Source: a bacterium (GTDB taxonomy: Bacteria > Zhuqueibacterota > Zhuqueibacteria > Residuimicrobiales > Residuimicrobiaceae). Taken from it: a stretch of DNA of 64,000 bases. This document shows positions 1-64,000 of the stretch, piece by piece. Position 1 is the stretch's first letter, and every line of letters starts with the position of its first letter. The stretch lies in assembly GCA_029554865.1 (NCBI GenBank), contig JAKPUX010000202.1, positions 1 through 64,000 of the forward strand. Direction: 5' to 3'. The translations under genes were made by a program, and so were the position numbers. The notes under the pieces are model-generated. The model was not told the origin of the DNA. It ran no database searches and was given only the letters and a program-made list of their open reading frames with translations.

Positions 1-607
1 CCCAGCTGGTATGGATGAGGCCGATGGGGATATTGAGCTCCTTGAGCAGGGTGCGGCCGAAAAAGAAGGCCGTCGCGCTGAAGGTGGCCGCCGACTGCGG
101 GGTGCAGGGCTGCCAGCGGCCGGTACAGTCATCCATGGGAGCGGCTGCGATGCTCTTTTCCACCGTAAAGAGGCGCATCTGCGGGAAATCGGCGGCGGCG
201 ATTTCAGCCGCAGAATTGGCGATCGGGTCGCCCGGCGGCCAGCCGGCCAGCGGCATCTCCATGTTGGACTGGCCGGAGCAAATCCAGACCTCGCCGGTGA
301 GGATATCCATGAAACTTTTGGTGCCGGAGGGGCTGGTCACGGTGACCGTCCAGGGTCCTCCCGCCGCCGGAGTCTTGAGGAAGGCTCGCCACTGGCCGTT
401 GTTGTCCGCAATCGCAGCACTGCGGGCGCCCCAGGAGGCCTCGAGGCCAACCTTCTCTCCTGGCGCTGCCTTTCCCCAGAAAGCGACGCGCTGTCTCTGC
501 TGCAGCACCATATGGTCCCCGAAAATCGCCGGCAGCTCGAGGGCTGCGGCTGCTGCTGCATAGAGAATCGCCGCCATAAACAGGAATCCGCCTTTCAGTA
601 GCCTCAT
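1..607 (-). CDS. Sialate O-acetylesterase-like protein, 3' end outside window
   Basis: Esterase of the SASA (sialate O-acetylesterase) family, which removes acetyl groups from sugars. About 202 N-terminal residues are present and the rest lies beyond position 1. Seen: a signal peptide (basic start, hydrophobic residues about 7-21), a beta-rich N-terminal domain with the family hallmark GDHMVLQQ, and the catalytic serine block CSGQSNMEMPL near residue 112. The start at 607 is chosen because an AGGAG sits 7 bases upstream; an in-frame ATG at 613 is too close to it. The protein is probably periplasmic. Together with the SGNH esterase at 16-18 kb it suggests that acetylated polysaccharides are used. 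The substrate cannot be told from sequence. Confidence 0.9.
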   Translation of the reverse strand, partial: MRLLKGGFLFMAAILYAAAAAALELPAIFGDHMVLQQRQRVAFWGKAAPGEKVGLEASWGARSAAIADNNGQWRAFLKTPAAGGPWTVTVTSPSGTKSFMDILTGEVWICSGQSNMEMPLAGWPPGDPIANSAAEIAAADFPQMRLFTVEKSIAAAPMDDCTGRWQPCTPQSAATFSATAFFFGRTLLKELNIPIGLIHTSW

Positions 608-634
608 TTGCATGCTCCTGATGGTTACAATCCG

Positions 635-653
635 CTCATCCGCCCGGGATGAG
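635..653. other. Short intergenic hairpin
   Basis: Perfect 7-bp inverted repeat CTCATCC / GGATGAG around a 5-base loop, between the peptidase gene and the esterase gene. No T-run follows on either strand, so it is at best a weak terminator or a processing site. Confidence 0.3.
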
Positions 654-713
654 GTATTCTGAGCCCCCTGCCGTCCGGCCGCCAGCCGGTTCCAGCTATC
701 GTAAAGGGGTCGA

Positions 714-1562
714 TCAGAGTGTTCTGGCCGCGAAGGTATCGCCCTGGTTGGGATCACCGGTATCCCAGCCCTTCTTGAACCAGCGTTGGCGCTGATCCGA
801 GGTGCCATGCGTAAAGGCATCAGGGACCACATAGCCCTGGGTGCGGCGCATGATGCGGTCATCACCGACCGCGGAAGCGGCGTTGATCGCCTCATCAAGG
901 TCCCCAGGCTCGAGGATGTTGTTCATCTTCTGGGCATGATGGGCCCAGACGCCGGCGAAAAAGTCGGCCTGCAGCTCGAGGCGGATGGAGTACTGGTTGT
1001 ACTCTTCCTGGCTGACGCGCCCCTGCATGCTGGCGATCTGGTCAGTGATGCCGAGCAGGTTCTGGACATGATGGCCGACCTCATGGGCGATAACGTAAGC
1101 GATGGCAAAATCACCGGGAGCATCGTACTGGTTCTGGAGCTCCGCACAGAAGGCGAGATCGATGTAGACCTTCTCATCTCCCGGACAGTAAAAGGGCCCT
1201 GTCGCAGCCGAGCCGTAGCCGCAGGCGGACTGGACCTGATCAGTGTAGAGTACCAGGGTGGGCATCCGGTACTGCGATCCCGCATTCTGGAAAAGCTTGC
1301 CCCAGACATCCTCGGTATCTTTCAGAACCACCTTGACAAAGGAGGCCAGCTGATTTTCCTCCGCGGAACGCTCCTCTGTGGAGACCGGTGTGGAGGTCGA
1401 GACTCCGGGATTCTCCTGCAAAAACTGCATGGGGTCGCCGCCCAGCAGCCAGACCAGCAGAAGGATGACCAGGGTGCCGATGCCGCCGCCAATCACTCTG
1501 CGTGAGGTTGTGCCGCGGCGATCTTCAACATTTTCACTTTCAGTTCTTCCTTGCCAACGCAT
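714..1562 (-). CDS. ypfJ: YpfJ-family neutral zinc metallopeptidase
   Basis: Membrane-anchored metalloprotease-like protein of 282 residues, typical for the YpfJ / KPN_02809 family. Seen: one membrane segment near residues 25-45 (GTLVILLLVWLLGG), a central domain with cysteines of the CGYGSAATGPFYCPGD type, then the zinc motif HEVGHHVQNLLG near residue 160 with the family's downstream QADFFAGVWAH block. The mature domain should face the periplasm. Its physiological substrate is not established. It stands alone: the next gene upstream is divergent and the esterase downstream has its own ribosome-binding site. Confidence 0.9.
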   Translation of the reverse strand: MRWQGRTESENVEDRRGTTSRRVIGGGIGTLVILLLVWLLGGDPMQFLQENPGVSTSTPVSTEERSAEENQLASFVKVVLKDTEDVWGKLFQNAGSQYRMPTLVLYTDQVQSACGYGSAATGPFYCPGDEKVYIDLAFCAELQNQYDAPGDFAIAYVIAHEVGHHVQNLLGITDQIASMQGRVSQEEYNQYSIRLELQADFFAGVWAHHAQKMNNILEPGDLDEAINAASAVGDDRIMRRTQGYVVPDAFTHGTSDQRQRWFKKGWDTGDPNQGDTFAARTL

Positions 1563-1820
1563 TTCATGCTCCTGAGAAGGGGTGAATCGTCCAATTAACG
1601 CAGCAAGTTAGCAAATATGCAATTAAAAATCAATATATTTACCGCGCAAGGACATTCATCGGGAGGAACAGAAAAACGAGAGCCCCCCGGCCGCGTCCTG
1701 ATTGGGGGAAACCCCTCTCTTATGGCTGCGTATACAGAAATGCTTTTTTCGAATCTGATTTTAACGTATATTTATATAGTCGTCGGATGCCATTGCATAA
1801 CACTCTTTCAGGAGGCAACC
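1563..1820. other. Divergent intergenic region
   Basis: This AT-rich stretch of 258 bases separates the ypfJ gene (minus) from the ABC exporter genes (plus). It holds AT-rich runs around 1763-1780 that could carry a promoter, but no -35/-10 pair is convincing. The reading frame continues open upstream of 1821 to an ATG at 1617, but that extension encodes no family sequence and lacks a ribosome-binding site. Confidence 0.4.
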
Positions 1821-2744
1821 GTGAGAAGTGCGGTAACACTCAACAAGGTCATAAAAAGTTTCGACACCGTTCGGGCGGTGGACAATCTCTCCCTGGAGAT
1901 ACCCCAGGGAGAGATCTTTGGCCTGATCGGACCTAATGGAGCCGGCAAGACCACCACCATCCGCATGCTGCTCGGCATTCTCATGCCGGACTCGGGGACG
2001 ATCGAAATCCTCGGCAAATCAAGCTGCCGGGAGGTGGCCAATCAGGTGGGATTTCTCCCCGAAGAACGCGGACTCTTCAAGCGTATGGTGATCATTGACA
2101 TCATCCGGTTCTTCGCTGAGCTCAAGGGTATCCCCCCACGGAAAGCCACTCCACTGGAGGAAATCTGGCTGGAGCGTTTTGAACTCAAGCCTTGGCGGGA
2201 TAAAAAGGTCGAGGAACTCTCCAAGGGCATGCAGCAAAAGGTGCAGTTCATCACCACCATTCTGCATGAGCCCAGATTGATCTTCCTTGATGAGCCCTTC
2301 AGCGGACTCGATCCGGTCAACACCAACCTCATCAAGGATGTCATGCTCGATCTGGTCAAAAACGGCACCACCATCATCTTCTCCACCCATCTGATGGAGC
2401 AGGCGGAGAAGCTGTGCGACGCTCTCTGTCTGATCGACAAGGGGCGCAGCGTCCTCCAGGGCCGCCTGGCCGAGGTCAAGGGCCGTTTCGGCCGCAACCG
2501 CTGCCGCCTCAGCTATGACGGGGAGGCCCGCTTCCTCAAGGATACCGCGCTGGTGAGCAGGTATGACGATTATGGCCAGTATGTCGAAATCCAGCCCGCC
2601 GAGGGGGTCCAGCCGCAGGCGATTCTGGCCCAGGCTGTCAGCCAGGTTACGGTACGCAGCTTTAACATCACCGAGCCCTCTCTGAACGAGATCTTTATCA
2701 CCGTGGTCAAAGGAGGCGCTAACGCCGGAGGCGATCATGAATAA
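1821..2744 (+). CDS. ABC-2 type exporter, ATP-binding protein
   Basis: ATPase subunit of a NatA/YhaQ-like ABC-2 exporter, 307 residues. Seen: Walker A GPNGAGKTT near residue 40, signature LSKGMQQK, Walker B LIFLDEPFSGLDP, and the H-loop histidine in STHLMEQ. A C-terminal extension of about 90 residues follows, as in NatA-type ATPases. The GTG start at 1821 is chosen because AGGAGG lies 5 bases upstream and the family alignment begins there. It overlaps the permease gene by 8 bases, so the two are translationally coupled. NatA/NatB relatives export sodium, drugs or peptides; the cargo here is unknown. Confidence 0.92.
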   Translation: MRSAVTLNKVIKSFDTVRAVDNLSLEIPQGEIFGLIGPNGAGKTTTIRMLLGILMPDSGTIEILGKSSCREVANQVGFLPEERGLFKRMVIIDIIRFFAELKGIPPRKATPLEEIWLERFELKPWRDKKVEELSKGMQQKVQFITTILHEPRLIFLDEPFSGLDPVNTNLIKDVMLDLVKNGTTIIFSTHLMEQAEKLCDALCLIDKGRSVLQGRLAEVKGRFGRNRCRLSYDGEARFLKDTALVSRYDDYGQYVEIQPAEGVQPQAILAQAVSQVTVRSFNITEPSLNEIFITVVKGGANAGGDHE

Positions 2745-4023
2745 GACCTGGGTTCTGATCAAACGTGAATTTCTCATCCGGGTCAAGAACAAGGGATTCA
2801 TCATCGGCACCTTTGCTCTGCCCGTACTGATCGTCGTCATCATGGGCATCCAGATCGCAGTTCAGTCCATGGGTGCCCGTGAGAAAAAGACGCTCGCCCT
2901 CATCGACCTCACGGGCGAAGTCGGTCCGGCCTACACAGCCTACATGGATGAAAATTTCCGGGACGACCGCAAGGTGCCGCTTTACACCTTTGAGACGGTC
3001 ACCACCGTCCCGGAGAGCCTGGCTGCAGTGACGGCCCGTTACAGCCTGCTCGTGCAGCAGGAAAAACTGAGTGCGCTGATCATCCTGCCGGCCGATATCT
3101 TTCTGACCAGCCAGTTCGAACTCCACGCCCGCAACATCAGCAACATGGAGTTCAATGCCGCCCTGGAGCGTTCGCTCTCACGGGTGGTCTCCGACCTGCG
3201 GCTGGCCGAGAGCGGCCTCGACCAGGAACTGGTGCGCAAGCTGACGCAGAGAATGGATCTCAAGACCTTCAAGGTGAGCGAGGCCGGCACCAAGGAGGAG
3301 AGCGGTTTCGCCACCTGGGGAATCAGCTACGCCATGATGTTTATCCTCTATATGGCCCTGATCTTTTACGGCCAGTTTGTCATGCGCGGCGTCTATGAGG
3401 ATAAGAACTCGCGGGTTATGGAAGTCGTGCTCTCCTCGGTCCGGGCCGATCAGCTCATGGCGGGAAAGATCATCGGCATCGGCGGAGCAGGACTCCTGCA
3501 GTTTCTGATCTGGGCGCTTTTTGTCGCCCTGGCCTCGGCATATGGCATGACGATGATGAACTATTTCGCCCCAGGAGCGGGTGATTTCCCCCTGCCCACC
3601 ATCTCCTTTTCGGTCTATCTCTTCTTCTTCATTTTTTTTCTACTCGGCTATTTTATCTATGCGACCCTCTATGCCACCCTCGGCAGCATGGTCAACGATG
3701 AGGCAGATGCCCAGAGCCTGCAGTGGCCGGTGACCATGCTGATCGTGCTCGGCTTTCTCTTCATGTTCTTCGTCCTCAACAATCCCAACAGCACTCTGGC
3801 TGTCATCCTCTCCCTCATCCCCTTCTTCACTCCGCTGCTGATGTTTTTACGGCTCTCTGTCGGCGCCGCGCCGATGTGGCAGGTGCTCCTCAGCGTGGTG
3901 CTGATGATCGCCTCGATCATCGCCCTGATCTGGTTCACTGGACGGATTTTCCGGGTCGGCATTTTGATGTATGGTAAAAAGCCCAATCTCCCGGAGGTGC
4001 TGAAATGGATCAAGTACTCCTGA
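2737..4023 (+). CDS. ABC-2 type exporter, permease protein (NatB-like)
   Basis: Membrane partner of the upstream ATPase, 428 residues, of the ABC2_membrane_3 type. Seen: a first membrane helix at about residues 20-42, a large extracytoplasmic domain of roughly 150 residues, then about five more helices in the C-terminal half, including the conserved stretch beginning YEDKNSRVMEVVLSS that precedes the helices in this family. The start ATG overlaps the ATPase stop codon, with a GGAGG about 6 bases upstream inside the ATPase gene. A stem-loop follows the stop. Substrate unknown. Confidence 0.9.
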   Translation: MNKTWVLIKREFLIRVKNKGFIIGTFALPVLIVVIMGIQIAVQSMGAREKKTLALIDLTGEVGPAYTAYMDENFRDDRKVPLYTFETVTTVPESLAAVTARYSLLVQQEKLSALIILPADIFLTSQFELHARNISNMEFNAALERSLSRVVSDLRLAESGLDQELVRKLTQRMDLKTFKVSEAGTKEESGFATWGISYAMMFILYMALIFYGQFVMRGVYEDKNSRVMEVVLSSVRADQLMAGKIIGIGGAGLLQFLIWALFVALASAYGMTMMNYFAPGAGDFPLPTISFSVYLFFFIFFLLGYFIYATLYATLGSMVNDEADAQSLQWPVTMLIVLGFLFMFFVLNNPNSTLAVILSLIPFFTPLLMFLRLSVGAAPMWQVLLSVVLMIASIIALIWFTGRIFRVGILMYGKKPNLPEVLKWIKYS

Positions 4024-4054
4024 TTCGTGAACAGAGGCTGATGTAACAATGCAT

Positions 4055-4079
4055 GAGGGGGCGGGTCTTCCGCCCCCTC
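4055..4079. terminator. Hairpin between convergent genes
   Basis: Perfect 10-bp GC-rich stem GAGGGGGCGG / CCGCCCCCTC with a 5-base loop, between the convergent ABC permease and deacylase genes; its right arm reaches into the deacylase stop codon. It lacks a T-run, so intrinsic termination would be weak. It may work in both directions. Confidence 0.5.
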
Positions 4080-5766
4080 ACCCGCGCAGAATACGGCCGG
4101 GCAGTTTTCCGGTCTGTTCCCCTTCCGCCACAACGATCTCGCCGTTGACGATGACCCAATCTATGCCCGTCGGGAACTGGTGCGGTTGCACAAAGGTGGC
4201 CCGGTCGATGACCGTCGCCGGATCAAAGAGGACGATATCGGCGAAGCATCCTTCTCTGATCAACCCCCTCTCACGAATGGAAAACTTTTCACAGGGCAGC
4301 GCAGTGATGCGGTGGATCGCCTCTGCCAGGGGGAGCACCTTTTTTTCGTGCACATAGTATCCGAGGTAGCGCGGGAAGGTGCCATAGTAGCGCGGATGGG
4401 GAGTCCCTCTCCCGAGCAGGCCTGAGGGGGAGATGGCGTTGCCGTCCGAACCGACCATGGTGTAGGGGGCGGCGAAGGTGGCCCGGGTATCCTCCTCGCT
4501 CATGCTGAATCCGCACATCCCCACCTGGCCCTCCTCCTCGATGAGAAGACGGCGGGTAAAGTCGAGGGGATCCTCTCCTGCTGCTGTTGCGAGTTCCTCG
4601 ACCGTCTTGCCCTGATAGTCCCGCCTTCCCGAGAGCCAGGCCTGCGTAATCATGATCGAAGCCCAGGAGCCGGTGGCGGCGATCTTGTCGCGCACAAAGG
4701 GGGCCATGTCGGCAAAGCCCCTGGGGTCTTTCAGACGGGCGACAAAAGCGGGATTGCCTCCTTCCCGCGCCCACAGGGGAAAGAGCATCTTCAGCGAAGT
4801 GGCGTAGGCGGTGTAGGGATAGCGGTCGGCGTGCACATTCATCCCCTCGCGGCGGGCGGCCTCGACAGCGGCCAGCAGTTTCGGGGTCTTGTGCCAGTTG
4901 CGCTGCTGGCAGGTCTTGAAATGGGAAATCTGCACGCTCACCCCGGAGTCGCGGCCAATGCGCAGGGTCTCCTCCAAAGCCTCCTCCACGGTGAGGTCCT
5001 CGTTGCGCATATGGGTGGCATAAACCTTGCCATGCCGGGCGACCTCCCTGCACAGAGCGATGATCTCATCGGTGGCGGCGAAAGCCCCGGGGGTGTATTC
5101 GAGCCCGGTGGAGAGCCCCAGGGCCCCCTGCTCCAGGGCGCAGAGCAGATGGCCCTTCATCGCCTCGAGTTCAGCGCCGGCGGGAGGCCGATCTGCGGCC
5201 CCCATCGCCACACTGCGGATGGTGCTGTGGCCGATCAGGGTAGCGTAATTGAGGGCGGACCCCTTTTTACCAAGAACCTCGAAAAAGCCGGCCAGATCGC
5301 TCCACCCCGCTTCAATGCCATATTCCCGGCGCCACTCCTCCTGAACCTCCCTCCTTCCGGTTGAAGTAAGGGGAAACACTGAGTCACCGCAGTTGCCGCC
5401 GATCTCCAGGGTCACCCCCTGGTGGATCTTGCTCTCCGCCCGGGGCTCGGCCAGGAGGTGCAGATCGGTATGGGTGTGGACATCGACAAAGCCGGGGCTG
5501 ACGGCCAAGCCCTTGGCGTCAATGACCTGCGGGCATCCCTCATCGTCGAGACGGCCGACAGCGGCGATGCGGTCGCCGCGGATGCCGATATCCGCCCGAA
5601 CGGGTGCGCCGCCGCTGCCGTCATAGAGGTTCCCGTTGACGATGAGCAGGTCGTAGGGCCGGCGCGAGCAGCCCGTTATGACAGCGCCGGCGGAAGCGAG
5701 CAGGCCGGCGCCGATGCAGCATTGTGTACTTTTCTTGACGAACTCACGTCGGGTCGCGATGGGCAT
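4078..5766 (-). CDS. N-acyl-D-amino-acid deacylase-like amidohydrolase, TAT lipoprotein
   Basis: Zinc amidohydrolase of the D-aminoacylase family, about 562 residues from the start chosen here. Seen: a twin-arginine leader (TRREFVKKS) followed by a lipobox ending in TGC, so it is probably a TAT-exported lipoprotein; the metal-binding HTHTDLH block after GFVDV; the family blocks YATHMRNED and SDGNAISP; and a C-terminal composite beta domain (ADIVLFDP). The family cleaves N-acyl-D-amino acids, and some members act on related amides or dipeptides. The in-frame ATG at 5898 is rejected because it would put 44 unrelated residues before the TAT leader. It is divergent from the SSS symporter, which might import the product (inference). 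Confidence 0.88.
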   Translation of the reverse strand: MPIATRREFVKKSTQCCIGAGLLASAGAVITGCSRRPYDLLIVNGNLYDGSGGAPVRADIGIRGDRIAAVGRLDDEGCPQVIDAKGLAVSPGFVDVHTHTDLHLLAEPRAESKIHQGVTLEIGGNCGDSVFPLTSTGRREVQEEWRREYGIEAGWSDLAGFFEVLGKKGSALNYATLIGHSTIRSVAMGAADRPPAGAELEAMKGHLLCALEQGALGLSTGLEYTPGAFAATDEIIALCREVARHGKVYATHMRNEDLTVEEALEETLRIGRDSGVSVQISHFKTCQQRNWHKTPKLLAAVEAARREGMNVHADRYPYTAYATSLKMLFPLWAREGGNPAFVARLKDPRGFADMAPFVRDKIAATGSWASIMITQAWLSGRRDYQGKTVEELATAAGEDPLDFTRRLLIEEEGQVGMCGFSMSEEDTRATFAAPYTMVGSDGNAISPSGLLGRGTPHPRYYGTFPRYLGYYVHEKKVLPLAEAIHRITALPCEKFSIRERGLIREGCFADIVLFDPATVIDRATFVQPHQFPTGIDWVIVNGEIVVAEGEQTGKLPGRILRG

Positions 5767-6001
5767 GTTCTGGTCTCCCGTATCTACGGTTATCAGCGCA
5801 TCAAATTCCTCTCCCGCAATATAGGGTCGGAGTCGCTTTTTAACAAGCAATTTTACAGCAGACGGGATAAAAAAAATCCTTTTATCTGTCTCCTCCATTG
5901 GTTACATTTGCAGCACGTCAACCGCTCCACCTCCAGCTTCCGGGGGCAGAGTGCGATGCCCTTCCTGTGCAGGCTGCAACCCATCAACCGAAAGAGCGCC
6001 T

Positions 6002-8140
6002 ATGGCCTTTCTCTCCCTGATCGCCGCTATGTCCGGCTCCGCGAGCATGCTTCACCTCCGGCCGGTCGATCTGCTCATCATCATCATCTATTTTTTCTTC
6101 GTCCTCGCCATCGGCTTTTATCTCAAAAAGTTCGCCAGCACCGGCGACGACTTTTTCATGGCCGGCCGCAAGATGACCGCCTGGATCGCCGGGCTGAGCT
6201 TCATCTCCGCCAACCTCAGCTCCCTGGAGACCATGGGCTGGAGTGCCATGGCCTACCAGTACGGCATGCTCGGCGCCCACGGCTACCTCATCGGCGCCAT
6301 CCCGGCTATCCTCTTCCTCGCCATTGTGATGATGCCCTTTTACTACATCTCACGCACCCACTCGGTGCCGGGCTATCTGCAGCTGCGCTACGGTGAGGGC
6401 GCGCGCTCCGTCGCCGGCATCTCCTTTTCATTCATGACCGTGGCGGTGAGCGGCGCCAGCATGTTCGCCATGGCCAAGATCCTCAATCTCCTCCTTGGCT
6501 GGGACATGAATATCAGCATCTGGGTGGCTTCTCTCACCGTGGCTGTCTACGTCACCCTGGGCGGACTGCTCTCGGCGGTCTTTAACGAAGTGCTGCAGTT
6601 CTTCCTGATCTGGCTGGGCTCACTGCTCATCCCCATCCTCGGCATCATCCACGCGGGCGGCTGGGGCAAAATGATGGCGGCGGTGCAGCGCAATGTGGCG
6701 GTGATCCACCCCGCGGTGCAAAACGCCGATTTCACCAGTCTGTGGCAGAACCTCGGCTCCTTTGCCAGCAACCCGATGGGGATCGACTGGTTCGGCATGC
6801 TCTTCGGCCAGGGGATCGCCGTCGCCTTTGGTTACTGGTGCACCGATTTCCTCCAGGTGCAGCGCGTCATTGTCGCCAAGGACCTGCGCTCGGCCCAGAA
6901 CGGCACCATCATCGGGGCGGCCCTGAAGATGATGGTGCCCCTGATCGTCACCATCCCCGGCCTGCTCGGGCTGGCGGTACTGATGAATTCGGACGGCTCG
7001 CCGATGGTGCTGGTGCCCGAAAGCGATCCGCGCGCCGGCATCACCCACAACACCTTCAATGACGTCCTCCCCCTGCTGATGGGCAAGTATCTCGGTCCTG
7101 GGCTGCTCGGCCTGGGAGTGACAGCGATGATCGCCGGCTTTATGTCGGGGATGGCCGGCAATGTCAGCGCCTTCGCCACGGTCTGGACCCACGACGTCTA
7201 CAAACCGCTCATCAACAGAAAGGGCAGCGACCGCCACTATCTCAACATGGGCCGCTGGAGCTCGGTGATCGGCGTGCTGCTTTCCATCGCCACTGCCTAT
7301 ACCCTCTTTTTCTTCTCCAATATTCTCGAATATCTCCAGGTGCTGGTCTTTTTCTTCATCGTGCCCCTGTTCGGCACGGTGATCCTCGGCATGCTCTGGA
7401 AGCGAGCCACCCCTGCCGGCGGATTCTGGGGTTTTCTTGTCGCTATTATCTTCTCAATCAGTATGTGGGCTTTTGTCCATACCTTTCCGCACGGCTATCA
7501 GCCCCAGCCCAAGGTGACGCTCAGCCACGGAGCCGAGGTTCTCCTCACCCGGGCCAATGCGGCTAAACCGGGAGCCATCTCCTACATCAGCATCGAAAGC
7601 GGCGCCCTCGATCTGGTCAATGTGCCCCTTTTCGGCCATGAAGAGGGCGGGGAATTCACCGTGCAGGATCAGCCCCTCTACATGCGCGAGGTCGCGCCGC
7701 TGCGCAAGACCGCCGCGCCCATCCAGATCCTGGCCCCCGAGGTGGTGATTGCCGATACCCGGGAGCAGCAGAAATTCGGCCTCTCCGCCGTCCCGGCACG
7801 CATCAGTCCCGGCGTCAAGGTCCGTTCGACCTTCATCTCCCGCCGCTTCGACCCGGCGGCCTTCAATCCCGACCATGTCAAGGTCATCGCCCGCTCCGAC
7901 AAGGCCAAACCGATGGCGGTCAACATGTACAGCGCCTGGTGGTCGCTGGTGGTCTGCCTGCTGGTCACCATCGTGGTCAGCCTTTTCACCCGGCCCAAGC
8001 CCGAGGCCGAGCTGAAGAATCTGGTGATGGGACTGACGCCCCTGCCCAAAGAGGAAGCCTCACCATGGCACCGCAAGCCCCTTTTCTGGGCGGCCGTCGT
8101 CATGGCTGTTTTCATTGTCATCAACATCATTTTCTGGTGA
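6002..8140 (+). CDS. SSS-family sodium/solute symporter with an inserted soluble domain
   Basis: Sodium/solute symporter of the SGLT-like family, about 712 residues. Seen: a classic N-terminal core with many helices, including the block GDDFFMAGRKMTAWIAGLSF and a region around GYWCTDFLQVQRVIVAKD typical of SGLT-like members. Between the last core helices lies a non-membrane stretch of roughly 150 residues (from about VHTFPHGYQ to NMYSAWW), followed by two more helices. Such a long extracytoplasmic insertion is unusual. The start is uncertain: ATG at 6002 is used, ATG at 5951 is possible. It is followed after 7 bases by a small two-helix protein. Substrate unknown; the divergent deacylase suggests an amino acid or acyl derivative, while family resemblance suggests a sugar. 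Confidence 0.88.
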   Translation: MAFLSLIAAMSGSASMLHLRPVDLLIIIIYFFFVLAIGFYLKKFASTGDDFFMAGRKMTAWIAGLSFISANLSSLETMGWSAMAYQYGMLGAHGYLIGAIPAILFLAIVMMPFYYISRTHSVPGYLQLRYGEGARSVAGISFSFMTVAVSGASMFAMAKILNLLLGWDMNISIWVASLTVAVYVTLGGLLSAVFNEVLQFFLIWLGSLLIPILGIIHAGGWGKMMAAVQRNVAVIHPAVQNADFTSLWQNLGSFASNPMGIDWFGMLFGQGIAVAFGYWCTDFLQVQRVIVAKDLRSAQNGTIIGAALKMMVPLIVTIPGLLGLAVLMNSDGSPMVLVPESDPRAGITHNTFNDVLPLLMGKYLGPGLLGLGVTAMIAGFMSGMAGNVSAFATVWTHDVYKPLINRKGSDRHYLNMGRWSSVIGVLLSIATAYTLFFFSNILEYLQVLVFFFIVPLFGTVILGMLWKRATPAGGFWGFLVAIIFSISMWAFVHTFPHGYQPQPKVTLSHGAEVLLTRANAAKPGAISYISIESGALDLVNVPLFGHEEGGEFTVQDQPLYMREVAPLRKTAAPIQILAPEVVIADTREQQKFGLSAVPARISPGVKVRSTFISRRFDPAAFNPDHVKVIARSDKAKPMAVNMYSAWWSLVVCLLVTIVVSLFTRPKPEAELKNLVMGLTPLPKEEASPWHRKPLFWAAVVMAVFIVINIIFW

Positions 8141-8147
8141 GGTCACT

Positions 8148-8384
8148 ATGGAAGAGAGAGAAAAACAAATCCCGATCTGGTTCTTCATCGGGGCGATCGT
8201 CCTGATCTACGGAGCGCTGATCACGGCGACCGGATTTCTCGGCTGGGTCTCCCTTCCACCGGCCGGGACGCGGGTCGCCCTCTGGGAGCTGCATGCCGAT
8301 CTGTGGTGGGGGCTCTTGCTGTTGGCCATCGGCCTCTTTTACAGCCTCAAGTACCGGCCCCGTCGCAAGCACCGCAACGCCTGA
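8148..8384 (+). CDS. Small two-helix membrane protein
   Basis: Protein of 78 residues with two hydrophobic segments (about residues 9-31 and 47-66) and a basic tail (KYRPRRKHRNA). It starts 7 bases after the symporter stop, with GTGAGGT upstream, so it is almost certainly co-transcribed and may be an accessory subunit of that transporter. No domain family is recognised. An intrinsic terminator follows. Confidence 0.75.
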   Translation: MEEREKQIPIWFFIGAIVLIYGALITATGFLGWVSLPPAGTRVALWELHADLWWGLLLLAIGLFYSLKYRPRRKHRNA

Positions 8385-8400
8385 CCGCTCACCTATGATA

Positions 8401-8437
8401 AAAAAGCCCGGCTGATCCTTTTCAGTCCGGGCTTTTT
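8401..8437. terminator. Bidirectional intrinsic terminator
   Basis: Stem AAAAAGCCCGG / CCGGGCTTTTT, extended by CTGA/TCAG with one bulged base, gives a T-run on both strands. It lies between the convergent small membrane protein gene and the GH26 gene and should end both transcripts. Confidence 0.85.
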
Positions 8438-8455
8438 AATTCACTGCTCAGCCGC

Positions 8456-11347
8456 TCAGCGCAGCAGCAGCATGCGTTTCACCTGGTGTTTTCCCTCCGC
8501 AGTGAGGCGGTAGAGGTAGATCCCGCTCGGCAAACCCGCACCGTTGAAAACCACGCCGTGTTCTCCGGCTTCCCTGCGGCCGTCGATCAGCCGCACCACC
8601 ATTCTGCCGGTGATATCATAAACCTCCAGCCGTATTTCTCCCGGCCTGGTCAGATGAAAGCGGATTGCGGTCTCGGGATTGAAAGGATTGGGGTAGTTCT
8701 GGGCCAGCCCGAAAGCGCGGGGAAGACTGGCAGGCGGTGGCGGCACGTCGCTGAGATAGTCGGCCAGGGTGAAGGCAGGGGGTTCTCCCCCGTCAAAATA
8801 GTGCCAGGTTGCACCAAGGTTGAGATAGATACCGGTCGCGTCGAAGAGCCGGGCATCGAGGGAGAGGTCAGCGCCGGCGAGCCCGGCGGCGTGGAGCTCC
8901 ACCGAGAGCAGGTTTTCGCCGTTCTTTAACAACTGCAAATCCTCCGCCGTGAAAACATAAATCTGATTGGTCTTGACAGCGCTGGCAGCCGGGGTGTCAG
9001 GGGTGACCTCTCCTTCGGGCAGATTGTAGCGCAGCAGTTCGCGGCCATTGATGCGTACAACCGCACCGTCATGGCACTTGAGCAGCAGGCCAAGCTGGGT
9101 CACAGGGTGAGGCAGGTTGAAATTCGTGACAAAATAAAGGCTTTTTACGGCCGCGGTCGTGGTGGCGTTCCCGGCCGCGGCGCCGTAGCCCAGGGGGGCT
9201 GCGCCGCTCTTCCAGCCGCCAGCCGGATAACGATCGTCATACCAGGGAATGCGCCGCTGCAGGGTATCGACTCTGACGGTCACCCGGAAGGCCTCGGGGG
9301 TCTCGTTGCCGCTGATGTCGATGGCGCGGATAAAAAAGGTGCGCTCCTCGCCCTGCTGCAGCGCCAGCAGGGTGGAATGCTTGAATCCCCCCTGGCCGGA
9401 TAGAAAAGCCCCGGACATGAGGTTATAGGGGATGTCGGAAAAGGCAAAGCCCAGATGGGCGCGCTCATCGGTTTCGAAATAAAGAGGAAAGAGAGTATCG
9501 GTAGCGATAAAAAAGGTGTCCGGCGTGATTGTGAAGCTGGGCGGGGTCTGGTCCGAGCCGGGGTGAATGTACATTGGCGGCAGATCCCTTTCGAAGGCGG
9601 TGTAGGGATCATTATAGAATTCAAGAAATCCCGGCACGCTGGGGTGCCCCGGATAGGGCGCAAAATGGTGGTGCACCGACTCGTTGCGCCAGACCGCCGT
9701 ATAGGCCATTCTCATCGCCAGGCTGTCGCTCTTGAAGGGCGGCAGCAGGTAGCGGTTAAACCAGGAGGGCTCCAGCAGGGTATCCAGGCCGACCTCGGTG
9801 AGGGCGGGCACCTTGCCGCGCTCCAGCGCAAGCTGGGCGGGGATGTGCAGGCTGTTGATGAAGCTCTTCTGCCGGTCGGCCAGGGGATACCAGTAGTAGA
9901 AATCCATCCCCAGGATGTCGACATAATCGTCGCCCGGATAGATCTTGAGATAGCTGTTGCGCGTAGTGAAGCTGATCGGTGAGATCGCATAGATCAGGTT
10001 GTGGACATTGAGCACATCGCGCAGGTAGGTGACAGTGAACTGCCAGATCAGGTTGTACTCTTCGGTTGTGCAGTTATTGGTGCCCCACCAGAAGGCGCCG
10101 CTGTCGTGCTCATGGTAAGGGCGAAAAATGATCGGGATGGAGTGGCCGTCCTCTCCACGCAGCCCCTTGAGAAAGCGGGCGATGCGGGCAAGGCGTTTTT
10201 TGTAAAAGTCGTGCCAGGCACCGCCGGGAAGCAGGGTGGCGACGACGTTGTCGCTGACCTTGCTGCCGTAAAAGCTGCGCCCCAGGGGATCGTACTGGTG
10301 CCAGCAGAGGGTGTTGACCCCACCGCGGGCGAAGGCAGATTTGATGCGGTAGGTAAAGCGCGCCATCTCCTGGGGCGAGCCGCGGTCGACAGCGTTCATG
10401 TCCCAGCTGTAGAGGGCGGGATAATCACCGCAGACATCGCGGACGTCGGAGCGGTCGTCGTCGCCCTTCCAGCCGACACCATAGCCGGTGGCGTCGTGCA
10501 TACCGAAGAGAAGCCTCTGGCCGCAGCCCTGCTCAAGATTCATGTAGAGATATTTGGTCCGGGGCGTGGCCAGAGGGTCGATCAGGCCGGGATTGGGAAT
10601 ATTGGCCCGTTTCTCGAGGTTGACGCAGGCGTCGAGGAGATCCCATTCGGCCTGATCGATTTCGGACTGGCTCGCATCCAGCCTGCCGGCGACAGCCTGT
10701 GCAACGGCGATGGCCATCTGCAGCGAGCTTCTGGCGCCAGCGGGGTACTCGCCTTCGCCCGCGCCCTCGACAGCGCCATCATAAAGGAGGACCGCGGCGG
10801 AGAGGGCCGCGGCGAGGGCTGAACCATCGGCAGCAGCGGCACCCGCTGCATCCCCGATAAAAAGGTCGTCGAAATAGACCACGCCCGCTTTGGGCTGGGT
10901 CGTGCCGCCGTCGAGATAGAGATAGATTCTGGTGAGCAGGGTGTTGGTGAGCGGAGTCAAGTCAAAGGCATAATCATGCCAGCTGTTGTCCCCCGGCAGC
11001 TGCAGGACCAGCCAGTTGTCGCTGCCATCGCCGTAGATCGGCTTGAAGACCAGTTCGCAGTCGAGGCTGGCGCGCGCCTTGAAGGTGATGCGGGGCAAGG
11101 CGCCGACATCCACAACAGGCGGGGTATAGTTGAAATTGTCCCATTCGTAGGAAGAAGCCGTACGGTTATAGCTGATACGCAGGGTGCCGTTGACCTCCGC
11201 AAGCGTGAAGGTGGTGCTGTTTGGGGCCTCCCAGCCGGTGAGCAAATTGTCGTTGAAATCCTCCCGCACGCCGGTGACCTGGGCGGGCAGCAGGGCAGCG
11301 GATAAAAGAATGAAACAGAACACAAGGATGAAAGCACTTTTTTGCAT
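8456..11347 (-). CDS. Secreted GH26 endo-beta-mannanase with type IX sorting domain
   Basis: Multi-domain mannanase of 963 residues that should cut beta-1,4-mannan at the cell surface. Seen in order: signal peptide (1-22); a beta-sandwich carbohydrate-binding-like domain (about 27-165); a helical spacer (about 170-245); the GH26 catalytic domain (about 255-580) with the general acid E413 in RPYHEHDSG and the nucleophile E518 in ALTEVG; beta domains (about 600-860); and a C-terminal sorting domain with NYPNPFNPET ending in KRMLLLR. The pairing of RPxHE with a downstream TEVG glutamate is the GH26 signature. It may act with the GH5 mannanase next to it and feed the uptake operon at 19-40 kb. 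Confidence 0.92.
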   Translation of the reverse strand: MQKSAFILVFCFILLSAALLPAQVTGVREDFNDNLLTGWEAPNSTTFTLAEVNGTLRISYNRTASSYEWDNFNYTPPVVDVGALPRITFKARASLDCELVFKPIYGDGSDNWLVLQLPGDNSWHDYAFDLTPLTNTLLTRIYLYLDGGTTQPKAGVVYFDDLFIGDAAGAAAADGSALAAALSAAVLLYDGAVEGAGEGEYPAGARSSLQMAIAVAQAVAGRLDASQSEIDQAEWDLLDACVNLEKRANIPNPGLIDPLATPRTKYLYMNLEQGCGQRLLFGMHDATGYGVGWKGDDDRSDVRDVCGDYPALYSWDMNAVDRGSPQEMARFTYRIKSAFARGGVNTLCWHQYDPLGRSFYGSKVSDNVVATLLPGGAWHDFYKKRLARIARFLKGLRGEDGHSIPIIFRPYHEHDSGAFWWGTNNCTTEEYNLIWQFTVTYLRDVLNVHNLIYAISPISFTTRNSYLKIYPGDDYVDILGMDFYYWYPLADRQKSFINSLHIPAQLALERGKVPALTEVGLDTLLEPSWFNRYLLPPFKSDSLAMRMAYTAVWRNESVHHHFAPYPGHPSVPGFLEFYNDPYTAFERDLPPMYIHPGSDQTPPSFTITPDTFFIATDTLFPLYFETDERAHLGFAFSDIPYNLMSGAFLSGQGGFKHSTLLALQQGEERTFFIRAIDISGNETPEAFRVTVRVDTLQRRIPWYDDRYPAGGWKSGAAPLGYGAAAGNATTTAAVKSLYFVTNFNLPHPVTQLGLLLKCHDGAVVRINGRELLRYNLPEGEVTPDTPAASAVKTNQIYVFTAEDLQLLKNGENLLSVELHAAGLAGADLSLDARLFDATGIYLNLGATWHYFDGGEPPAFTLADYLSDVPPPPASLPRAFGLAQNYPNPFNPETAIRFHLTRPGEIRLEVYDITGRMVVRLIDGRREAGEHGVVFNGAGLPSGIYLYRLTAEGKHQVKRMLLLR

Positions 11348-11533
11348 GTTTGCCTCAGTTTATAGAGATTGGCATTGGATAATTCAAGGGAGTGTAGGCC
11401 TGGCCGGCGAACAAGCGTTGCCGATAGACCAACAAACTGGCCGGTCGTTCTGCTGCATCGGCGCCTCATTGAAAGGGCGCGTCGGTTACTCAAGCGCGCC
11501 CCTTTGACATTGGATTAGTGCAAATCCCGGGTC
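11348..11533. other. Intergenic region with hairpin
   Basis: A stem of about 10 bp (AAAGGGCGCG / CGCGCCCCTTT, one extra C) lies at 11472-11505, downstream of the GH5 gene on the minus strand. It could act as a terminator. Nothing else is evident. Confidence 0.4.
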
Positions 11534-12847
11534 CTATTTGCCCAAAGCCGCCATTTTTTTGGCATACTTGCGCAGGATCTTGAGCGTGCTCTTGTCGCTG
11601 TTGAAAACCGAATTGCGGCCCTGCGGCTCCTGGGGGGGATCGCCGGTATAGGGATCGCCCTTGCGCCAGGTATAGGTTTCAGAATCAGCCGCTCTGCCTT
11701 CGCCGCCCCATCCCCAAAAGTTGCTCCCGGCCATGGGTGAGCCCGCTTTGGCGCTCTTGTACATCTCTTCAAAAAGCAGTTTGTAGTAGCGATCCCGCCA
11801 GGTTACCCCAGCTGTTCTTGCATAGGCATGTCCGTCGCGCGGAAGGCCGAACTCCTCGAGGGTGACCGGCTTGCCCAGCTTTTCGGCGTAGGCGATGTGT
11901 TGGCGGACATAATCCAGGGCCTTACGTGCCGCATCGGGCCAGATCTCACCGGGCTTGAGCGGATCGAACCAGGACCAGTTGAGCAGCCAGAGGTGGAAGG
12001 TGAGGTAATCAATATGGGGGCTCTGGTGTGACTCCAGGTAGCAGCTCTCCGACTCCAGGCTTCCTTTCAGTCCTTCGTTGCCGGTGGTGACCAAATGGTT
12101 GGGGTCGAGGGATTTGATATAGCCCGCAGTCTCGTCCACCCAGACCGCAAAATCGGCGAGATGCTGTGCACGGTTCTCCTCCTCAGGAGAGGGGCGCGGT
12201 TCATTGGCCAGCTGCCAGGCCATGATGGTCGGATCCTCCTTGTACCAGCGGCCGTTGACCGAGTTGACACGGTTGACCAGCATGCGGATATAGTCCCGAT
12301 AGATGGGCTTAGCCCGGTCGCAGGTGTAAAAGCGCCCGCTTGTCCGCATCAGACCCCAGTAGCCGAATTTGGGATCCTGAGGGCTCGGATAATTCTCCCC
12401 GGTCACCCAGGACATATACTGGGACATCCCGCCGGTCCACTCCCAGTAATTATTGAGAAAAATCACCGCATACATGCCGCGTTTGGCCATCTCAGCGAGG
12501 AGAAAATCGAGTCCCACCAGCAGTTTTTGATCGTATACCCCCGCTTCGGGCTGGATGGCGGGCTGGATCTGCCCCGCGTAGCCGAGCCCCTCGGAGGCCC
12601 CCATCACGCGCAGATTATCGATCCCGAGTTTTCTCAGCTCATCCAGTTCGCGCAGCAGCCGGGCGCGGTCGCCCGCCTCCCCCTCCTGCCCGAGCATGCA
12701 GCCGTACCAGAGGTTGGTGCCAAGGAAATAGTAGGCCTTACCCTTCAGGTAGAATTGGGTCCCCTTAACCTTGACGAAATCGGCGGGCTGAGCCCGCAGT
12801 GCAACCGATAACGTCACCAGCCAAATCAACACAACAAAGCGCTTCAT
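11534..12847 (-). CDS. Secreted GH5-family beta-mannanase
   Basis: Glycoside hydrolase of 437 residues resembling GH5_7-type mannanases. Seen: a signal peptide (about 1-19), then a single (beta/alpha)8 catalytic domain starting with FVKVKGTQFYLKGKAYYFLGTNLWYG. The acid/base residue is E216 in QLANEPRPS and the nucleophile E332 in TLEEFGLP. The ATG at 12847 has AAGGAAGG upstream; an upstream in-frame ATG at 12991 would overlap the neighbouring gene and is rejected. It has no sorting domain, unlike the neighbouring GH26, so it may be periplasmic or secreted without surface attachment. It probably acts on mannan or glucomannan oligosaccharides. Confidence 0.9.
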   Translation of the reverse strand: MKRFVVLIWLVTLSVALRAQPADFVKVKGTQFYLKGKAYYFLGTNLWYGCMLGQEGEAGDRARLLRELDELRKLGIDNLRVMGASEGLGYAGQIQPAIQPEAGVYDQKLLVGLDFLLAEMAKRGMYAVIFLNNYWEWTGGMSQYMSWVTGENYPSPQDPKFGYWGLMRTSGRFYTCDRAKPIYRDYIRMLVNRVNSVNGRWYKEDPTIMAWQLANEPRPSPEEENRAQHLADFAVWVDETAGYIKSLDPNHLVTTGNEGLKGSLESESCYLESHQSPHIDYLTFHLWLLNWSWFDPLKPGEIWPDAARKALDYVRQHIAYAEKLGKPVTLEEFGLPRDGHAYARTAGVTWRDRYYKLLFEEMYKSAKAGSPMAGSNFWGWGGEGRAADSETYTWRKGDPYTGDPPQEPQGRNSVFNSDKSTLKILRKYAKKMAALGK

Positions 12848-12914
12848 AATCCTTCCTTTGCTTCTGAATGGGCAAGTACAAGTCCTGCCAAAATTGATAC
12901 TTCTGGTATCACCG

Positions 12915-15900
12915 TTATTTGACCAACAACATTTTTTTCTGTTCAATGAATCTGCCGGCTTTAAGCCTGTAAAAATAGAGGCCACTGGCAAGTTCGCGCC
13001 CCACTTCGGGTAGATTGAAATTAGCTGTATGCTCTCCCGCCAGCTGCAGTTTGTTCACCAGAACGGCCACCTCCCGTCCCAGCAGATCGTACACTGTCAA
13101 AGTAACCATGACAGGGCTGGCCAGATAATAGGTGATCCGGGTGGATGGATTGAAGGGATTTGGATGGTTCTGATCTAGCGCACATTCCTGTGGCATTGAC
13201 GTAAAGCTTTGTTCTGCCAGGGTGGGATTCTGTTTGTATTTAAGGGTGGTATATGCAGAGGTTCCGAATGAGTTATCGCTGGTTCCGGTAACATAAACGG
13301 TTCCGGTCGCATCCACCGCAATATCAGAACCGGAGTCATTGTATCCCGGGAGGTCAAAAAGCAACGTCCACTGCTCATTTCCTGCTGCATCATATTTGAT
13401 CGTAGCATATTCATAATAGTTATTTGACCCTACGCAAGTGCCTGTGATATATACATTTTCCAGGTCATCCACAACGAGTGCATTAGCGTAATCGTAGGAA
13501 TTTCGTGCCCCATTGTAGCGCGCTACCCATTGCTCATATCCAGCCGCGTCGTATTTAATCGTAGTATAATCATAGGAGGTGTAAGCGCCGCCACTGTATC
13601 CCGTCACATACACATTGCCTGAGGCATCTACTGCAAGAGCATTGGCAGCATCATAAGAACTGAGCGGTCCGTCATAGCGCATCACCCATAGCTCACTACC
13701 CCCTGCATCATATTTGATCGTTGTTATATCATAAGATGTACCCGAACCCGTACTATAACCGGTTATGTAGATATTCCCTGCTGTATCGACAGCAAGATCA
13801 AAGGCCTCATCATCTGCATGGCCTGGCCCATTGTAGCTGGCAACCCACTGCTCAACACCAGAAGAGTTGTATTTAATCGTCGTGATATCAAAGGTGGTGT
13901 CTGAGCCTGTTCCATGCCCGGTCACATAGACAAACCCCAGGTCATCAACGGCAATAGCGTTAGCCACATCGTCGTCCTTGCCAGGCCCGTTATAGCGTGC
14001 CACCCATTGTTCCGCTCCAGCCGCGTCATATTTGATCGTAGCATAATCATAGGAGGTGTCTGCGCCAACGCTGTATCCTGTCACATAGACATTGCCCGAA
14101 CCATCCAGCGCAAGGGCGTTGACTCCATCATAAGAGTTAAACGGCCCGTTATAACGCGCGAGCCACACCTGATCTCCATTCTCACTGTATTTTATCGTGG
14201 CAAAATCATTCGAATTCTCATAATCCACGCTATAGCCTGCCACATAAACATTGCCCGATCCATCAACAACGAGGGCGTTAGGCTCATCATCTGAAGAGGA
14301 GGATCCGTCGAAGCGCATCATCCACTTTTCAGAGCCTGCTGCATCATATTTCACCGTGACAATATCCTTATACGTATCTGAGCTCAGACTATGGCCGGTT
14401 ACGATAACATTTCCCGAATTATCCACAGCAAGTGCTCTGGCTTCATCATCAGAATTGCCCAGGCCATTATAGCGCACCGCCAACTGCTCATTTCCATCCG
14501 GGCTGTATTTTACCGTGGCATAGTCATAATAGGTATCGAGACCGGTGCTGTACCCCGTTAAATAGATATTGCCGGATTCATCAGCAGCGAAAGCACCTGG
14601 CTGATCATCAGAATATCCCGGTCCATTATAGCGCGCCACCCATTGTTCATTCCCTGCTGCATCGTATTTGATCGTGGTGTAGTCCTTGGACGTTTGAAAA
14701 CCAATGCTGGAACCGGCCACGTAGGCATTCCCCGAGCCATCCAGGTAGATAAAGCTGGCGTAATCAGCAGAATTGCCCGGACCATCGTAGCTCACCGCCC
14801 ACTTCTCATTTCCTGCCTGATCGTATTTGATTGTAGCAAAATCCAGATAGGATGTTGAATCTTCGCAAAACCCGGTCACAAAAACATTTCCTGATCCATC
14901 AACCGCCAGGGCATACCCCCCATCATGCGAGTTACCCGGCCCATTGTAACGCGCCACCCACTGTTGAACTCCAGCAGCATCATATTTGACTGTTGCATAA
15001 TCACTATATGTGCCCAATCCGTTGCTTGATCCTGTCACATAGACATTTCCCGATTTATCAACAGCCAGGGCATTAGCCTCATCGTCAGAAGAGAGTGGAC
15101 CGTCGTAGCGCGAAACCCAAACCTGCACTCCTGCTGCATCGTACTTGATCGTAGTATAATCATTGGAAGTCGCTGAGCCGCCGCTGTACCCTGTTACATA
15201 GACATTCCCCGTTCCATCGACCACGAGGGCACTTGCGCCGTCATAAGAATTAAGCGCGCCGTTATAACGCGCCACCCAGAGCTGATCGCCATCGGCTGTA
15301 TACTTGATTGTTGCGTAATCATTGTAACTGTCTGAACCTGTGCTGTACCCGGTAATATAGACATATCCTGAGGAATCAACTGAAAGAGCGCTGGGCTGAT
15401 CATCAGAATCGCCCGGCCCGTTGTAACGCCTCACCCATTTTTCTCTTCCATCAGCATCGTATTTGATCGTAATAAAGTCCCAGGAAGAGGATGGACTCGC
15501 GCTGTATCCGGTCACATAGACATTCCCCGTGCCATCCACGGCAACGGCAACCGAATGGTCCTCATAGCCACTATCATATCGGGCAACCCAGATTTCCGTG
15601 CCTGAAGCATCATATTTAACAGTGCAGTAATCCGCGCCAAAGGATAATTGGGTGCTGCGGCCTGTTACAAAAAAATTGCCTGACTTGTCGACAGCGATGG
15701 CAGTCGCCTCATCGATGGATTCATTAGCTCCGGATCCATAGTGCTTCGCCCATTCCAGGGTCGCCGTACCTGCAACAGCATTTTGCAGCCTGCTGTTCAT
15801 CAAACCACTCTGCAGATTGCTGCTCCGCGGATATGCACTCTTCGCCTCCCGCCATTTCCCGTCTGGCAGCAAAGGCGGTTTTTTTCGAGTGGGAATCTCC

Positions 15901-16004
15901 CGGATAGATCCTTTTACACTCACCTGACCAGAAAGAATGATATGCATTGGAAAAAGTGCGATCAATGCAATCATAAGCGTCGTAAGCAGTACAAGCTTTC
16001 TCAT
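12915..16004 (-). CDS. SBBP-repeat (beta-propeller type) surface protein, 16 repeats
   Basis: Secreted repeat protein of 1029 residues. Seen: a signal peptide (about 1-27), then from about residue 81 sixteen tandem units of 51-53 residues, each with a core like IKYDAAGxEQWVARYNGP followed by ALAVDGSGNVYVTGYS. This is the SBBP pattern known from beta-propeller proteins. The C-terminus has the sorting domain (NHPNPFNPSTRITYYL, ending in KKMLLVK). The start has AGGAGG 5 bases upstream. Sixteen units would make two propellers of eight or one larger array. Its role is unknown; possibilities are adhesion, polysaccharide binding or a surface scaffold. It lies among mannanase and esterase genes, and its DNA is visibly more AT-rich than theirs. 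Confidence 0.9.
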   Translation of the reverse strand: MRKLVLLTTLMIALIALFPMHIILSGQVSVKGSIREIPTRKKPPLLPDGKWREAKSAYPRSSNLQSGLMNSRLQNAVAGTATLEWAKHYGSGANESIDEATAIAVDKSGNFFVTGRSTQLSFGADYCTVKYDASGTEIWVARYDSGYEDHSVAVAVDGTGNVYVTGYSASPSSSWDFITIKYDADGREKWVRRYNGPGDSDDQPSALSVDSSGYVYITGYSTGSDSYNDYATIKYTADGDQLWVARYNGALNSYDGASALVVDGTGNVYVTGYSGGSATSNDYTTIKYDAAGVQVWVSRYDGPLSSDDEANALAVDKSGNVYVTGSSNGLGTYSDYATVKYDAAGVQQWVARYNGPGNSHDGGYALAVDGSGNVFVTGFCEDSTSYLDFATIKYDQAGNEKWAVSYDGPGNSADYASFIYLDGSGNAYVAGSSIGFQTSKDYTTIKYDAAGNEQWVARYNGPGYSDDQPGAFAADESGNIYLTGYSTGLDTYYDYATVKYSPDGNEQLAVRYNGLGNSDDEARALAVDNSGNVIVTGHSLSSDTYKDIVTVKYDAAGSEKWMMRFDGSSSSDDEPNALVVDGSGNVYVAGYSVDYENSNDFATIKYSENGDQVWLARYNGPFNSYDGVNALALDGSGNVYVTGYSVGADTSYDYATIKYDAAGAEQWVARYNGPGKDDDVANAIAVDDLGFVYVTGHGTGSDTTFDITTIKYNSSGVEQWVASYNGPGHADDEAFDLAVDTAGNIYITGYSTGSGTSYDITTIKYDAGGSELWVMRYDGPLSSYDAANALAVDASGNVYVTGYSGGAYTSYDYTTIKYDAAGYEQWVARYNGARNSYDYANALVVDDLENVYITGTCVGSNNYYEYATIKYDAAGNEQWTLLFDLPGYNDSGSDIAVDATGTVYVTGTSDNSFGTSAYTTLKYKQNPTLAEQSFTSMPQECALDQNHPNPFNPSTRITYYLASPVMVTLTVYDLLGREVAVLVNKLQLAGEHTANFNLPEVGRELASGLYFYRLKAGRFIEQKKMLLVK
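13236..15764 (-). repeat. Sixteen tandem coding repeats of about 156 bp
   Basis: Each repeat encodes one SBBP unit. The best-conserved DNA block encodes YDAAG.EQWVARYNGPG and recurs with only a few changes. Such near-identity makes recombination and changes in copy number plausible. Confidence 0.85.
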
Positions 16005-16177
16005 CTTATCCTCCTGTCATCATCAAATCTGGAGCAACCTGCCATTTGTCCGCAGACTGCGCCTCTTTTCATCAGCGCCAGATAAAAAGGAGAATATCCC
16101 CACTGATGCCGGCTGCTGCACCGCCTCCGCAGATTGATCGTGCATTCGGTGGAGTGTTAGTGACTTTTGCATCAGAG
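16005..16177. other. Intergenic region
   Basis: Contains the ribosome-binding site of the SBBP gene (AGGAGG near 16010-16015) and presumably its promoter. No convincing promoter, RNA structure or small gene was recognised in its 173 bases. Confidence 0.35.
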
Positions 16178-17965
16178 TCATTTGATCAACATCATCCGTC
16201 GTTGCCGTCTCTCCAGGCCAGCGGTCAATTGATAAAAGTAGAGGCCACTACTGAAGCCGGATGCATCCACAATAATCTCGTGCCGGCCTTCCGCCTGTAT
16301 CCCGGGATCAAGGGTGCGGACAGCGCGCCCGCTGACGTCATAAATCACCAGCCGGATTGGGGCCGGCCGGGTGAGCCTGTAGGCGATGGTCGTGACCGGG
16401 TTGAAGGGGTTGGGATAGTTCTGTTCGAGTTCAAAGAGGGCGGGCACTCCGTCGTGCCGGTCCACGCCGACCGGCATGGTCGTGCCATAGAGTTCGAATT
16501 CGGTGACAGAGTAATTGGTCCCGCTGACTTTCTGACAGAGCAGGCACACATAGCGCGCCTGTGTGTCAATATCAATAATCTCGTCCAGGCCGCCGTCGCC
16601 ATTTCTCTGGGTTATGGCCTTGATGGCCGTTCCATCGGCATTGAGTAGATGAACAGTATAGCTGACTGCAAAGCTGTTTCCCCAGTGGATCCGCAGGGTC
16701 TTGAGCGTGATCATCCGGCCAAGATCAACCATAATCCATTCTGTGATCTTGCCGGCGCTCTGCCAGGCGGTGGTGGTATCGCCGTCCACCGCCCATTGGG
16801 CGTTGCCGCCACGCAGGGTTGAGGAGGCCGTCAGGGGATGGCGCAGGGCGCGATTGATGACGGCCGCGGGGAGCACCTCGATGGTGATCCGGGCGCTTTG
16901 ACTATCCCCCCCGCCGGCGGCGAGGGTGTAGGTGGTCGTCCGGGCGGGCACCACCGCCACGGAGCCGTTCTGCGCCACAGCCGCGCCATCAAGGGTGACC
17001 GAGGAGCCGTTGGTGGTCATCCAGGAGATGCGGCTGGTGTCGCCCGCCCCTTCATCAAGCTGGAGGGGGAAAGCGCTCAAGGACTTGATGCGGCCGGGGG
17101 GAATATTGTCGATGGCCACCCGCTTGGTGTCGGCGACCGCCCCGCTGGCGATCAGGGTATAAATGCTCTTCGCGGCGGGAGCAACGACCAGGGAGTCGGA
17201 GGCGCCGACCGGCGCGCCGTTGAGGGTCACCTGAGAGCCGGGCGTGGCCTCCCAGTAGAGCTGGCTGGTCTCGCCCACCTCCACCTCGGTGTCGGTAGCG
17301 GCGAAGAGGCGGATGAAGCCGGAGGGGCTGTTGTTGAGATACCAGGCCGCAGTATCAGCCATCATGGCATAACCGGTGGTGTTGGGATGGATGCCATCGG
17401 GGAAGAGGTCACCATGGCTGAGCATCGCGCGATAAAAATCGATCATAAAGCCGCCGGCGGCGACGCGAACGGAATCGACGATCGGTTCGATCTGCCCGTG
17501 CAGCACCGCACCGTTGATGCCGCTGCCACCGCCATCGCCAAAGACCGGACAGGGTCGGGCAACATAGATCTGGGGATCGCGGCCATCCTTGCGCAGCACC
17601 TTAATAAAATCCATATAGTCAGTGAAAAATTCACCGAGAAGAACCCGGTTCTGGGGCTTGCTGTCGTTCGTGCCCAGGCAGATGATGACAATATGGGGAT
17701 CAAAATCCTGGGCCTGCAGGAAAGCCGATTCGTTCCAATAGGGGAAATCCCCATGCCGCAGCAGGGTGGTGCCGCTGACCCCGAAATTGCGCACATTATA
17801 GTGCGCGCCCAGCCTCTGCCCGAGCTGCTGAGGCCAGGCGGTAGAGCCGCCGCTGCCGATGGTGATGCTGTTGCCGATGCAGGCGACGCGGATGACCCGG
17901 TCCTGGCCGGAAAGTGTCGTCACCCAAAGGGCTGCGAGCAGAACGGTGGAGAGGATTTTTTTCAT
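16178..17965 (-). CDS. Secreted SGNH-hydrolase esterase with F5/8 type C domain and sorting domain
   Basis: Probable carbohydrate esterase of 595 residues. Seen: a signal peptide (1-20); an SGNH/GDSL domain (about 24-215) with the serine in GNSITIG, the asparagine block CLGTNDSKP and the catalytic Asp/His in DGIHPN; two short Ig-like repeats (about 218-375) each containing LNGAPVG/LDGAAVA; a discoidin (F5/8 type C) domain (about 376-500) that often binds carbohydrate; and a C-terminal sorting domain (NYPNPFNPVTTIAY, ending RRMMLIK). It probably removes acetyl groups from plant polysaccharide. Acetylated mannan is an attractive substrate given its neighbours, but this is inference. Confidence 0.88.
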   Translation of the reverse strand: MKKILSTVLLAALWVTTLSGQDRVIRVACIGNSITIGSGGSTAWPQQLGQRLGAHYNVRNFGVSGTTLLRHGDFPYWNESAFLQAQDFDPHIVIICLGTNDSKPQNRVLLGEFFTDYMDFIKVLRKDGRDPQIYVARPCPVFGDGGGSGINGAVLHGQIEPIVDSVRVAAGGFMIDFYRAMLSHGDLFPDGIHPNTTGYAMMADTAAWYLNNSPSGFIRLFAATDTEVEVGETSQLYWEATPGSQVTLNGAPVGASDSLVVAPAAKSIYTLIASGAVADTKRVAIDNIPPGRIKSLSAFPLQLDEGAGDTSRISWMTTNGSSVTLDGAAVAQNGSVAVVPARTTTYTLAAGGGDSQSARITIEVLPAAVINRALRHPLTASSTLRGGNAQWAVDGDTTTAWQSAGKITEWIMVDLGRMITLKTLRIHWGNSFAVSYTVHLLNADGTAIKAITQRNGDGGLDEIIDIDTQARYVCLLCQKVSGTNYSVTEFELYGTTMPVGVDRHDGVPALFELEQNYPNPFNPVTTIAYRLTRPAPIRLVIYDVSGRAVRTLDPGIQAEGRHEIIVDASGFSSGLYFYQLTAGLERRQRRMMLIK

Positions 17966-18052
17966 GCGCTTCTCCCTCCATGAAAAAAGTTTGACTTCGA
18001 CTTAAATTTTTCGTAAGGTAAATCAAGTTTTTTTTTATCAGAAAGGACAACG

Positions 18053-19135
18053 ATGCACAAGAGCCTTTGTTTGCTGCTGCCCCTACTTTTCGCTTCGGCC
18101 TGCACCCGACCGGCCGCCTCTTCGTGGGATGCGGTCGTCGACGCCGGTTATCGGGGGAAACCAGGGGCGAAATTGGCGGGCGTGCCCTGTTACCCCTCTC
18201 TGAGCCAGGCGCTCGCCGCCGCGCCGCCAGGTGAAACCCCCTGGCGCATATTCATGCGTAAAGGCCGCTATCATGAAAAGGTGACAATCGACCGCGCCAA
18301 CCTGCATCTGCGCGGCGAGAACCGGGAAGAGGCTATCCTCTCCTTCGATGACTGCAGCGGCACCCCCGCTCCGGGTGGCTCCACCCTGGGCACCCGGGGG
18401 AGCGCCACCCTCACTATCCGGGCCCCCGGCTTCTCGGCGGAGCACATCACCATCGAGAACTGCTTCGACTATCCAGCCAATGCCCTGCGCGCCGAAAACG
18501 ACCCCGCCAAAATCGCCCACCCCCAGGCCGTGGCGGTGATGATCAGCGCCGGTGGTGACAGGATCAGCTTTGCCGACTGCGTCATCAGCGGATTTCAGGA
18601 CACCCTCTTCCCCGATGCCGGGCGCTCCCTGTTCAGCAGATGCTGCATCCTCGGCCATGTCGATTTTATCTTCGGGGCCGGGCAGGCGCTCTTTGAACAG
18701 TGTGAGATCGTCTCGCGCGACCGCCCGGGCAAGAATCCAAGCGGATATATCACCGCACCAAGCACTTCAGCAGCCTATCCCTATGGCTTTCTTTTCATCG
18801 CCTGCCGGTTGCTCAAGCAGGGGCCCGGAGTGACGGCGGGATCGGTCCGCCTCGGCCGCCCCTGGCATCCGCAGGGGGATCTCACGGTATCGGGCAGCGC
18901 GGTATTCCTTAACTGCTGGATGGACGACCATATCGGCCCGGAGGGCTATGCCGCCATCGGCTCAACCGACTCGAGCGGGAAAAAACTTTCTTTCGAAATT
19001 GAACCGGATTCGCGCTTTTTCGAGTTCGGCAGCAGCGGCCCCGGCGCCCCAGCCTCGCCCGCCCGGCCGCGCCTCACAGCGGAGGCTGCAGCCTGGTACA
19101 CCCGCGATCAGCTCCTGCGCGGCTGGAAACCCTGA
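18053..19135 (+). CDS. Pectinesterase (CE8) lipoprotein
   Basis: Pectin methylesterase of 360 residues that removes methyl esters from homogalacturonan. Seen: a lipoprotein signal peptide with lipobox FASAC, then a right-handed beta-helix with the CE8 blocks GFQDTLF (catalytic Asp), HVDFIFGAGQALFEQCEI (second catalytic Asp) and RLGRPW (Arg and Trp). It resembles PemB-type outer-membrane pectinesterases. It is divergent from the SGNH esterase and convergent with the DUF5060 gene, so it is transcribed alone. No other pectin gene is in the window, so it may serve side substrates in plant cell wall. Confidence 0.92.
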   Translation: MHKSLCLLLPLLFASACTRPAASSWDAVVDAGYRGKPGAKLAGVPCYPSLSQALAAAPPGETPWRIFMRKGRYHEKVTIDRANLHLRGENREEAILSFDDCSGTPAPGGSTLGTRGSATLTIRAPGFSAEHITIENCFDYPANALRAENDPAKIAHPQAVAVMISAGGDRISFADCVISGFQDTLFPDAGRSLFSRCCILGHVDFIFGAGQALFEQCEIVSRDRPGKNPSGYITAPSTSAAYPYGFLFIACRLLKQGPGVTAGSVRLGRPWHPQGDLTVSGSAVFLNCWMDDHIGPEGYAAIGSTDSSGKKLSFEIEPDSRFFEFGSSGPGAPASPARPRLTAEAAAWYTRDQLLRGWKP

Positions 19136-19206
19136 CATCCCCCGCGCCTCAGCCGGCCTCTCAGCGGGCTTCTGGCCCGCAGCCATTGCCAGGGTCAAAA
19201 CGCCCC

Positions 19207-22008
19207 CTAGCGCAGCAGCAGGCACTTCTGGATTGCCCGCTCACCTTCCGCCTCCAGGACCAGAAAATAGGCGCCTGAAGGCCGGCCCGCCGCCTGCCAG
19301 ACCAGACGGTGGCGGCCGGCCGGGCGCTCCCCCACCGCCAGGGTTGCCACCCTCCTGCCCTGTATATCATAAACCGACAGCTGCGGATGCATCCGCCGCG
19401 GCAGCACAAAACTGAATTCGGTCGAAGCATTGAAGGGGTTGGGCCAGTTCTGCAGCAGCTGCAGGGCCTCGGGCAAAATCGCCCCCCTCTCACCTGCGAT
19501 TCCCGAAGTGGAGCTGTTGGCGAAGAGGATATCATCGAGGGCTATCGTCCCGGAGCCGTCGCCGCCACTCCCCCTGAGGATGTGGAAGGAGAGGCTCAGT
19601 GCCCGAGTGAGATCGAGCGGGCTGGAACCGTCGCTGGGCAAAAAACCCCTCAGCGGCAGCTCGACCATGCTCTCTTCCGTCGATGTCAGGGCCATCTCGT
19701 ACTGCCAGTAGCTGCTGCTGGTGCGGTTGATGCGCACGGCCAGTCCGCGCCCTGAGCCATCTCCCTGAAGATAGAAGCGCAGGAATTTGGCGCCCTTCAA
19801 GGCTGCTGGCAGGGTATAAATAAAACCTGTATAGGGCGGTTTGCCGCCGCCGATGCCATAGTCGACGCGCAACCGCTGTCCCCCCGCCATGCCCGGCCGT
19901 GGCTCCACCATGAGGGCGGCAAAGGTGCCGGTGGTCGTCTTCCAGAAATTGCCGACCGGATTGGCCGGATCATAAGACTCGAAATCATCGATCAGCTGAA
20001 GATCAGTCATGCTGATGGAGAGGGTATCGCCGATCAGACCGGGAGAGGCGACCATGATCTGTGCCTCGCCGCTGCCGGCGGAATCCGACTGCACCGTGAT
20101 CATGGCCAGCCCCTTCTCCGCTGCGACGACGGCCGGGCCCACCAGACGCCCAAGACCGTTGAGGTTGAAAGTGAGGATGCTGCCGGCCTCACTGCAAAAG
20201 CGTCCCTCCACATCGAAGATCAGGCAGCGCACCTCGGCGTAGCTCTCGCCGTCGCTGTAAAGCCGGCGCGGCGAAGCCATCAACCCCAGGCGAAAGGGCA
20301 CGCTTCCGGTCGGGGCCGGGCGGATGATGAAGGCGAGATCCGGGGCCGAAGCGGCGATCTGTGGCAGCTCGTCGATGAGCAGCCCCTCCACCACCGGCCG
20401 GATGTGGCTCGCCACCGCCGTTCCCTTCCAGGTATCATAATAGACCACACTGTACACCGAATCCGGCAGCCCGGCGATCTGCAGAGAGCGCATGGAGAGA
20501 TCCCGGCCCCACTCCTCGCGCGCCCAGCCGAAGGCCATCTCTCCGTCCTCCATGGCAAAGGCGTCGGCGCCGGCGACGGTCACCTCCGCGGGCTGGAAAG
20601 GGCGAAGGGCGTAATCGATGCCCGGAGCCACCAGGCTGAAGGCCTTGAGCTGCTCCTGAAAGCGGCTGTCCGACTGATGGGTGTTGAAAGACCACCACAT
20701 CGGCGAGGCCGCCAGTCCGCTCGACCAGCTGGCCCAGAGGGCGTTGTGGAACATGCGGGTATACTCGGCCGAGCCGGGGGAGTAGCCGCCGAAATTCTTG
20801 TTCGATCCCCCCCCGGCCTCGCCGAGAATCGCCGGCTTGGCATAACCCTGCCACATCCGCCGGGCTGCCTCATGATAGGCCCAGACACTGCTGCGCACCG
20901 GGTTGCTGGCGTACCGGGCGGTGCCGCCGTCGGTCTCATACAGATGCATGTTGGGTAGATCGAAGATGCCATAGCCGGCCGTCCAGAAAAGGCCGCCGTG
21001 TTGGCTTGCCGTCACCGGCCGGTCGAAAGGATCGTGCGCCCGCAGAAAAGTAAGGGACTTGCGCGTCCACTCGTCCGCTGCAGCAGTTCGCCCCGCGGCC
21101 CAGGCGTCGGTGCCGCTGATCTCATTGATGATCTCCCAGGGACCCATGGCGCGGCTGTAGCCCCAGCGGGCGATGATATAGCGGTACTGCTTCTCCATGT
21201 AGCGCCAGGCGGTCTCGTTCTCATAAATCTCGAGCACATCGCAAAGCTGCTTGTAGGGATTGTCGTTCCAGCGCTGCGCCCAGCCGGAGAGGCTCTTGCA
21301 GAAAAGGTCATGCGGCCAGATCGAGAGCGAAAGGGCCATATCACGCTTTTCCAGCCATTCGAGGATGTCGTCGATCCGCTTGCACTTGTTCTGGTCATAG
21401 CGTCCGAGTCCGGAGCTCATCGACTCGATCAGGGTATTGCCGGTGTCGTAGGTGATGTTCCACAATCCCACCCAGTTGCAGCCCAGGCTCTGCAGGGTGT
21501 TCAGGCCCGGTTCCGCAATCCCCCATGGCCAGAAGATAGCGACGCCGTAAAAGGGGGTGCCGTCGTCATGGACCAGGTAATGTGGATTCGCCTTCGCGGT
21601 GTGCAGCCAGCCGTGGTGTGCAGAGGCGGCCGCCTCGAAGGTGTAGGCCGGGCTGCTGCCGTTCCCCGCCGGAGTGGTCACCATGAGGGTATAGCTCCAG
21701 GTGCCCGCCTCATTCGGGGCGAATCGCACCTTCCACTCATTACGGTTCTGATAGTGGTCATAAAAGCCGTAAATGGTCCACTGCCTGCCGCCGGGAGAGG
21801 TGAAGAGGGCGCGCACGTCGATCTCTTCGGGGTTGTAGGGATTGGCATAGACCACATTGCCCAGTTCGAGCTGAAGCTCGTATTTTTCATATAGGCCGAT
21901 CCGGTTCGCGTTTTCACTCCGGCGCGCGATGGTGGGGGCGATGGCTTGGGCGAGGAGGTCGGCAGGAAGCAGAAATGCGAGGGCGACAAGGGCAAAGCGG
22001 CGGCGCAT
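19207..22008 (-). CDS. DUF5060 clan GH-A-type glycosidase with sorting domain
   Basis: Large secreted enzyme of 933 residues. Seen: signal peptide (about 1-22); an N-terminal DUF5060-like beta domain (about 30-120); a TIM-barrel-type catalytic domain (about 130-480) with likely acid/base E296 in EIINEISG and nucleophile E397 in ILGEAGGG, a 101-residue spacing compatible with clan GH-A; beta domains, including a CBM-like region (about 690-835, from DDFESYDPANP); and a C-terminal sorting domain (NWPNPFNASTEF, ending QKCLLLR). ATG 22008 has AAGGAG 6 bases upstream. It is the last gene of the long mannan operon. Exact substrate unknown; a beta-mannoside or another hemicellulose is likely. Confidence 0.85.
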   Translation of the reverse strand: MRRRFALVALAFLLPADLLAQAIAPTIARRSENANRIGLYEKYELQLELGNVVYANPYNPEEIDVRALFTSPGGRQWTIYGFYDHYQNRNEWKVRFAPNEAGTWSYTLMVTTPAGNGSSPAYTFEAAASAHHGWLHTAKANPHYLVHDDGTPFYGVAIFWPWGIAEPGLNTLQSLGCNWVGLWNITYDTGNTLIESMSSGLGRYDQNKCKRIDDILEWLEKRDMALSLSIWPHDLFCKSLSGWAQRWNDNPYKQLCDVLEIYENETAWRYMEKQYRYIIARWGYSRAMGPWEIINEISGTDAWAAGRTAAADEWTRKSLTFLRAHDPFDRPVTASQHGGLFWTAGYGIFDLPNMHLYETDGGTARYASNPVRSSVWAYHEAARRMWQGYAKPAILGEAGGGSNKNFGGYSPGSAEYTRMFHNALWASWSSGLAASPMWWSFNTHQSDSRFQEQLKAFSLVAPGIDYALRPFQPAEVTVAGADAFAMEDGEMAFGWAREEWGRDLSMRSLQIAGLPDSVYSVVYYDTWKGTAVASHIRPVVEGLLIDELPQIAASAPDLAFIIRPAPTGSVPFRLGLMASPRRLYSDGESYAEVRCLIFDVEGRFCSEAGSILTFNLNGLGRLVGPAVVAAEKGLAMITVQSDSAGSGEAQIMVASPGLIGDTLSISMTDLQLIDDFESYDPANPVGNFWKTTTGTFAALMVEPRPGMAGGQRLRVDYGIGGGKPPYTGFIYTLPAALKGAKFLRFYLQGDGSGRGLAVRINRTSSSYWQYEMALTSTEESMVELPLRGFLPSDGSSPLDLTRALSLSFHILRGSGGDGSGTIALDDILFANSSTSGIAGERGAILPEALQLLQNWPNPFNASTEFSFVLPRRMHPQLSVYDIQGRRVATLAVGERPAGRHRLVWQAAGRPSGAYFLVLEAEGERAIQKCLLLR

Positions 22009-22035
22009 GAGGAACTCCTTGACAGGGACGAGATG

Positions 22036-22066
22036 CATCCCGGGGCGGGCGCTCCGCCCCGGGATG
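22036..22066. other. Strong hairpin between symporter and DUF5060 genes
   Basis: Perfect 13-bp stem CATCCCGGGGCGG / CCGCCCCGGGATG with a 5-base loop. There is no T-run. Sitting between two genes of the same operon, it could stabilise the upstream mRNA or lower expression of the last gene. Confidence 0.5.
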
Positions 22067-22074
22067 GAAGTAGA

Positions 22075-23901
22075 CTATTCTTCGGTCAGTTTATCGAGCC
22101 AGTTCTTCTTGAGGAACCAGCTGGTGACGAAAATGATGGCCAGGGTGATGAAAAAGGGCCCCTTTTTCATCAAGACAATATAGAAGGGGATGATCACCAG
22201 TGCCGTCTGCCAGATGGTGCCGACCAGAACATTGACCGCATCGCGGCTGAAATTACGGTTGCGCTCGAAGGAGGGATCCGCAGCCTTGACCTTTTCATAA
22301 ACCGGCTTCCAGAATCCCCATGGCCGCACTGTTTTGTAGAACGACATCAGGGTCTTTTCATCGGTGGGTTTGGTGAGCCAGGAACCGAGATAACAGCCGG
22401 CGATGGAGATGAGGAGCAGAACCGGGAAATAATAGAGGTCGAGGGTGCTCTTGAAGACCAGCGGGAAGATCAGGGCCGGGATAAGACCCGCGAGCATGCC
22501 CCAGAAGTAGCCGTAGCTGTTAAAACGCCACCAGTACCATTTGAGCACGTTAGCGGCGACGTAACTGCCGTAGAGCCCCGAAACAATCCACTGCAGCAGG
22601 CTGTTGACATCCTGGGCGAAGAAACCGAGCACCATGCTGATCACCACCACGATCAGGCCGGAGGTATAGTTGATCATCGTGGTTTGTTTCTGCGTGGTAT
22701 GGGGCCGGATGTATTTGAGATAGAGATCGTTGATGATATAGGCCTGGGCGGCGTTGAGGGTGCCGCTGAAGGTCGAGGTAAAGGCGGCAAGCAGGCCGGC
22801 AAGCAGCAGACCGAGCAGACCGACCGGGACGAATTCGCTGATCGCCGAAGGCAGAATCTGCTCGAAATCGATCTTGCCGCCCACCATCAGGTTGAGGCGG
22901 TCGTAGTAGAGCAGACCGAGCACGACAAAGCCGGCGATCATCAGGTAACGAATCGGCTGAAGGATGAGGGAGACAAATCCGCTCATCTTGGCCGCTTCCT
23001 TGGGAGATTTGGTCGCCAGAATCTTCTGCATGTCATAATTGGGCGCCGGCCCGGCGGCGCTGGCGAGGATCCCCTTGAAGACCATGAGCATGACGATGAT
23101 GGTGAAGAGGCCGAACTGGTCGCTGGCGATCTTGTCATTGACCTGGGCGATGATGCTGCTCCAATCAAGGTCAAGCTTCCACCCGAAGAAGGGACTCATC
23201 CAGCCATCCGGCACATTGAGGGTTGAGCCACTGAGAGCGGACATGGCAATCACCGCGATGGCGATACTCGCCACGGTCATGATGATGTACTGGAGCAGGT
23301 CAGCCAGCACGATGCTGGTCATGCCGCCGAGGATGGTGTAAAAGACCGCCACCAGGGTGAAAACGATGCCGTAGACATGCGGCACATACTGCGCCGGTAC
23401 ATCGAAGGGGATATAGGGCGAAACGATCTCCCAGGGGATGAAGATCATGATGAACTTGCCGAGACCGATAAAACCATAGGCGAGAAAACCGAGACAGCCG
23501 ATGAGGGCGAAGACGACCACGATGGTGTGCGAGAGGGTAGCGCCGCGGTCATGGCCGAAGCGGGTGCCAATCCACTGCGCGCCGGTAGTGACATTGGAGC
23601 GGCGCAGCCAGGCGGAGAGGAAAACCATGAGGAAGATCTGGTTGAAGACCGGCCAGAGCCAGGGCAGCCAGATGCTCTTGAGACCATAGACGAAACCGAT
23701 GGTCACCAGCCACATGGTGCCGGAGATGTCGAACATGCCCGAGGCGTTGGAGAGGCCGAGCAAATACCATGGGAGTTTGTTGCCCCCGAGCAGATAGGAA
23801 CCGGTCCCCTCCTTCGCGCGTTTTTTGAAGGCCAGGCCGATGGCGGTCACACCCAGCATGTAAAGGAGGATGATGGCAAAATCGATCCAGGTCAGCTTCA
23901 T
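22075..23901 (-). CDS. SSS-family sodium/solute symporter (mannobiose uptake candidate)
   Basis: Symporter of 608 residues with about 14 predicted helices. Seen: N-terminal WIDFAIILLYMLGVTAIGLAF, the block GTGSYLLGGNKLPWYLLGLSNASGMFDISGT, and C-terminal helices after a long cytoplasmic loop. It uses the sodium gradient to bring solute into the cytoplasm. Its start overlaps the stop of the beta-mannosidase gene by 4 bases (ATGA), so the two are coupled. In Bacteroides fragilis, mannobiose 2-epimerase and mannosylglucose phosphorylase genes also lie beside a cation symporter gene, though of a different family. Mannobiose or short manno-oligosaccharides are therefore the likely cargo; this is inference from context. 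Confidence 0.88.
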   Translation of the reverse strand: MKLTWIDFAIILLYMLGVTAIGLAFKKRAKEGTGSYLLGGNKLPWYLLGLSNASGMFDISGTMWLVTIGFVYGLKSIWLPWLWPVFNQIFLMVFLSAWLRRSNVTTGAQWIGTRFGHDRGATLSHTIVVVFALIGCLGFLAYGFIGLGKFIMIFIPWEIVSPYIPFDVPAQYVPHVYGIVFTLVAVFYTILGGMTSIVLADLLQYIIMTVASIAIAVIAMSALSGSTLNVPDGWMSPFFGWKLDLDWSSIIAQVNDKIASDQFGLFTIIVMLMVFKGILASAAGPAPNYDMQKILATKSPKEAAKMSGFVSLILQPIRYLMIAGFVVLGLLYYDRLNLMVGGKIDFEQILPSAISEFVPVGLLGLLLAGLLAAFTSTFSGTLNAAQAYIINDLYLKYIRPHTTQKQTTMINYTSGLIVVVISMVLGFFAQDVNSLLQWIVSGLYGSYVAANVLKWYWWRFNSYGYFWGMLAGLIPALIFPLVFKSTLDLYYFPVLLLISIAGCYLGSWLTKPTDEKTLMSFYKTVRPWGFWKPVYEKVKAADPSFERNRNFSRDAVNVLVGTIWQTALVIIPFYIVLMKKGPFFITLAIIFVTSWFLKKNWLDKLTEE

Positions 23902-26528
23902 TCCTGCTCCTTTCCCTTCTCTTCCTGATAAGTATCGTGGATTGTCTGCCAGCGCAGCCCGGCTTTCACCTCTGCGGGTGTGAGCCGGGTGCGGTAATGG
24001 ATGGTTCTGCCCTCGCCGGGCAGGAGATCGAAATAGTTATCGGAGAAAAAGCCCTCAGGATCGCTGCACTCCAGGCAGAGGTTTTTGGCCAGGGAGCTGC
24101 TGCGGAGGGTGATCACGCAGCCGCCAGGGGCTGCCGTCACCCCGGCATCGAGTGTGCACGGCGGCAGTGTCAGGGATTTGACCGGGGCGAAATAGTGGAT
24201 GTCCGAGGCCAGCAGCCTCTCCCCCACCCTCAGTGTCAGCCGAAGCAGTGCGCTGCTGCGTTCAAACCCTGCCAGCAGTTCCGCCGCGGGCAGACTGCAG
24301 CAGAGTTGACTGCTGTTGGCCCTGATGGCCACCGGCAGCGTGCGCGTAAAGCCTTTCCGGCCCGAGAAATCCATCACCACCAATTCCAGCTCTGCGGCTG
24401 TATTGCTCAAGGAGTCCGAGACCACCTTCACCTGCAGCACGCCCTCCGCCTCGACGGGGACGAGCAGAAAGGTCTTGCAGGCCTCGCGGATGAAGTAGTG
24501 CAGGGCCTTCCAGCGGCCGTGGTAATCGATGCTCGACCAGGAGGCCACCGGCCAGCAGTCATCGATCTGCCAGTAGAGTGAGCCCATGCAATAGGGCATG
24601 GCGCCGCGGTGGGCATGAAAGGCGCGCTTTACTCCCTCGGCCTGCAGCACCTGACTGAGATAGAGGTAACTGTTGAAATCCTTCGGCAGGCGGTAGTCGT
24701 TCTCCATATAGTGGCGGATCAGGCGGTTGCCGTACTCCTTGTCCCGGCGTTCATCGGCCATGCAGCGCTGGTGGGCCAACATGACCGGGGAGTGCAGCTC
24801 CCGGTCGCCGGGAAGGGAAAAGCCCTCGACTGTGGCGCGTTCCGGGTAGGACTGAAAACCGTATTCGCTCATGAACCGGCCGACATTCTTGTCGTAATCG
24901 CTGAAGGGATGGCGGTTGTGCCAGACCCCCCAGTAGTGGGCATCGCCCTCGGCATAGGGGATATCCAGATAGCCGGTGGCAGGGCTGCCAGGATGGTAGT
25001 AGCGTTCCGGATCGACAGCACCAATTTCGGCCGGAAGCACCTCGTCGAAGAGATGGTGCATATCCCTTTCATAGCGGGCGCGCACATCGGCGGGATACTG
25101 ATCCCGCCAGCCCCAGGCATACCAGGAGATCTGGTTTTCATTGTTGCCGCACCAGAGGGCGATAGAGGGGTGGTTGCGCAGGCGGCGGATGTTGTCACGA
25201 ACCTCGGCGCGGACGTTGTCGAGAAAGGATTCGTCGGCAGGATACATGGCGCAGGCGAACATCAGGTCCTGCCAGACCAGGATGCCGTATTCATCGCAGA
25301 GGTCGTAAAAGAGATCCTCCTCCCAGATGCCTCCGCCCCAGATGCGCAGCATGTTCATCTTGGCCGCCTTGGCCGAACCGAGAATGTGCTCATAGCGCGC
25401 CCGGGTGACCCGGTTCTGAAAGTTATCCTGGGGGATGTAATTGGCCCCCTTCATGAATACGGGCGTGCCGTTGAGTTCGACGTAGAACGAGCGCCCCCAC
25501 TGATCCTTGTCGCGCACAATGCGCAGGGTGCGCAATCCGATGCGCCGGCTTTTCTCCTGCACGCCTTTCCGGGCTGCAGGCTGGCTTTGGCCAGCGGAGG
25601 CGGTTTCAGCCCGCCCGGTCAGGGTGTAAAGAAAGGGCTCCCCGAGACCATTGCTCCACCAGCGTTTCGGGTTTTTGATGATAAAGTCGAGTATCACCGT
25701 GCTGCGCCCGGGCTTCAGGCTCACCGCACGCCGCACCAAACGCCGGCCCTCATGCTCCACCGAAAGCACCGCCTGCTGAGCGCGCTCCGCCGTAAGGGTG
25801 AATTCAGCGCTCAGCTCGGCCTTGCGGTCGCTGAGGCTCCTCTGGCGGAACTGGAGATCCTCCAGCCGGCAGCCATCCCAGGCCTCGAGGCGGATCGGCC
25901 GCCAGATTCCGCAGGTGATCAGACGCGGACCCCAGTCCCAGCCGTAGTGAAAACCCGCCTTGCGGGAGTACATGTTGATCTTGACGTCGGCCTGGTCGTT
26001 GTTGGGATAGGCGGTCAGCCTGAAAGGGGCCGCCTCCCATTTGGGCAGGTTTTCGGAAAAGACGGAACGGAAGCGAATCTCGAGCTGGTTGGGACCCCTG
26101 ACAAGCCAGGGTTTGACGTCCGCTCGCCAGATACGAAACATATTATCGGCGTGCAGTATCTCGTGGCCGTTGAGGAACACACGGGCGTAGGTATCGAGCC
26201 CTTCGCAGACCAGCTCGATTTTCTCCCGCGCGAGCAGCTCCTCCGCAGGTATGAACCCGGTGCGGTAGAGCCAATCCCGTTCGCCGATCCACTGCATGAA
26301 TTTTTCGTTGATGCGGTAATGGGGATCGGGAATGAGGTGATGGCGCATGAGATCGGTGTGGACGCACCCCGGCACTTCCGCATCCAGCCAGGAGGTCTGG
26401 TCGCCGTCCGGACTGAAAGACCAGTTGGAATGAAGCTCGTGGGTCAGGACCTGTGTCAAAGCGGTGGAGGCCATCAGCGCAATCACCAGGAGTGTCCATC
26501 GCAGTGTTTTCATATCTCTTTCCATCAT
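23898..26528 (-). CDS. GH2 beta-mannosidase
   Basis: Exo-beta-mannosidase of 876 residues, typical length for the family. Seen: signal peptide (about 6-30); jelly-roll N-terminal domain with [18 protein letters not shown] and [13 protein letters not shown]; the GH2 immunoglobulin domain; a TIM barrel with [21 protein letters not shown], acid/base E464 in WCGNNENQ and nucleophile E555 in MSEYGFQ; and C-terminal beta domains. It releases mannose from the non-reducing ends of oligosaccharides, probably in the periplasm. The first ATG (26528) overlaps the stop of the GH130 gene; ATG at 26513, just before the signal peptide, is an alternative start. Confidence 0.93.
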
Positions 26529-27715
26529 CCCCTGCGAAGCAGGGCAAGGTTGCGGTTGATCAGTTCGTTGCGCTGGGCGACGCAGGCGGCCGAGCGCAGG
26601 GGATCGGGAGGGGTTTTGCGCACATAATCGACCAGGCGCTCCACCGTAGTGGTGGCGACATGGAGACGGGTATCAGAGGAGGCATAGTAGATCAGGATGT
26701 CGCCATTGTCGCGCGCCACCCAGCCGTTGGAAAAGACGACGTTGGAAACGTCGCCGACGCGTTCTTCGGCCTGCGGTGCGATGAAATAGCCCCCGGGGGT
26801 ATAAATGGGCTTTTCCGGGTGGTCGAGGTCGGTCATGAAGAGATAGAGGACGTAACGCAGTCCCGCTGCACAGCCGCGTACGCCGTGGGCCAGCTGCAGC
26901 CAGCCCTGAGGGGTTTTAATCGGGGCCGGGCCCAGGCCGTTCTTCGACTCCTTGATGGTGTGATAGAGGCGCTGGTCGATGATGGCCTCCTCCTCGATGA
27001 CCGCGTGTGCGACATCCTTGCAGAGGGCCCAGCCGATGCCGCCGCCGCTGCCAGCCGAGATGAAATCATCCTGGGGACGGGTGTAAAAGGCATATTGGCC
27101 GTCAATGAACTCGGGATGAAGCACGACATTGCGCTGCTGCGGCGAGCGGCTCTTGAGGTCGGGGAGCCGCTCCCATTTCACCAAATCGCGGGTGCGGGCG
27201 ATGCCGGCCTGCGCCACAGCCGAGGAGAGATCGCCGGGAGGGGCATTGGGGTCCTTGCGCTCGGTGCAGAAGATGCCGTAGATCCAGCCATCCTCGTGCC
27301 TGACCAGGCGCATGTCGTAGACGTTGATGTCCGGATCTTCGGTTTCGGGCATCACCACCGGAAAGTCCCGGAAGCGGAAATTATCGATGCCATTGGGGCT
27401 CTCGGCGACAGCGAAGAAGGATTTGCGGTCCCAGCCCTCGACGCGAGCCATGACCAGGATCTTCCCGTCAAGCTCGATGGCGCCGGCGTTGAAGGCGGCG
27501 TTGATGCCCATCCGCTCCATGAGAAAGGGATTGCGCTGGGGATCGAGGTCATAACGCCAGAAGAGGGGGGCATGGCCGGCGGTCAGCACCGGATGGGTAT
27601 AGCGCTGGTAGATGCCGTTATGCCAGGGCAGCGGCATATTCCGGCGGGTGACATAGGCCTCGTGTTCCCGGGTCAGCCTGGCCAGGCGTTCAGCAAAGGA
27701 CTCCACTTGCATCAT
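26525..27715 (-). CDS. GH130 4-O-beta-D-mannosyl-D-glucose phosphorylase
   Basis: Cytoplasmic phosphorylase of 396 residues that converts mannosyl-glucose plus phosphate to mannose-1-phosphate and glucose. Seen: a five-bladed propeller pattern, N-terminal block [24 protein letters not shown], the catalytic Asp D134 in INVYDMRLV, and family blocks [28 protein letters not shown] and SNVVFSNGW. These and the length fit subgroup GH130_1 (mannosylglucose phosphorylase) better than the manno-oligosaccharide phosphorylases of GH130_2. No signal peptide. The epimerase gene upstream would supply its substrate. Confidence 0.9.
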
Positions 27716-27758
27716 TTTCTCCTCGATAATACTTTCAATATAACGAGCGGTGTTACTC

Positions 27759-28961
27759 TCAGCATTTTTTCACCCGCCGCGCCAGTTCCAGGCAGGTACG
27801 GCTGTTGTGATAAGGGCATTTCCATTCGGATATCTTGTGCAGCTGCCTGTCTACCCGCCGTTCGCCGTCCACCTTGTAGAACCACTCCCCGTGGATGCGG
27901 TCGATCAGATGCTCCGCGATGAAATCCCAGGCCCGGACGGCGGCAGCGAGGAATTCCGGACGACCGCTGTTCTGGTAGGCGTTTGCAAATCCAACCACAG
28001 ACTCCGCCTGCACCCACCAGTGCACATCGGGGTCGGGGCGGCCACTCTCGTCCCGCTCATAGATGAGCCCGCCATCCGGGGCCACTCCCTCGGCGAGCAC
28101 CGCCTCGGCCATGGCCACCGACACCTTCTGGCACTTGCGCGCCAGGATCGGATCGGTGAGAAGCTGGGTCGCCTCGTCAAGCAGCCAACTGGTCTCAATA
28201 TCATGTCCATATGAGACCTTGCCCGATTTAGGTTGCCATGATTCATCAAAGAAAAGGATGAGGTGATGGCTGCGGCTGTCGATGATATGGTCGAAAAAAT
28301 TATTGACGAGGCTGACCAGCCGTTCGCGCAGCCCGTCATCCCGCCATTCTCGATAGAGCCGGGTATAGGCTTCGAGCAGGTGGAGATGGGTGTTCATCGA
28401 CTTTTTCTCGTTCATATCGATCGCACTGAGGCGCAGTTCTTCAGTGGGTGACCAATCGCGGTTGGCGCTCTCGAGATAGCCGGTATGTAGCGGATCGTAA
28501 TTGTGTTTTTCGATCAGTTCGTAAATGGCCAGGGCCTGCTCGAGGGCCCCGGCATCGCCGGAGGCGGCATGGTATTCGACGAGGCTGTAAATGGCAAAGG
28601 CCTGGCCGTAGATCTTTTTACTGTCATCGATGGGCCGCCGTTCGGCATCGAGCATCCAGAAGACTCCGCCGTACCGGGGATCGATGAAGGCCGAACAAAC
28701 CTCCTCATAGGCCTTGCGGGCCATCTCCAGATAGGCCGGATTTTTATACTGGTGGAAAGCGGCGGCGAAGGTCCAGAGGATGCGGGTGGTGAGGATCAAT
28801 CCCCGCGGCGAGCGTTCGCGCACTTGCAGATCCGGTGAGACGCGCGCCCAGAATCCGCCCTGTTCCCGATCCGGCGCCTGCTCGAGCCAAAAGGGGAGAA
28901 TATTATCCAGTAGCTCCCGCTCGGTTCTCGCCGCCAGCTGCCTGCAGGTTTCACTTGCCAT
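27759..28961 (-). CDS. Cellobiose/mannobiose 2-epimerase
   Basis: Epimerase of 400 residues, the usual length. It interconverts glucose and mannose at the reducing end of beta-1,4 disaccharides. Seen: an (alpha/alpha)6 barrel of the AGE family and the cellobiose-epimerase blocks [11 protein letters not shown] (catalytic His), [19 protein letters not shown] and [13 protein letters not shown] (second catalytic His). No signal peptide, so cytoplasmic. Its start overlaps the upstream GH5 gene by 11 bases. Beside GH130 it should turn beta-1,4-mannobiose into mannosyl-glucose, the route described for Bacteroides fragilis and Ruminococcus albus. Confidence 0.92.
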
Positions 28962-30804
28962 AGATCAGCTCTGCCCTTCCCAATTGGGCCTCCCCGAGGA
29001 AGGCGACGCGGACATAGTGAATGCCGTCCGGCAGGCCGCTGCTCGCAAACAGCAGCGGGCGCAGATACTCGTAATCGGCCGCACCGGCGAAGAAATCCCG
29101 TGCCTCGACCTGAAGCGGGGTGTACTCCTCCCCGTCGGCCGAAAGGCTCACCTCGATACTCTTGGCCGCCGAGGCAGCGAAGGTATAGAATTTGAGGGTC
29201 TGCAGCGGACCGGGGATATAATAGACCAGCTCCGCCCCCGGCACCCCGGCGATGCGGTGGGCATCCTCCTTGAAGAGGCGGGAATCGGCGGTCTCGAGGG
29301 AGAGATGGCCCTTCCGGCTGAAAGCGATGGCGAAGTTCCAGCACTCATCGACCAGGGTCTTGTGCCGGGTGGTGACAGGACCGACGAGATTGGAGGGGCT
29401 GGAGAGGCCGGCAGCGTTCCGGGCGCGCACGCGATAATACCAGGTCGATCCGATCGCAGCGCTGCGGTCATGGAAGAGCGGCCGGTCCGCGGTCTCGGCG
29501 TCGGAGATGTTGTAGCCGATCCGCTTCCAGGGGCCGCCGCGGGAGGCGGAGCGCTCAACGTCGTAACCCGAGGCGCCGACGGAGCCCCGCCAGCAAATAT
29601 GGGCCGGATCGTCGAAGGGAAGCAGCTGCGGGGCCTTTGGCACCGTCAGGATGGGCACCGATTTGCCCTGGATGGCAAAACCCCGTTCGCGCATCAGCTG
29701 CATCACTTCGCGCTCGGCATAATTCTCACCCGACGCGAAACCCGGCCAGTGGTAGGCCTTGTAGAAATAGCCCCCGTTGCCGGGCTCGGAATGCCAGTAA
29801 AAGCCGCCGTCGCGGCTGTGGAAGCGCAGGCTCCAGATCAACGCCCCGCAGACGCCGGGATGGGATTCCACCTCCCGCAGCACTTCCTCAACACCGGTGA
29901 GGCCGAGGAAACCGAATTCCCCAATCAGGTAGGGCTTTTTGCCCTTCGCCTTGGCAGCGCTGGCGCGGATGTTGCGCACCATATCGCGCGGATCCTTCTC
30001 GTAATGATGGGTGGTGATGATATCGGTATGAGGATTGGCGAGGGTTTCATCGCGCAGACGATTGGGAGCGACTCCGTCGAGGACGAGGTGGTTCTTGTCC
30101 TGAGATTTAATATAGGCCGCGATCTCCTCCACCCAGGCATCGGGGCTGTAGAGTTCGTTGCCGGTCTCCCAGGCCAGGATCGCCTTGTCGTCGCGGTAGG
30201 TCGTGCCGGTGATGGAGTTTTTGCGGTTGATGATGTAGAAGATGGTCTGCTTGAAATCCTCCTTGATCTGGGGATCCGTCCAGAAATCATCCGCCTTTTT
30301 GCCGCGGAAGGCGGCGTATTCCGCCCTCCCCCCCATCCAGGGCCAGTTGTCGACGAAGGGGATGATCACCCTCACCCCCACCTGGTTGGCGATGGCCATG
30401 ACCTGATCGAGGGCGCGGAAGGCCTCCTCATTGAACTGCCCGGGTCCGGTCACGTAGCGCGGGATGTCCGGGGTGTCATCCTCCCGCCGCACGGTGATGG
30501 TATACATCCGCGTCACCGTCCCCCCCATCGCCCTGATCGACTCGAGGGCGTCGCGGATTTCAAAGGCATCCGGCATGCGCCAGACATTGGTCTCTTCGAA
30601 GAGCATATAGTCTTCGATGCAGTGAAGATTGGGAATATTGAAGGAGATAAAGCGCAGGGGATCGGGACCATCCATCAGCCGATCGCCGGAAACCGTGACA
30701 AAATGGACAAAGGTTGATGGGGCCGGTGCGGCCGAAAGTGTTCCTCCGGCCAGAAACAGCGCGGCGAGCAGAACGGCTGCATACCTTTTAGGCAAAATCA
30801 TCAT
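28951..30804 (-). CDS. GH5-like mannanase with fibronectin type III domain
   Basis: Secreted glycosidase of 617 residues. Seen: signal peptide (about 1-26); a TIM barrel (about 30-385) with acid/base E217 in TGNELYSP and nucleophile E296 in LIGEFGFLG; a fibronectin type III domain (about 395-490); and a C-terminal beta-sandwich (about 500-617). There is no type IX sorting tail, so it may be periplasmic. The start has AGGAG 6 bases upstream. It probably cuts manno-oligosaccharides imported by the TonB system into mannobiose. The subfamily cannot be fixed by eye. Confidence 0.88.
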   Translation of the reverse strand: MMILPKRYAAVLLAALFLAGGTLSAAPAPSTFVHFVTVSGDRLMDGPDPLRFISFNIPNLHCIEDYMLFEETNVWRMPDAFEIRDALESIRAMGGTVTRMYTITVRREDDTPDIPRYVTGPGQFNEEAFRALDQVMAIANQVGVRVIIPFVDNWPWMGGRAEYAAFRGKKADDFWTDPQIKEDFKQTIFYIINRKNSITGTTYRDDKAILAWETGNELYSPDAWVEEIAAYIKSQDKNHLVLDGVAPNRLRDETLANPHTDIITTHHYEKDPRDMVRNIRASAAKAKGKKPYLIGEFGFLGLTGVEEVLREVESHPGVCGALIWSLRFHSRDGGFYWHSEPGNGGYFYKAYHWPGFASGENYAEREVMQLMRERGFAIQGKSVPILTVPKAPQLLPFDDPAHICWRGSVGASGYDVERSASRGGPWKRIGYNISDAETADRPLFHDRSAAIGSTWYYRVRARNAAGLSSPSNLVGPVTTRHKTLVDECWNFAIAFSRKGHLSLETADSRLFKEDAHRIAGVPGAELVYYIPGPLQTLKFYTFAASAAKSIEVSLSADGEEYTPLQVEARDFFAGAADYEYLRPLLFASSGLPDGIHYVRVAFLGEAQLGRAELIYGK

Positions 30805-30827
30805 GATGCTCTCCTGTGAAGATGAGT

Positions 30828-32240
30828 TTATCGCCTGTTCAACACCCCTTCGTACCAGGCATGGATCGGCGCCGGATTTCTCTCGATGCGGAGCTGGCTG
30901 CGCAGCTTTTGCAGGTGCTCCTGCATCGTGCCAGCCCGTTTCGCGATGAGAGCGTCCCGGGCGATGAGATCGCGCGTCTCCTCCAGTCCGAGATGGGGAT
31001 ACTTTTTTCCATAGTGCTCATTGAAATAGCGCTGCAGGTCCCGCTCCTCCACCCTGATCTCCGCGAGCAGGCGCTGGCGTATGGCCATCTGCAGCCGGTT
31101 TTGCTCGAACTGGGCGGTCTTGATGCGGACCTGATCATCGCGTTCGAGTCCCATCCGCCGCGCCTCCGCGCTGAGGGCACGGTCGCGCAGGACAAAGTCG
31201 AGGGCCGTCTTCATGCTCCTGTGGACGGCGTGGTAGGGCACGTAATTGAGCGCGGCGATGAATTCGCCGATGGTGAGAATCTCGCCATCAATGCTGGCGA
31301 GGGGCTCCTTGCGCATCTCCCAGAGCGAGGCTTCGATCTCCCCCATCTCCGCATCGCTGAGTTGTTCAGTGCGAAGTTGATCGGCGGTGGAGGGCTGGCG
31401 TTTGAGCACCACGCCGAGCTTCTGGCCGACGGCGCGCAGGCTGCGCGGATAGACCTGGATCTTTTTCTCCTTCATCATCCCGCTGATATAGGCGAGGGCC
31501 GCCTTGTCGCCGAGCTTGCGTTCGAGCACCGCCCGGGCATTATTGCGCTGGAGCTGGTACTGGCCCTCAGGGAGCAGGGGCGTCCGGCGCCAGTCCGCCA
31601 CCTGGAGGATGTGCCAGCCATAGCTGGAGGCGACCGGCTCGGAGTAAACCATGAGGGGGAGGCTGAAGGCGGTGAAGCCCAGGTCGTACTCCATCTGCTC
31701 CCAGGCGACCCAGCCGAGGTCGCCGCCGGTTTCAGCGAGGCGCGGGTCGTCAAAGAGGCCGCGCGCCAGTTCGAACCAGTCGGCACCCTCCTGCAGGAGG
31801 TGGTAAAGGGAATCGATGCCCACCCGGGTCGGACTGAAGAGATGGCGGATATGGCGCTCCTCGGTCATCCAGGCGAAGGTGCGCTCGAGATCGGCCTCAT
31901 TGTAGCTGATCCCCGGCTTGATCACCTTGCGGAAATGGGCGTCGCGCAGATTCCGGTCGCGATTGGCGCCGACGCGATAGGCCAGCCGTTCGTCAGCGGC
32001 CATGCCCAGCCCGTGCGCCTCACGCGCAAGCAGCCGCCGGTCGATCATCTCGTCGAGGAACTGTTCGCGCAGCTCCCGGGAATCAAAGGCGTTGGGCTGC
32101 TTGATGATCTCCAGATAGGCGGTCTTGAACTCCTCGAGGGTGATACGCTCCCTGCCGAGACGCGCAACGGCGGGATCCTTCCTGCCGCAGGCGAGGAGGA
32201 GCAGACCGAAAGAGAGAGCGATAAGTGCACACCTTGTCAA
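30828..32240 (-). CDS. Parvulin-type peptidyl-prolyl isomerase lipoprotein (PpiC/SurA-like)
   Basis: Periplasmic folding factor of about 470 residues. Seen: a lipoprotein leader with lipobox LLLAC followed by GRKDP; an N-terminal SurA/PrsA-type helical region (VARLGRERITLEEFKTAYLE, LREQFLDEMIDRRLLAREA); a parvulin domain with RHIRHLF, GADWFELARGLFDDP, GGDLGWV and YGWHILQV; and a long helical C-terminus with a second SurA-like segment. There is no ATG near the leader; TTG at 32240 with GGGAG 6 bases upstream is the best start. It lies between the TonB/PorV cluster and the mannan enzymes, so it may help fold these outer-membrane and surface proteins. Confidence 0.85.
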   Translation of the reverse strand: MTRCALIALSFGLLLLACGRKDPAVARLGRERITLEEFKTAYLEIIKQPNAFDSRELREQFLDEMIDRRLLAREAHGLGMAADERLAYRVGANRDRNLRDAHFRKVIKPGISYNEADLERTFAWMTEERHIRHLFSPTRVGIDSLYHLLQEGADWFELARGLFDDPRLAETGGDLGWVAWEQMEYDLGFTAFSLPLMVYSEPVASSYGWHILQVADWRRTPLLPEGQYQLQRNNARAVLERKLGDKAALAYISGMMKEKKIQVYPRSLRAVGQKLGVVLKRQPSTADQLRTEQLSDAEMGEIEASLWEMRKEPLASIDGEILTIGEFIAALNYVPYHAVHRSMKTALDFVLRDRALSAEARRMGLERDDQVRIKTAQFEQNRLQMAIRQRLLAEIRVEERDLQRYFNEHYGKKYPHLGLEETRDLIARDALIAKRAGTMQEHLQKLRSQLRIERNPAPIHAWYEGVLNRR

Positions 32241-32264
32241 TAAGGACTCCCGAAGCGGAATCGC

Positions 32265-32315
32265 GCAAAGACGCAGAGGCGCAGAGAAAACTGCTCTTCT
32301 CTGCGTACTCTGCCT
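32265..32315. repeat. GCAAAGACGCAGAGGCGCAGAG-type palindromic intergenic repeat
   Basis: Imperfect inverted repeat: GCAAAGACGCAGAGGCGCAGAG on the left and CTCTGCGT.CTCTGC on the right, with the core GCAGAGA / TCTCTGC. Elements with this GCAAAGACGCA style recur between genes in many environmental bacterial genomes. It lies in the 138-base gap upstream of the parvulin gene and could form a hairpin inside the operon transcript. Confidence 0.6.
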
Positions 32316-32378
32316 CCCAGCGGGGAATAATGGTTTTGTTTGGCGGCAGTGAAAAAATCCATCCCCTGCCAAAACTGA

Positions 32379-35300
32379 TTATTTAATGATCAGCATCCGG
32401 CCCGTGGTGTTGCCGATGCCCGGGGCCTCGATGTGGTAGATGTAGACGCCGTATGCAATATCCATGCGGTCCTTGGTGAACATGTCCCACTCCTCGGAGC
32501 CGTCGGTCATCTCCGAATCATGTTCGATGGTATTGACCAGGGTGCCGTCGACCGCGAAGATACGGATGGTGCATTTCTGCGGCAAATGGATGAACTGGAC
32601 GGAACGGGGCCCTCGCCCGCTGGTATAGGGGTTGGTGGGCTCCCAGGCAGCGGCGACGACATAGGGATTGGGCACGACCTTGATCTTGTCGAGATTTCTG
32701 GCTGCAAAGGCGTTGTCCACCTTTTGTCCCTTGACGACGAACTGATAGCGCACGTTGCCGGTAAAGGGAAAGTCGGGATAGACATTCAGGGTATCCCCGG
32801 CGCCGAGGGCGCGGCCGTAGGTATTCCAGAAAACCGTGTCCTCCGAGGCGTTATTGAGGATGTTGAAAGTGATCAGGGTCGAATCGTTGGGCAGCTTTTC
32901 GAACATGACGATCCGGTCCTTGGCCGAGAACATTCCCCTCTTGATTTTCTTTGGGGTCAGGGTCTGGTCGACCAGGGCGAAGGGCAGTTCCTCCATGGTC
33001 TGCTTGTCATAGACGCGGAAGTTGGCGTCTGTCGCAGGCAGGGGGATGGTCTTGTTGCTGGTCGCCAGGGGCACCTGGAGGGTTTCGGATTTCTTGACGA
33101 TGTCATCATAGAAGACGACCATGTACTGGCGGGGATAGTAGGTCCCCTCCTTGAATCCGCTCAGATTGAAGATGGAGAAGCGGATATTGTAGGCGGTGGT
33201 GAAATTGATGTTCGAACTCCACTGTACGCCGTTGTAGATGCGCTCCTCCGGCCGGTTGATCATGCCCTCAGGGGGATTGTAGATGTTGAATTCCATGCCG
33301 TGGAGGACGGTCGTGAGGGTGCGGGGGTCGCTGTCGGCATCCTCGTAGAGGTTTTTCACTTCGACCCATTCCCCGGCACTGTACTCCCGCTGGATGATCA
33401 TGACCGTATCCTCAGGCAGGGAGGTTTGGGTCAGGTTGCGGAGGACAAATCCGGAGGTCACTGTGGGCATCAGTTCATCGACATCCTCTCCGTCGATAAG
33501 GCCGTCGTTGTCGTTGTCCCGGTGGTCCATCGAATGGTCGAGGAACTGCACCTCGTAGCGGTCGCCGTCGCGGATCTCATCCGGCTTAAGGTAGCGGAGG
33601 TTGACCGCCCCCGAGGTCTTGCCGGTGCCGATCTGGCGCGGCTGTTCGGAGAGGCCGGGGCCGCTGTAGCCGAGCGAGGGCGCCTGGGGCACCACCACGA
33701 CGACATTATCGCCGGTGGTAATGTCTCCCGAGGCGTTGACCGAAACATACATGTTGGTCTCCGAGGGGGCGATGTTCTTTTCGATGCTGCCCCGGTCGTA
33801 GGCGTTCACGGCATAGAAATAGCGCCGGCCGTTGACGAGCGGGGAATCGACAAAGACATGCACCAGCCCGGTCTCGTTGCCGAGGTTGAACTGGACGCCG
33901 GTGCCGAAGGTGTTCTGATAAAAGCCGAAGACGCTGTCGACCTTGTCGTAAATGGCCAGGGGCTTGACGTAGCGGGTGTAGCCGTAGCCATCGCTGATCG
34001 AGCCGGCATCCTTGAAGCCCGGATCGGTGGCGCGGTAGATCTTGTAGCCCTCAAAGTCGTACTCATGCAGGTAGCGGTCCACGCTCTCCTCCGCACGGCT
34101 GTCCCAGAAGAGGGTGACCTTGCGGTCGCCGGCGACGGCGCGCAGTTTGGGTTTTTCCGGGGCGACGGCGAAGTTATAGTTGGAATTATAGATCTTTTGC
34201 ACGATATCCTTGTTGCGCAGAATATCCTGCTGATCATCACCATAGACCATGGCGACCGAGAAGAACTCTTGCTGGCCGGGATTGAGGGGGAAGTAGCCGC
34301 AGGAGAAGATATAGTCGGCATCGACGTTCTCGAGATGACCGTCGAAATAGCCGGGGGCCGACTCGTCCCACATCTGGGCGTCATTGCTGTAGGTGATGTT
34401 GCCGTATTCATAAAAGACAAAGCTGGTGAGGCCGATCTGGTCCGATTCGTCGACGTCGGTGTGGTCGACGTTGGGCTCGCCGGGCAGATCGCCGATGCCG
34501 GCTGTGGGCAGGCCGTCCCCTTCGCCGGGGTCGCCGGATCCGCTCTTGCCGTCCATGCCCATGTCATCGGTCTTGATATCCCAGTCTCCGTCGTTGTCGA
34601 TGCCGTCATCGCGGCGTTCGTCGATGAGCAGGTTGGTCAGCCCCTCGCCGGTGAGATAATCCTTGGCGAGATAGTCCTGGTTATTGTACTTGGCGTCGCG
34701 GATGTAGAGGTAATAGGCCATTGAATCGGGGGCCACAGCGCCGTCGGACTCGTCGATGAAGCCGTTGAGATTATCGTCGATGCCATTGCGCTCGATCTCC
34801 ATCAGGGGCGCGCCCGGCTTTTTGATATAGGTCGTGCCGTTTTGGCGAATGGTCACCCCCTCGGCCGGCATGGAGCCGACAGTGCGGGTATATTCGTCAC
34901 TGCTATAGTCGATGAGGACGACCGGATCCCCGACCATATAGCTGCGCAGAAAGTCCTCGGTGGTGAGGAGGTGGCCGCCGCCGTTGATGCCGTCTCCATC
35001 ATTGTCGATGCCGTCCCTGGCATTGCCCGGGCTTTCGAGAAAGGCGTAGCCCACCCAGGGCACAGGGCTGTAACCGGCAGTGCCGATATTATCCCAGTCA
35101 TAGTTGACGGTCAGATCGAGTTCGCGATAAAAGGTGGCGCAGTCGTCGTCATAATCGGTGTTGTCGCTGATGGTCGCGCCGATGGAGGCGCCGACGTTGA
35201 GGCCGAAGATGGTCTTGGTGTGGTAGAGTTCACCGATATTCTTGATCTCATAGATCCAGAAGATGCAGTCCTGGGCATCGGGATTGGACCACTGCAGGCC

Positions 35301-35987
35301 GCGGACGTTCTGGCGCAGGCCGATGCCGCCGCGCTGTGACTCCGAGGCGATCGGACGCGGCAGGGGCAGGCCGTCGACCTTCTTCTTGAAGCTCCAGTCA
35401 TCCATGGCATAAAAGGACTCTTCATCGGAGTTCTTCTGGTCGCGGCCGAAATAGCCGTTCCAGCTGCCGGCCCAGCCGGGTTTGGTGGCGTCATCCATCT
35501 TGTCCGGCCATATCGAGGGCCAGGTGTAGGCCTGGTGGCTCATGGCGATGGCGTGATAGGGATCGGCCTCCTTGTTGGCCAGGTCATAATAGCCGGGCAG
35601 GGGCTCGAAGCCGAGAAAGACGCCCAGAGAATCGTGCGAGAAAATATTGGGGTCCCACCCCTGGCAGAAGACGCAGGGGGTGATCACCGTATAGGTGGAG
35701 TCGCCGACCGAATCGATGCCGGCGAAGGTGCGCAGCGCGGAGCTGACGTACATGGAGGCGTTGCCCATCTGGATATGACCGGAGTTAATGGGCCATTCGC
35801 CGGCATAGATCAGGCTGTTGTCGCCCTTGATCCCGCCGACCATGCCGTGGTTGTAAAAGGTGACGCGAATCAGGTTGCCCGCGTGAATGTTGCGGGCACG
35901 GTTCTGATAACTGCCGTGCGTGGTCTGCGCTCCCGCCTGGGCCAGAAGTGTGGAGAGCGTCAGCATCATCAAAAGACGTACTTTCAT
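32379..35987 (-). CDS. Large secreted surface protein with FN3 and calcium-type motifs
   Basis: Surface protein of 1202 residues, family not recognised by name. Seen: signal peptide (about 1-20); a first half with several Asp-rich calcium-binding-like stretches (RDGIDNDGDGINGG, RRDDGIDNDGDWD, HRDNDNDGLIDGEDVDE); a fibronectin type III-like domain (about 628-770); and a C-terminal tail from KVVPNPYVV to GRMLIIK resembling a variant type IX sorting domain. It sits 23 bases downstream of the PorV-like gene, itself behind the TonB receptor. It may replace SusD as the surface lipid- or sugar-binding partner of the receptor; that is inference. Confidence 0.75.
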   Translation of the reverse strand: MKVRLLMMLTLSTLLAQAGAQTTHGSYQNRARNIHAGNLIRVTFYNHGMVGGIKGDNSLIYAGEWPINSGHIQMGNASMYVSSALRTFAGIDSVGDSTYTVITPCVFCQGWDPNIFSHDSLGVFLGFEPLPGYYDLANKEADPYHAIAMSHQAYTWPSIWPDKMDDATKPGWAGSWNGYFGRDQKNSDEESFYAMDDWSFKKKVDGLPLPRPIASESQRGGIGLRQNVRGLQWSNPDAQDCIFWIYEIKNIGELYHTKTIFGLNVGASIGATISDNTDYDDDCATFYRELDLTVNYDWDNIGTAGYSPVPWVGYAFLESPGNARDGIDNDGDGINGGGHLLTTEDFLRSYMVGDPVVLIDYSSDEYTRTVGSMPAEGVTIRQNGTTYIKKPGAPLMEIERNGIDDNLNGFIDESDGAVAPDSMAYYLYIRDAKYNNQDYLAKDYLTGEGLTNLLIDERRDDGIDNDGDWDIKTDDMGMDGKSGSGDPGEGDGLPTAGIGDLPGEPNVDHTDVDESDQIGLTSFVFYEYGNITYSNDAQMWDESAPGYFDGHLENVDADYIFSCGYFPLNPGQQEFFSVAMVYGDDQQDILRNKDIVQKIYNSNYNFAVAPEKPKLRAVAGDRKVTLFWDSRAEESVDRYLHEYDFEGYKIYRATDPGFKDAGSISDGYGYTRYVKPLAIYDKVDSVFGFYQNTFGTGVQFNLGNETGLVHVFVDSPLVNGRRYFYAVNAYDRGSIEKNIAPSETNMYVSVNASGDITTGDNVVVVVPQAPSLGYSGPGLSEQPRQIGTGKTSGAVNLRYLKPDEIRDGDRYEVQFLDHSMDHRDNDNDGLIDGEDVDELMPTVTSGFVLRNLTQTSLPEDTVMIIQREYSAGEWVEVKNLYEDADSDPRTLTTVLHGMEFNIYNPPEGMINRPEERIYNGVQWSSNINFTTAYNIRFSIFNLSGFKEGTYYPRQYMVVFYDDIVKKSETLQVPLATSNKTIPLPATDANFRVYDKQTMEELPFALVDQTLTPKKIKRGMFSAKDRIVMFEKLPNDSTLITFNILNNASEDTVFWNTYGRALGAGDTLNVYPDFPFTGNVRYQFVVKGQKVDNAFAARNLDKIKVVPNPYVVAAAWEPTNPYTSGRGPRSVQFIHLPQKCTIRIFAVDGTLVNTIEHDSEMTDGSEEWDMFTKDRMDIAYGVYIYHIEAPGIGNTTGRMLIIK

Positions 35988-36010
35988 GGAAATTCTCCTT
36001 CCGGCTCTGC

Positions 36011-37087
36011 TTACAGCGCTAAAATGAGCGAGAACTTGTTTTGCCTGTCGAGGAGGCCATAATCGATCATGGCATAATCGAACATAACTTCGGTGCGGAG
36101 CACCCTGGCGTGCAGCCCCATGCCGAGGGTGAGGCCGCCCTGGGTGTCGGCGAGAAAAAGCTGCCGGTAGCCGCCGCGCAGCGACAAGAGCTGCTTGAAG
36201 GTATACTCGGCGCCGACATTGAGATACTCCTTGTTGTCACTGGGATGGATGGCATCCACGGCGACGATGAAATCATGCTCCTGAATCCCGAAGAAATCCT
36301 CGGCCAGATTGGCGGAGAGGCCGACCCGGAAGAGGATCGGCAGGGGGAACTGATCGGTCGAGAGCTGGGCGTTGATGCTGCCATTGTTGCCATCGCTGGT
36401 CTGGTCGATGTCGTGCTGGACCAGCATGTCGCGGCCTTCGATCTGCATGTCCGAACCGAAATTGGAGATCGACATGCCGATTTTGAGGTTCTTGAAAAAG
36501 GTGCGGTACTGGATGCCGACATCCATGGCCAGCCCGCTGGCATCGCTGTGCCAGATTGATTCGTGGATGAGCTTGGCCGAGCCGCCGATGGCAAACCGGT
36601 CGGTCAGGCTGCGGGCATAGCTGAGTCCGGCGGCGAAAGAGCTGGCGGAGACCATTTCGCCGTTGCCGTCCGGATAGGTGATGGTGGTGCGCTCGATATC
36701 GGGCATGCCGAGATAGGAGAAAAATAGACCGAAGGAACCCACATTGCGCACGGGGATGGCGATGCCGGCGAATTCGAAGGACATATCCGCCAGATAGTCG
36801 TAGTGGTTGAGCAGGATTTGCATGCGCTCGATCTTGGCCAGTCCGGCGGGATTCCAGAACATCGCAGTAGCATCTTCGGCCTGGGTGGCGACGGCTTCGC
36901 CCATGCCCAGGGCGCGGGCACCGACCCCGATTTTCAGAAAGGCGGCCGAGCTGGTGCCCACTCCGCTCACCTTCTGGGCGAGGAGCGGGGCCGTCCCGGC
37001 GAGCAGGAACAGCAGTACAGCAGCAGCCAGCAACAGATTCCCGGCGCTTGTTCTCTGCTGCAGAAGTTTTACTCTTTTATTCATCAT
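36011..37087 (-). CDS. PorV/PorQ-family outer-membrane beta-barrel
   Basis: Barrel protein of 358 residues in the PorV/UPF0164 family. Seen: signal peptide (about 1-38), then the family N-terminus AAFLKIGVGARALGMGEA and MFWNPAGLA, followed by alternating beta strands (SFEFAGIAIPVRNVGSFGLFFSYLG and others) to the end. PorV is the shuttle that hands type IX substrates to the sortase; UPF0164 relatives can also be fatty-acid-type channels. ATG 37087 is chosen because AGAGG is 6 bases upstream. It lies between the TonB receptor gene and that of the large surface protein, 17 and 23 bases away. Confidence 0.85.
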   Translation of the reverse strand: MMNKRVKLLQQRTSAGNLLLAAAVLLFLLAGTAPLLAQKVSGVGTSSAAFLKIGVGARALGMGEAVATQAEDATAMFWNPAGLAKIERMQILLNHYDYLADMSFEFAGIAIPVRNVGSFGLFFSYLGMPDIERTTITYPDGNGEMVSASSFAAGLSYARSLTDRFAIGGSAKLIHESIWHSDASGLAMDVGIQYRTFFKNLKIGMSISNFGSDMQIEGRDMLVQHDIDQTSDGNNGSINAQLSTDQFPLPILFRVGLSANLAEDFFGIQEHDFIVAVDAIHPSDNKEYLNVGAEYTFKQLLSLRGGYRQLFLADTQGGLTLGMGLHARVLRTEVMFDYAMIDYGLLDRQNKFSLILAL

Positions 37088-37104
37088 GACCATCCTCTTT
37101 TTGC

Positions 37105-40104
37105 TTACTTGCTCAGTCGCAACCCGAATTGAATAAAACGCGGCGAGGAGTAATTGCCGGGCCTGGTGAAATACTCAGCGACGTTGGAGATCTCGACATC
37201 CGGCATCCCCACGCGGTCGACCTGATTGATCCCCTGCAAGGTGTAATCGGGCTGGCCGGTGTCAGAATAGATGCCGGTGGCGTTGCGGGTGTCGAGCAGA
37301 TTGGTGATGTTGCAAAAAATCTGGGCCCGGAAGGTGCCGATATTGACCAAGCGGCCGACGCGAAGATCGAGATTATAGGTGAGGGGCTTGCGCTCGCTGT
37401 TCTCGCGCAGGCCCGTAAAGGTGCCGGAACCCGAAACCTCACCGCGCGCAAAAGAGGGGGTGTAGGGCAGGCCCGAATTAATCGTGCTGACCAGACTGGT
37501 CGACCAGCCGCGGTTGGCGTAGCTGATCACCGTATTGAGGGCCTGACGCTGATCCCAGTTGAGGTCGATCATCTGGACGCGCGGTGCCTCCTTGGCGAGG
37601 GCGTCATAATAAGCGTCCTGTGGATCCGAAGAGGTCCCCTTGGCGGTCATGTAGGTATAATCGAGATTGATCGCCAGCTTGCTGAGACGGTAGCTGGCCG
37701 AAAGCGTGACCCCCTTGGCCGCCGCATGATCCTTGTTGACATACATGTAATAGGTCATGCCCTGATAGGTGTCAATGGGCTCCCCGGTCCCCAGCCAATC
37801 GCGGATATCACGATAAAAGCCGGTGAGATGGAGATAGAGATTCTCCGAGAGCTGCTGCTGGAGTCCGAGTTCGTACATCACCGTGCGCTCGGCATTGAGA
37901 TCGGCATTGCCGACCAGATTGCTGGCGCCGGCTCCGGTGATCCAAAAATTGGGATTGTCGTAGAGATAGCTGAGCTGGGGATTCTGGAAAAACCAGCCGT
38001 AGCTGAAATGGATGACCCCCTTGTCGGTGATCGGAAAACTGAGCCCGAAGCGCGGCGAGAGCTGCGACTTGGCCTGGGCCTTTTTCCACCAAAAGCCCTC
38101 CCGTTCGGCGACAGTATACTTGACCAGCTCGCTGTCGGGCGTGGAGGGGGTATAGTTCCGGTAAATATGGTCCATCTTGAAGGGGGAGTAGATCTGGGGA
38201 TCCATCGGATCGGCCAGGACGCGCCCGTCCGGATCGAAGCGGTCATAGCGCAAACCGATATTGATGATCAATTCATTGAACTCGATCTTGTCCTGGATGT
38301 AGGCCGAATACTCCTTGGGCTTGACGCCATACTTGACATGGAATGGCGAGCTCTCATCCGGGACGATCGGACGGAAGGTGACGTCGGAGAACTGGAGCTG
38401 GAACCAGTCGTTGCGCAGATCATTCAAGGTGGTCGCGGCACCAATCTTGACGAGATGGCGCTTGTTGATCTGGCTGGTCAGATCGAGGCTGAAATTGTAA
38501 TATTCGACATCGTTCTTGCCGATATCGGTCGAATTGCCATAATAGGTGAAATCATTGACGCGGGAGATGACCGAGATGTTGTCCTCCGCCCTGCGGCCGT
38601 AAACATACTGCTCAATCATCGCCGATTCAGTCGGCATGTAGCGAGGATCGTACGGGTCCTCATAGAGAAAATTCTTGTGGGCCTTGTCGTAATAGTTGGC
38701 CTTGAAATCGATAAAGGTGCTCTTGGAGGCGATATACTTGGCCGAAAAGATATGGGTCTGACTGCGGGTATTGTAGAACTTGCCGGCGTCCGGCACATAT
38801 TTGTAGTTCCAGCCGACCCCGTAGCTGCGGTCATAGTTGTAGTAGAGGCCGTAGGAGAGCTTGAGCTTGCTCGAAGCATCGAGGAAGAATTTGGCCTGGG
38901 AGGAATAGCCCTTGTACCAGCCCAGGGGCACCATCTGGTTGTCGGCCGCGGCGAAGGTGTGGACGGTATCACCGACCGGGGACTGGAAGCCCCAGGGCAT
39001 GAAGTAGCGCACTCCCTGGGTGAAGCTCGGACTGTCCTGCACGCGCCCCGAGATGAAATAGGTGAGCCGCTTCTGGGTGAAAGGGATCGGTCCCGAGATG
39101 TTGACCTGGAAATCGGTGTTGGTGGTCGGGTTGTAGCTGTCGAGATAGGATTTCTTCGTCAGCCAGGGTTTGGTCGCCTGGGCGGAGGAGGTGTAGGGAT
39201 TGACGTCGCCGAAATCGTAGAGGATAAAATTGCCCCCGCGGGTGAGAGCACGCGCGGCGGCGTTGGCCCAGGCAGGGTTGTTCATGACGTAATAGGTGCC
39301 ATCATCGAAGCTGAGATGGTCTCCGAAATAGCCGGTGGCATTGATACGGAATTCATCGCTGCCCTGCTTGGTGACGATGTTGACCACGCCCGAGAGGGCC
39401 TGGCCATATTCGGCGTTGAAGGTGCCGGTGATGGTCTTGAGCTCCTGGATGGCCTGATCGTCGATGCTGATGCCCGCCGAGCGGCTGAGGGGATCGACCA
39501 CCTTGACGCCGTCGACCATGTAGGTGATCTCGCTGGTGCGACCGCCGCGGATGTGGAGGTTGCCGCCATCATCGGTGACTACGCCGGCCTGCAGATTGAC
39601 CAGTTCGGCGACGCTGCGCACCGGCAGCTGGTCGATCTTGTCCGCCCCGAAGGAGACCTGGGAGGAGGTTAAATCCTTCTGAATCTGCACCCGGTCGGCG
39701 ATGATGTCGATCGATTCCCCGCTCTCGAGCACCGTGGTGGAGAGACGGGTGTCGAGTTTGGTGGTGAGGTCGACGCTGACCGCCACCTGGGTCTTGTTGA
39801 CCGACTGGTAGCCGATATAGACGAAGCGGACGGTGTAGACCCCGGGCTTGATGTTGATGATGTAATACTCGCCGTTGGGATCGGTGACAGCCCCCTGAAC
39901 GGCCGATCCGCTGAGCGGAATAACCCGCCCGCTTTCGATGCGTTCGACGATCATCACGTTGGCGCCGATGAGGGGCTGCCCGTTCGCGGCATCGGTGACC
40001 CGGCCGGAGATTTTTCCCGTCTCCCCCGCCATAAGCGGCGCCGGTAGCAGACCGGCGCACAAGGCCAGGAGGGCGAGCAGGAGGATAGCGGAGCGGTACG
40101 ACAT
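37105..40104 (-). CDS. TonB-dependent outer-membrane receptor
   Basis: Outer-membrane transporter of 999 residues. Seen: signal peptide (1-26); a carboxypeptidase-regulatory-like beta domain (about 30-120, GKISGRVTDAANGQPLIGANV); a plug domain (about 140-255, LPVRSVAELVNLQAGVV, LHIRGGRTSEITYMVDGVKVVDP, SGVVNIVTKQG); and a barrel to the C-terminus (RFIQFGLRLSK). It takes up ligand across the outer membrane with energy from TonB. It is SusC-like in architecture but has no SusD neighbour. GGAGG lies 4 bases upstream of the ATG. It heads the long operon leading to the mannan enzymes, so manno-oligosaccharides are its likely ligand. Confidence 0.9.
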   Translation of the reverse strand: MSYRSAILLLALLALCAGLLPAPLMAGETGKISGRVTDAANGQPLIGANVMIVERIESGRVIPLSGSAVQGAVTDPNGEYYIINIKPGVYTVRFVYIGYQSVNKTQVAVSVDLTTKLDTRLSTTVLESGESIDIIADRVQIQKDLTSSQVSFGADKIDQLPVRSVAELVNLQAGVVTDDGGNLHIRGGRTSEITYMVDGVKVVDPLSRSAGISIDDQAIQELKTITGTFNAEYGQALSGVVNIVTKQGSDEFRINATGYFGDHLSFDDGTYYVMNNPAWANAAARALTRGGNFILYDFGDVNPYTSSAQATKPWLTKKSYLDSYNPTTNTDFQVNISGPIPFTQKRLTYFISGRVQDSPSFTQGVRYFMPWGFQSPVGDTVHTFAAADNQMVPLGWYKGYSSQAKFFLDASSKLKLSYGLYYNYDRSYGVGWNYKYVPDAGKFYNTRSQTHIFSAKYIASKSTFIDFKANYYDKAHKNFLYEDPYDPRYMPTESAMIEQYVYGRRAEDNISVISRVNDFTYYGNSTDIGKNDVEYYNFSLDLTSQINKRHLVKIGAATTLNDLRNDWFQLQFSDVTFRPIVPDESSPFHVKYGVKPKEYSAYIQDKIEFNELIINIGLRYDRFDPDGRVLADPMDPQIYSPFKMDHIYRNYTPSTPDSELVKYTVAEREGFWWKKAQAKSQLSPRFGLSFPITDKGVIHFSYGWFFQNPQLSYLYDNPNFWITGAGASNLVGNADLNAERTVMYELGLQQQLSENLYLHLTGFYRDIRDWLGTGEPIDTYQGMTYYMYVNKDHAAAKGVTLSASYRLSKLAINLDYTYMTAKGTSSDPQDAYYDALAKEAPRVQMIDLNWDQRQALNTVISYANRGWSTSLVSTINSGLPYTPSFARGEVSGSGTFTGLRENSERKPLTYNLDLRVGRLVNIGTFRAQIFCNITNLLDTRNATGIYSDTGQPDYTLQGINQVDRVGMPDVEISNVAEYFTRPGNYSSPRFIQFGLRLSK

Positions 40105-40247
40105 AGTGCCTCCAACAAATTAGGGCATTGCACTGCATGGGTGAGAAAAGGACAGTAGGATCTGCCGGAAGACAGGGGTGATGAAGATTTCCGCTGTCCT
40201 CCGGCAGAGCCCCTCTCCTCGCGGCCGGGGGGCTGCCGGTTGACGTT

Positions 40248-40283
40248 AAAAAAGGATGGGGTGATCACAAGACCACCCCATCC
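40248..40283 (-). terminator. Intrinsic terminator of the CBM-protein gene
   Basis: Perfect 10-bp stem GGATGGGGTG / CACCCCATCC with a short loop; on the minus strand it is followed by six T. It lies just after the stop at 40293 and separates this transcript from the TonB operon. Confidence 0.9.
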
Positions 40284-40292
40284 GGTGAGGAA

Positions 40293-43200
40293 TTACTTGA
40301 GAAGCGTCATCTTGAGAATATGGGTGTACTCCGGCGTGACCATGCGGCAGAAATAGACGCCGCTGCTGACGGCCTGACCGGCGTTGTTCTGACCATTCCA
40401 GGTGATGACATGCGCGCCGGCGGCCATGCGGCCGTCGACCAGGGTCGCCACCTCTTTGCCGAGCAGATCATAGACCGCAATCCGGACCTGGGTGCTGCGG
40501 GCCACCTGATAGTTGATCGTGGTGACCGGGTTGAAGGGGTTCGGATAGTTGTTCTTGAGCTCGAAAACCAGGGGCTGCTGGGCTTCGGCCTCGACAGCAG
40601 TCGGGCCGCCGACCACCTGCAGGAAACCGAAGGTGGAGGGACGCTTCCAATCCTCGGAATTGGCCTGGTTGCCCCAACCGGTCCAGAGCGTACGCTCGGT
40701 GTCGCCCTTGGAGGGATCGAGATCGGTGCCGTCGATGCGCAGGGGCAGCATGGCGCCATCGACGACATCGAGATTGCCACCCTTGGCCAGAGAATCGAGG
40801 GCGATGCGGACTTCGATGATGTAGCCATCGCCGGTGAATTTCTGGTAGACGGTGCGCTCCACTCCCGGGAACTCATAATCGGAGGAGCCGCTCTTCTGCG
40901 TGGTGCCCCAGGCGGTGAAGCTGATGCGCCAATCGCCGGTGCCAGCCAGATCGACATCCTTGTAGAGATGGGGCGGTTCGAGCACGGAATTGTAAAAGCC
41001 GAGATAGAACTCGAGGGCATCGCCCATCCAGGCCTGGCTGCCGGAGACGATCGGCTCGCTGCCGGAAGCATTGAGGTCATCATCAGTGACGTCAGCGGAG
41101 ATGTAGAGATAATTGGCATCAATGATGAAGGTGGCGTTCCAGCTCATATCAGTGGAAGCCGGGGTCCAGCCGGTGGTGTCCGAACCGTTGTGACGCTCGG
41201 CCTTGAGGCCATACTGCTTATAGTCGGTGAACTCATTGTCCAGGCCGTCCAGGGAGAAGACGCTGGCAAAATTCTCGACATAGAAGGCCTTGGCAGTGAC
41301 GCTGCTGTTGCAAGTGAGTGGGCCGACCCGCGATTTGTCACCGAGATCATATTCAGTTCCCTCGGCATCGACCGCCGCGACCGCGAAATAGTAGGTCACC
41401 TGTTCGCTCTGGGCCGTCCAGGGGCGGTAGGAGTAGTACTGGGTGCCGTGAGGGACAGCATTGCCAATGAGGATGACGCCCGGATCGGAGACGTTGTTAA
41501 TCGGCGACTTGCTCATGTAAACGTTGTAGGTCTCGGTGCCGATTTCATTGTCTTCCCAGGTGACGTTGAAGTACTCGAAATAGGTCCCGTTGGCGCTGAA
41601 AGTGCCGATCTCGCCCGCGATGTCCGGAGAGAAGACCTTGCCCTCGGGGGCCTTGACGCCGAGAAGGGTAAAGTTGTCAAAGTAGATCGTGCCCGCCCAG
41701 TCGTTGTCGACGTTATAATAGATCTGGCAGCCGACGGTGAGGACTGCGGTGGGATCGACTTCGCCGGTACCGACATAGTGGAGCACATCGTAGGTCATCT
41801 TGTTCCAGGTGCCCGGCTTGAAGGTGCTGTCGCTGAGGAAGAAGGATTTCTCGGTCCAGGTCCAGGTGGCATGGTCCATGACGAAGATTGAGATCTGGGC
41901 GCCGAGCGGGGCGTCGGCGGGAACCCAGACATCCATGGTGATGGCGGTGGCGCCAGTGTCAGTCTTGGTGGGCCAGCCGAGATTAATGTTGGCATTGTCG
42001 AAGGAGCCCTTCTTGGAACCGGCGAGGGCCTTGCTGAAATCCCAGTTGGTCACCAGCACGCCGGTGGTGCGGCCGGAGGGATCAGCACCCTGGGCGACGC
42101 CGATGAGGCCGGCGCCCCAGTTGTTGTTGACGAAGTTCTGGGTGCCGGCCGAGGCCTTTTCCCAGTTGGCGACGACCCACTTGTCGCCCACTTCGAGGGT
42201 GTGCAGGGTGTAATCATCCATCAGGACCTTGCCCGTCCAGGTCAGACCGGCGCCGAAATAGATCTCGATGCCGCCCTTGACCTTCAGCCAGGGCTGGAAG
42301 TTGGGCCAGGTCTCCATGGCGCGTTTGATCGGGTAGTGAATGGTGTTCCACTGGCCGGCCTTGATGCGCTCACCTTCACCGCCGACAGAGAACTTGTAGT
42401 CGGTCCACTGCCAGGCGCCTTCGGCGATCTGCATCCAGACCTTCAGGACCGCAGTAGCCGGAAAATCGGCGGGGACCCAGACCTTGAAAGTGGCGAAATA
42501 GGCGCCGGGGGCCTCGGCCGAGGTCCAGAGCATATTGACCGGATCGGTGCCGATGGCGGCCTTGGTATCGCCCTGGGCGGCATCACAGTTGAGGGCCAGC
42601 ACCTTGTTGCCGGCGACGGCGGGATCATCCTCGACCGCAACCGAGAGCAGGGCATCGCCCCAGTATTTGCCGAAATTGCCATTATTGGCAGTGAAATCGG
42701 TCACCACGACGGGCTCGACACCCGCCAGGGCGAAATTATCGAAGAGGACATCTCCGGCCCAGGTCGGACTTGAACTTTTATCACTCGGGAAATAAACTTC
42801 TACGCCGCCCTTGATCTTGAGCCAGGGCTGGAAATTGGCATAGGCTTCCATCATCGCCGAAACGGGATAGTGGAGGGTGACCCACTGGCCGGCCTTGAAA
42901 TGGTTGCCCTCGCCGGCGATGGACCATTTATAGTCGGTCCACTGCCAGGAGCCTTCTGCAATCTGGGCCCAGAGCTTGACGACGGCGGAATCGGGAAAAC
43001 CCTCGGGGACATAGACATCGATGGTGAAGAATTTGGCACCCTGCACATCAGCGGCGGTCCAGCCCAGGGGCAGGGGATCGACGCCGATGGCGGCCTTGCC
43101 GTCGCCAGTGGCAGCGGTGCACGAGAGCTTCAGGACGCCGGTGCTGCGTCCGGAGGGATCGGCAGCCTGCGCCAGAGCGGTGCCGGCATTGCCCCACCAG

Positions 43201-43322
43201 ATGCCCCAGTTTTGCGTGCCTTCTGCGGCGTTCTCAAAATCAAATTTGACCTGAGAAAAAGCCAGTCCGCTGAGCAGCAAAACCGCGAGCACTGCCACCA
43301 TCATTTTCAAAAACAGTTTCAT
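40293..43322 (-). CDS. Surface protein with three related CBM-like modules, a CBM9-like domain and a sorting domain
   Basis: Secreted protein of 1009 residues without a catalytic domain. Seen: signal peptide (1-23); three related beta-sandwich modules (about 24-205, 205-385, 385-560), the first two sharing QIAEGSWQWTDYK / QIAEGAWQWTDYK, KAGQW and NFQPWLK; a fibronectin-like domain (about 560-690); a CBM9-like domain (about 690-910, DAN-Y-YISADVTDDDL, GDALEFYLGFY, YIIEVRIAL); and a sorting domain (NYPNPFNPVTTINY, ending HILKMTLLK). AGGAGG lies 5 bases upstream. It is probably a surface glycan-binding protein, playing the part SusE/SusF play in Bacteroides. It is beside the LacI gene. Confidence 0.85.
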   Translation of the reverse strand: MKLFLKMMVAVLAVLLLSGLAFSQVKFDFENAAEGTQNWGIWWGNAGTALAQAADPSGRSTGVLKLSCTAATGDGKAAIGVDPLPLGWTAADVQGAKFFTIDVYVPEGFPDSAVVKLWAQIAEGSWQWTDYKWSIAGEGNHFKAGQWVTLHYPVSAMMEAYANFQPWLKIKGGVEVYFPSDKSSSPTWAGDVLFDNFALAGVEPVVVTDFTANNGNFGKYWGDALLSVAVEDDPAVAGNKVLALNCDAAQGDTKAAIGTDPVNMLWTSAEAPGAYFATFKVWVPADFPATAVLKVWMQIAEGAWQWTDYKFSVGGEGERIKAGQWNTIHYPIKRAMETWPNFQPWLKVKGGIEIYFGAGLTWTGKVLMDDYTLHTLEVGDKWVVANWEKASAGTQNFVNNNWGAGLIGVAQGADPSGRTTGVLVTNWDFSKALAGSKKGSFDNANINLGWPTKTDTGATAITMDVWVPADAPLGAQISIFVMDHATWTWTEKSFFLSDSTFKPGTWNKMTYDVLHYVGTGEVDPTAVLTVGCQIYYNVDNDWAGTIYFDNFTLLGVKAPEGKVFSPDIAGEIGTFSANGTYFEYFNVTWEDNEIGTETYNVYMSKSPINNVSDPGVILIGNAVPHGTQYYSYRPWTAQSEQVTYYFAVAAVDAEGTEYDLGDKSRVGPLTCNSSVTAKAFYVENFASVFSLDGLDNEFTDYKQYGLKAERHNGSDTTGWTPASTDMSWNATFIIDANYLYISADVTDDDLNASGSEPIVSGSQAWMGDALEFYLGFYNSVLEPPHLYKDVDLAGTGDWRISFTAWGTTQKSGSSDYEFPGVERTVYQKFTGDGYIIEVRIALDSLAKGGNLDVVDGAMLPLRIDGTDLDPSKGDTERTLWTGWGNQANSEDWKRPSTFGFLQVVGGPTAVEAEAQQPLVFELKNNYPNPFNPVTTINYQVARSTQVRIAVYDLLGKEVATLVDGRMAAGAHVITWNGQNNAGQAVSSGVYFCRMVTPEYTHILKMTLLK

Positions 43323-43482
43323 GCTTGCCTCCTGATACGTTTTGGATGGATGAAACCGACTGTAGTAAATTGGACTGCTTCGTTGCATCAACACACTCTC
43401 TGCAACCGAGGCTCACCTCCTTCCTTTTCGTGCAATAGAATCCCGGAACTTGTGTGGCCCTGCCGGCGGAGCGGTGGTCTGC
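43323..43482. promoter_or_regulatory. Upstream region of the CBM-protein gene
   Basis: Holds the AGGAGG ribosome-binding site of the downstream gene. CGTTTTGG..GAAACCG at about 43337-43357 is a faint inverted repeat that could be a degenerate operator of the adjacent LacI protein. No clear promoter was seen. Confidence 0.3.
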
Positions 43483-44490
43483 TCACGCCGATACGCGTGC
43501 GGCCACGGATTCCCGTTCGATCAGCCGGGTCGGGACGAGGGTGGTGACCGGCTGCACTATTTCATGGTTCAGCACCTTGAAGAGGGTGCGCACTGCGATG
43601 GAACCCATCTGCTCCTTGTAAACGCGGATGGTGGAGAGGGGCGGCGAGATCATCTTGCCCAGCTCGATGTCATCGAAGCCGATGATGGAGATATCGTCAG
43701 GAACGCTGAGGCCGTGGTCAGTGACCGCCTTGTAGCCATAAATGGCATTGATGTCGTTGGCAGCAAAGATGGCGCTCGGGGGTTCGGGCAGGTCGAGGAG
43801 GGCGCTGAGATGGTCATAGCCCTTCTCCAGGCCGCCGCAGCGCACCAGCTCCTCGCAGAGAGGGAGTCGGGCGAATTCGAGGGCTTTGCAATAACCGTCA
43901 AGGCGCTGGCGGAAGCTGAGCCGGTCGAGATCGCCGGAGATAAAACCGATGCGGGTATGGCCATGATCAAGAAGGAACTGGACGGCCTGAAAGGCGCCGT
44001 GTTCGTTGTCGATCAGCACCTGGGAAAAGGTGTTGCTGGTGATCTTGGGGTCGACCAGAACAGTGGCGATCTCGAGTGAAGCGAGCTGGTCGATAAACGC
44101 CTGCTGCAGCACCCCGATGAGAATGAGGCCGTCGACCTGACGCTCACGGATCATCTTGGGAATGGCGGTGGTGTGTCCCTCGGGGAGAAGATGGAGGACG
44201 AGGCTGTGGTTGCTGACGGCGAGTTCGGCCTCGATGCCCTCAAGCACGCGTGAATAAAAAGGATTGAGGGAGAGGGGCAGTTGTTCGCGGCAGAAGATGA
44301 CCCCGACGCTTTCGGTGATTTTTTTCTTGAGGGCCTTGCCGAGGGCGTTGGGATGAAAATCGTGTTCCCTGGCGATGGCGAGGATGCGCTGGCGGGTGGC
44401 CTCGGCGACATCGGGGCGGCCGTTGAGGGCCTTGGAGACGGTGGCCGCCGAGCAGTGGGCGGCCTTGGCGATGTTTTTTATGGTAGTCAT
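43483..44490 (-). CDS. LacI-family transcriptional regulator
   Basis: Sugar-responsive regulator of about 335 residues. Seen: helix-turn-helix at residues 3-25 (TIKNIAKAAHCSAATVSKALNG), hinge helix (NALGKALKKK), then the periplasmic-binding-protein-like sensor domain with VDGLILIGV, FISGDLDRLSFRQRLDGY, AIFAANDINAIYG and ISIIGFDDIELGKMISPPLSTI. The ligand cannot be read from sequence. It probably controls the neighbouring surface-protein gene and perhaps the mannan operon. ATG 44490 follows AGAGGGTG; a GTG directly upstream is also in frame. Palindromic operators upstream point to autoregulation. Confidence 0.93.
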   Translation of the reverse strand: MTTIKNIAKAAHCSAATVSKALNGRPDVAEATRQRILAIAREHDFHPNALGKALKKKITESVGVIFCREQLPLSLNPFYSRVLEGIEAELAVSNHSLVLHLLPEGHTTAIPKMIRERQVDGLILIGVLQQAFIDQLASLEIATVLVDPKITSNTFSQVLIDNEHGAFQAVQFLLDHGHTRIGFISGDLDRLSFRQRLDGYCKALEFARLPLCEELVRCGGLEKGYDHLSALLDLPEPPSAIFAANDINAIYGYKAVTDHGLSVPDDISIIGFDDIELGKMISPPLSTIRVYKEQMGSIAVRTLFKVLNHEIVQPVTTLVPTRLIERESVAARVSA

Positions 44491-44536
44491 CACCCTCTGG
44501 CGAAAGGGGGAAGGGGCGGGAGACGGTGGATTATTT

Positions 44537-44550
44537 CGAAATCGTTTTCG
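44537..44550. promoter_or_regulatory. LacI-type operator O1
   Basis: CGAAATCGTTTTCG is a near-perfect palindrome with the central CG typical of LacI/GalR operators. It lies just downstream of the -10 box of the LacI gene, as expected for autorepression. Confidence 0.75.
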
Positions 44551-44562
44551 TTATCCTAAAAA

Positions 44563-44591
44563 AAAGTAGCACTTTTTTTGCTTTCAGTCAA
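44563..44591 (-). promoter_or_regulatory. Promoter of the LacI gene
   Basis: On the minus strand: -35 TTGACT (44591-44586), exactly 17 bases, then -10 TACTTT (44568-44563) preceded by TGC, an extended -10. The expected start of transcription falls a few bases before operator O1. Confidence 0.65.
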
Positions 44592-44697
44592 GCATTTTTT
44601 CGAAATTATTAAATATTTTCGAAGATTGGGGGCGGGCAGTGAGACCAGAAAGTTTTTTATTGTTGTTAATTATGTTTTTACGATCTTCGCAAGGAAT

Positions 44698-44719
44698 AAC
44701 GATTTCGAAATCGTTTTCA
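44698..44719. promoter_or_regulatory. LacI-type operator O2, within a perfect 18-bp palindrome
   Basis: AACGATTTCGAAATCGTT (44698-44715) is perfectly palindromic and overlaps CGAAATCGTTTTCA (44706-44719), which repeats 13 of 14 bases of O1. The spacing from O1 is 169 bp, close to 16 helical turns, compatible with a repression loop. Confidence 0.7.
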
Positions 44720-44838
44720 GCGGAACGGGGCGCTTCCCTCCCGCTCCATCGAAAATGGCCCATGTTACATCCCGGATGCAGATTAATGCTCGCCAGCAGC
44801 AGGCCGCTGGCGCACCGGGATCCGCCCCGGCAACACGC

Positions 44839-47688
<2,850 letters not shown>

Positions 47689-47994
47689 GAAAGACCTCGC
47701 TGGCGTTAGCAGGAGCGCAGCCGGAAAGAGAGCAGGATTAAGAACCCAAGGTTTTGCCCTCGCAGGCCATCCGAATCACCAAAAGCGAGGATAATCACCA
47801 GGATGAGGGCGCCCTTGACCGTACCCGTAATATAGGAGCGGTTTATGCAAGATTCAAGAGAAAAATCAGCCCATGCTCACCCCGTTAGCAATCGAGGGGA
47901 AAGCAGCACGCCGGAAGCTGCGCCCCGCCTCCCGGCGCGGGAATTAATCGCCGCCCGGTGGCATTATATAGGTGAGTCAATCTCAGGAGGAAAC
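47689..47994. other. Divergent intergenic region of 306 bp
   Basis: Lies between the FAD dehydrogenase (minus) and nitroreductase (plus) genes. TTGACC at 47814-47819 and the AT-rich GCATTATATAGG near 47961-47972 may belong to promoters, but their spacing does not form a clean pair. The upstream open frame from 47845 has no start signal and is not thought to be translated. Confidence 0.4.
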
Positions 47995-48612
47995 ATGGAA
48001 CTTGTCAAGGCCATTGAGCAAAGAAGAACTGTACGCCGATTCTCCAGCGCGCCTGTTGCGGCGGAGAGTCTCAAGGAGTTGGCCCGCCGGGCCGGACTCG
48101 CTCCCAGCATCAACAACAGTCAGCCGTGGAAATTCATCGCCGTCACCCGCGCGGAGGTCATCCGGGAGATGGCCGCCGCCGTCCATCAGCGCGTGAGCCA
48201 GCTCTTCGCCGGGGCGGAGAAGGAGAACATTCTTCGCACGGTTGACCATTTTTCGACCGTCTTCGAGCACGCGCCCGCCGTCCTCTTCGTCGCAGCGCGG
48301 CCCTACCAGGCTATCGCCGATGAAATCGGCAGCGGCGAAACCGGGCATGACGCCCTCAACGCGATGCGCCGTCATCCTGATCTGCAGAGCGTCGGTGCGG
48401 CAGTGCAGAACATCCTGCTCTCTGCCACTGAGTTGGGGCTCGGTGCGTGCTGGCTCTCCGGCCTGATGGTGGCGCGGCCCGAGCTGGAGAAAGTGCTCGG
48501 GCTGGAGCAGCCCTGGGAGCTGGTTACCGCAATAGCCATAGGCACTCCCGAAAGCACGCCCGTTCCCAAACAGCATCCCCCCGTCGAACAGATCTTCACC
48601 CTCATCGACTGA
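47995..48612 (+). CDS. Nitroreductase-family flavoprotein
   Basis: FMN-dependent oxidoreductase of 205 residues. Seen: N-terminal ELVKAIEQRRTVRRFSS, the FMN-binding block RAGLAPSINNSQPWKFIAVT, central SVGAAVQNILLSATELGLGACWLSG and C-terminal AIAIGTPE. The family reduces nitro groups, quinones or enones with NAD(P)H; the physiological substrate here is unknown. ATG 47995 has AGGAGG 4 bases upstream. A strong hairpin follows the stop. Confidence 0.92.
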   Translation: MELVKAIEQRRTVRRFSSAPVAAESLKELARRAGLAPSINNSQPWKFIAVTRAEVIREMAAAVHQRVSQLFAGAEKENILRTVDHFSTVFEHAPAVLFVAARPYQAIADEIGSGETGHDALNAMRRHPDLQSVGAAVQNILLSATELGLGACWLSGLMVARPELEKVLGLEQPWELVTAIAIGTPESTPVPKQHPPVEQIFTLID

Positions 48613-48629
48613 GCGGCTTTGCTGGCCCC

Positions 48630-48660
48630 GGCCGGAAGGGAGAAAGAGCCCCTTCCGGCC
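48630..48660. terminator. Hairpin after the nitroreductase gene
   Basis: Perfect 11-bp stem GGCCGGAAGGG / CCCTTCCGGCC with a 9-base loop. No T-run follows, so termination would need help. Confidence 0.5.
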
Positions 48661-48697
48661 GCGCGGCGTTGAATACTGGAGGGCTTTGGAAATATCT

Positions 48698-48727
48698 CTT
48701 GCGCGATTCGCAAGGCGGAGCTATATT
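48698..48727 (+). promoter_or_regulatory. Promoter with inverted repeat upstream of the hypD genes
   Basis: -35 TTGCGC (48699-48704), 17 bases, -10 TATATT (48722-48727), followed by the activase start. The inverted repeat CTTGCG / CGCAAG (48698-48703 and 48709-48714) overlaps the -35 box and could be an operator. Confidence 0.55.
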
Positions 48728-48747
48728 ATAGCCGCGAACCCAGCGAA

Positions 48748-49677
48748 ATGGAGAGGATGGCCGATTTCCAGAATATTACGGGCTTGATCTTTAACATCAT
48801 GCGCTTTTCGGTGCATGACGGGCCGGGCATCCGCACCACAGTTTTTGTCAAGGGATGCCCCCTGCAGTGCGCCTGGTGTCACAATCCCGAATCAATTTCA
48901 CCGCAGCCGGAGATGATGCTGCGCACGGACATTTGTCTGATGTGCGGCGCCTGCATTGCCGCCTGTCCGGTGGGGGCGATTGAAAACACCGCAGCCGGGC
49001 TGGTCACTCACCGGGAAAAATGCATCGCCTGCGGAATTTGCGCCCAGGTCTGCCCCGTCGAGGCCCGCGTGCGCGTCGGCCGTGAGATGACTGTATCAGA
49101 GGTGATGCTGGAGATTCTCGCCGACCGCGTCTTTTACGACCAGTCCGGAGGGGGCGTCACTTTCTCCGGCGGCGAGCCAACCCGCCAGCCCGATTTCCTG
49201 CACGCCCTTCTCACCGCCGCCCGGCATGAGGGACTGCATACCATCGTCGACACCTGCGGTTATGCCCCCTGGAGCGTCTTTGAACGCATCGCCCCCCTGA
49301 CCAGCCGATTCCTTTTTGACATCAAGATCGTCGATCCGGAAAAACACCGTCGCTGGACCGGCGTCTCCAATCGCCGCATCCTTGACAATCTGACCCGACT
49401 TGACGCCAGGGGCTGTGCCATCAGCCTGCGCCTGCCCATCATCCCGGGTGTCAACGACAGCCCGGAGGATATCAAGGGGCTGGTCGAGCTACTCCAGCGA
49501 TTGCACCATACCAAGAGGCTGCATCTCCTCCCCTTCCACGGAGGTGGAGCGGAAAAATATCACCGTCTCGGACGGGCTTTCCATCTCGAGCAGGCCGTTC
49601 CGCCCGATCATGCAGCGATCGAAAGAATTGCGCAAGACCTGCGCAACCATATCGAAGAGGTCCACATCGGGGGCTAA
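48748..49677 (+). CDS. Glycyl radical enzyme activase (radical SAM, PflA-like)
   Basis: Activating enzyme of about 309 residues that places the glycyl radical on its partner with S-adenosylmethionine. Seen: the radical-SAM cluster motif CPLQCAWC near residue 38 after FSVHDGPGIRTTVFVKG; an inserted pair of ferredoxin-type clusters (CLMCGACIAACP and CIACGICAQVCP, about residues 66-103); the SAM-binding GGE motif in TFSGGEPTRQ. It is cytoplasmic and oxygen-sensitive. The start may be 48748 or 48757. Its partner gene follows after 47 bases; it would be the HypE counterpart of HypD. Confidence 0.93.
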   Translation: MERMADFQNITGLIFNIMRFSVHDGPGIRTTVFVKGCPLQCAWCHNPESISPQPEMMLRTDICLMCGACIAACPVGAIENTAAGLVTHREKCIACGICAQVCPVEARVRVGREMTVSEVMLEILADRVFYDQSGGGVTFSGGEPTRQPDFLHALLTAARHEGLHTIVDTCGYAPWSVFERIAPLTSRFLFDIKIVDPEKHRRWTGVSNRRILDNLTRLDARGCAISLRLPIIPGVNDSPEDIKGLVELLQRLHHTKRLHLLPFHGGGAEKYHRLGRAFHLEQAVPPDHAAIERIAQDLRNHIEEVHIGG

Positions 49678-49724
49678 CATGAACCCCGAAGCCGTATCGC
49701 CGCCTACTAATACAGGGAGCTGCC

Positions 49725-52085
49725 ATGATGACCGAACGCGTGCGCCTTTTACGCGAGAAAAGCCTGCAAGCCGTTCCCACCCTTTCCACCGAACGCGCCG
49801 AAATTGTCACACGCATCTACCGTCAAGCCGGCCTCCTCTCCGCTCCGATGCTGCGCGCCCGCGTTTTTGCCGCCATCATGCAGGAAAAGGAAATCTGTAT
49901 CAACGACGGCGAGCTCATCGTCGGCGAACGCGGCCCCGCGCCCAAAGCCACCTCCACCTTTCCGGAACTCTGCTGCCACTCCCTCCAGGACCTGGAGATC
50001 CTCGACAGCCGCGAAAAGGTCTTTTTCAGGGTCGATGAGGGGACCCGCCGCCTCTATCGGGAGGAGTTCATTCCCTTCTGGAGGGGGCGAAGCATGCGGG
50101 AGATGATCCTCGCCAGTATGAGTGAGGAGTGGAAGCAGGCTTATGAGGCGGGCATCTTCACCGAGTTCATGGAGCAGCGCGGACCCGGCCACACCGTGCT
50201 CGACGACAAGATCTACAACAAGGGGATGAACGATTTTATCGCTGATATCGAGACCCGGCTGGCTGAGCTCGACTTCGTCAACGATGCCACCGCTTATGAC
50301 CGCGCAGAGGAACTCAAGGCCATGCGTCTTTGCGCGCAATCGATCATCGTTCTGGCCAGGCGCTATGCCGACAAAGCGGCAGCCCTGGCTAAAAGCGAAA
50401 AGAATCCTGCCCGCAAGGCCGAGCTGAAAACCATCGCTGTGATCTGCCGCCGCGTCCCGGCCGAGAAACCGCGCACCCTCCACGAAGCCCTGCAGTATTA
50501 CTGGTTCATCCATCTCGGGGTCATCACCGAGATCAATCCATGGGACGCCTTCAATCCCGGCCGCCTCGACCAGCACCTCTACCCCTTTTATAAAAAGGAG
50601 CTCGATGAGGGCAGTTTGACCCGGGAAGCGGCGCGCGAGCTGCTGCAGTGCTTCTGGGTCAAGTTCAACAATCAGCCGGCCCCACCCAAGGTCGGCGTCA
50701 CAGCCGCCGAGAGCTCGACCTATACAGATTTCGCCAACATCAACAGCGGCGGCCTCAAGCCCGACGGCAGCGATGGGGTCAACGAGCTTTCCTACCTCAT
50801 CCTCGAGGTCATCGATGAGATGCGGCTGGTCCAGCCCAGCTCCAACATCCAGCTCAGCCGCAAAAATCCCGATGCCTTTCTCAAGCACGCCCTCAGGGTG
50901 GTGCGCAAGGGCTGGGGCCAACCCTCGATCTTCAACGCTGAAACTGTAGTCGAGGAGCTGCTGCGCCAGGGCAAGTCCGTGGAGGATGCCCGTCAGGGGG
51001 GCACCTCGGGCTGCGTCGAGACCGGGGCCTTTGGCAAGGAGGCCTATATCCTCACCGGCTATTTCAACATTCCCAAGCTCCTCGAACTGACCCTGCACGA
51101 CGGGTTCGATCCCCGCACCGGGCGCCAGCTCGGGCCGCACAGCGGAGATCCCGCGAAATGGCACAGTTTTGCCGATCTCATGGCCGCCTTCCGGCAGCAG
51201 ATGGCCCACTTTGTCGCGATCAAGCTGGCCGGCAACAACATCATCGAACGCCTCTACGCCCTGCACATGCCGGTGCCCTTTCTCTCCATCCTCATCGACG
51301 ACTGCATCGCCCGGGGGATGGATTACAACGCCGGGGGAGCCCGCTACAACACCAGCTACATCCAGGGGGTCGGCATCGGCACGGTCACCGACAGCCTGGC
51401 GGCCTTGAAGCAGTACGTCTTTGAGCAGAAGCGGCTCGGCATGGCTGAATTCCTCGCCCTGCTGCAGGGGGACTTTGCGGGCGAGGAGGTGAAGCGGATG
51501 TGGCTAGTCAACAAGTGCCCTAAATACGGCAATGATGACGATTTTGCTGACGAACTCATGAGCGAGGTTTTTGAGATCTATTACAGCCTGGTCAACGGCC
51601 GCCCCAATACCAAGGGGGGCGTCTACCGCATCAACATGCTGCCGACCACCTGTCATGTCTATTTCGGTTCGGTCACCGGCGCCATGCCGGACGGGCGCAA
51701 GTCGGGTACGCCCCTCAGCGAGGGGATCTCGCCGGTCCAGGGGGCTGACCGCAAGGGGCCGACGGCGGTGCTGAAATCGGCCGCCAAGATGGATCACGTC
51801 CGCACCGGCGGCACCCTGCTCAACCAAAAGTTCACCCCCTCCCTGCTCAAGGGGGAGGAAGGAATCGACCACCTCAGCCACCTTGTGCGCGGCTATTTCA
51901 CCCTCGGCGGCCATCATATCCAGTTCAATGTGGTGGACGCCGCCACCCTCCGCCACGCCCAGGCTCACCCCGAAGAGCACCGCGATCTCATCGTCCGCGT
52001 CGCCGGCTACAGCGACTATTTCCTCGACCTCAGCAAGGCCCTGCAGGATGAAATCATCGCCCGCACGGAACATCAGGGCTTTTAG
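49725..52085 (+). CDS. hypD: trans-4-hydroxy-L-proline dehydratase (HypD) glycyl radical enzyme
   Basis: Glycyl radical enzyme of 786 residues that removes water from trans-4-hydroxyproline to give pyrroline-5-carboxylate. Seen: thiyl cysteine C430 and E432 in GTSGCVETG, and the radical glycine G761 in RVAGYSDYF. Against the Clostridioides difficile HypD numbering I recall (F152, H160, D278, S334, D339, F340, C434, E436, Y450, T645, G765), the residues here are F148, H156, D274, S330, D335, F336, C430, E432, Y446, T641 and G761, all identical and all shifted by exactly four. That separates it from pyruvate formate-lyase and diol dehydratases. Pyrroline-5-carboxylate reductase (proC), often adjacent, is not in the window. 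Confidence 0.9.
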   Translation: MMTERVRLLREKSLQAVPTLSTERAEIVTRIYRQAGLLSAPMLRARVFAAIMQEKEICINDGELIVGERGPAPKATSTFPELCCHSLQDLEILDSREKVFFRVDEGTRRLYREEFIPFWRGRSMREMILASMSEEWKQAYEAGIFTEFMEQRGPGHTVLDDKIYNKGMNDFIADIETRLAELDFVNDATAYDRAEELKAMRLCAQSIIVLARRYADKAAALAKSEKNPARKAELKTIAVICRRVPAEKPRTLHEALQYYWFIHLGVITEINPWDAFNPGRLDQHLYPFYKKELDEGSLTREAARELLQCFWVKFNNQPAPPKVGVTAAESSTYTDFANINSGGLKPDGSDGVNELSYLILEVIDEMRLVQPSSNIQLSRKNPDAFLKHALRVVRKGWGQPSIFNAETVVEELLRQGKSVEDARQGGTSGCVETGAFGKEAYILTGYFNIPKLLELTLHDGFDPRTGRQLGPHSGDPAKWHSFADLMAAFRQQMAHFVAIKLAGNNIIERLYALHMPVPFLSILIDDCIARGMDYNAGGARYNTSYIQGVGIGTVTDSLAALKQYVFEQKRLGMAEFLALLQGDFAGEEVKRMWLVNKCPKYGNDDDFADELMSEVFEIYYSLVNGRPNTKGGVYRINMLPTTCHVYFGSVTGAMPDGRKSGTPLSEGISPVQGADRKGPTAVLKSAAKMDHVRTGGTLLNQKFTPSLLKGEEGIDHLSHLVRGYFTLGGHHIQFNVVDAATLRHAQAHPEEHRDLIVRVAGYSDYFLDLSKALQDEIIARTEHQGF

Positions 52086-52096
52086 CCAACTCCAAT

Positions 52097-52134
52097 AAAA
52101 AAGCCTCCCGGGGAATTCCCCGGGAGGCTTTTTT
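52097..52134. terminator. Bidirectional intrinsic terminator
   Basis: Near-perfect stem AAAAAAGCCTCCCGGGG / CCCCGGGAGGCTTTTTT with loop AATT. It lies between the convergent hypD and ugd genes and gives a T-run in both directions. Confidence 0.95.
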
Positions 52135-52152
52135 GTCTGCGTGCTGGCTGGG

Positions 52153-53463
52153 TCAGGCTTGCGGGCGGCCGATGGCATAATAGCTGAAACCGAGATCGCG
52201 GATCTTGACCGGATTGTAGATATTGCGGCCGTCGAAGATGACCGGAGTATTGAGGGCCTTGCGAATGCGCTCGAAATCAGGTTCCCGGTAATCGAGCCAT
52301 TCAGTGACAATCACCAGACCGTCAGCGCCCTGCAGGGCTTCATAGTTGTTTTCGAACAGCCTGACTTTCTTGTCGAGGCCCAACCGCCGGGCCTCATGGA
52401 GGGCGGCGGGATCGTGAGCCTGAAGCTTGACCCCTTCGGCGTCAAGGGCGTTGATCAGGGGGATGGCCGGGGCTTCGCGCATGTCATCGGTGCGCGGCTT
52501 GAAGCTGAGCCCCCAGAGGGCGAGGGTGAGGCCGGCCAGCTTGCCCTGAAAATGCTCCCGGATCTTGGGCAGCAGAATCGTCTTCTGTTCCTCATTGGCG
52601 GCCTCGACCGCTTCCAGGACCTTGAGGCGGCAGCCATACTGCTTGCCGGTATGGATGATCGCCTTGACATCCTTGGGAAAACAGGAGCCGCCGTAACCCA
52701 TACCCGGAAAAATAAAGGAGTGGCCGATGCGCTTGTCCGATCCGATGCCGCGGCGCACCATCTCCACATCGGCGCCGACGCGGTCACAGAGATTGGCGAT
52801 CTCGTTGATGAAGGAGATCTTGGTCGCCAGCAGGGAATTGGCGGCGTATTTGGTCACCTCCGCGCTGTGCTCATCCATGACCAGGATCGGATTGCCGGTG
52901 CGGACAAAGGGCTGGTAGAGTTCGCGCATGATCTCCCCCACCTTGGGATTGCGGGTACCGATGATGACCCGGTCAGGATACATGAAATCATCGATGGCAG
53001 CCCCCTCCTTGAGAAACTCCGGATTGGAGACGACGTCGAAGGGGAGATCGGTCTCCGCGGCGATGGCCTCGCGCACCCTGTCCGCCGTGCCCACCGGAAC
53101 CGTGCTCTTGTTGACGACGATCTTGTAGCCGTTCATGAGCTTGCCGATGGAGCGGGCGACCGCCAGAACGTGGCTGAGATCCGCCGAGCCGTCCTCCTCG
53201 GGTGGAGTGCCCACCGCGATGAAGAGGATATCCGACTGCTCGACCGCATCCTTTATCGAGGTGGTGAAAGAGAGCCGTTCCAGTTTGTGATTGCGTTCGA
53301 CCAGTCCCTCAAGACCGGGTTCATAGATCGGGATCAATCCCTTGCGGAGGCCGGCGATCTTTTTTTCGTCCACATCCATGCAGATGACCTGATTGCCGGC
53401 TTCAGCAAAGCACGCCCCCGCCACCAAACCCACATACCCGGAACCGATGACTGTCAGTTTCAT
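52153..53463 (-). CDS. ugd: UDP-glucose 6-dehydrogenase
   Basis: NAD-dependent enzyme of 436 residues that makes UDP-glucuronate for capsule and other polysaccharides. Seen: Rossmann motif VIGSGYVGLVAGACFAEAG at the N-terminus, STVPVGTADRVRE and VVSNPEFLKEGAAIDDFMYPDRVIIGT, the catalytic cysteine in GYGGSCFPKD near residue 260, and a C-terminal NAD-binding domain (LWGLSFKPRTDDMREAP). The length is standard. It is transcribed alone, with a shared terminator at its end and no capsule genes beside it. Confidence 0.95.
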   Translation of the reverse strand: MKLTVIGSGYVGLVAGACFAEAGNQVICMDVDEKKIAGLRKGLIPIYEPGLEGLVERNHKLERLSFTTSIKDAVEQSDILFIAVGTPPEEDGSADLSHVLAVARSIGKLMNGYKIVVNKSTVPVGTADRVREAIAAETDLPFDVVSNPEFLKEGAAIDDFMYPDRVIIGTRNPKVGEIMRELYQPFVRTGNPILVMDEHSAEVTKYAANSLLATKISFINEIANLCDRVGADVEMVRRGIGSDKRIGHSFIFPGMGYGGSCFPKDVKAIIHTGKQYGCRLKVLEAVEAANEEQKTILLPKIREHFQGKLAGLTLALWGLSFKPRTDDMREAPAIPLINALDAEGVKLQAHDPAALHEARRLGLDKKVRLFENNYEALQGADGLVIVTEWLDYREPDFERIRKALNTPVIFDGRNIYNPVKIRDLGFSYYAIGRPQA

Positions 53464-53565
53464 ACCCGTCCCATCAAGTTAATGTCCGCGAAGAAAACGC
53501 TTCTTTAATCATCCTATTCTACACGCAGCAGGGCCGGTTTGCAGAGAGGGAAATGCGGTCAGAAC

Positions 53566-55194
53566 TTATTTCCCCGCTTCCGGCGCCGTATCCAGCAGGC
53601 TGCGGTCAAGGACAAAATCCCACATGGTCTTGCGCTGGAGGTCTGCTACCGCGAGTTTGAAATCGACATAGGCCTCGAGATAGGAGGTCTTGGCCGTGGT
53701 CAGTCGGTTGCGGTCGAGGGCCAGGTCCTGGCTGGTGATATCGCCATTGTTGAAGCGCTCGAGGGTGATGTCGAAGGCGCGCTGGGCCACCTCCTGGTTC
53801 TTTTTCAGCACCTCGACGCGGTTTTCGGCCTCACGCAATCGCATGACCACGTCGCGCACTTCGCGCTGGATGGTTTTCTTCTGCTCCTCCAGGCTCAGTT
53901 CGCTGGTCGAAAGGGCCGCCCTCGCCGACTGCACCTCGGCGTGGTTGACCCCCCAATCCCAGAGTGGCACGGTCAGGGTGAAGGTGACGCCGCGGTTGTG
54001 CGGACGGCGGTCCATATCCTCGATACTCGAATCCCACAGCCGGTCCCAGGGTGATTTATAGGGCAGACTGGAATTGCTCACCCCGGTGACGTCGTAAAAG
54101 GCGGCGATGTCGCCGCGCATTTCGCTGCGCGCATCGGCCTGCTTGACGTCGAGCCGGGCCATTTCGATATCGATCTGCCCCTCGCGCAGTTCGGTGCGGT
54201 ATTTCATCGCCAGTGCCGTAGCTCGCTCCAGATCAACCTTGACCTTTTCGAGCTCGAAATCAGTGCGCACGGCCACAGCATCGGAGAGCTGGAGTCCGAT
54301 CAGCTGCTTGAAATTGTCCTCGCTGCGCTGCCGGGCTCCTTCAGCCGAGAGCAGGGCGGCCCGGCTTTCCGCCAGATCGACCTCCATCTGCAGGGCCTCG
54401 ACCTCGGGGATGAGGCCGGCCGCATATTTTTTCGCCGCCAGGTCGTAGAGTTCCTGCTGCTGGTTGAGGTTTTCACTGGTGATCTCATGCCGTCGGGTCG
54501 CCTGATAATAATCAAAGAAGGAGCGGGTGACGCTGTAGACGATATCCAGCTCGCTGCGCCGAAAGCGCTGAAAGGTGCGCTCGTAGCTGAGGTTGGCGTT
54601 CTTCAATCCAAGTTTGAGCTGATTGATCGCGAAGAGGGGCTGTTTGAAGCGGAGGCTGATCGAGTTGTAGATTTCGCTGCGCGAGACGTCCTCATCCTGC
54701 TCCTGGAGATAGGTCGAGACATCGCGGTGGTAGCTTTGGCCGCGCAGGGTGAAGGCGCCGTCGGTCGGCAGGGGCTGGTTGATATCGAGGGTGCCGAGGA
54801 AGCGGGTGTAGCCGGTGGTATTAAAGACCGGCAGGGCACCCGGCACCTGGATTTCGGAGACGGTCTCGTTCCAGTTCGGCGCCTCCAGGCTGAGATCGGC
54901 GTTGGTCTTGAAGCGCCCCTTGGCGGCGATCAGATTCTGCGCCGCCTGATTCAGACTCAGGCGCAGGGATTTCATCTCATAACTCTGCTCGAGGGCGATT
55001 TTAATCGCCTCGTCGAGGGTGAGGGTGGCTTTTTCAGCTCCTGCAGCCTGGAGAGCGGGATGCTCCGGCGCAGCGACGGACGAAGAGTCGCCAAGCGCCG
55101 GCGCAGAACTCTCCTGGCACCAACCCCGCCCGCCGGCGGTCAGAAGCGCGATGGAGATCAGGACATGTACGGGGAAAAAGCGAATCTGAACCAT
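53566..55194 (-). CDS. TolC-family outer-membrane efflux protein
   Basis: Outer-membrane channel component of 542 residues. Seen: signal peptide (about 1-26), a linker, and two TolC (OEP) repeats with long coiled-coil helices, for example LTLDEAIKIALEQSYEMKSLRLSLNQAAQNLIAAKG near the N-terminus and YLEAYVDFKLAVADLQRKTMWDF near the end. ATG 55194 has GAGGAG close upstream; a GTG at 55215 is also in frame. It is the last gene of a four-gene export operon with a MacB-type permease and two HlyD-type adaptors. Confidence 0.9.
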   Translation of the reverse strand: MVQIRFFPVHVLISIALLTAGGRGWCQESSAPALGDSSSVAAPEHPALQAAGAEKATLTLDEAIKIALEQSYEMKSLRLSLNQAAQNLIAAKGRFKTNADLSLEAPNWNETVSEIQVPGALPVFNTTGYTRFLGTLDINQPLPTDGAFTLRGQSYHRDVSTYLQEQDEDVSRSEIYNSISLRFKQPLFAINQLKLGLKNANLSYERTFQRFRRSELDIVYSVTRSFFDYYQATRRHEITSENLNQQQELYDLAAKKYAAGLIPEVEALQMEVDLAESRAALLSAEGARQRSEDNFKQLIGLQLSDAVAVRTDFELEKVKVDLERATALAMKYRTELREGQIDIEMARLDVKQADARSEMRGDIAAFYDVTGVSNSSLPYKSPWDRLWDSSIEDMDRRPHNRGVTFTLTVPLWDWGVNHAEVQSARAALSTSELSLEEQKKTIQREVRDVVMRLREAENRVEVLKKNQEVAQRAFDITLERFNNGDITSQDLALDRNRLTTAKTSYLEAYVDFKLAVADLQRKTMWDFVLDRSLLDTAPEAGK

Positions 55195-55226
55195 ATGCTC
55201 CTCAAGAATTAGCACGCGGCAAGCCG

Positions 55227-56456
55227 CTATTCATAACGCAGGGAAACGATCGGATCGAGCCTGGCCGCCTGCCGGGCTGGATAAATGCCGAATACGATGC
55301 CGACGGCGGCCGAGACGGTGAAAGCCAGAATGATGGCGCTTAAGCTGACCAGGGTGCGCCAGCCTGCATAGAGGGCGATAACCTTGGTCAGAATGAAGCC
55401 AAGCAGCACTCCGAGCAGCCCCCCGGCAAAACTGAGCACCATGGCCTCGACCAGAAACTGGCCGAGGATGTCGCGCTGCCGGGCCCCGACCGCGCGCCGC
55501 ACCCCGATCTCCCGGGTCCGTTCCATCACCGAAGCGAGCATGATGTTCATGATGCCGATCCCCCCCACCAGCAGGGAGATACCGGCAATGGCCCCCATGA
55601 CGATGTTGAAGATGCGCTGGGTCTGCTGCTTTTGACGCAGCAGCGCCTCGGGGATGGTGATCGTGAAATCACTGACCTGGTTGTGGCGGCGGCTGAGGCT
55701 GTTGCGGACAATCGCGGCCGCCTCCTCGATGCGGCCGGAGTCCTTGACCTGGATGATGATGCGGTCGATCTCGCTGGCGAACACGGAGCGGGGGAAGCGC
55801 TTGACCGCAGCGGTGATGGGGATGTAGATATTGTTGTTGAGATTGTCGGAAATCCCCGAGCCGGCGCCCGCGCTGGGCTTCTCCTCCATCACTCCGAGCA
55901 CGGTATACCACTGGCTGCCGATCTTGATGCGCTCACCGACCGGATCCTGGAAGAGAAAGAGGGCGTAGCGGACCTCGGCGCCGAGGACGCAAACCCGGCG
56001 CGCCTCCGTGACATCCTGATAATTGAAAAAGGCGCCCAGGCGTGGGGTGAAGGCCATCACTCGCTCATAATCAGGCAGGGTACCGACCACAGTCGCCTCG
56101 ACACTCTCCTGGCCGAAATAGATCTGCTCCTTGACCGAACGCTCCGGGATGGCCATGGCCACCAGGGGATTGATCGTCTGCAGGGCGGCGGCATCCTCGA
56201 GCAAAAGCCCGCGCGAGAGATTGCTGCGGCCGGCGCCACTTTCTTCATCCTCAATCGGGATATCGTTGATGAGGATGTTGTTCATGCCCATGAGCTGGAT
56301 CTGCTCGAGGGCCTCCTGCTTGGCCCCCTCCCCGATGGAGAGCATGGCGATGACTGCAGCCACGCCAAAGATGATCCCGAGGGCGGTGAGGATCGAGCGC
56401 AGTTTGTGGCTGCGAATGCCCTCCAGGCCGATCTCGACACTTTCACGTATATTCAT
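55227..56456 (-). CDS. MacB-type ABC permease without ATPase domain
   Basis: Permease of 409 residues with the MacB/FtsX fold. Seen: first membrane helix (about 20-45, LRSILTALGIIFGVAAVIAMLSIG), a periplasmic MacB domain (about 50-270), then three helices in the C-terminal third including GGIGIMNIMLASVMERTREIGVRRAVGA, the classic MacB loop that contacts the ATPase. The N-terminal ATPase domain of full-length MacB is absent and no ATPase gene lies in the operon, so a partner must be encoded elsewhere. Two HlyD-type adaptor genes precede it and a TolC-type gene follows. Confidence 0.9.
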   Translation of the reverse strand: MNIRESVEIGLEGIRSHKLRSILTALGIIFGVAAVIAMLSIGEGAKQEALEQIQLMGMNNILINDIPIEDEESGAGRSNLSRGLLLEDAAALQTINPLVAMAIPERSVKEQIYFGQESVEATVVGTLPDYERVMAFTPRLGAFFNYQDVTEARRVCVLGAEVRYALFLFQDPVGERIKIGSQWYTVLGVMEEKPSAGAGSGISDNLNNNIYIPITAAVKRFPRSVFASEIDRIIIQVKDSGRIEEAAAIVRNSLSRRHNQVSDFTITIPEALLRQKQQTQRIFNIVMGAIAGISLLVGGIGIMNIMLASVMERTREIGVRRAVGARQRDILGQFLVEAMVLSFAGGLLGVLLGFILTKVIALYAGWRTLVSLSAIILAFTVSAAVGIVFGIYPARQAARLDPIVSLRYE

Positions 56457-56471
56457 GTGGACTCTTTCTGT

Positions 56472-57839
56472 TCAGCGCATGATCATAAAGGCGCCGCGGC
56501 CGCCGGGCGCCCGGCGTTCAGACCGCTTCTCCTTGATCGCGGCCGTGCTCTTTTCCCCCGCGGCGGCGACCGGAAGGGTGGGATCGCGCAGAGCCACCAG
56601 ATCACCCTGCTTGAGTCCCTTTTCGATGACGATGAAATCGCTGTTCTTGGGACCGATCTGCACCTCCCGGCGTTTAAAACCACCCTTCTTGATGTAAACG
56701 ATGGTGGTGTCGTCCTTGTGGACCACGCTTTCGAGGGGCACGAAAAGCTTGTCCTTGATGCGGTCGGTGATGATCTGACACTGGGCGGTCATGCCAGGGC
56801 GCAAGCGCCCGTCGGCTCCGTCGATAAGAATCTCAACATCAAAGGTCTTGACTTCCGAGTCGCTCTCACGGCTGGCGAGGGTGGCCACACGCAGCACCTT
56901 GCCGTAGAACTGCTGGCCGGGGAGGGCGTCGACGGAGAGGACCGCCTGCTGGTCGGGGTGCACCTGGCTGATAAAAACCTCGTTGACCTTGGCCTTGACC
57001 ATCATGGTCGCGAGATCGGGGATCTCAACCAGGGTCTGGCCGCGGAAGGGACTGTCGCCGACCTTGACCTTGGCGCGGCCGTTGGCGCCCCAGATCTCCT
57101 GCAGCACCACCATACCGTCGATGGGGGCGCGCAAGGTGAGATCATTCAGCTCCTGGGCTTTCTGCTCATAACGGAGCCGGGCCTGGCGCAGCTTGAGGTT
57201 GCTTTTGGTCAGGTCCGCCTTGTTGATGATCTCCTGGGATTCGATCTTGCGCTGGGCCTGTTCCAGCGAGAGGGTGGCCTTTTTGAGGCTGAGTTCCTGC
57301 TCACGCTGTTTGGAGGGGGCCTCGTATTTCATCTGTTCGTAGCGGAGTTTGGCCTGCTCAAAAGAGTATTGTTCGGTCTCATAGGCGGTATTGAGCTGGG
57401 CCATGGTCGACCTGTTCGAGGCCTGCAGACTGGCCAGATCGGCAAGGGCCGATTCGTATTCATTGCGACGGTCCTCGAGATCCTGACTGGCTTCGGCGGT
57501 GTCGAACTGGACGAGGAAATCGCCCGTCCGGACCAGGGAGCCGTCCTCAGCCAGGGCGACAACGCGGAGACTGCCCCTGACTTTGGCGGGGACGCCCACG
57601 GATACCGATTTGACTGCATAGAGCTCACCGCTCTGGTTGATGTCGATGACAAAGTCGCCGAAGCGCGCGGCAGTAGTGGCCACATCGGGGACCGAGCCCA
57701 GGGTCTTTTTGTAGATCACGAAGACAAGGAGCAGGGTCGCCAGCACAAGCACGGGAATGCGCCATTTGCCCAGGCGCACCAGCAGATGAGCGTCGAACCA
57801 GCGCCAGGCTTTTTTTATCTCTTCAAGGTATTTCTTCAT
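56472..57839 (-). CDS. HlyD/MacA-type periplasmic adaptor
   Basis: Membrane-fusion protein of 455 residues. Seen: a membrane anchor (about 28-48), a biotinyl-lipoyl half-motif (about 60-110, LYAVKSVSVGVPAKVRGSLRVVALAEDGSLVRTGD), a long coiled-coil (about 115-235), the second lipoyl half (LTLRAPIDGMVVLQEI), and beta-barrel and membrane-proximal domains (DQQAVLSVDALPGQQFYGKV, GRLRPGMTAQCQI). It bridges the MacB-type permease to the TolC-type channel. It starts 48 bases after a paralogous adaptor gene. Confidence 0.92.
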   Translation of the reverse strand: MKKYLEEIKKAWRWFDAHLLVRLGKWRIPVLVLATLLLVFVIYKKTLGSVPDVATTAARFGDFVIDINQSGELYAVKSVSVGVPAKVRGSLRVVALAEDGSLVRTGDFLVQFDTAEASQDLEDRRNEYESALADLASLQASNRSTMAQLNTAYETEQYSFEQAKLRYEQMKYEAPSKQREQELSLKKATLSLEQAQRKIESQEIINKADLTKSNLKLRQARLRYEQKAQELNDLTLRAPIDGMVVLQEIWGANGRAKVKVGDSPFRGQTLVEIPDLATMMVKAKVNEVFISQVHPDQQAVLSVDALPGQQFYGKVLRVATLASRESDSEVKTFDVEILIDGADGRLRPGMTAQCQIITDRIKDKLFVPLESVVHKDDTTIVYIKKGGFKRREVQIGPKNSDFIVIEKGLKQGDLVALRDPTLPVAAAGEKSTAAIKEKRSERRAPGGRGAFMIMR

Positions 57840-57887
57840 CTGTTCGCCTTTTGTGGTTAAGCCAACAACAATAGATCAGCATTTACC

Positions 57888-59696
57888 TCAACGACCGGGC
57901 CGGCTCACGTCAGGAGCGCCCTGGATAAATCCTTCACCCCCCGGGGTCCGGCGGTTCTCAGCGCCCGTCGGGGGCGTCATTCTTCTCCTGGCGCGGCTGC
58001 TGTCACCAGGAGCAGCACCGGCCGGAAATCCCTGACCGCCGGGCCATCTTCCCGAACGCATGCGGCGCATGCCTGAGGTGTCGCCCGGCGTAAAGCCGCC
58101 AGGGAATCCCTGGCCGCCGGGCCTTCTGCCCTGGCGCATGCGGCGCGCCATCGATGTGTCGCCGGGGGAGATGCCGGTGGGGGCACCCGGACCGGGCTGC
58201 ATGCCGCGCATCGCCTCCTCGAGCTGCTTCATCCTGGCGGGATCGATCTCCATCGGCCTGCCATTTCCCGGCATGCCCGGAATGCGGCCCTGCACGCCCT
58301 CGAAATCCCCTGCCGCACCGGTGGGGGCCCGGGCGATGACCCGGCGGTTGCGGTTGCCATCGTAATCATAGGTCAGCCCCCGCCTCTCCATCTCGGCAAA
58401 GGCCGCGCTCAGGTTCTGCCCGCGCCGCAAGGATGCGGCCGCATAGGCGGCATAGCCCATGCGGTGCCAGCCGCTGTCCGGGGCGGTCAGGGAGAGCAGC
58501 TCCCCGGGCTTTAGTTCGGTGGAAACCACCACGATGCGCTGGTCGCTGCGCGACCCGGTCTTGACAGCCAGGGGCTCGGGATAGCCCTTTTTGGGAAAAA
58601 CCACTCTCTCCCCCCCGCGCTCGAAGATGGCTCCTGTAGGTGCGGTGAGGACATTCTGCTCCAGCCCCAGAGCGATCTGGACCCTGGCGGTCATGCCGGG
58701 TTTGAGCACCGAATCGGCCTGGCTCATGCGCACGATGACCTCGAAATCCTTGATTTCGGAATCGAAATCCTGCTTTTGCGCCAGTTTGGCGATCCGCGCC
58801 ACCTGGCCATCAAAGGATCGGCCGGGATAGGCCTCGAGGCTGATGCGGGCGCTCTGATCGATGCTCAGGCGGGCGGCATCCATCTCGTTGACGCGCAGCT
58901 TGACCTGCATGGTATCAAGGTTGGGAATACTGATCACGGGCTCGCCGGGGCGGGGCTTGTCGCCGACAGCGATCTTTTTACGTTCGCCGCCGGATTCGAT
59001 CTCCTGGTAAACCACCAGTCCACCGATGGGAGCGCGCAGGGTCAGATTGCCGATCTTCTCCTCGAGTTCGCGCACCTCCCCCCGGCTCTTCTCAATCTCC
59101 ACCCGCAGGGTGCTCAAGGCCGAGGCATGGATGACCTCCTGGGACTCAAGATTGGTCTGGGCCTCGATGTGGGAGATCCGGGCCTTTTTCTCCTCGAGTT
59201 CTGCATCCATCCGCTTCACCGCCGCCTCGTACTTGAGCAGTTCGCGCTGCAGGACGGCGATTTCCTCCGAATAGGTCGCGGCCGCAATATTGGCTTTAAG
59301 CTGGGAAATGCGCGCGGACTGCTCGGCGCGCAGGCCGTCGCGCTGGGCCAGCAGGGAGGTCAGGGTGTTCTGCGCCAACTCAAGACGATCCTCGAGTTCG
59401 GAGGTGTCGAACTGGACGAGGAAATCGCCCTCCTTCACCACTGTCCCCTCAGGGACCATGGCGATGATCTGCATGTCCATGCGCCATTCCATGGGAGGAG
59501 AGAGATCGACCGAATGGACTGCCTCGACCTCGCCGGTCTCCACGGCATCGATACTGAAATCGCTCAGGCGCAGATCGCTCCAAACGGGTTCACTCCTGGA
59601 CCCGTCGCCGTTCTGCGCACTCACCAGCCAGATGAGCAGAAGCAGGCCGGCGAAGGCAGGCCAGAACCAGCGTTTTTGCATGATCTTTTTGAGCAT
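57888..59696 (-). CDS. HlyD/MacA-type adaptor with a repeat-rich C-terminal tail
   Basis: Second adaptor, 602 residues, about 150 longer than the first. Seen: a membrane anchor (about 10-27); the lipoyl and coiled-coil core (about 50-235) matching the next gene, with LTLRAPIGGLVVYQEI; the beta-barrel domain (SIDQSARISLEAYPGRSFDGQV, SVLKPGMTARVQI); and then from about residue 460 a low-complexity tail rich in Gly, Arg, Pro and Met with three repeats of the form PGDTSxxRRMRxGRxPGGQGFP. The tail is unlike any adaptor domain. The gene begins the operon. Confidence 0.88.
   Translation of the reverse strand: MLKKIMQKRWFWPAFAGLLLLIWLVSAQNGDGSRSEPVWSDLRLSDFSIDAVETGEVEAVHSVDLSPPMEWRMDMQIIAMVPEGTVVKEGDFLVQFDTSELEDRLELAQNTLTSLLAQRDGLRAEQSARISQLKANIAAATYSEEIAVLQRELLKYEAAVKRMDAELEEKKARISHIEAQTNLESQEVIHASALSTLRVEIEKSRGEVRELEEKIGNLTLRAPIGGLVVYQEIESGGERKKIAVGDKPRPGEPVISIPNLDTMQVKLRVNEMDAARLSIDQSARISLEAYPGRSFDGQVARIAKLAQKQDFDSEIKDFEVIVRMSQADSVLKPGMTARVQIALGLEQNVLTAPTGAIFERGGERVVFPKKGYPEPLAVKTGSRSDQRIVVVSTELKPGELLSLTAPDSGWHRMGYAAYAAASLRRGQNLSAAFAEMERRGLTYDYDGNRNRRVIARAPTGAAGDFEGVQGRIPGMPGNGRPMEIDPARMKQLEEAMRGMQPGPGAPTGISPGDTSMARRMRQGRRPGGQGFPGGFTPGDTSGMRRMRSGRWPGGQGFPAGAAPGDSSRARRRMTPPTGAENRRTPGGEGFIQGAPDVSRPGR
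57975..58172 (-). repeat. Three tandem repeats encoding the PGDTS-RRMR-PGGQGFP tail
   Basis: About 75-bp units in the 3' part of the first adaptor gene, each encoding a variant of PGDTSxxRRMRxGRxPGGQGFP. The first two are close in DNA sequence; the third has diverged. Confidence 0.8.
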
Positions 59697-59903
59697 GAAT
59701 ATACCTGTCCAATGAATGACGGGCGGTCCCGGCTGGACCGCAATTTTGAGGGATGTGTTTTCGCTGCGCTGGGATCGGTGCGCAGGGCTGGGACGGGCGC
59801 CAGGGTAGGGCCGCCTGCAATAGCCGGGGAACGGTTAATAGACGCATCAGGGGAGGAAATGTTCCCGCCCAGCCATTTCTCCCCCCTTGGGTCCGCCCCG
59901 GGC
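59697..59903. other. Intergenic region upstream of the export operon
   Basis: Between the NamZ gene and the first adaptor gene. A 7-bp stem GCGGTCC / GGACCGC lies at 59723-59741. The region should hold the export operon's promoter, but no clear boxes were recognised. Confidence 0.35.
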
Positions 59904-61133
59904 TCAGCGGTAGAGCAGGTATTTCTGCCGCAGGGGTTCGAACTGCTGCAGGCCGTTCTGCCAGGAGGCGATGATCTCCTCCGCGCCGGCGCCGGCGCAG
60001 ATCTGTTTCCAGACCCGATCGGTCCCCATCGCCTTGTTGAACATGTCGATTCGGGAGGTGTCGTAGATGTTCCGCTCCGGGTAGAGCTTTTGCAGGGCGC
60101 AAAGGATGTGAATCTGTACCGCCACCGGCTGGAAGCGAACGGGATCGAGAATATGGATCTGCACCCCCTGCAGCTTGACCCCCTTGAAAGTACCATAAAA
60201 GGGGGTGTAATGAAGCGGACGAAAAAAGACGCCGGGGAGGTTCCGGCCATTAAGCTCCCCCGCCAGTTCCTCGGCGGTGATCCAGGGGGCGCCGGCATAC
60301 TCAAAGGGCCCCGGCATGCCGACCCCGACATCGACCTGGTGCAGCTCGCCGATCGAGCCCACCGCCGCGCAGTGGCGGACTGACTGGGCCTGCGGGATGT
60401 GGGGCGAAGTCGGTACCCACATCAGCCCGGTCTCCTCGAAAGCCATCCCCCGCCGCCAGCCCTCCATGGCCACCACACTCAGATCGCAATGGATGCCGAA
60501 TTCTTCATTGAACAGCCGCGCCAGTTCGCCCGCAGTCAGGCCGTAAACGTAGGGGATCGGATAGAGGCCGATGCCGCTGCGGAAGCGCGGATCGAGCACC
60601 GGCCCCTCGACCAGCATACCCCCGAGGGGATCGGGGCGGTCGAGCACGACAAAGGGGATCCCGTTCTCCTTGGCCGCCTCCATGCCGTGTGCCATGGTGT
60701 AAATATAGGTGTAAGGGCGTGAGCCGATGTCCTGGATATCGTAGAGGAGCACATCCACACCCTCCAGCATCTCGGGGGTGGGCTTGTGGTTGCGTCCATA
60801 AAGGCTGAAGACCCTTATTCCGCTTCTGGCATCGACATATCCCTCAACCGCTGCACCGGCCTCGGCATCCCCGCGTACACCGTGCTCGGGGCCGAAGAGG
60901 GCGACGAGCTGGATGCCGGGGAGCCGGCGCAGGGCATCGATGGTCGACTCATGGCCGGAGGTCAGGCCGGTGGCGTTGGTGATCAGGCCGAGCCGTTTGC
61001 CCTGGATGAGGGGCGGCGGATCGCTCACCAGCACATCCACGCCCAGCTTCACCGGCTTGGAGGCCGGCGTCCCGGCCCCACAGGCCGCGGTCAGAAGCAG
61101 CAAAGTGCAGCAGCAGACGATCAGCTCTTTCAT
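59904..61133 (-). CDS. namZ: NamZ-type exo-beta-N-acetylmuramidase (DUF1343, GH171) lipoprotein
   Basis: Peptidoglycan-recycling enzyme of 409 residues that releases terminal N-acetylmuramate. Seen: a lipoprotein leader with lipobox LTAAC; an N-terminal Rossmann-like domain with KLGVDVL, GLITNATGLTSG and the hallmark FGPEHGVRGD; LLYDIQDIGSRPYTYIYTM; VVLDRPDPLGGMLVEGP; and a C-terminal domain with WVPTSPHIP and FYGTFKGVKLQGVQI. The closest known relative is the Bacillus subtilis NamZ. It starts 7 bases after an AmpG-like transporter gene, which would carry the product into the cytoplasm. Confidence 0.9.
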   Translation of the reverse strand: MKELIVCCCTLLLLTAACGAGTPASKPVKLGVDVLVSDPPPLIQGKRLGLITNATGLTSGHESTIDALRRLPGIQLVALFGPEHGVRGDAEAGAAVEGYVDARSGIRVFSLYGRNHKPTPEMLEGVDVLLYDIQDIGSRPYTYIYTMAHGMEAAKENGIPFVVLDRPDPLGGMLVEGPVLDPRFRSGIGLYPIPYVYGLTAGELARLFNEEFGIHCDLSVVAMEGWRRGMAFEETGLMWVPTSPHIPQAQSVRHCAAVGSIGELHQVDVGVGMPGPFEYAGAPWITAEELAGELNGRNLPGVFFRPLHYTPFYGTFKGVKLQGVQIHILDPVRFQPVAVQIHILCALQKLYPERNIYDTSRIDMFNKAMGTDRVWKQICAGAGAEEIIASWQNGLQQFEPLRQKYLLYR

Positions 61134-61140
61134 TACTTCC

Positions 61141-63012
61141 TCACTTTTTTTTACCGAATCCCTGCTCGAGCGGGATGAAATAGGCGGCGATGAAGGAGGG
61201 TATGGTCGCCAGCACCACCCAGATGAAGAAGTGGCGATAGCCGATGATCTCCTGCAGCCAGCCGCTGAACATGCCCGGCACCATCATGCCCAGCGCCATC
61301 AGTCCGGTGCAGATCGCGTAATGGGCGGTTTTGTGCTCGCCCTCGCCGGCGACGTAGATCATGTAGAGCATATAGGCGGTGAAACCGAATCCGTAACCGA
61401 ACTGCTCGAGGGCGACAAACAAGCTTACCACCCAGAGGTTATCCGGCTGGGCCTGGGAGAGGTAAATGAAGGCCAGATCGGGCAGATGGATAATGAAGAG
61501 CATGGGAAAAAGCCAGAACTTGAGTCCGCGCCTCGGCACGACAAAACCGCCTAGCAGTCCGCCAATGGTGAGGGCGATGATGCCGATAGTGCCGTAGACC
61601 AGCCCCACCTCACCGGTGGTCATGCCCAGTCCCCCAAGTTCACGGCTGTCGAGCATGAAGGGATGGATGAGCTTGACCAGCTGCGCCTCGCCGAAGCGGT
61701 AGAGGAGCAGGAAGGCGAGGATGGCGCCGATGTGCTTGCGCCTGAAAAAGGAGACGAAGGTGTTGAAGAACTCCCTGAGAAAGTTGCGTGACTGCACCCC
61801 GACGTCGCTGGCCGGCCTGGGCAGGGCGAAGCCGTGATAGAAGAAAAAGATGAGAAAGAGGATGCCGAGGACGATAAAGGTGACCGACCAGGAGAGGGGG
61901 ATGTTGCCGGCGCGGGCCACATAGCTGCCTGTGGCCTCACTTTGCAGCTTGGGATCGAGTTGGATGAGGGCGATGGCCGGCTTGTTCCAGTTGGATTCCG
62001 TGAAGACCAGGCGGCTCCCCTCGACGAGATTGATCGATTTGTCGCCCGCATCGCGACTGAAATTGACCACCACCTCCTTGCCGGGTTCGGGCGGCTGTGA
62101 GAGGCGGAAATAGACGGCGCCGACATTGCCCGCGCGGGCCTCGCCCAGGGCGGCCAACTCGCGCTCTTCGCCGAAATGGCGGCGGAGACAATCCTCCAGC
62201 GGCCGGGCAACGCTGCGGGACCACCAGGAGGGTCCCCCCTCCTCCTTCTTGAGCGCTGTGCTCTCGGCGGGATAAAAGCCGTGCTCAAGGTTCCAGGCAT
62301 GGGTGAAACGGAAGAGGGAATCGATCCTGGCCTTGGGCTGCAACTCGCTGCTGATGATCAGCCGTTCCGGCGCGCAGATCATTCGCAGACCACCGCCCGG
62401 CGTGGCGGCCGCCAGGGAGTCGGGATGAAGCATCTGCACGGCCGCCGCTTGCGGTCCGGCCTGCACCGGCAAAGTCACCGGCGAGAGCCCGGAATGGCCC
62501 TCGATGTAGCCGGCGAGGATGATAAGCAGTCCCTGCCCCGTGATCATCGCAAAACGGTAAAAGGTGCTGCGGATGCCGACAAACCAGGCCTGCTGGTCAT
62601 CCGAAAGGCCGAGCATATAGAAGCCGTCGGCTGCAATGTCATGGGTTGCGGAGGCGAAGGCGAGCACCCAGAGCACAGCGAGGGTATAGAAGAGATAATT
62701 GGGCAGGGGGATGGCCATGGCGATCGCCAGAAAACCGATGCCGATGAGCAGCTGCATGGCGATGATCCAGAAACGCTTGGTCTTGAGGATATCGACCACC
62801 GGGCTCCAGAGGGGCTTGATCACCCAGGGGAGGTAAAGCCAGCTGGTGTAGAGGGCGATGTCGGTATTGGAGAGGCCCAGCCGCTTGAACATGATCACCG
62901 ATACCGTCATGATGACCACATAAGGGATGCCTTCGGCGAAATAGAGGGAAGGAATCCAGAACCAGGGGCTGCGGGAGGCGGCGCCTCCCTCCTTCTTGCT
63001 TTTTTCCTTCAT
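61141..63012 (-). CDS. AmpG-like MFS transporter with a large periplasmic insertion
   Basis: Transporter of about 623 residues, longer than AmpG (about 490). Seen: six N-terminal helices with SLYFAEGIPYVVIMTVSVIMFKRLGLS, LPWVIKPLWSPVVDI and the AmpG-like ATHDIAADGFYMLGL; then a non-membrane stretch of about 200 residues (roughly 185-385) with beta character; then six C-terminal helices including YRFGEAQLVKLIHPFML and FGYGFGFTAYMLYM. ATG 63012 is preferred; a GTG at 63024 is also in frame. It lies just before namZ in an operon. Cargo: N-acetylmuramate or muropeptides (inference). Confidence 0.88.
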   Translation of the reverse strand: MKEKSKKEGGAASRSPWFWIPSLYFAEGIPYVVIMTVSVIMFKRLGLSNTDIALYTSWLYLPWVIKPLWSPVVDILKTKRFWIIAMQLLIGIGFLAIAMAIPLPNYLFYTLAVLWVLAFASATHDIAADGFYMLGLSDDQQAWFVGIRSTFYRFAMITGQGLLIILAGYIEGHSGLSPVTLPVQAGPQAAAVQMLHPDSLAAATPGGGLRMICAPERLIISSELQPKARIDSLFRFTHAWNLEHGFYPAESTALKKEEGGPSWWSRSVARPLEDCLRRHFGEERELAALGEARAGNVGAVYFRLSQPPEPGKEVVVNFSRDAGDKSINLVEGSRLVFTESNWNKPAIALIQLDPKLQSEATGSYVARAGNIPLSWSVTFIVLGILFLIFFFYHGFALPRPASDVGVQSRNFLREFFNTFVSFFRRKHIGAILAFLLLYRFGEAQLVKLIHPFMLDSRELGGLGMTTGEVGLVYGTIGIIALTIGGLLGGFVVPRRGLKFWLFPMLFIIHLPDLAFIYLSQAQPDNLWVVSLFVALEQFGYGFGFTAYMLYMIYVAGEGEHKTAHYAICTGLMALGMMVPGMFSGWLQEIIGYRHFFIWVVLATIPSFIAAYFIPLEQGFGKKK

Positions 63013-63037
63013 GCGTGCACTCACTTTCGTGGATATG

Positions 63038-63063
63038 AAAAAGCCTCATTATTCAATGAGGCT
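63038..63063 (-). terminator. Intrinsic terminator after the DUF151 gene
   Basis: Stem AGCCTCATT / AATGAGGCT with a 4-base loop; on the minus strand it is followed by a run of T. It lies only about 25 bases upstream of the AmpG-like start codon. Confidence 0.8.
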
Positions 63064-63085
63064 CTTGGGAAAAGAGGGAATCGTC

Positions 63086-63655
63086 TCAGGTGGTCTTTTC
63101 ACGCAGGTGTGACTTGACTCTCTTGATCTCATCGCGGATGCGAGCCGCCTCTTCGTAGCGCTCTTCCTGGACGGCGTTGATGAGATCGATATTAAGCTGC
63201 TCGAGGCGGTCGCCGGGAGCCTGCTCATCGTCCGCATCCTCGGAGGGGGGCACGCCATCCATAATCGCCGCCTTGCGCATCACCTCTTCGACGACGAAAA
63301 TCGGAGCGTTCATGCGCAGTGCGATGGCGATGGCGTCGCTCGGGCGCGCGTCGATCTCCTTGGCCCTGCCGTTGTTGGTCATGGTGATGATCGCGAAATA
63401 GGTGTTGTCGCGCAGATCACTGACCACCACCTTCTCCACCGTAATGGTGAGCATCTCCAGCAGGTTGCGGATGAGATCGTGGGTCAGGGGACGGGGTGGG
63501 GCGATATTCTCGAGCTGAAGCGCAATGGCTTGCGCCTCAGTTGAACCGACCACAATGGGCAGCCACCGGCTCTGCTTTTCATCCTTGAGGATGACCACGA
63601 ATCGGCTGGTCGCCGTGTCGAGCGTCACACGTTCTACCTTGGCTCGGACCAGCAT
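63086..63655 (-). CDS. Bifunctional-nuclease-family (DUF151) protein with UVR motif
   Basis: Protein of 189 residues. Seen: the DUF151 domain (about 3-130) with LPIVVGSTEAQAIALQLENI, RPLTHDLIRNLLE and DARPSDAIAIALRMNAPIFV; an acidic linker; and a C-terminal UVR motif (about 155-185, AVQEERYEEAARIRDEIKR) as in UvrB/UvrC and ClpC. In plants and some bacteria DUF151 proteins have nuclease activity, but the bacterial role is poorly known. ATG 63655 has AAGGAGGT upstream. An intrinsic terminator follows. Confidence 0.9.
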   Translation of the reverse strand: MLVRAKVERVTLDTATSRFVVILKDEKQSRWLPIVVGSTEAQAIALQLENIAPPRPLTHDLIRNLLEMLTITVEKVVVSDLRDNTYFAIITMTNNGRAKEIDARPSDAIAIALRMNAPIFVVEEVMRKAAIMDGVPPSEDADDEQAPGDRLEQLNIDLINAVQEERYEEAARIRDEIKRVKSHLREKTT

Positions 63656-63850
63656 TGCCTCCACCTCCTTTGAATCGTAAAGCCAGGGCCAAATACGGTT
63701 AATGTTAACTATTTTTATTCTCTATGTCAAGATTTATTTTGGCCCGGCCGGGCGCTGTTGCCGCCCCATTCCACGGCAAATAAGCGCTTGCATTGCAGCC
63801 GATTTTTCATTACTTTTTTATCGTGGAACCAACAAGCCAAGGGAGTGGAA
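63656..63850. other. Divergent intergenic region
   Basis: AT-rich stretch between the DUF151 gene (minus) and the gene at the window end (plus). It probably holds both promoters; TTAATGTTAACTATTTTTATTC near 63700-63720 is the most promoter-like part, without a convincing pair of boxes. Confidence 0.4.
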
Positions 63851-64000
63851 ATGCTCATCTTTGAAAAAGCAGTGATCAAGAAGTACTGGCCGGCGGACGA
63901 CAAGGGCGCTGACGATCTCATCGTACGCCAGGTCCAGATGCAGGTCGAGGCGGAAATCGATGACAGTGATCAGATTCGCGAACTCTACAAGAACATGGTC
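63851..64000 (+). CDS. Unknown protein, 3' end outside window
   Basis: Fifty codons are present, starting MLIFEKAVIKKYWPADDKG and running open to the end of the window. GGGAG lies a few bases upstream of the ATG. The visible part is acidic with alternating charged and hydrophobic residues (QVQMQVEAEIDDSDQIRELY), likely helical. No family is recognised. Confidence 0.6.
   Translation, partial: MLIFEKAVIKKYWPADDKGADDLIVRQVQMQVEAEIDDSDQIRELYKNMV

Follow-up and report, generated by a model that had tools for sequence, protein, structure and literature searches.

The hypD locus

The window, the whole 64-kb stretch of DNA analyzed here, is part of contig C128 of a 4.30-Mb bacterial assembly (genome G000). 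It carries hypD at 49725..52085 (+), a frame for 786 aa with no internal stop that is assigned by the family model NF043068, Pfam domains, the match to 6vxc, clade membership and an AlphaFold2 model. The gene for its activase, a radical-SAM glycyl radical enzyme (GRE) activating protein of 309 residues, lies 47 bp upstream (48748..49677, +). The activase contains the SAM-cluster motif CPLQCAWC (residues 37–44) and two ferredoxin-type motifs (residues 63–73 and 92–102). Its top NCBIfam model is NF043069 (T4HPD_activ_SAM), with 363.8 bits against a curated cut-off of 425, and it passes the general GRE-activase model TIGR02494 (349.6 vs 174.35). The activase adjoining hypD in G003, a member of the same family, also reaches only 369.5 bits on NF043069, so this model seems to undershoot the lineage of the window. 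Being below NF043069, the product of 48748–49677 is classed just as a GRE activase (TIGR02494) paired with HypD.

A convergent gene for a UDP-sugar dehydrogenase follows hypD in the window genome and in the related genomes G002 and G005, and this shared order argues against a binning error. A promoter and terminator scan found sites no more often than in shuffled sequence.

Upstream, at 44839–48612, the genes for a 949-aa oxidoreductase, which fuses FAD-oxidase, Fe-S and CCG domains, and for a 255-aa flavoprotein of the nitroreductase family are divergent; elsewhere, neither is conserved beside hypD. The nitroreductase (47845–48612) was rejected both as a component of the hypD unit and as a reductase for P5C, since the 97 other loci compared have no homologue of it near hypD. 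The divergent FAD/Fe-S oxidoreductase and the LacI-type regulator of the 43483–47688 region were likewise dismissed as pathway parts, with no homologue and one weak match, respectively, among 97 hypD loci. Further along the window (59904–63024, –), a NamZ exo-beta-N-acetylmuramidase adjoins a large AmpG-like transporter of the MFS that carries an inserted segment, possibly a muropeptide scavenging pair.

Identity of the glycyl radical enzyme

HypD is an oxygen-sensitive enzyme that removes water from hydroxyproline, a modified amino acid of collagen. Over residues 3–784 the window protein scores 1321.8 bits on the HypD equivalog model NF043068, whose cut-off is 1100, a margin of 222 bits; the other GRE equivalog models each score it far under their own cut-offs. 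Its Pfam domains are PFL-like and Gly_radical (PF01228). The top solved-structure sequence is C. difficile HypD (CdHypD, 6vxc) at 1075 bits, followed by glycerol dehydratase at 561, and the alignment to 6vxc, with its 20-residue tag removed, gives 440 identical residues in 780 (56.4%). In a PF01228 search of the whole genome the hypD product is the sole match, a result that is uninformative on class III ribonucleotide reductase since PF01228 also gave no match in some control genomes that presumably carry that enzyme.

The assignment of the window protein as trans-4-hydroxyproline dehydratase, the function that the initial annotation had thought likely, has strong support: the match to the curated family model, the identical active-site residues, the position in the tree, the nearest solved structure and the neighboring activase gene all agree with it. 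By homology with CdHypD, the gene is almost certainly an ordinary working copy of this known oxygen-sensitive enzyme.

Active-site residues

Fifteen CdHypD residues were chosen from the structural study (PMC7077986), each either in contact with the substrate, supporting it, or bearing the radical. All 15 are identical in the window protein in a pairwise alignment, each at an offset of –4, which bears out and extends the eleven identities claimed earlier from C430, E432, D274, H156, G761 and others. CdHypD F152, R156, H160, W277 and D278 correspond to F148, R152, H156, W273 and D274; K326, S334, D339, F340 and C434 to K322, S330, D335, F336 and C430; and V435, E436, Y450, T645 and G765 to V431, E432, Y446, T641 and G761. 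The offset is constant because the alignment is ungapped beyond a gap of one residue near position 35. This constancy adds no evidence past homology and is expected of a nearly gap-free, 56%-identical homologue. What discriminates, at the level of sequence comparison, is the retention of HypD-specific residues and the placement in the HypD clade.

The catalytic Cys430 and Glu432 (CdHypD C434 and E436) lie in the Cys loop G-C-V-E (residues 429–432; 51009..51020, +), the CXE motif of GRE eliminases, and the radical would reside on Gly761 (CdHypD G765) in the glycyl radical loop IVRVAGYSDYF (PF01228; residues 756–766; 51990..52022, +). The pair Trp273-Asp274 (50541..50546, +) includes the equivalent of D278, the HypD-specific catalytic acid/base. 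The stretch from Ser330 to Phe336 (50712..50732, +) supplies the HypD-specific substrate pocket through Ser330, Asp335 and Phe336 (CdHypD S334, D339 and F340). Asp278 and Asp339 are strictly conserved in HypD but not in other GRE eliminases, and Ser334 stands where other eliminases have Phe (PMC7077986).

In an alignment of 109 GREs, the HypD residue set is present in all 101 sequences of the HypD clade (six with V435I) and missing from glycerol dehydratase and seven other GREs. In the 15 columns from F152 to G765, glycerol dehydratase 1r8w reads N N H - H K F M Y C V E F S G. Among 37 aligned close HypDs the active-site residues are invariant, C430 and E432 included, and Val431 is nearly so.

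Phylogeny, fold and distribution

The phylogeny proposed as a check on the initial annotation places the window protein inside the HypD clade. In the FastTree analysis of the 109 GREs it falls with CdHypD within one 101-member clade, outside which lie glycerol dehydratase and the seven other GREs. Node support is 0.77 for HypD as a whole, 0.98 for the inner node holding the window protein and CdHypD, and 1.0 for HypD plus glycerol dehydratase. The HypDs of the window's phylum do not form one clade, which is consistent with several transfers.

The AlphaFold2 model has a mean pLDDT of 80, and its closest structure is 6vxc (TM 0.94, 2.4 Å). The global fold agrees; the pocket loops (149–157, 323–334, 431–444 and 641–672) have pLDDT below 50, probably because the 37-row alignment is shallow.

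The best 80 homologues span KSB1, Calditrichota, Chloroflexi, Planctomycetota, Acidobacteriota, Deltaproteobacteria and others; the nearest named one, at 77% identity, is from candidate division KSB1 bacterium KLAP87 (L002). HypD has already been described in Firmicutes and Bacteroides (PMC11574389), and KSB1, for which Zhuqueibacterota is a newer name, is described as mostly facultative anaerobes (PMC11683472). The window genome itself is probably KSB1-like. The earlier remark that this HypD lies outside the clostridia thus holds for its host; the implication that this is unusual does not, as HypD beyond the clostridia is widespread, not rare.

hypD loci in relatives

A comparison of 97 hypD loci, some of them duplicates or cut by contig ends, yields counts that are lower bounds. 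ProC lies near hypD in at least two (L049 and L053), a P5C dehydrogenase over cut-off in at least three (L048, L069 and L075), and proline-racemase-family genes in at least five. In L069 the order is hypD, P5C dehydrogenase and Xaa-Pro peptidase, with a proline racemase further along; in L048 a PrdR-like sigma-54 regulator precedes activase, hypD and P5C dehydrogenase; and in G003, from the window's own family, a GntR-type regulator, activase and hypD are followed by a POT oligopeptide transporter. Such gene neighborhoods speak for a role of the window's HypD group in the use of hydroxyproline and peptides.

All six family genomes searched contain hypD. No activase adjoins it in G001 (L114) or G004 (L116), so the activase of these two must be unlinked; in both, hypD is downstream of a CRP/FNR-like regulator gene. 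In G024 (C143:1681–4040), hypD is split into two pieces that overlap, and one frame contains two in-frame TGA codons, which points to a pseudogene, a frameshift or an assembly error.

Fate of P5C in the window genome

The absence of proC near hypD, noted earlier, holds up and applies to the assembled genome as a whole. A search for ProC (TIGR00112, E ≤ 0.001) gives no match in the window genome, an assembly of 408 contigs and 94% completeness in which a missing gene may be a gap; 14 of 14 control genomes match. ProC was also not found in family members G001, G002 and G005 (96, 95 and 90% complete), while G004 has a true ProC (256 bits). As independent assembly gaps, these absences have a joint chance of the order of 1e-5, estimated from the completeness values. 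A weak ProC-like paralogue (~100 bits) in some relatives was rejected as ProC, being sub-cut-off, present in ProC-positive genomes as well and missing from the window genome.

Neither ProA nor ornithine cyclodeaminase was found in the window genome. Its two weak ProA matches are other aldehyde dehydrogenases: that on C378 is a microcompartment-type acylating enzyme, and that on C153 is unassigned. The lack of all three, ProC, ProA and ornithine cyclodeaminase, makes it probable that the cell is auxotrophic for proline and lives on peptides.

A genome-wide search, proposed with the initial annotation, returned a P5C dehydrogenase over cut-off at C78:1337–2884 (TIGR01237, 728.8–729.1 bits vs 659.65). 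A proline dehydrogenase is present on C89. Both are unlinked to hypD, and the pathway they would form with it is put together by inference. The annotation had left two fates for P5C, reduction by an unlinked enzyme or oxidation to glutamate. Oxidation is favored over an unlinked ProC because ProC is missing from the assembly and most family members and P5C dehydrogenase is present. The window genome thus has the P5C dehydrogenase of a hydroxyproline/proline-to-glutamate oxidation route and lacks the ProC of the clostridial hypD–proC Stickland module.

In the proposed sequence of events, the radical-SAM activase would place a radical on Gly761, which would move to Cys430; this cysteine would then remove a hydrogen from the C5 position of hydroxyproline. 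With the help of Asp274, Glu432 and His156 the 4-hydroxyl would leave as water, and the product would be (S)-pyrroline-5-carboxylate (P5C). The RocA-type L-glutamate gamma-semialdehyde dehydrogenase on C78, unlinked to hypD, would most likely oxidize P5C to glutamate, and flux from proline via the unlinked proline dehydrogenase may merge at P5C oxidation. Reduction to proline is improbable, as no ProC was found. Taken as a whole, it is very probable that HypD makes P5C and that this is oxidized to glutamate in a likely proline auxotroph.

Two other loci of this genome touch on its metabolism. L130 (C6), at locus positions 1438–2967, encodes an L-piperidine-6-carboxylate dehydrogenase (804.7 vs 730), a lysine-catabolism enzyme that fits an amino-acid-consuming lifestyle. 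L125 (C378:58000–68000), unlinked to hypD, is a bacterial microcompartment locus that encodes two shell proteins with BMC domains, a protein similar to RnfC/PduS, an acylating aldehyde dehydrogenase (672 bits on NF011927, cut-off 403) and a protein resembling cobalamin adenosyltransferase; it suggests a B12-dependent diol or ethanolamine pathway.

Alternative explanations

HypD might be real and its P5C nevertheless be reduced to proline, by a ProC lost in assembly gaps or by an unrecognized reductase such as the nitroreductase at 47845–48612. The incomplete, 408-contig assembly leaves room for such a loss, the route is known in C. difficile and some clostridia (PMC9044972), and family member G004 does carry a true ProC. 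The nitroreductase gene, moreover, lies upstream on the same strand, with 135 bp between its end and the activase gene. However, three further family members of 90–96% completeness also lack ProC, no such nitroreductase occurs near hypD in the 97 other loci, and a P5C dehydrogenase is at hand. We know of no P5C reductase of the nitroreductase fold, and reduction is considered unlikely.

Doubts about the enzyme itself carry less weight. That the protein is another GRE, whether an N-methyl-cis-4-hydroxyproline dehydratase, the C-N cleaving HplG or a diol dehydratase, would agree with a shared fold (TM 0.90–0.92 to the window model) and with GREs in the PDB that act on hydroxyproline derivatives (8id1, 8iof and 7vua). 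The sequence scores to these three are 475, 451 and 411 bits, whereas HypD reaches 1075; the window protein also exceeds the cut-off of the HypD equivalog model widely and has the HypD-specific D/S/D/F pocket residues intact, making this a very improbable reading. Hardest of all to credit is a silent or decaying hypD with no physiological role: the gene does not belong to a catabolic operon, it is missing from related lineages and the G024 copy is degraded or mis-assembled, but here the frame is intact with all catalytic residues retained, hypD recurs in every family genome searched, and its position by the UDP-sugar dehydrogenase gene is identical in the window genome, G002 and G005. Oxidation of HypD-derived P5C to glutamate is therefore kept as the preferred reading.

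HypD and ProC across the phylum

A survey of 61 phylum genomes, each at least 85% complete, finds HypD in 30. ProC is absent from 18 of these 30 and from 2 of the 31 genomes without HypD (Fisher p 7e-6, ignoring relatedness), an association spotted during analysis and not predicted beforehand. Across 18 families, the HypD fraction correlates with the ProC fraction at a Spearman coefficient of –0.69 (permutation p 0.00075); inside families the association is not significant (p 0.26), with little power. ProC is absent in 18 of the 24 genomes whose HypD shares 60% identity or more with the window protein and in none of the six whose HypD is 54–57% identical.

The P5C dehydrogenase of the C78 type is present in 6/6 family-f1 genomes. 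Family f8, G018 and G034, which are ProC-less HypD genomes, have no P5C dehydrogenase over threshold, so oxidation by this enzyme is not a general rule. In KSB1/Zhuqueibacterota HypD may be tied to ProC loss, with proline auxotrophs using hydroxyproline as a glutamate and carbon source, the reverse of clostridial use; this generalization could equally well hold or fail. HypD is common in this uncultured environmental phylum and usually occurs there without ProC, pointing to a second purpose of using hydroxyproline anaerobically, namely its oxidation to glutamate by peptide-dependent bacteria.

ProA is over cut-off in 17 of 60 relatives, and most genomes of the class have no recognizable ProA even when ProC is present.

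Comparison with known systems

The B12-independent glycerol dehydratase 1r8w shares with the window HypD the GRE eliminase fold, the CXE motif and the His160 equivalent, and lacks the HypD-specific F152, R156, W277, D278, S334, D339, F340, Y450 and T645. The hydroxyproline C-N lyase HplG (7vua) and the N-methyl-cis-4-hydroxyproline dehydratases 8id1 and 8iof are also GREs acting on hydroxyproline or its derivatives, yet they match the window protein with just 411–475 bits.

Further parallels come from the environmental anaerobes of L048, L069 and L075, whose HypDs are 64–66% identical to that of the window. The activase adjoins hypD in L048 and L075. P5C dehydrogenase lies beside hypD in all three, whereas it is unlinked in the window genome; the Xaa-Pro peptidase and proline racemase of L069 and the PrdR-like sigma-54 regulator of L048 are likewise near hypD there and unlinked here.

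HypD has mainly been discussed as a gut or clostridial enzyme feeding proline-based Stickland fermentation. The enzyme described here adds one member to a known family; what is added beyond that is the answer on ProC and the phylum-level association. It resembles C. difficile HypD (6vxc/6vxe; PMC7077986) in its active site (15/15), CXE motif, glycyl radical loop and radical-SAM activase. A hypD-adjacent proC is a feature of a subset of organisms, largely clostridia (PMC9044972). In C. difficile, proC adjoins hypD and P5C is converted to proline for Stickland fermentation, whereas in the window genome no ProC is detected and a P5C dehydrogenase is present.
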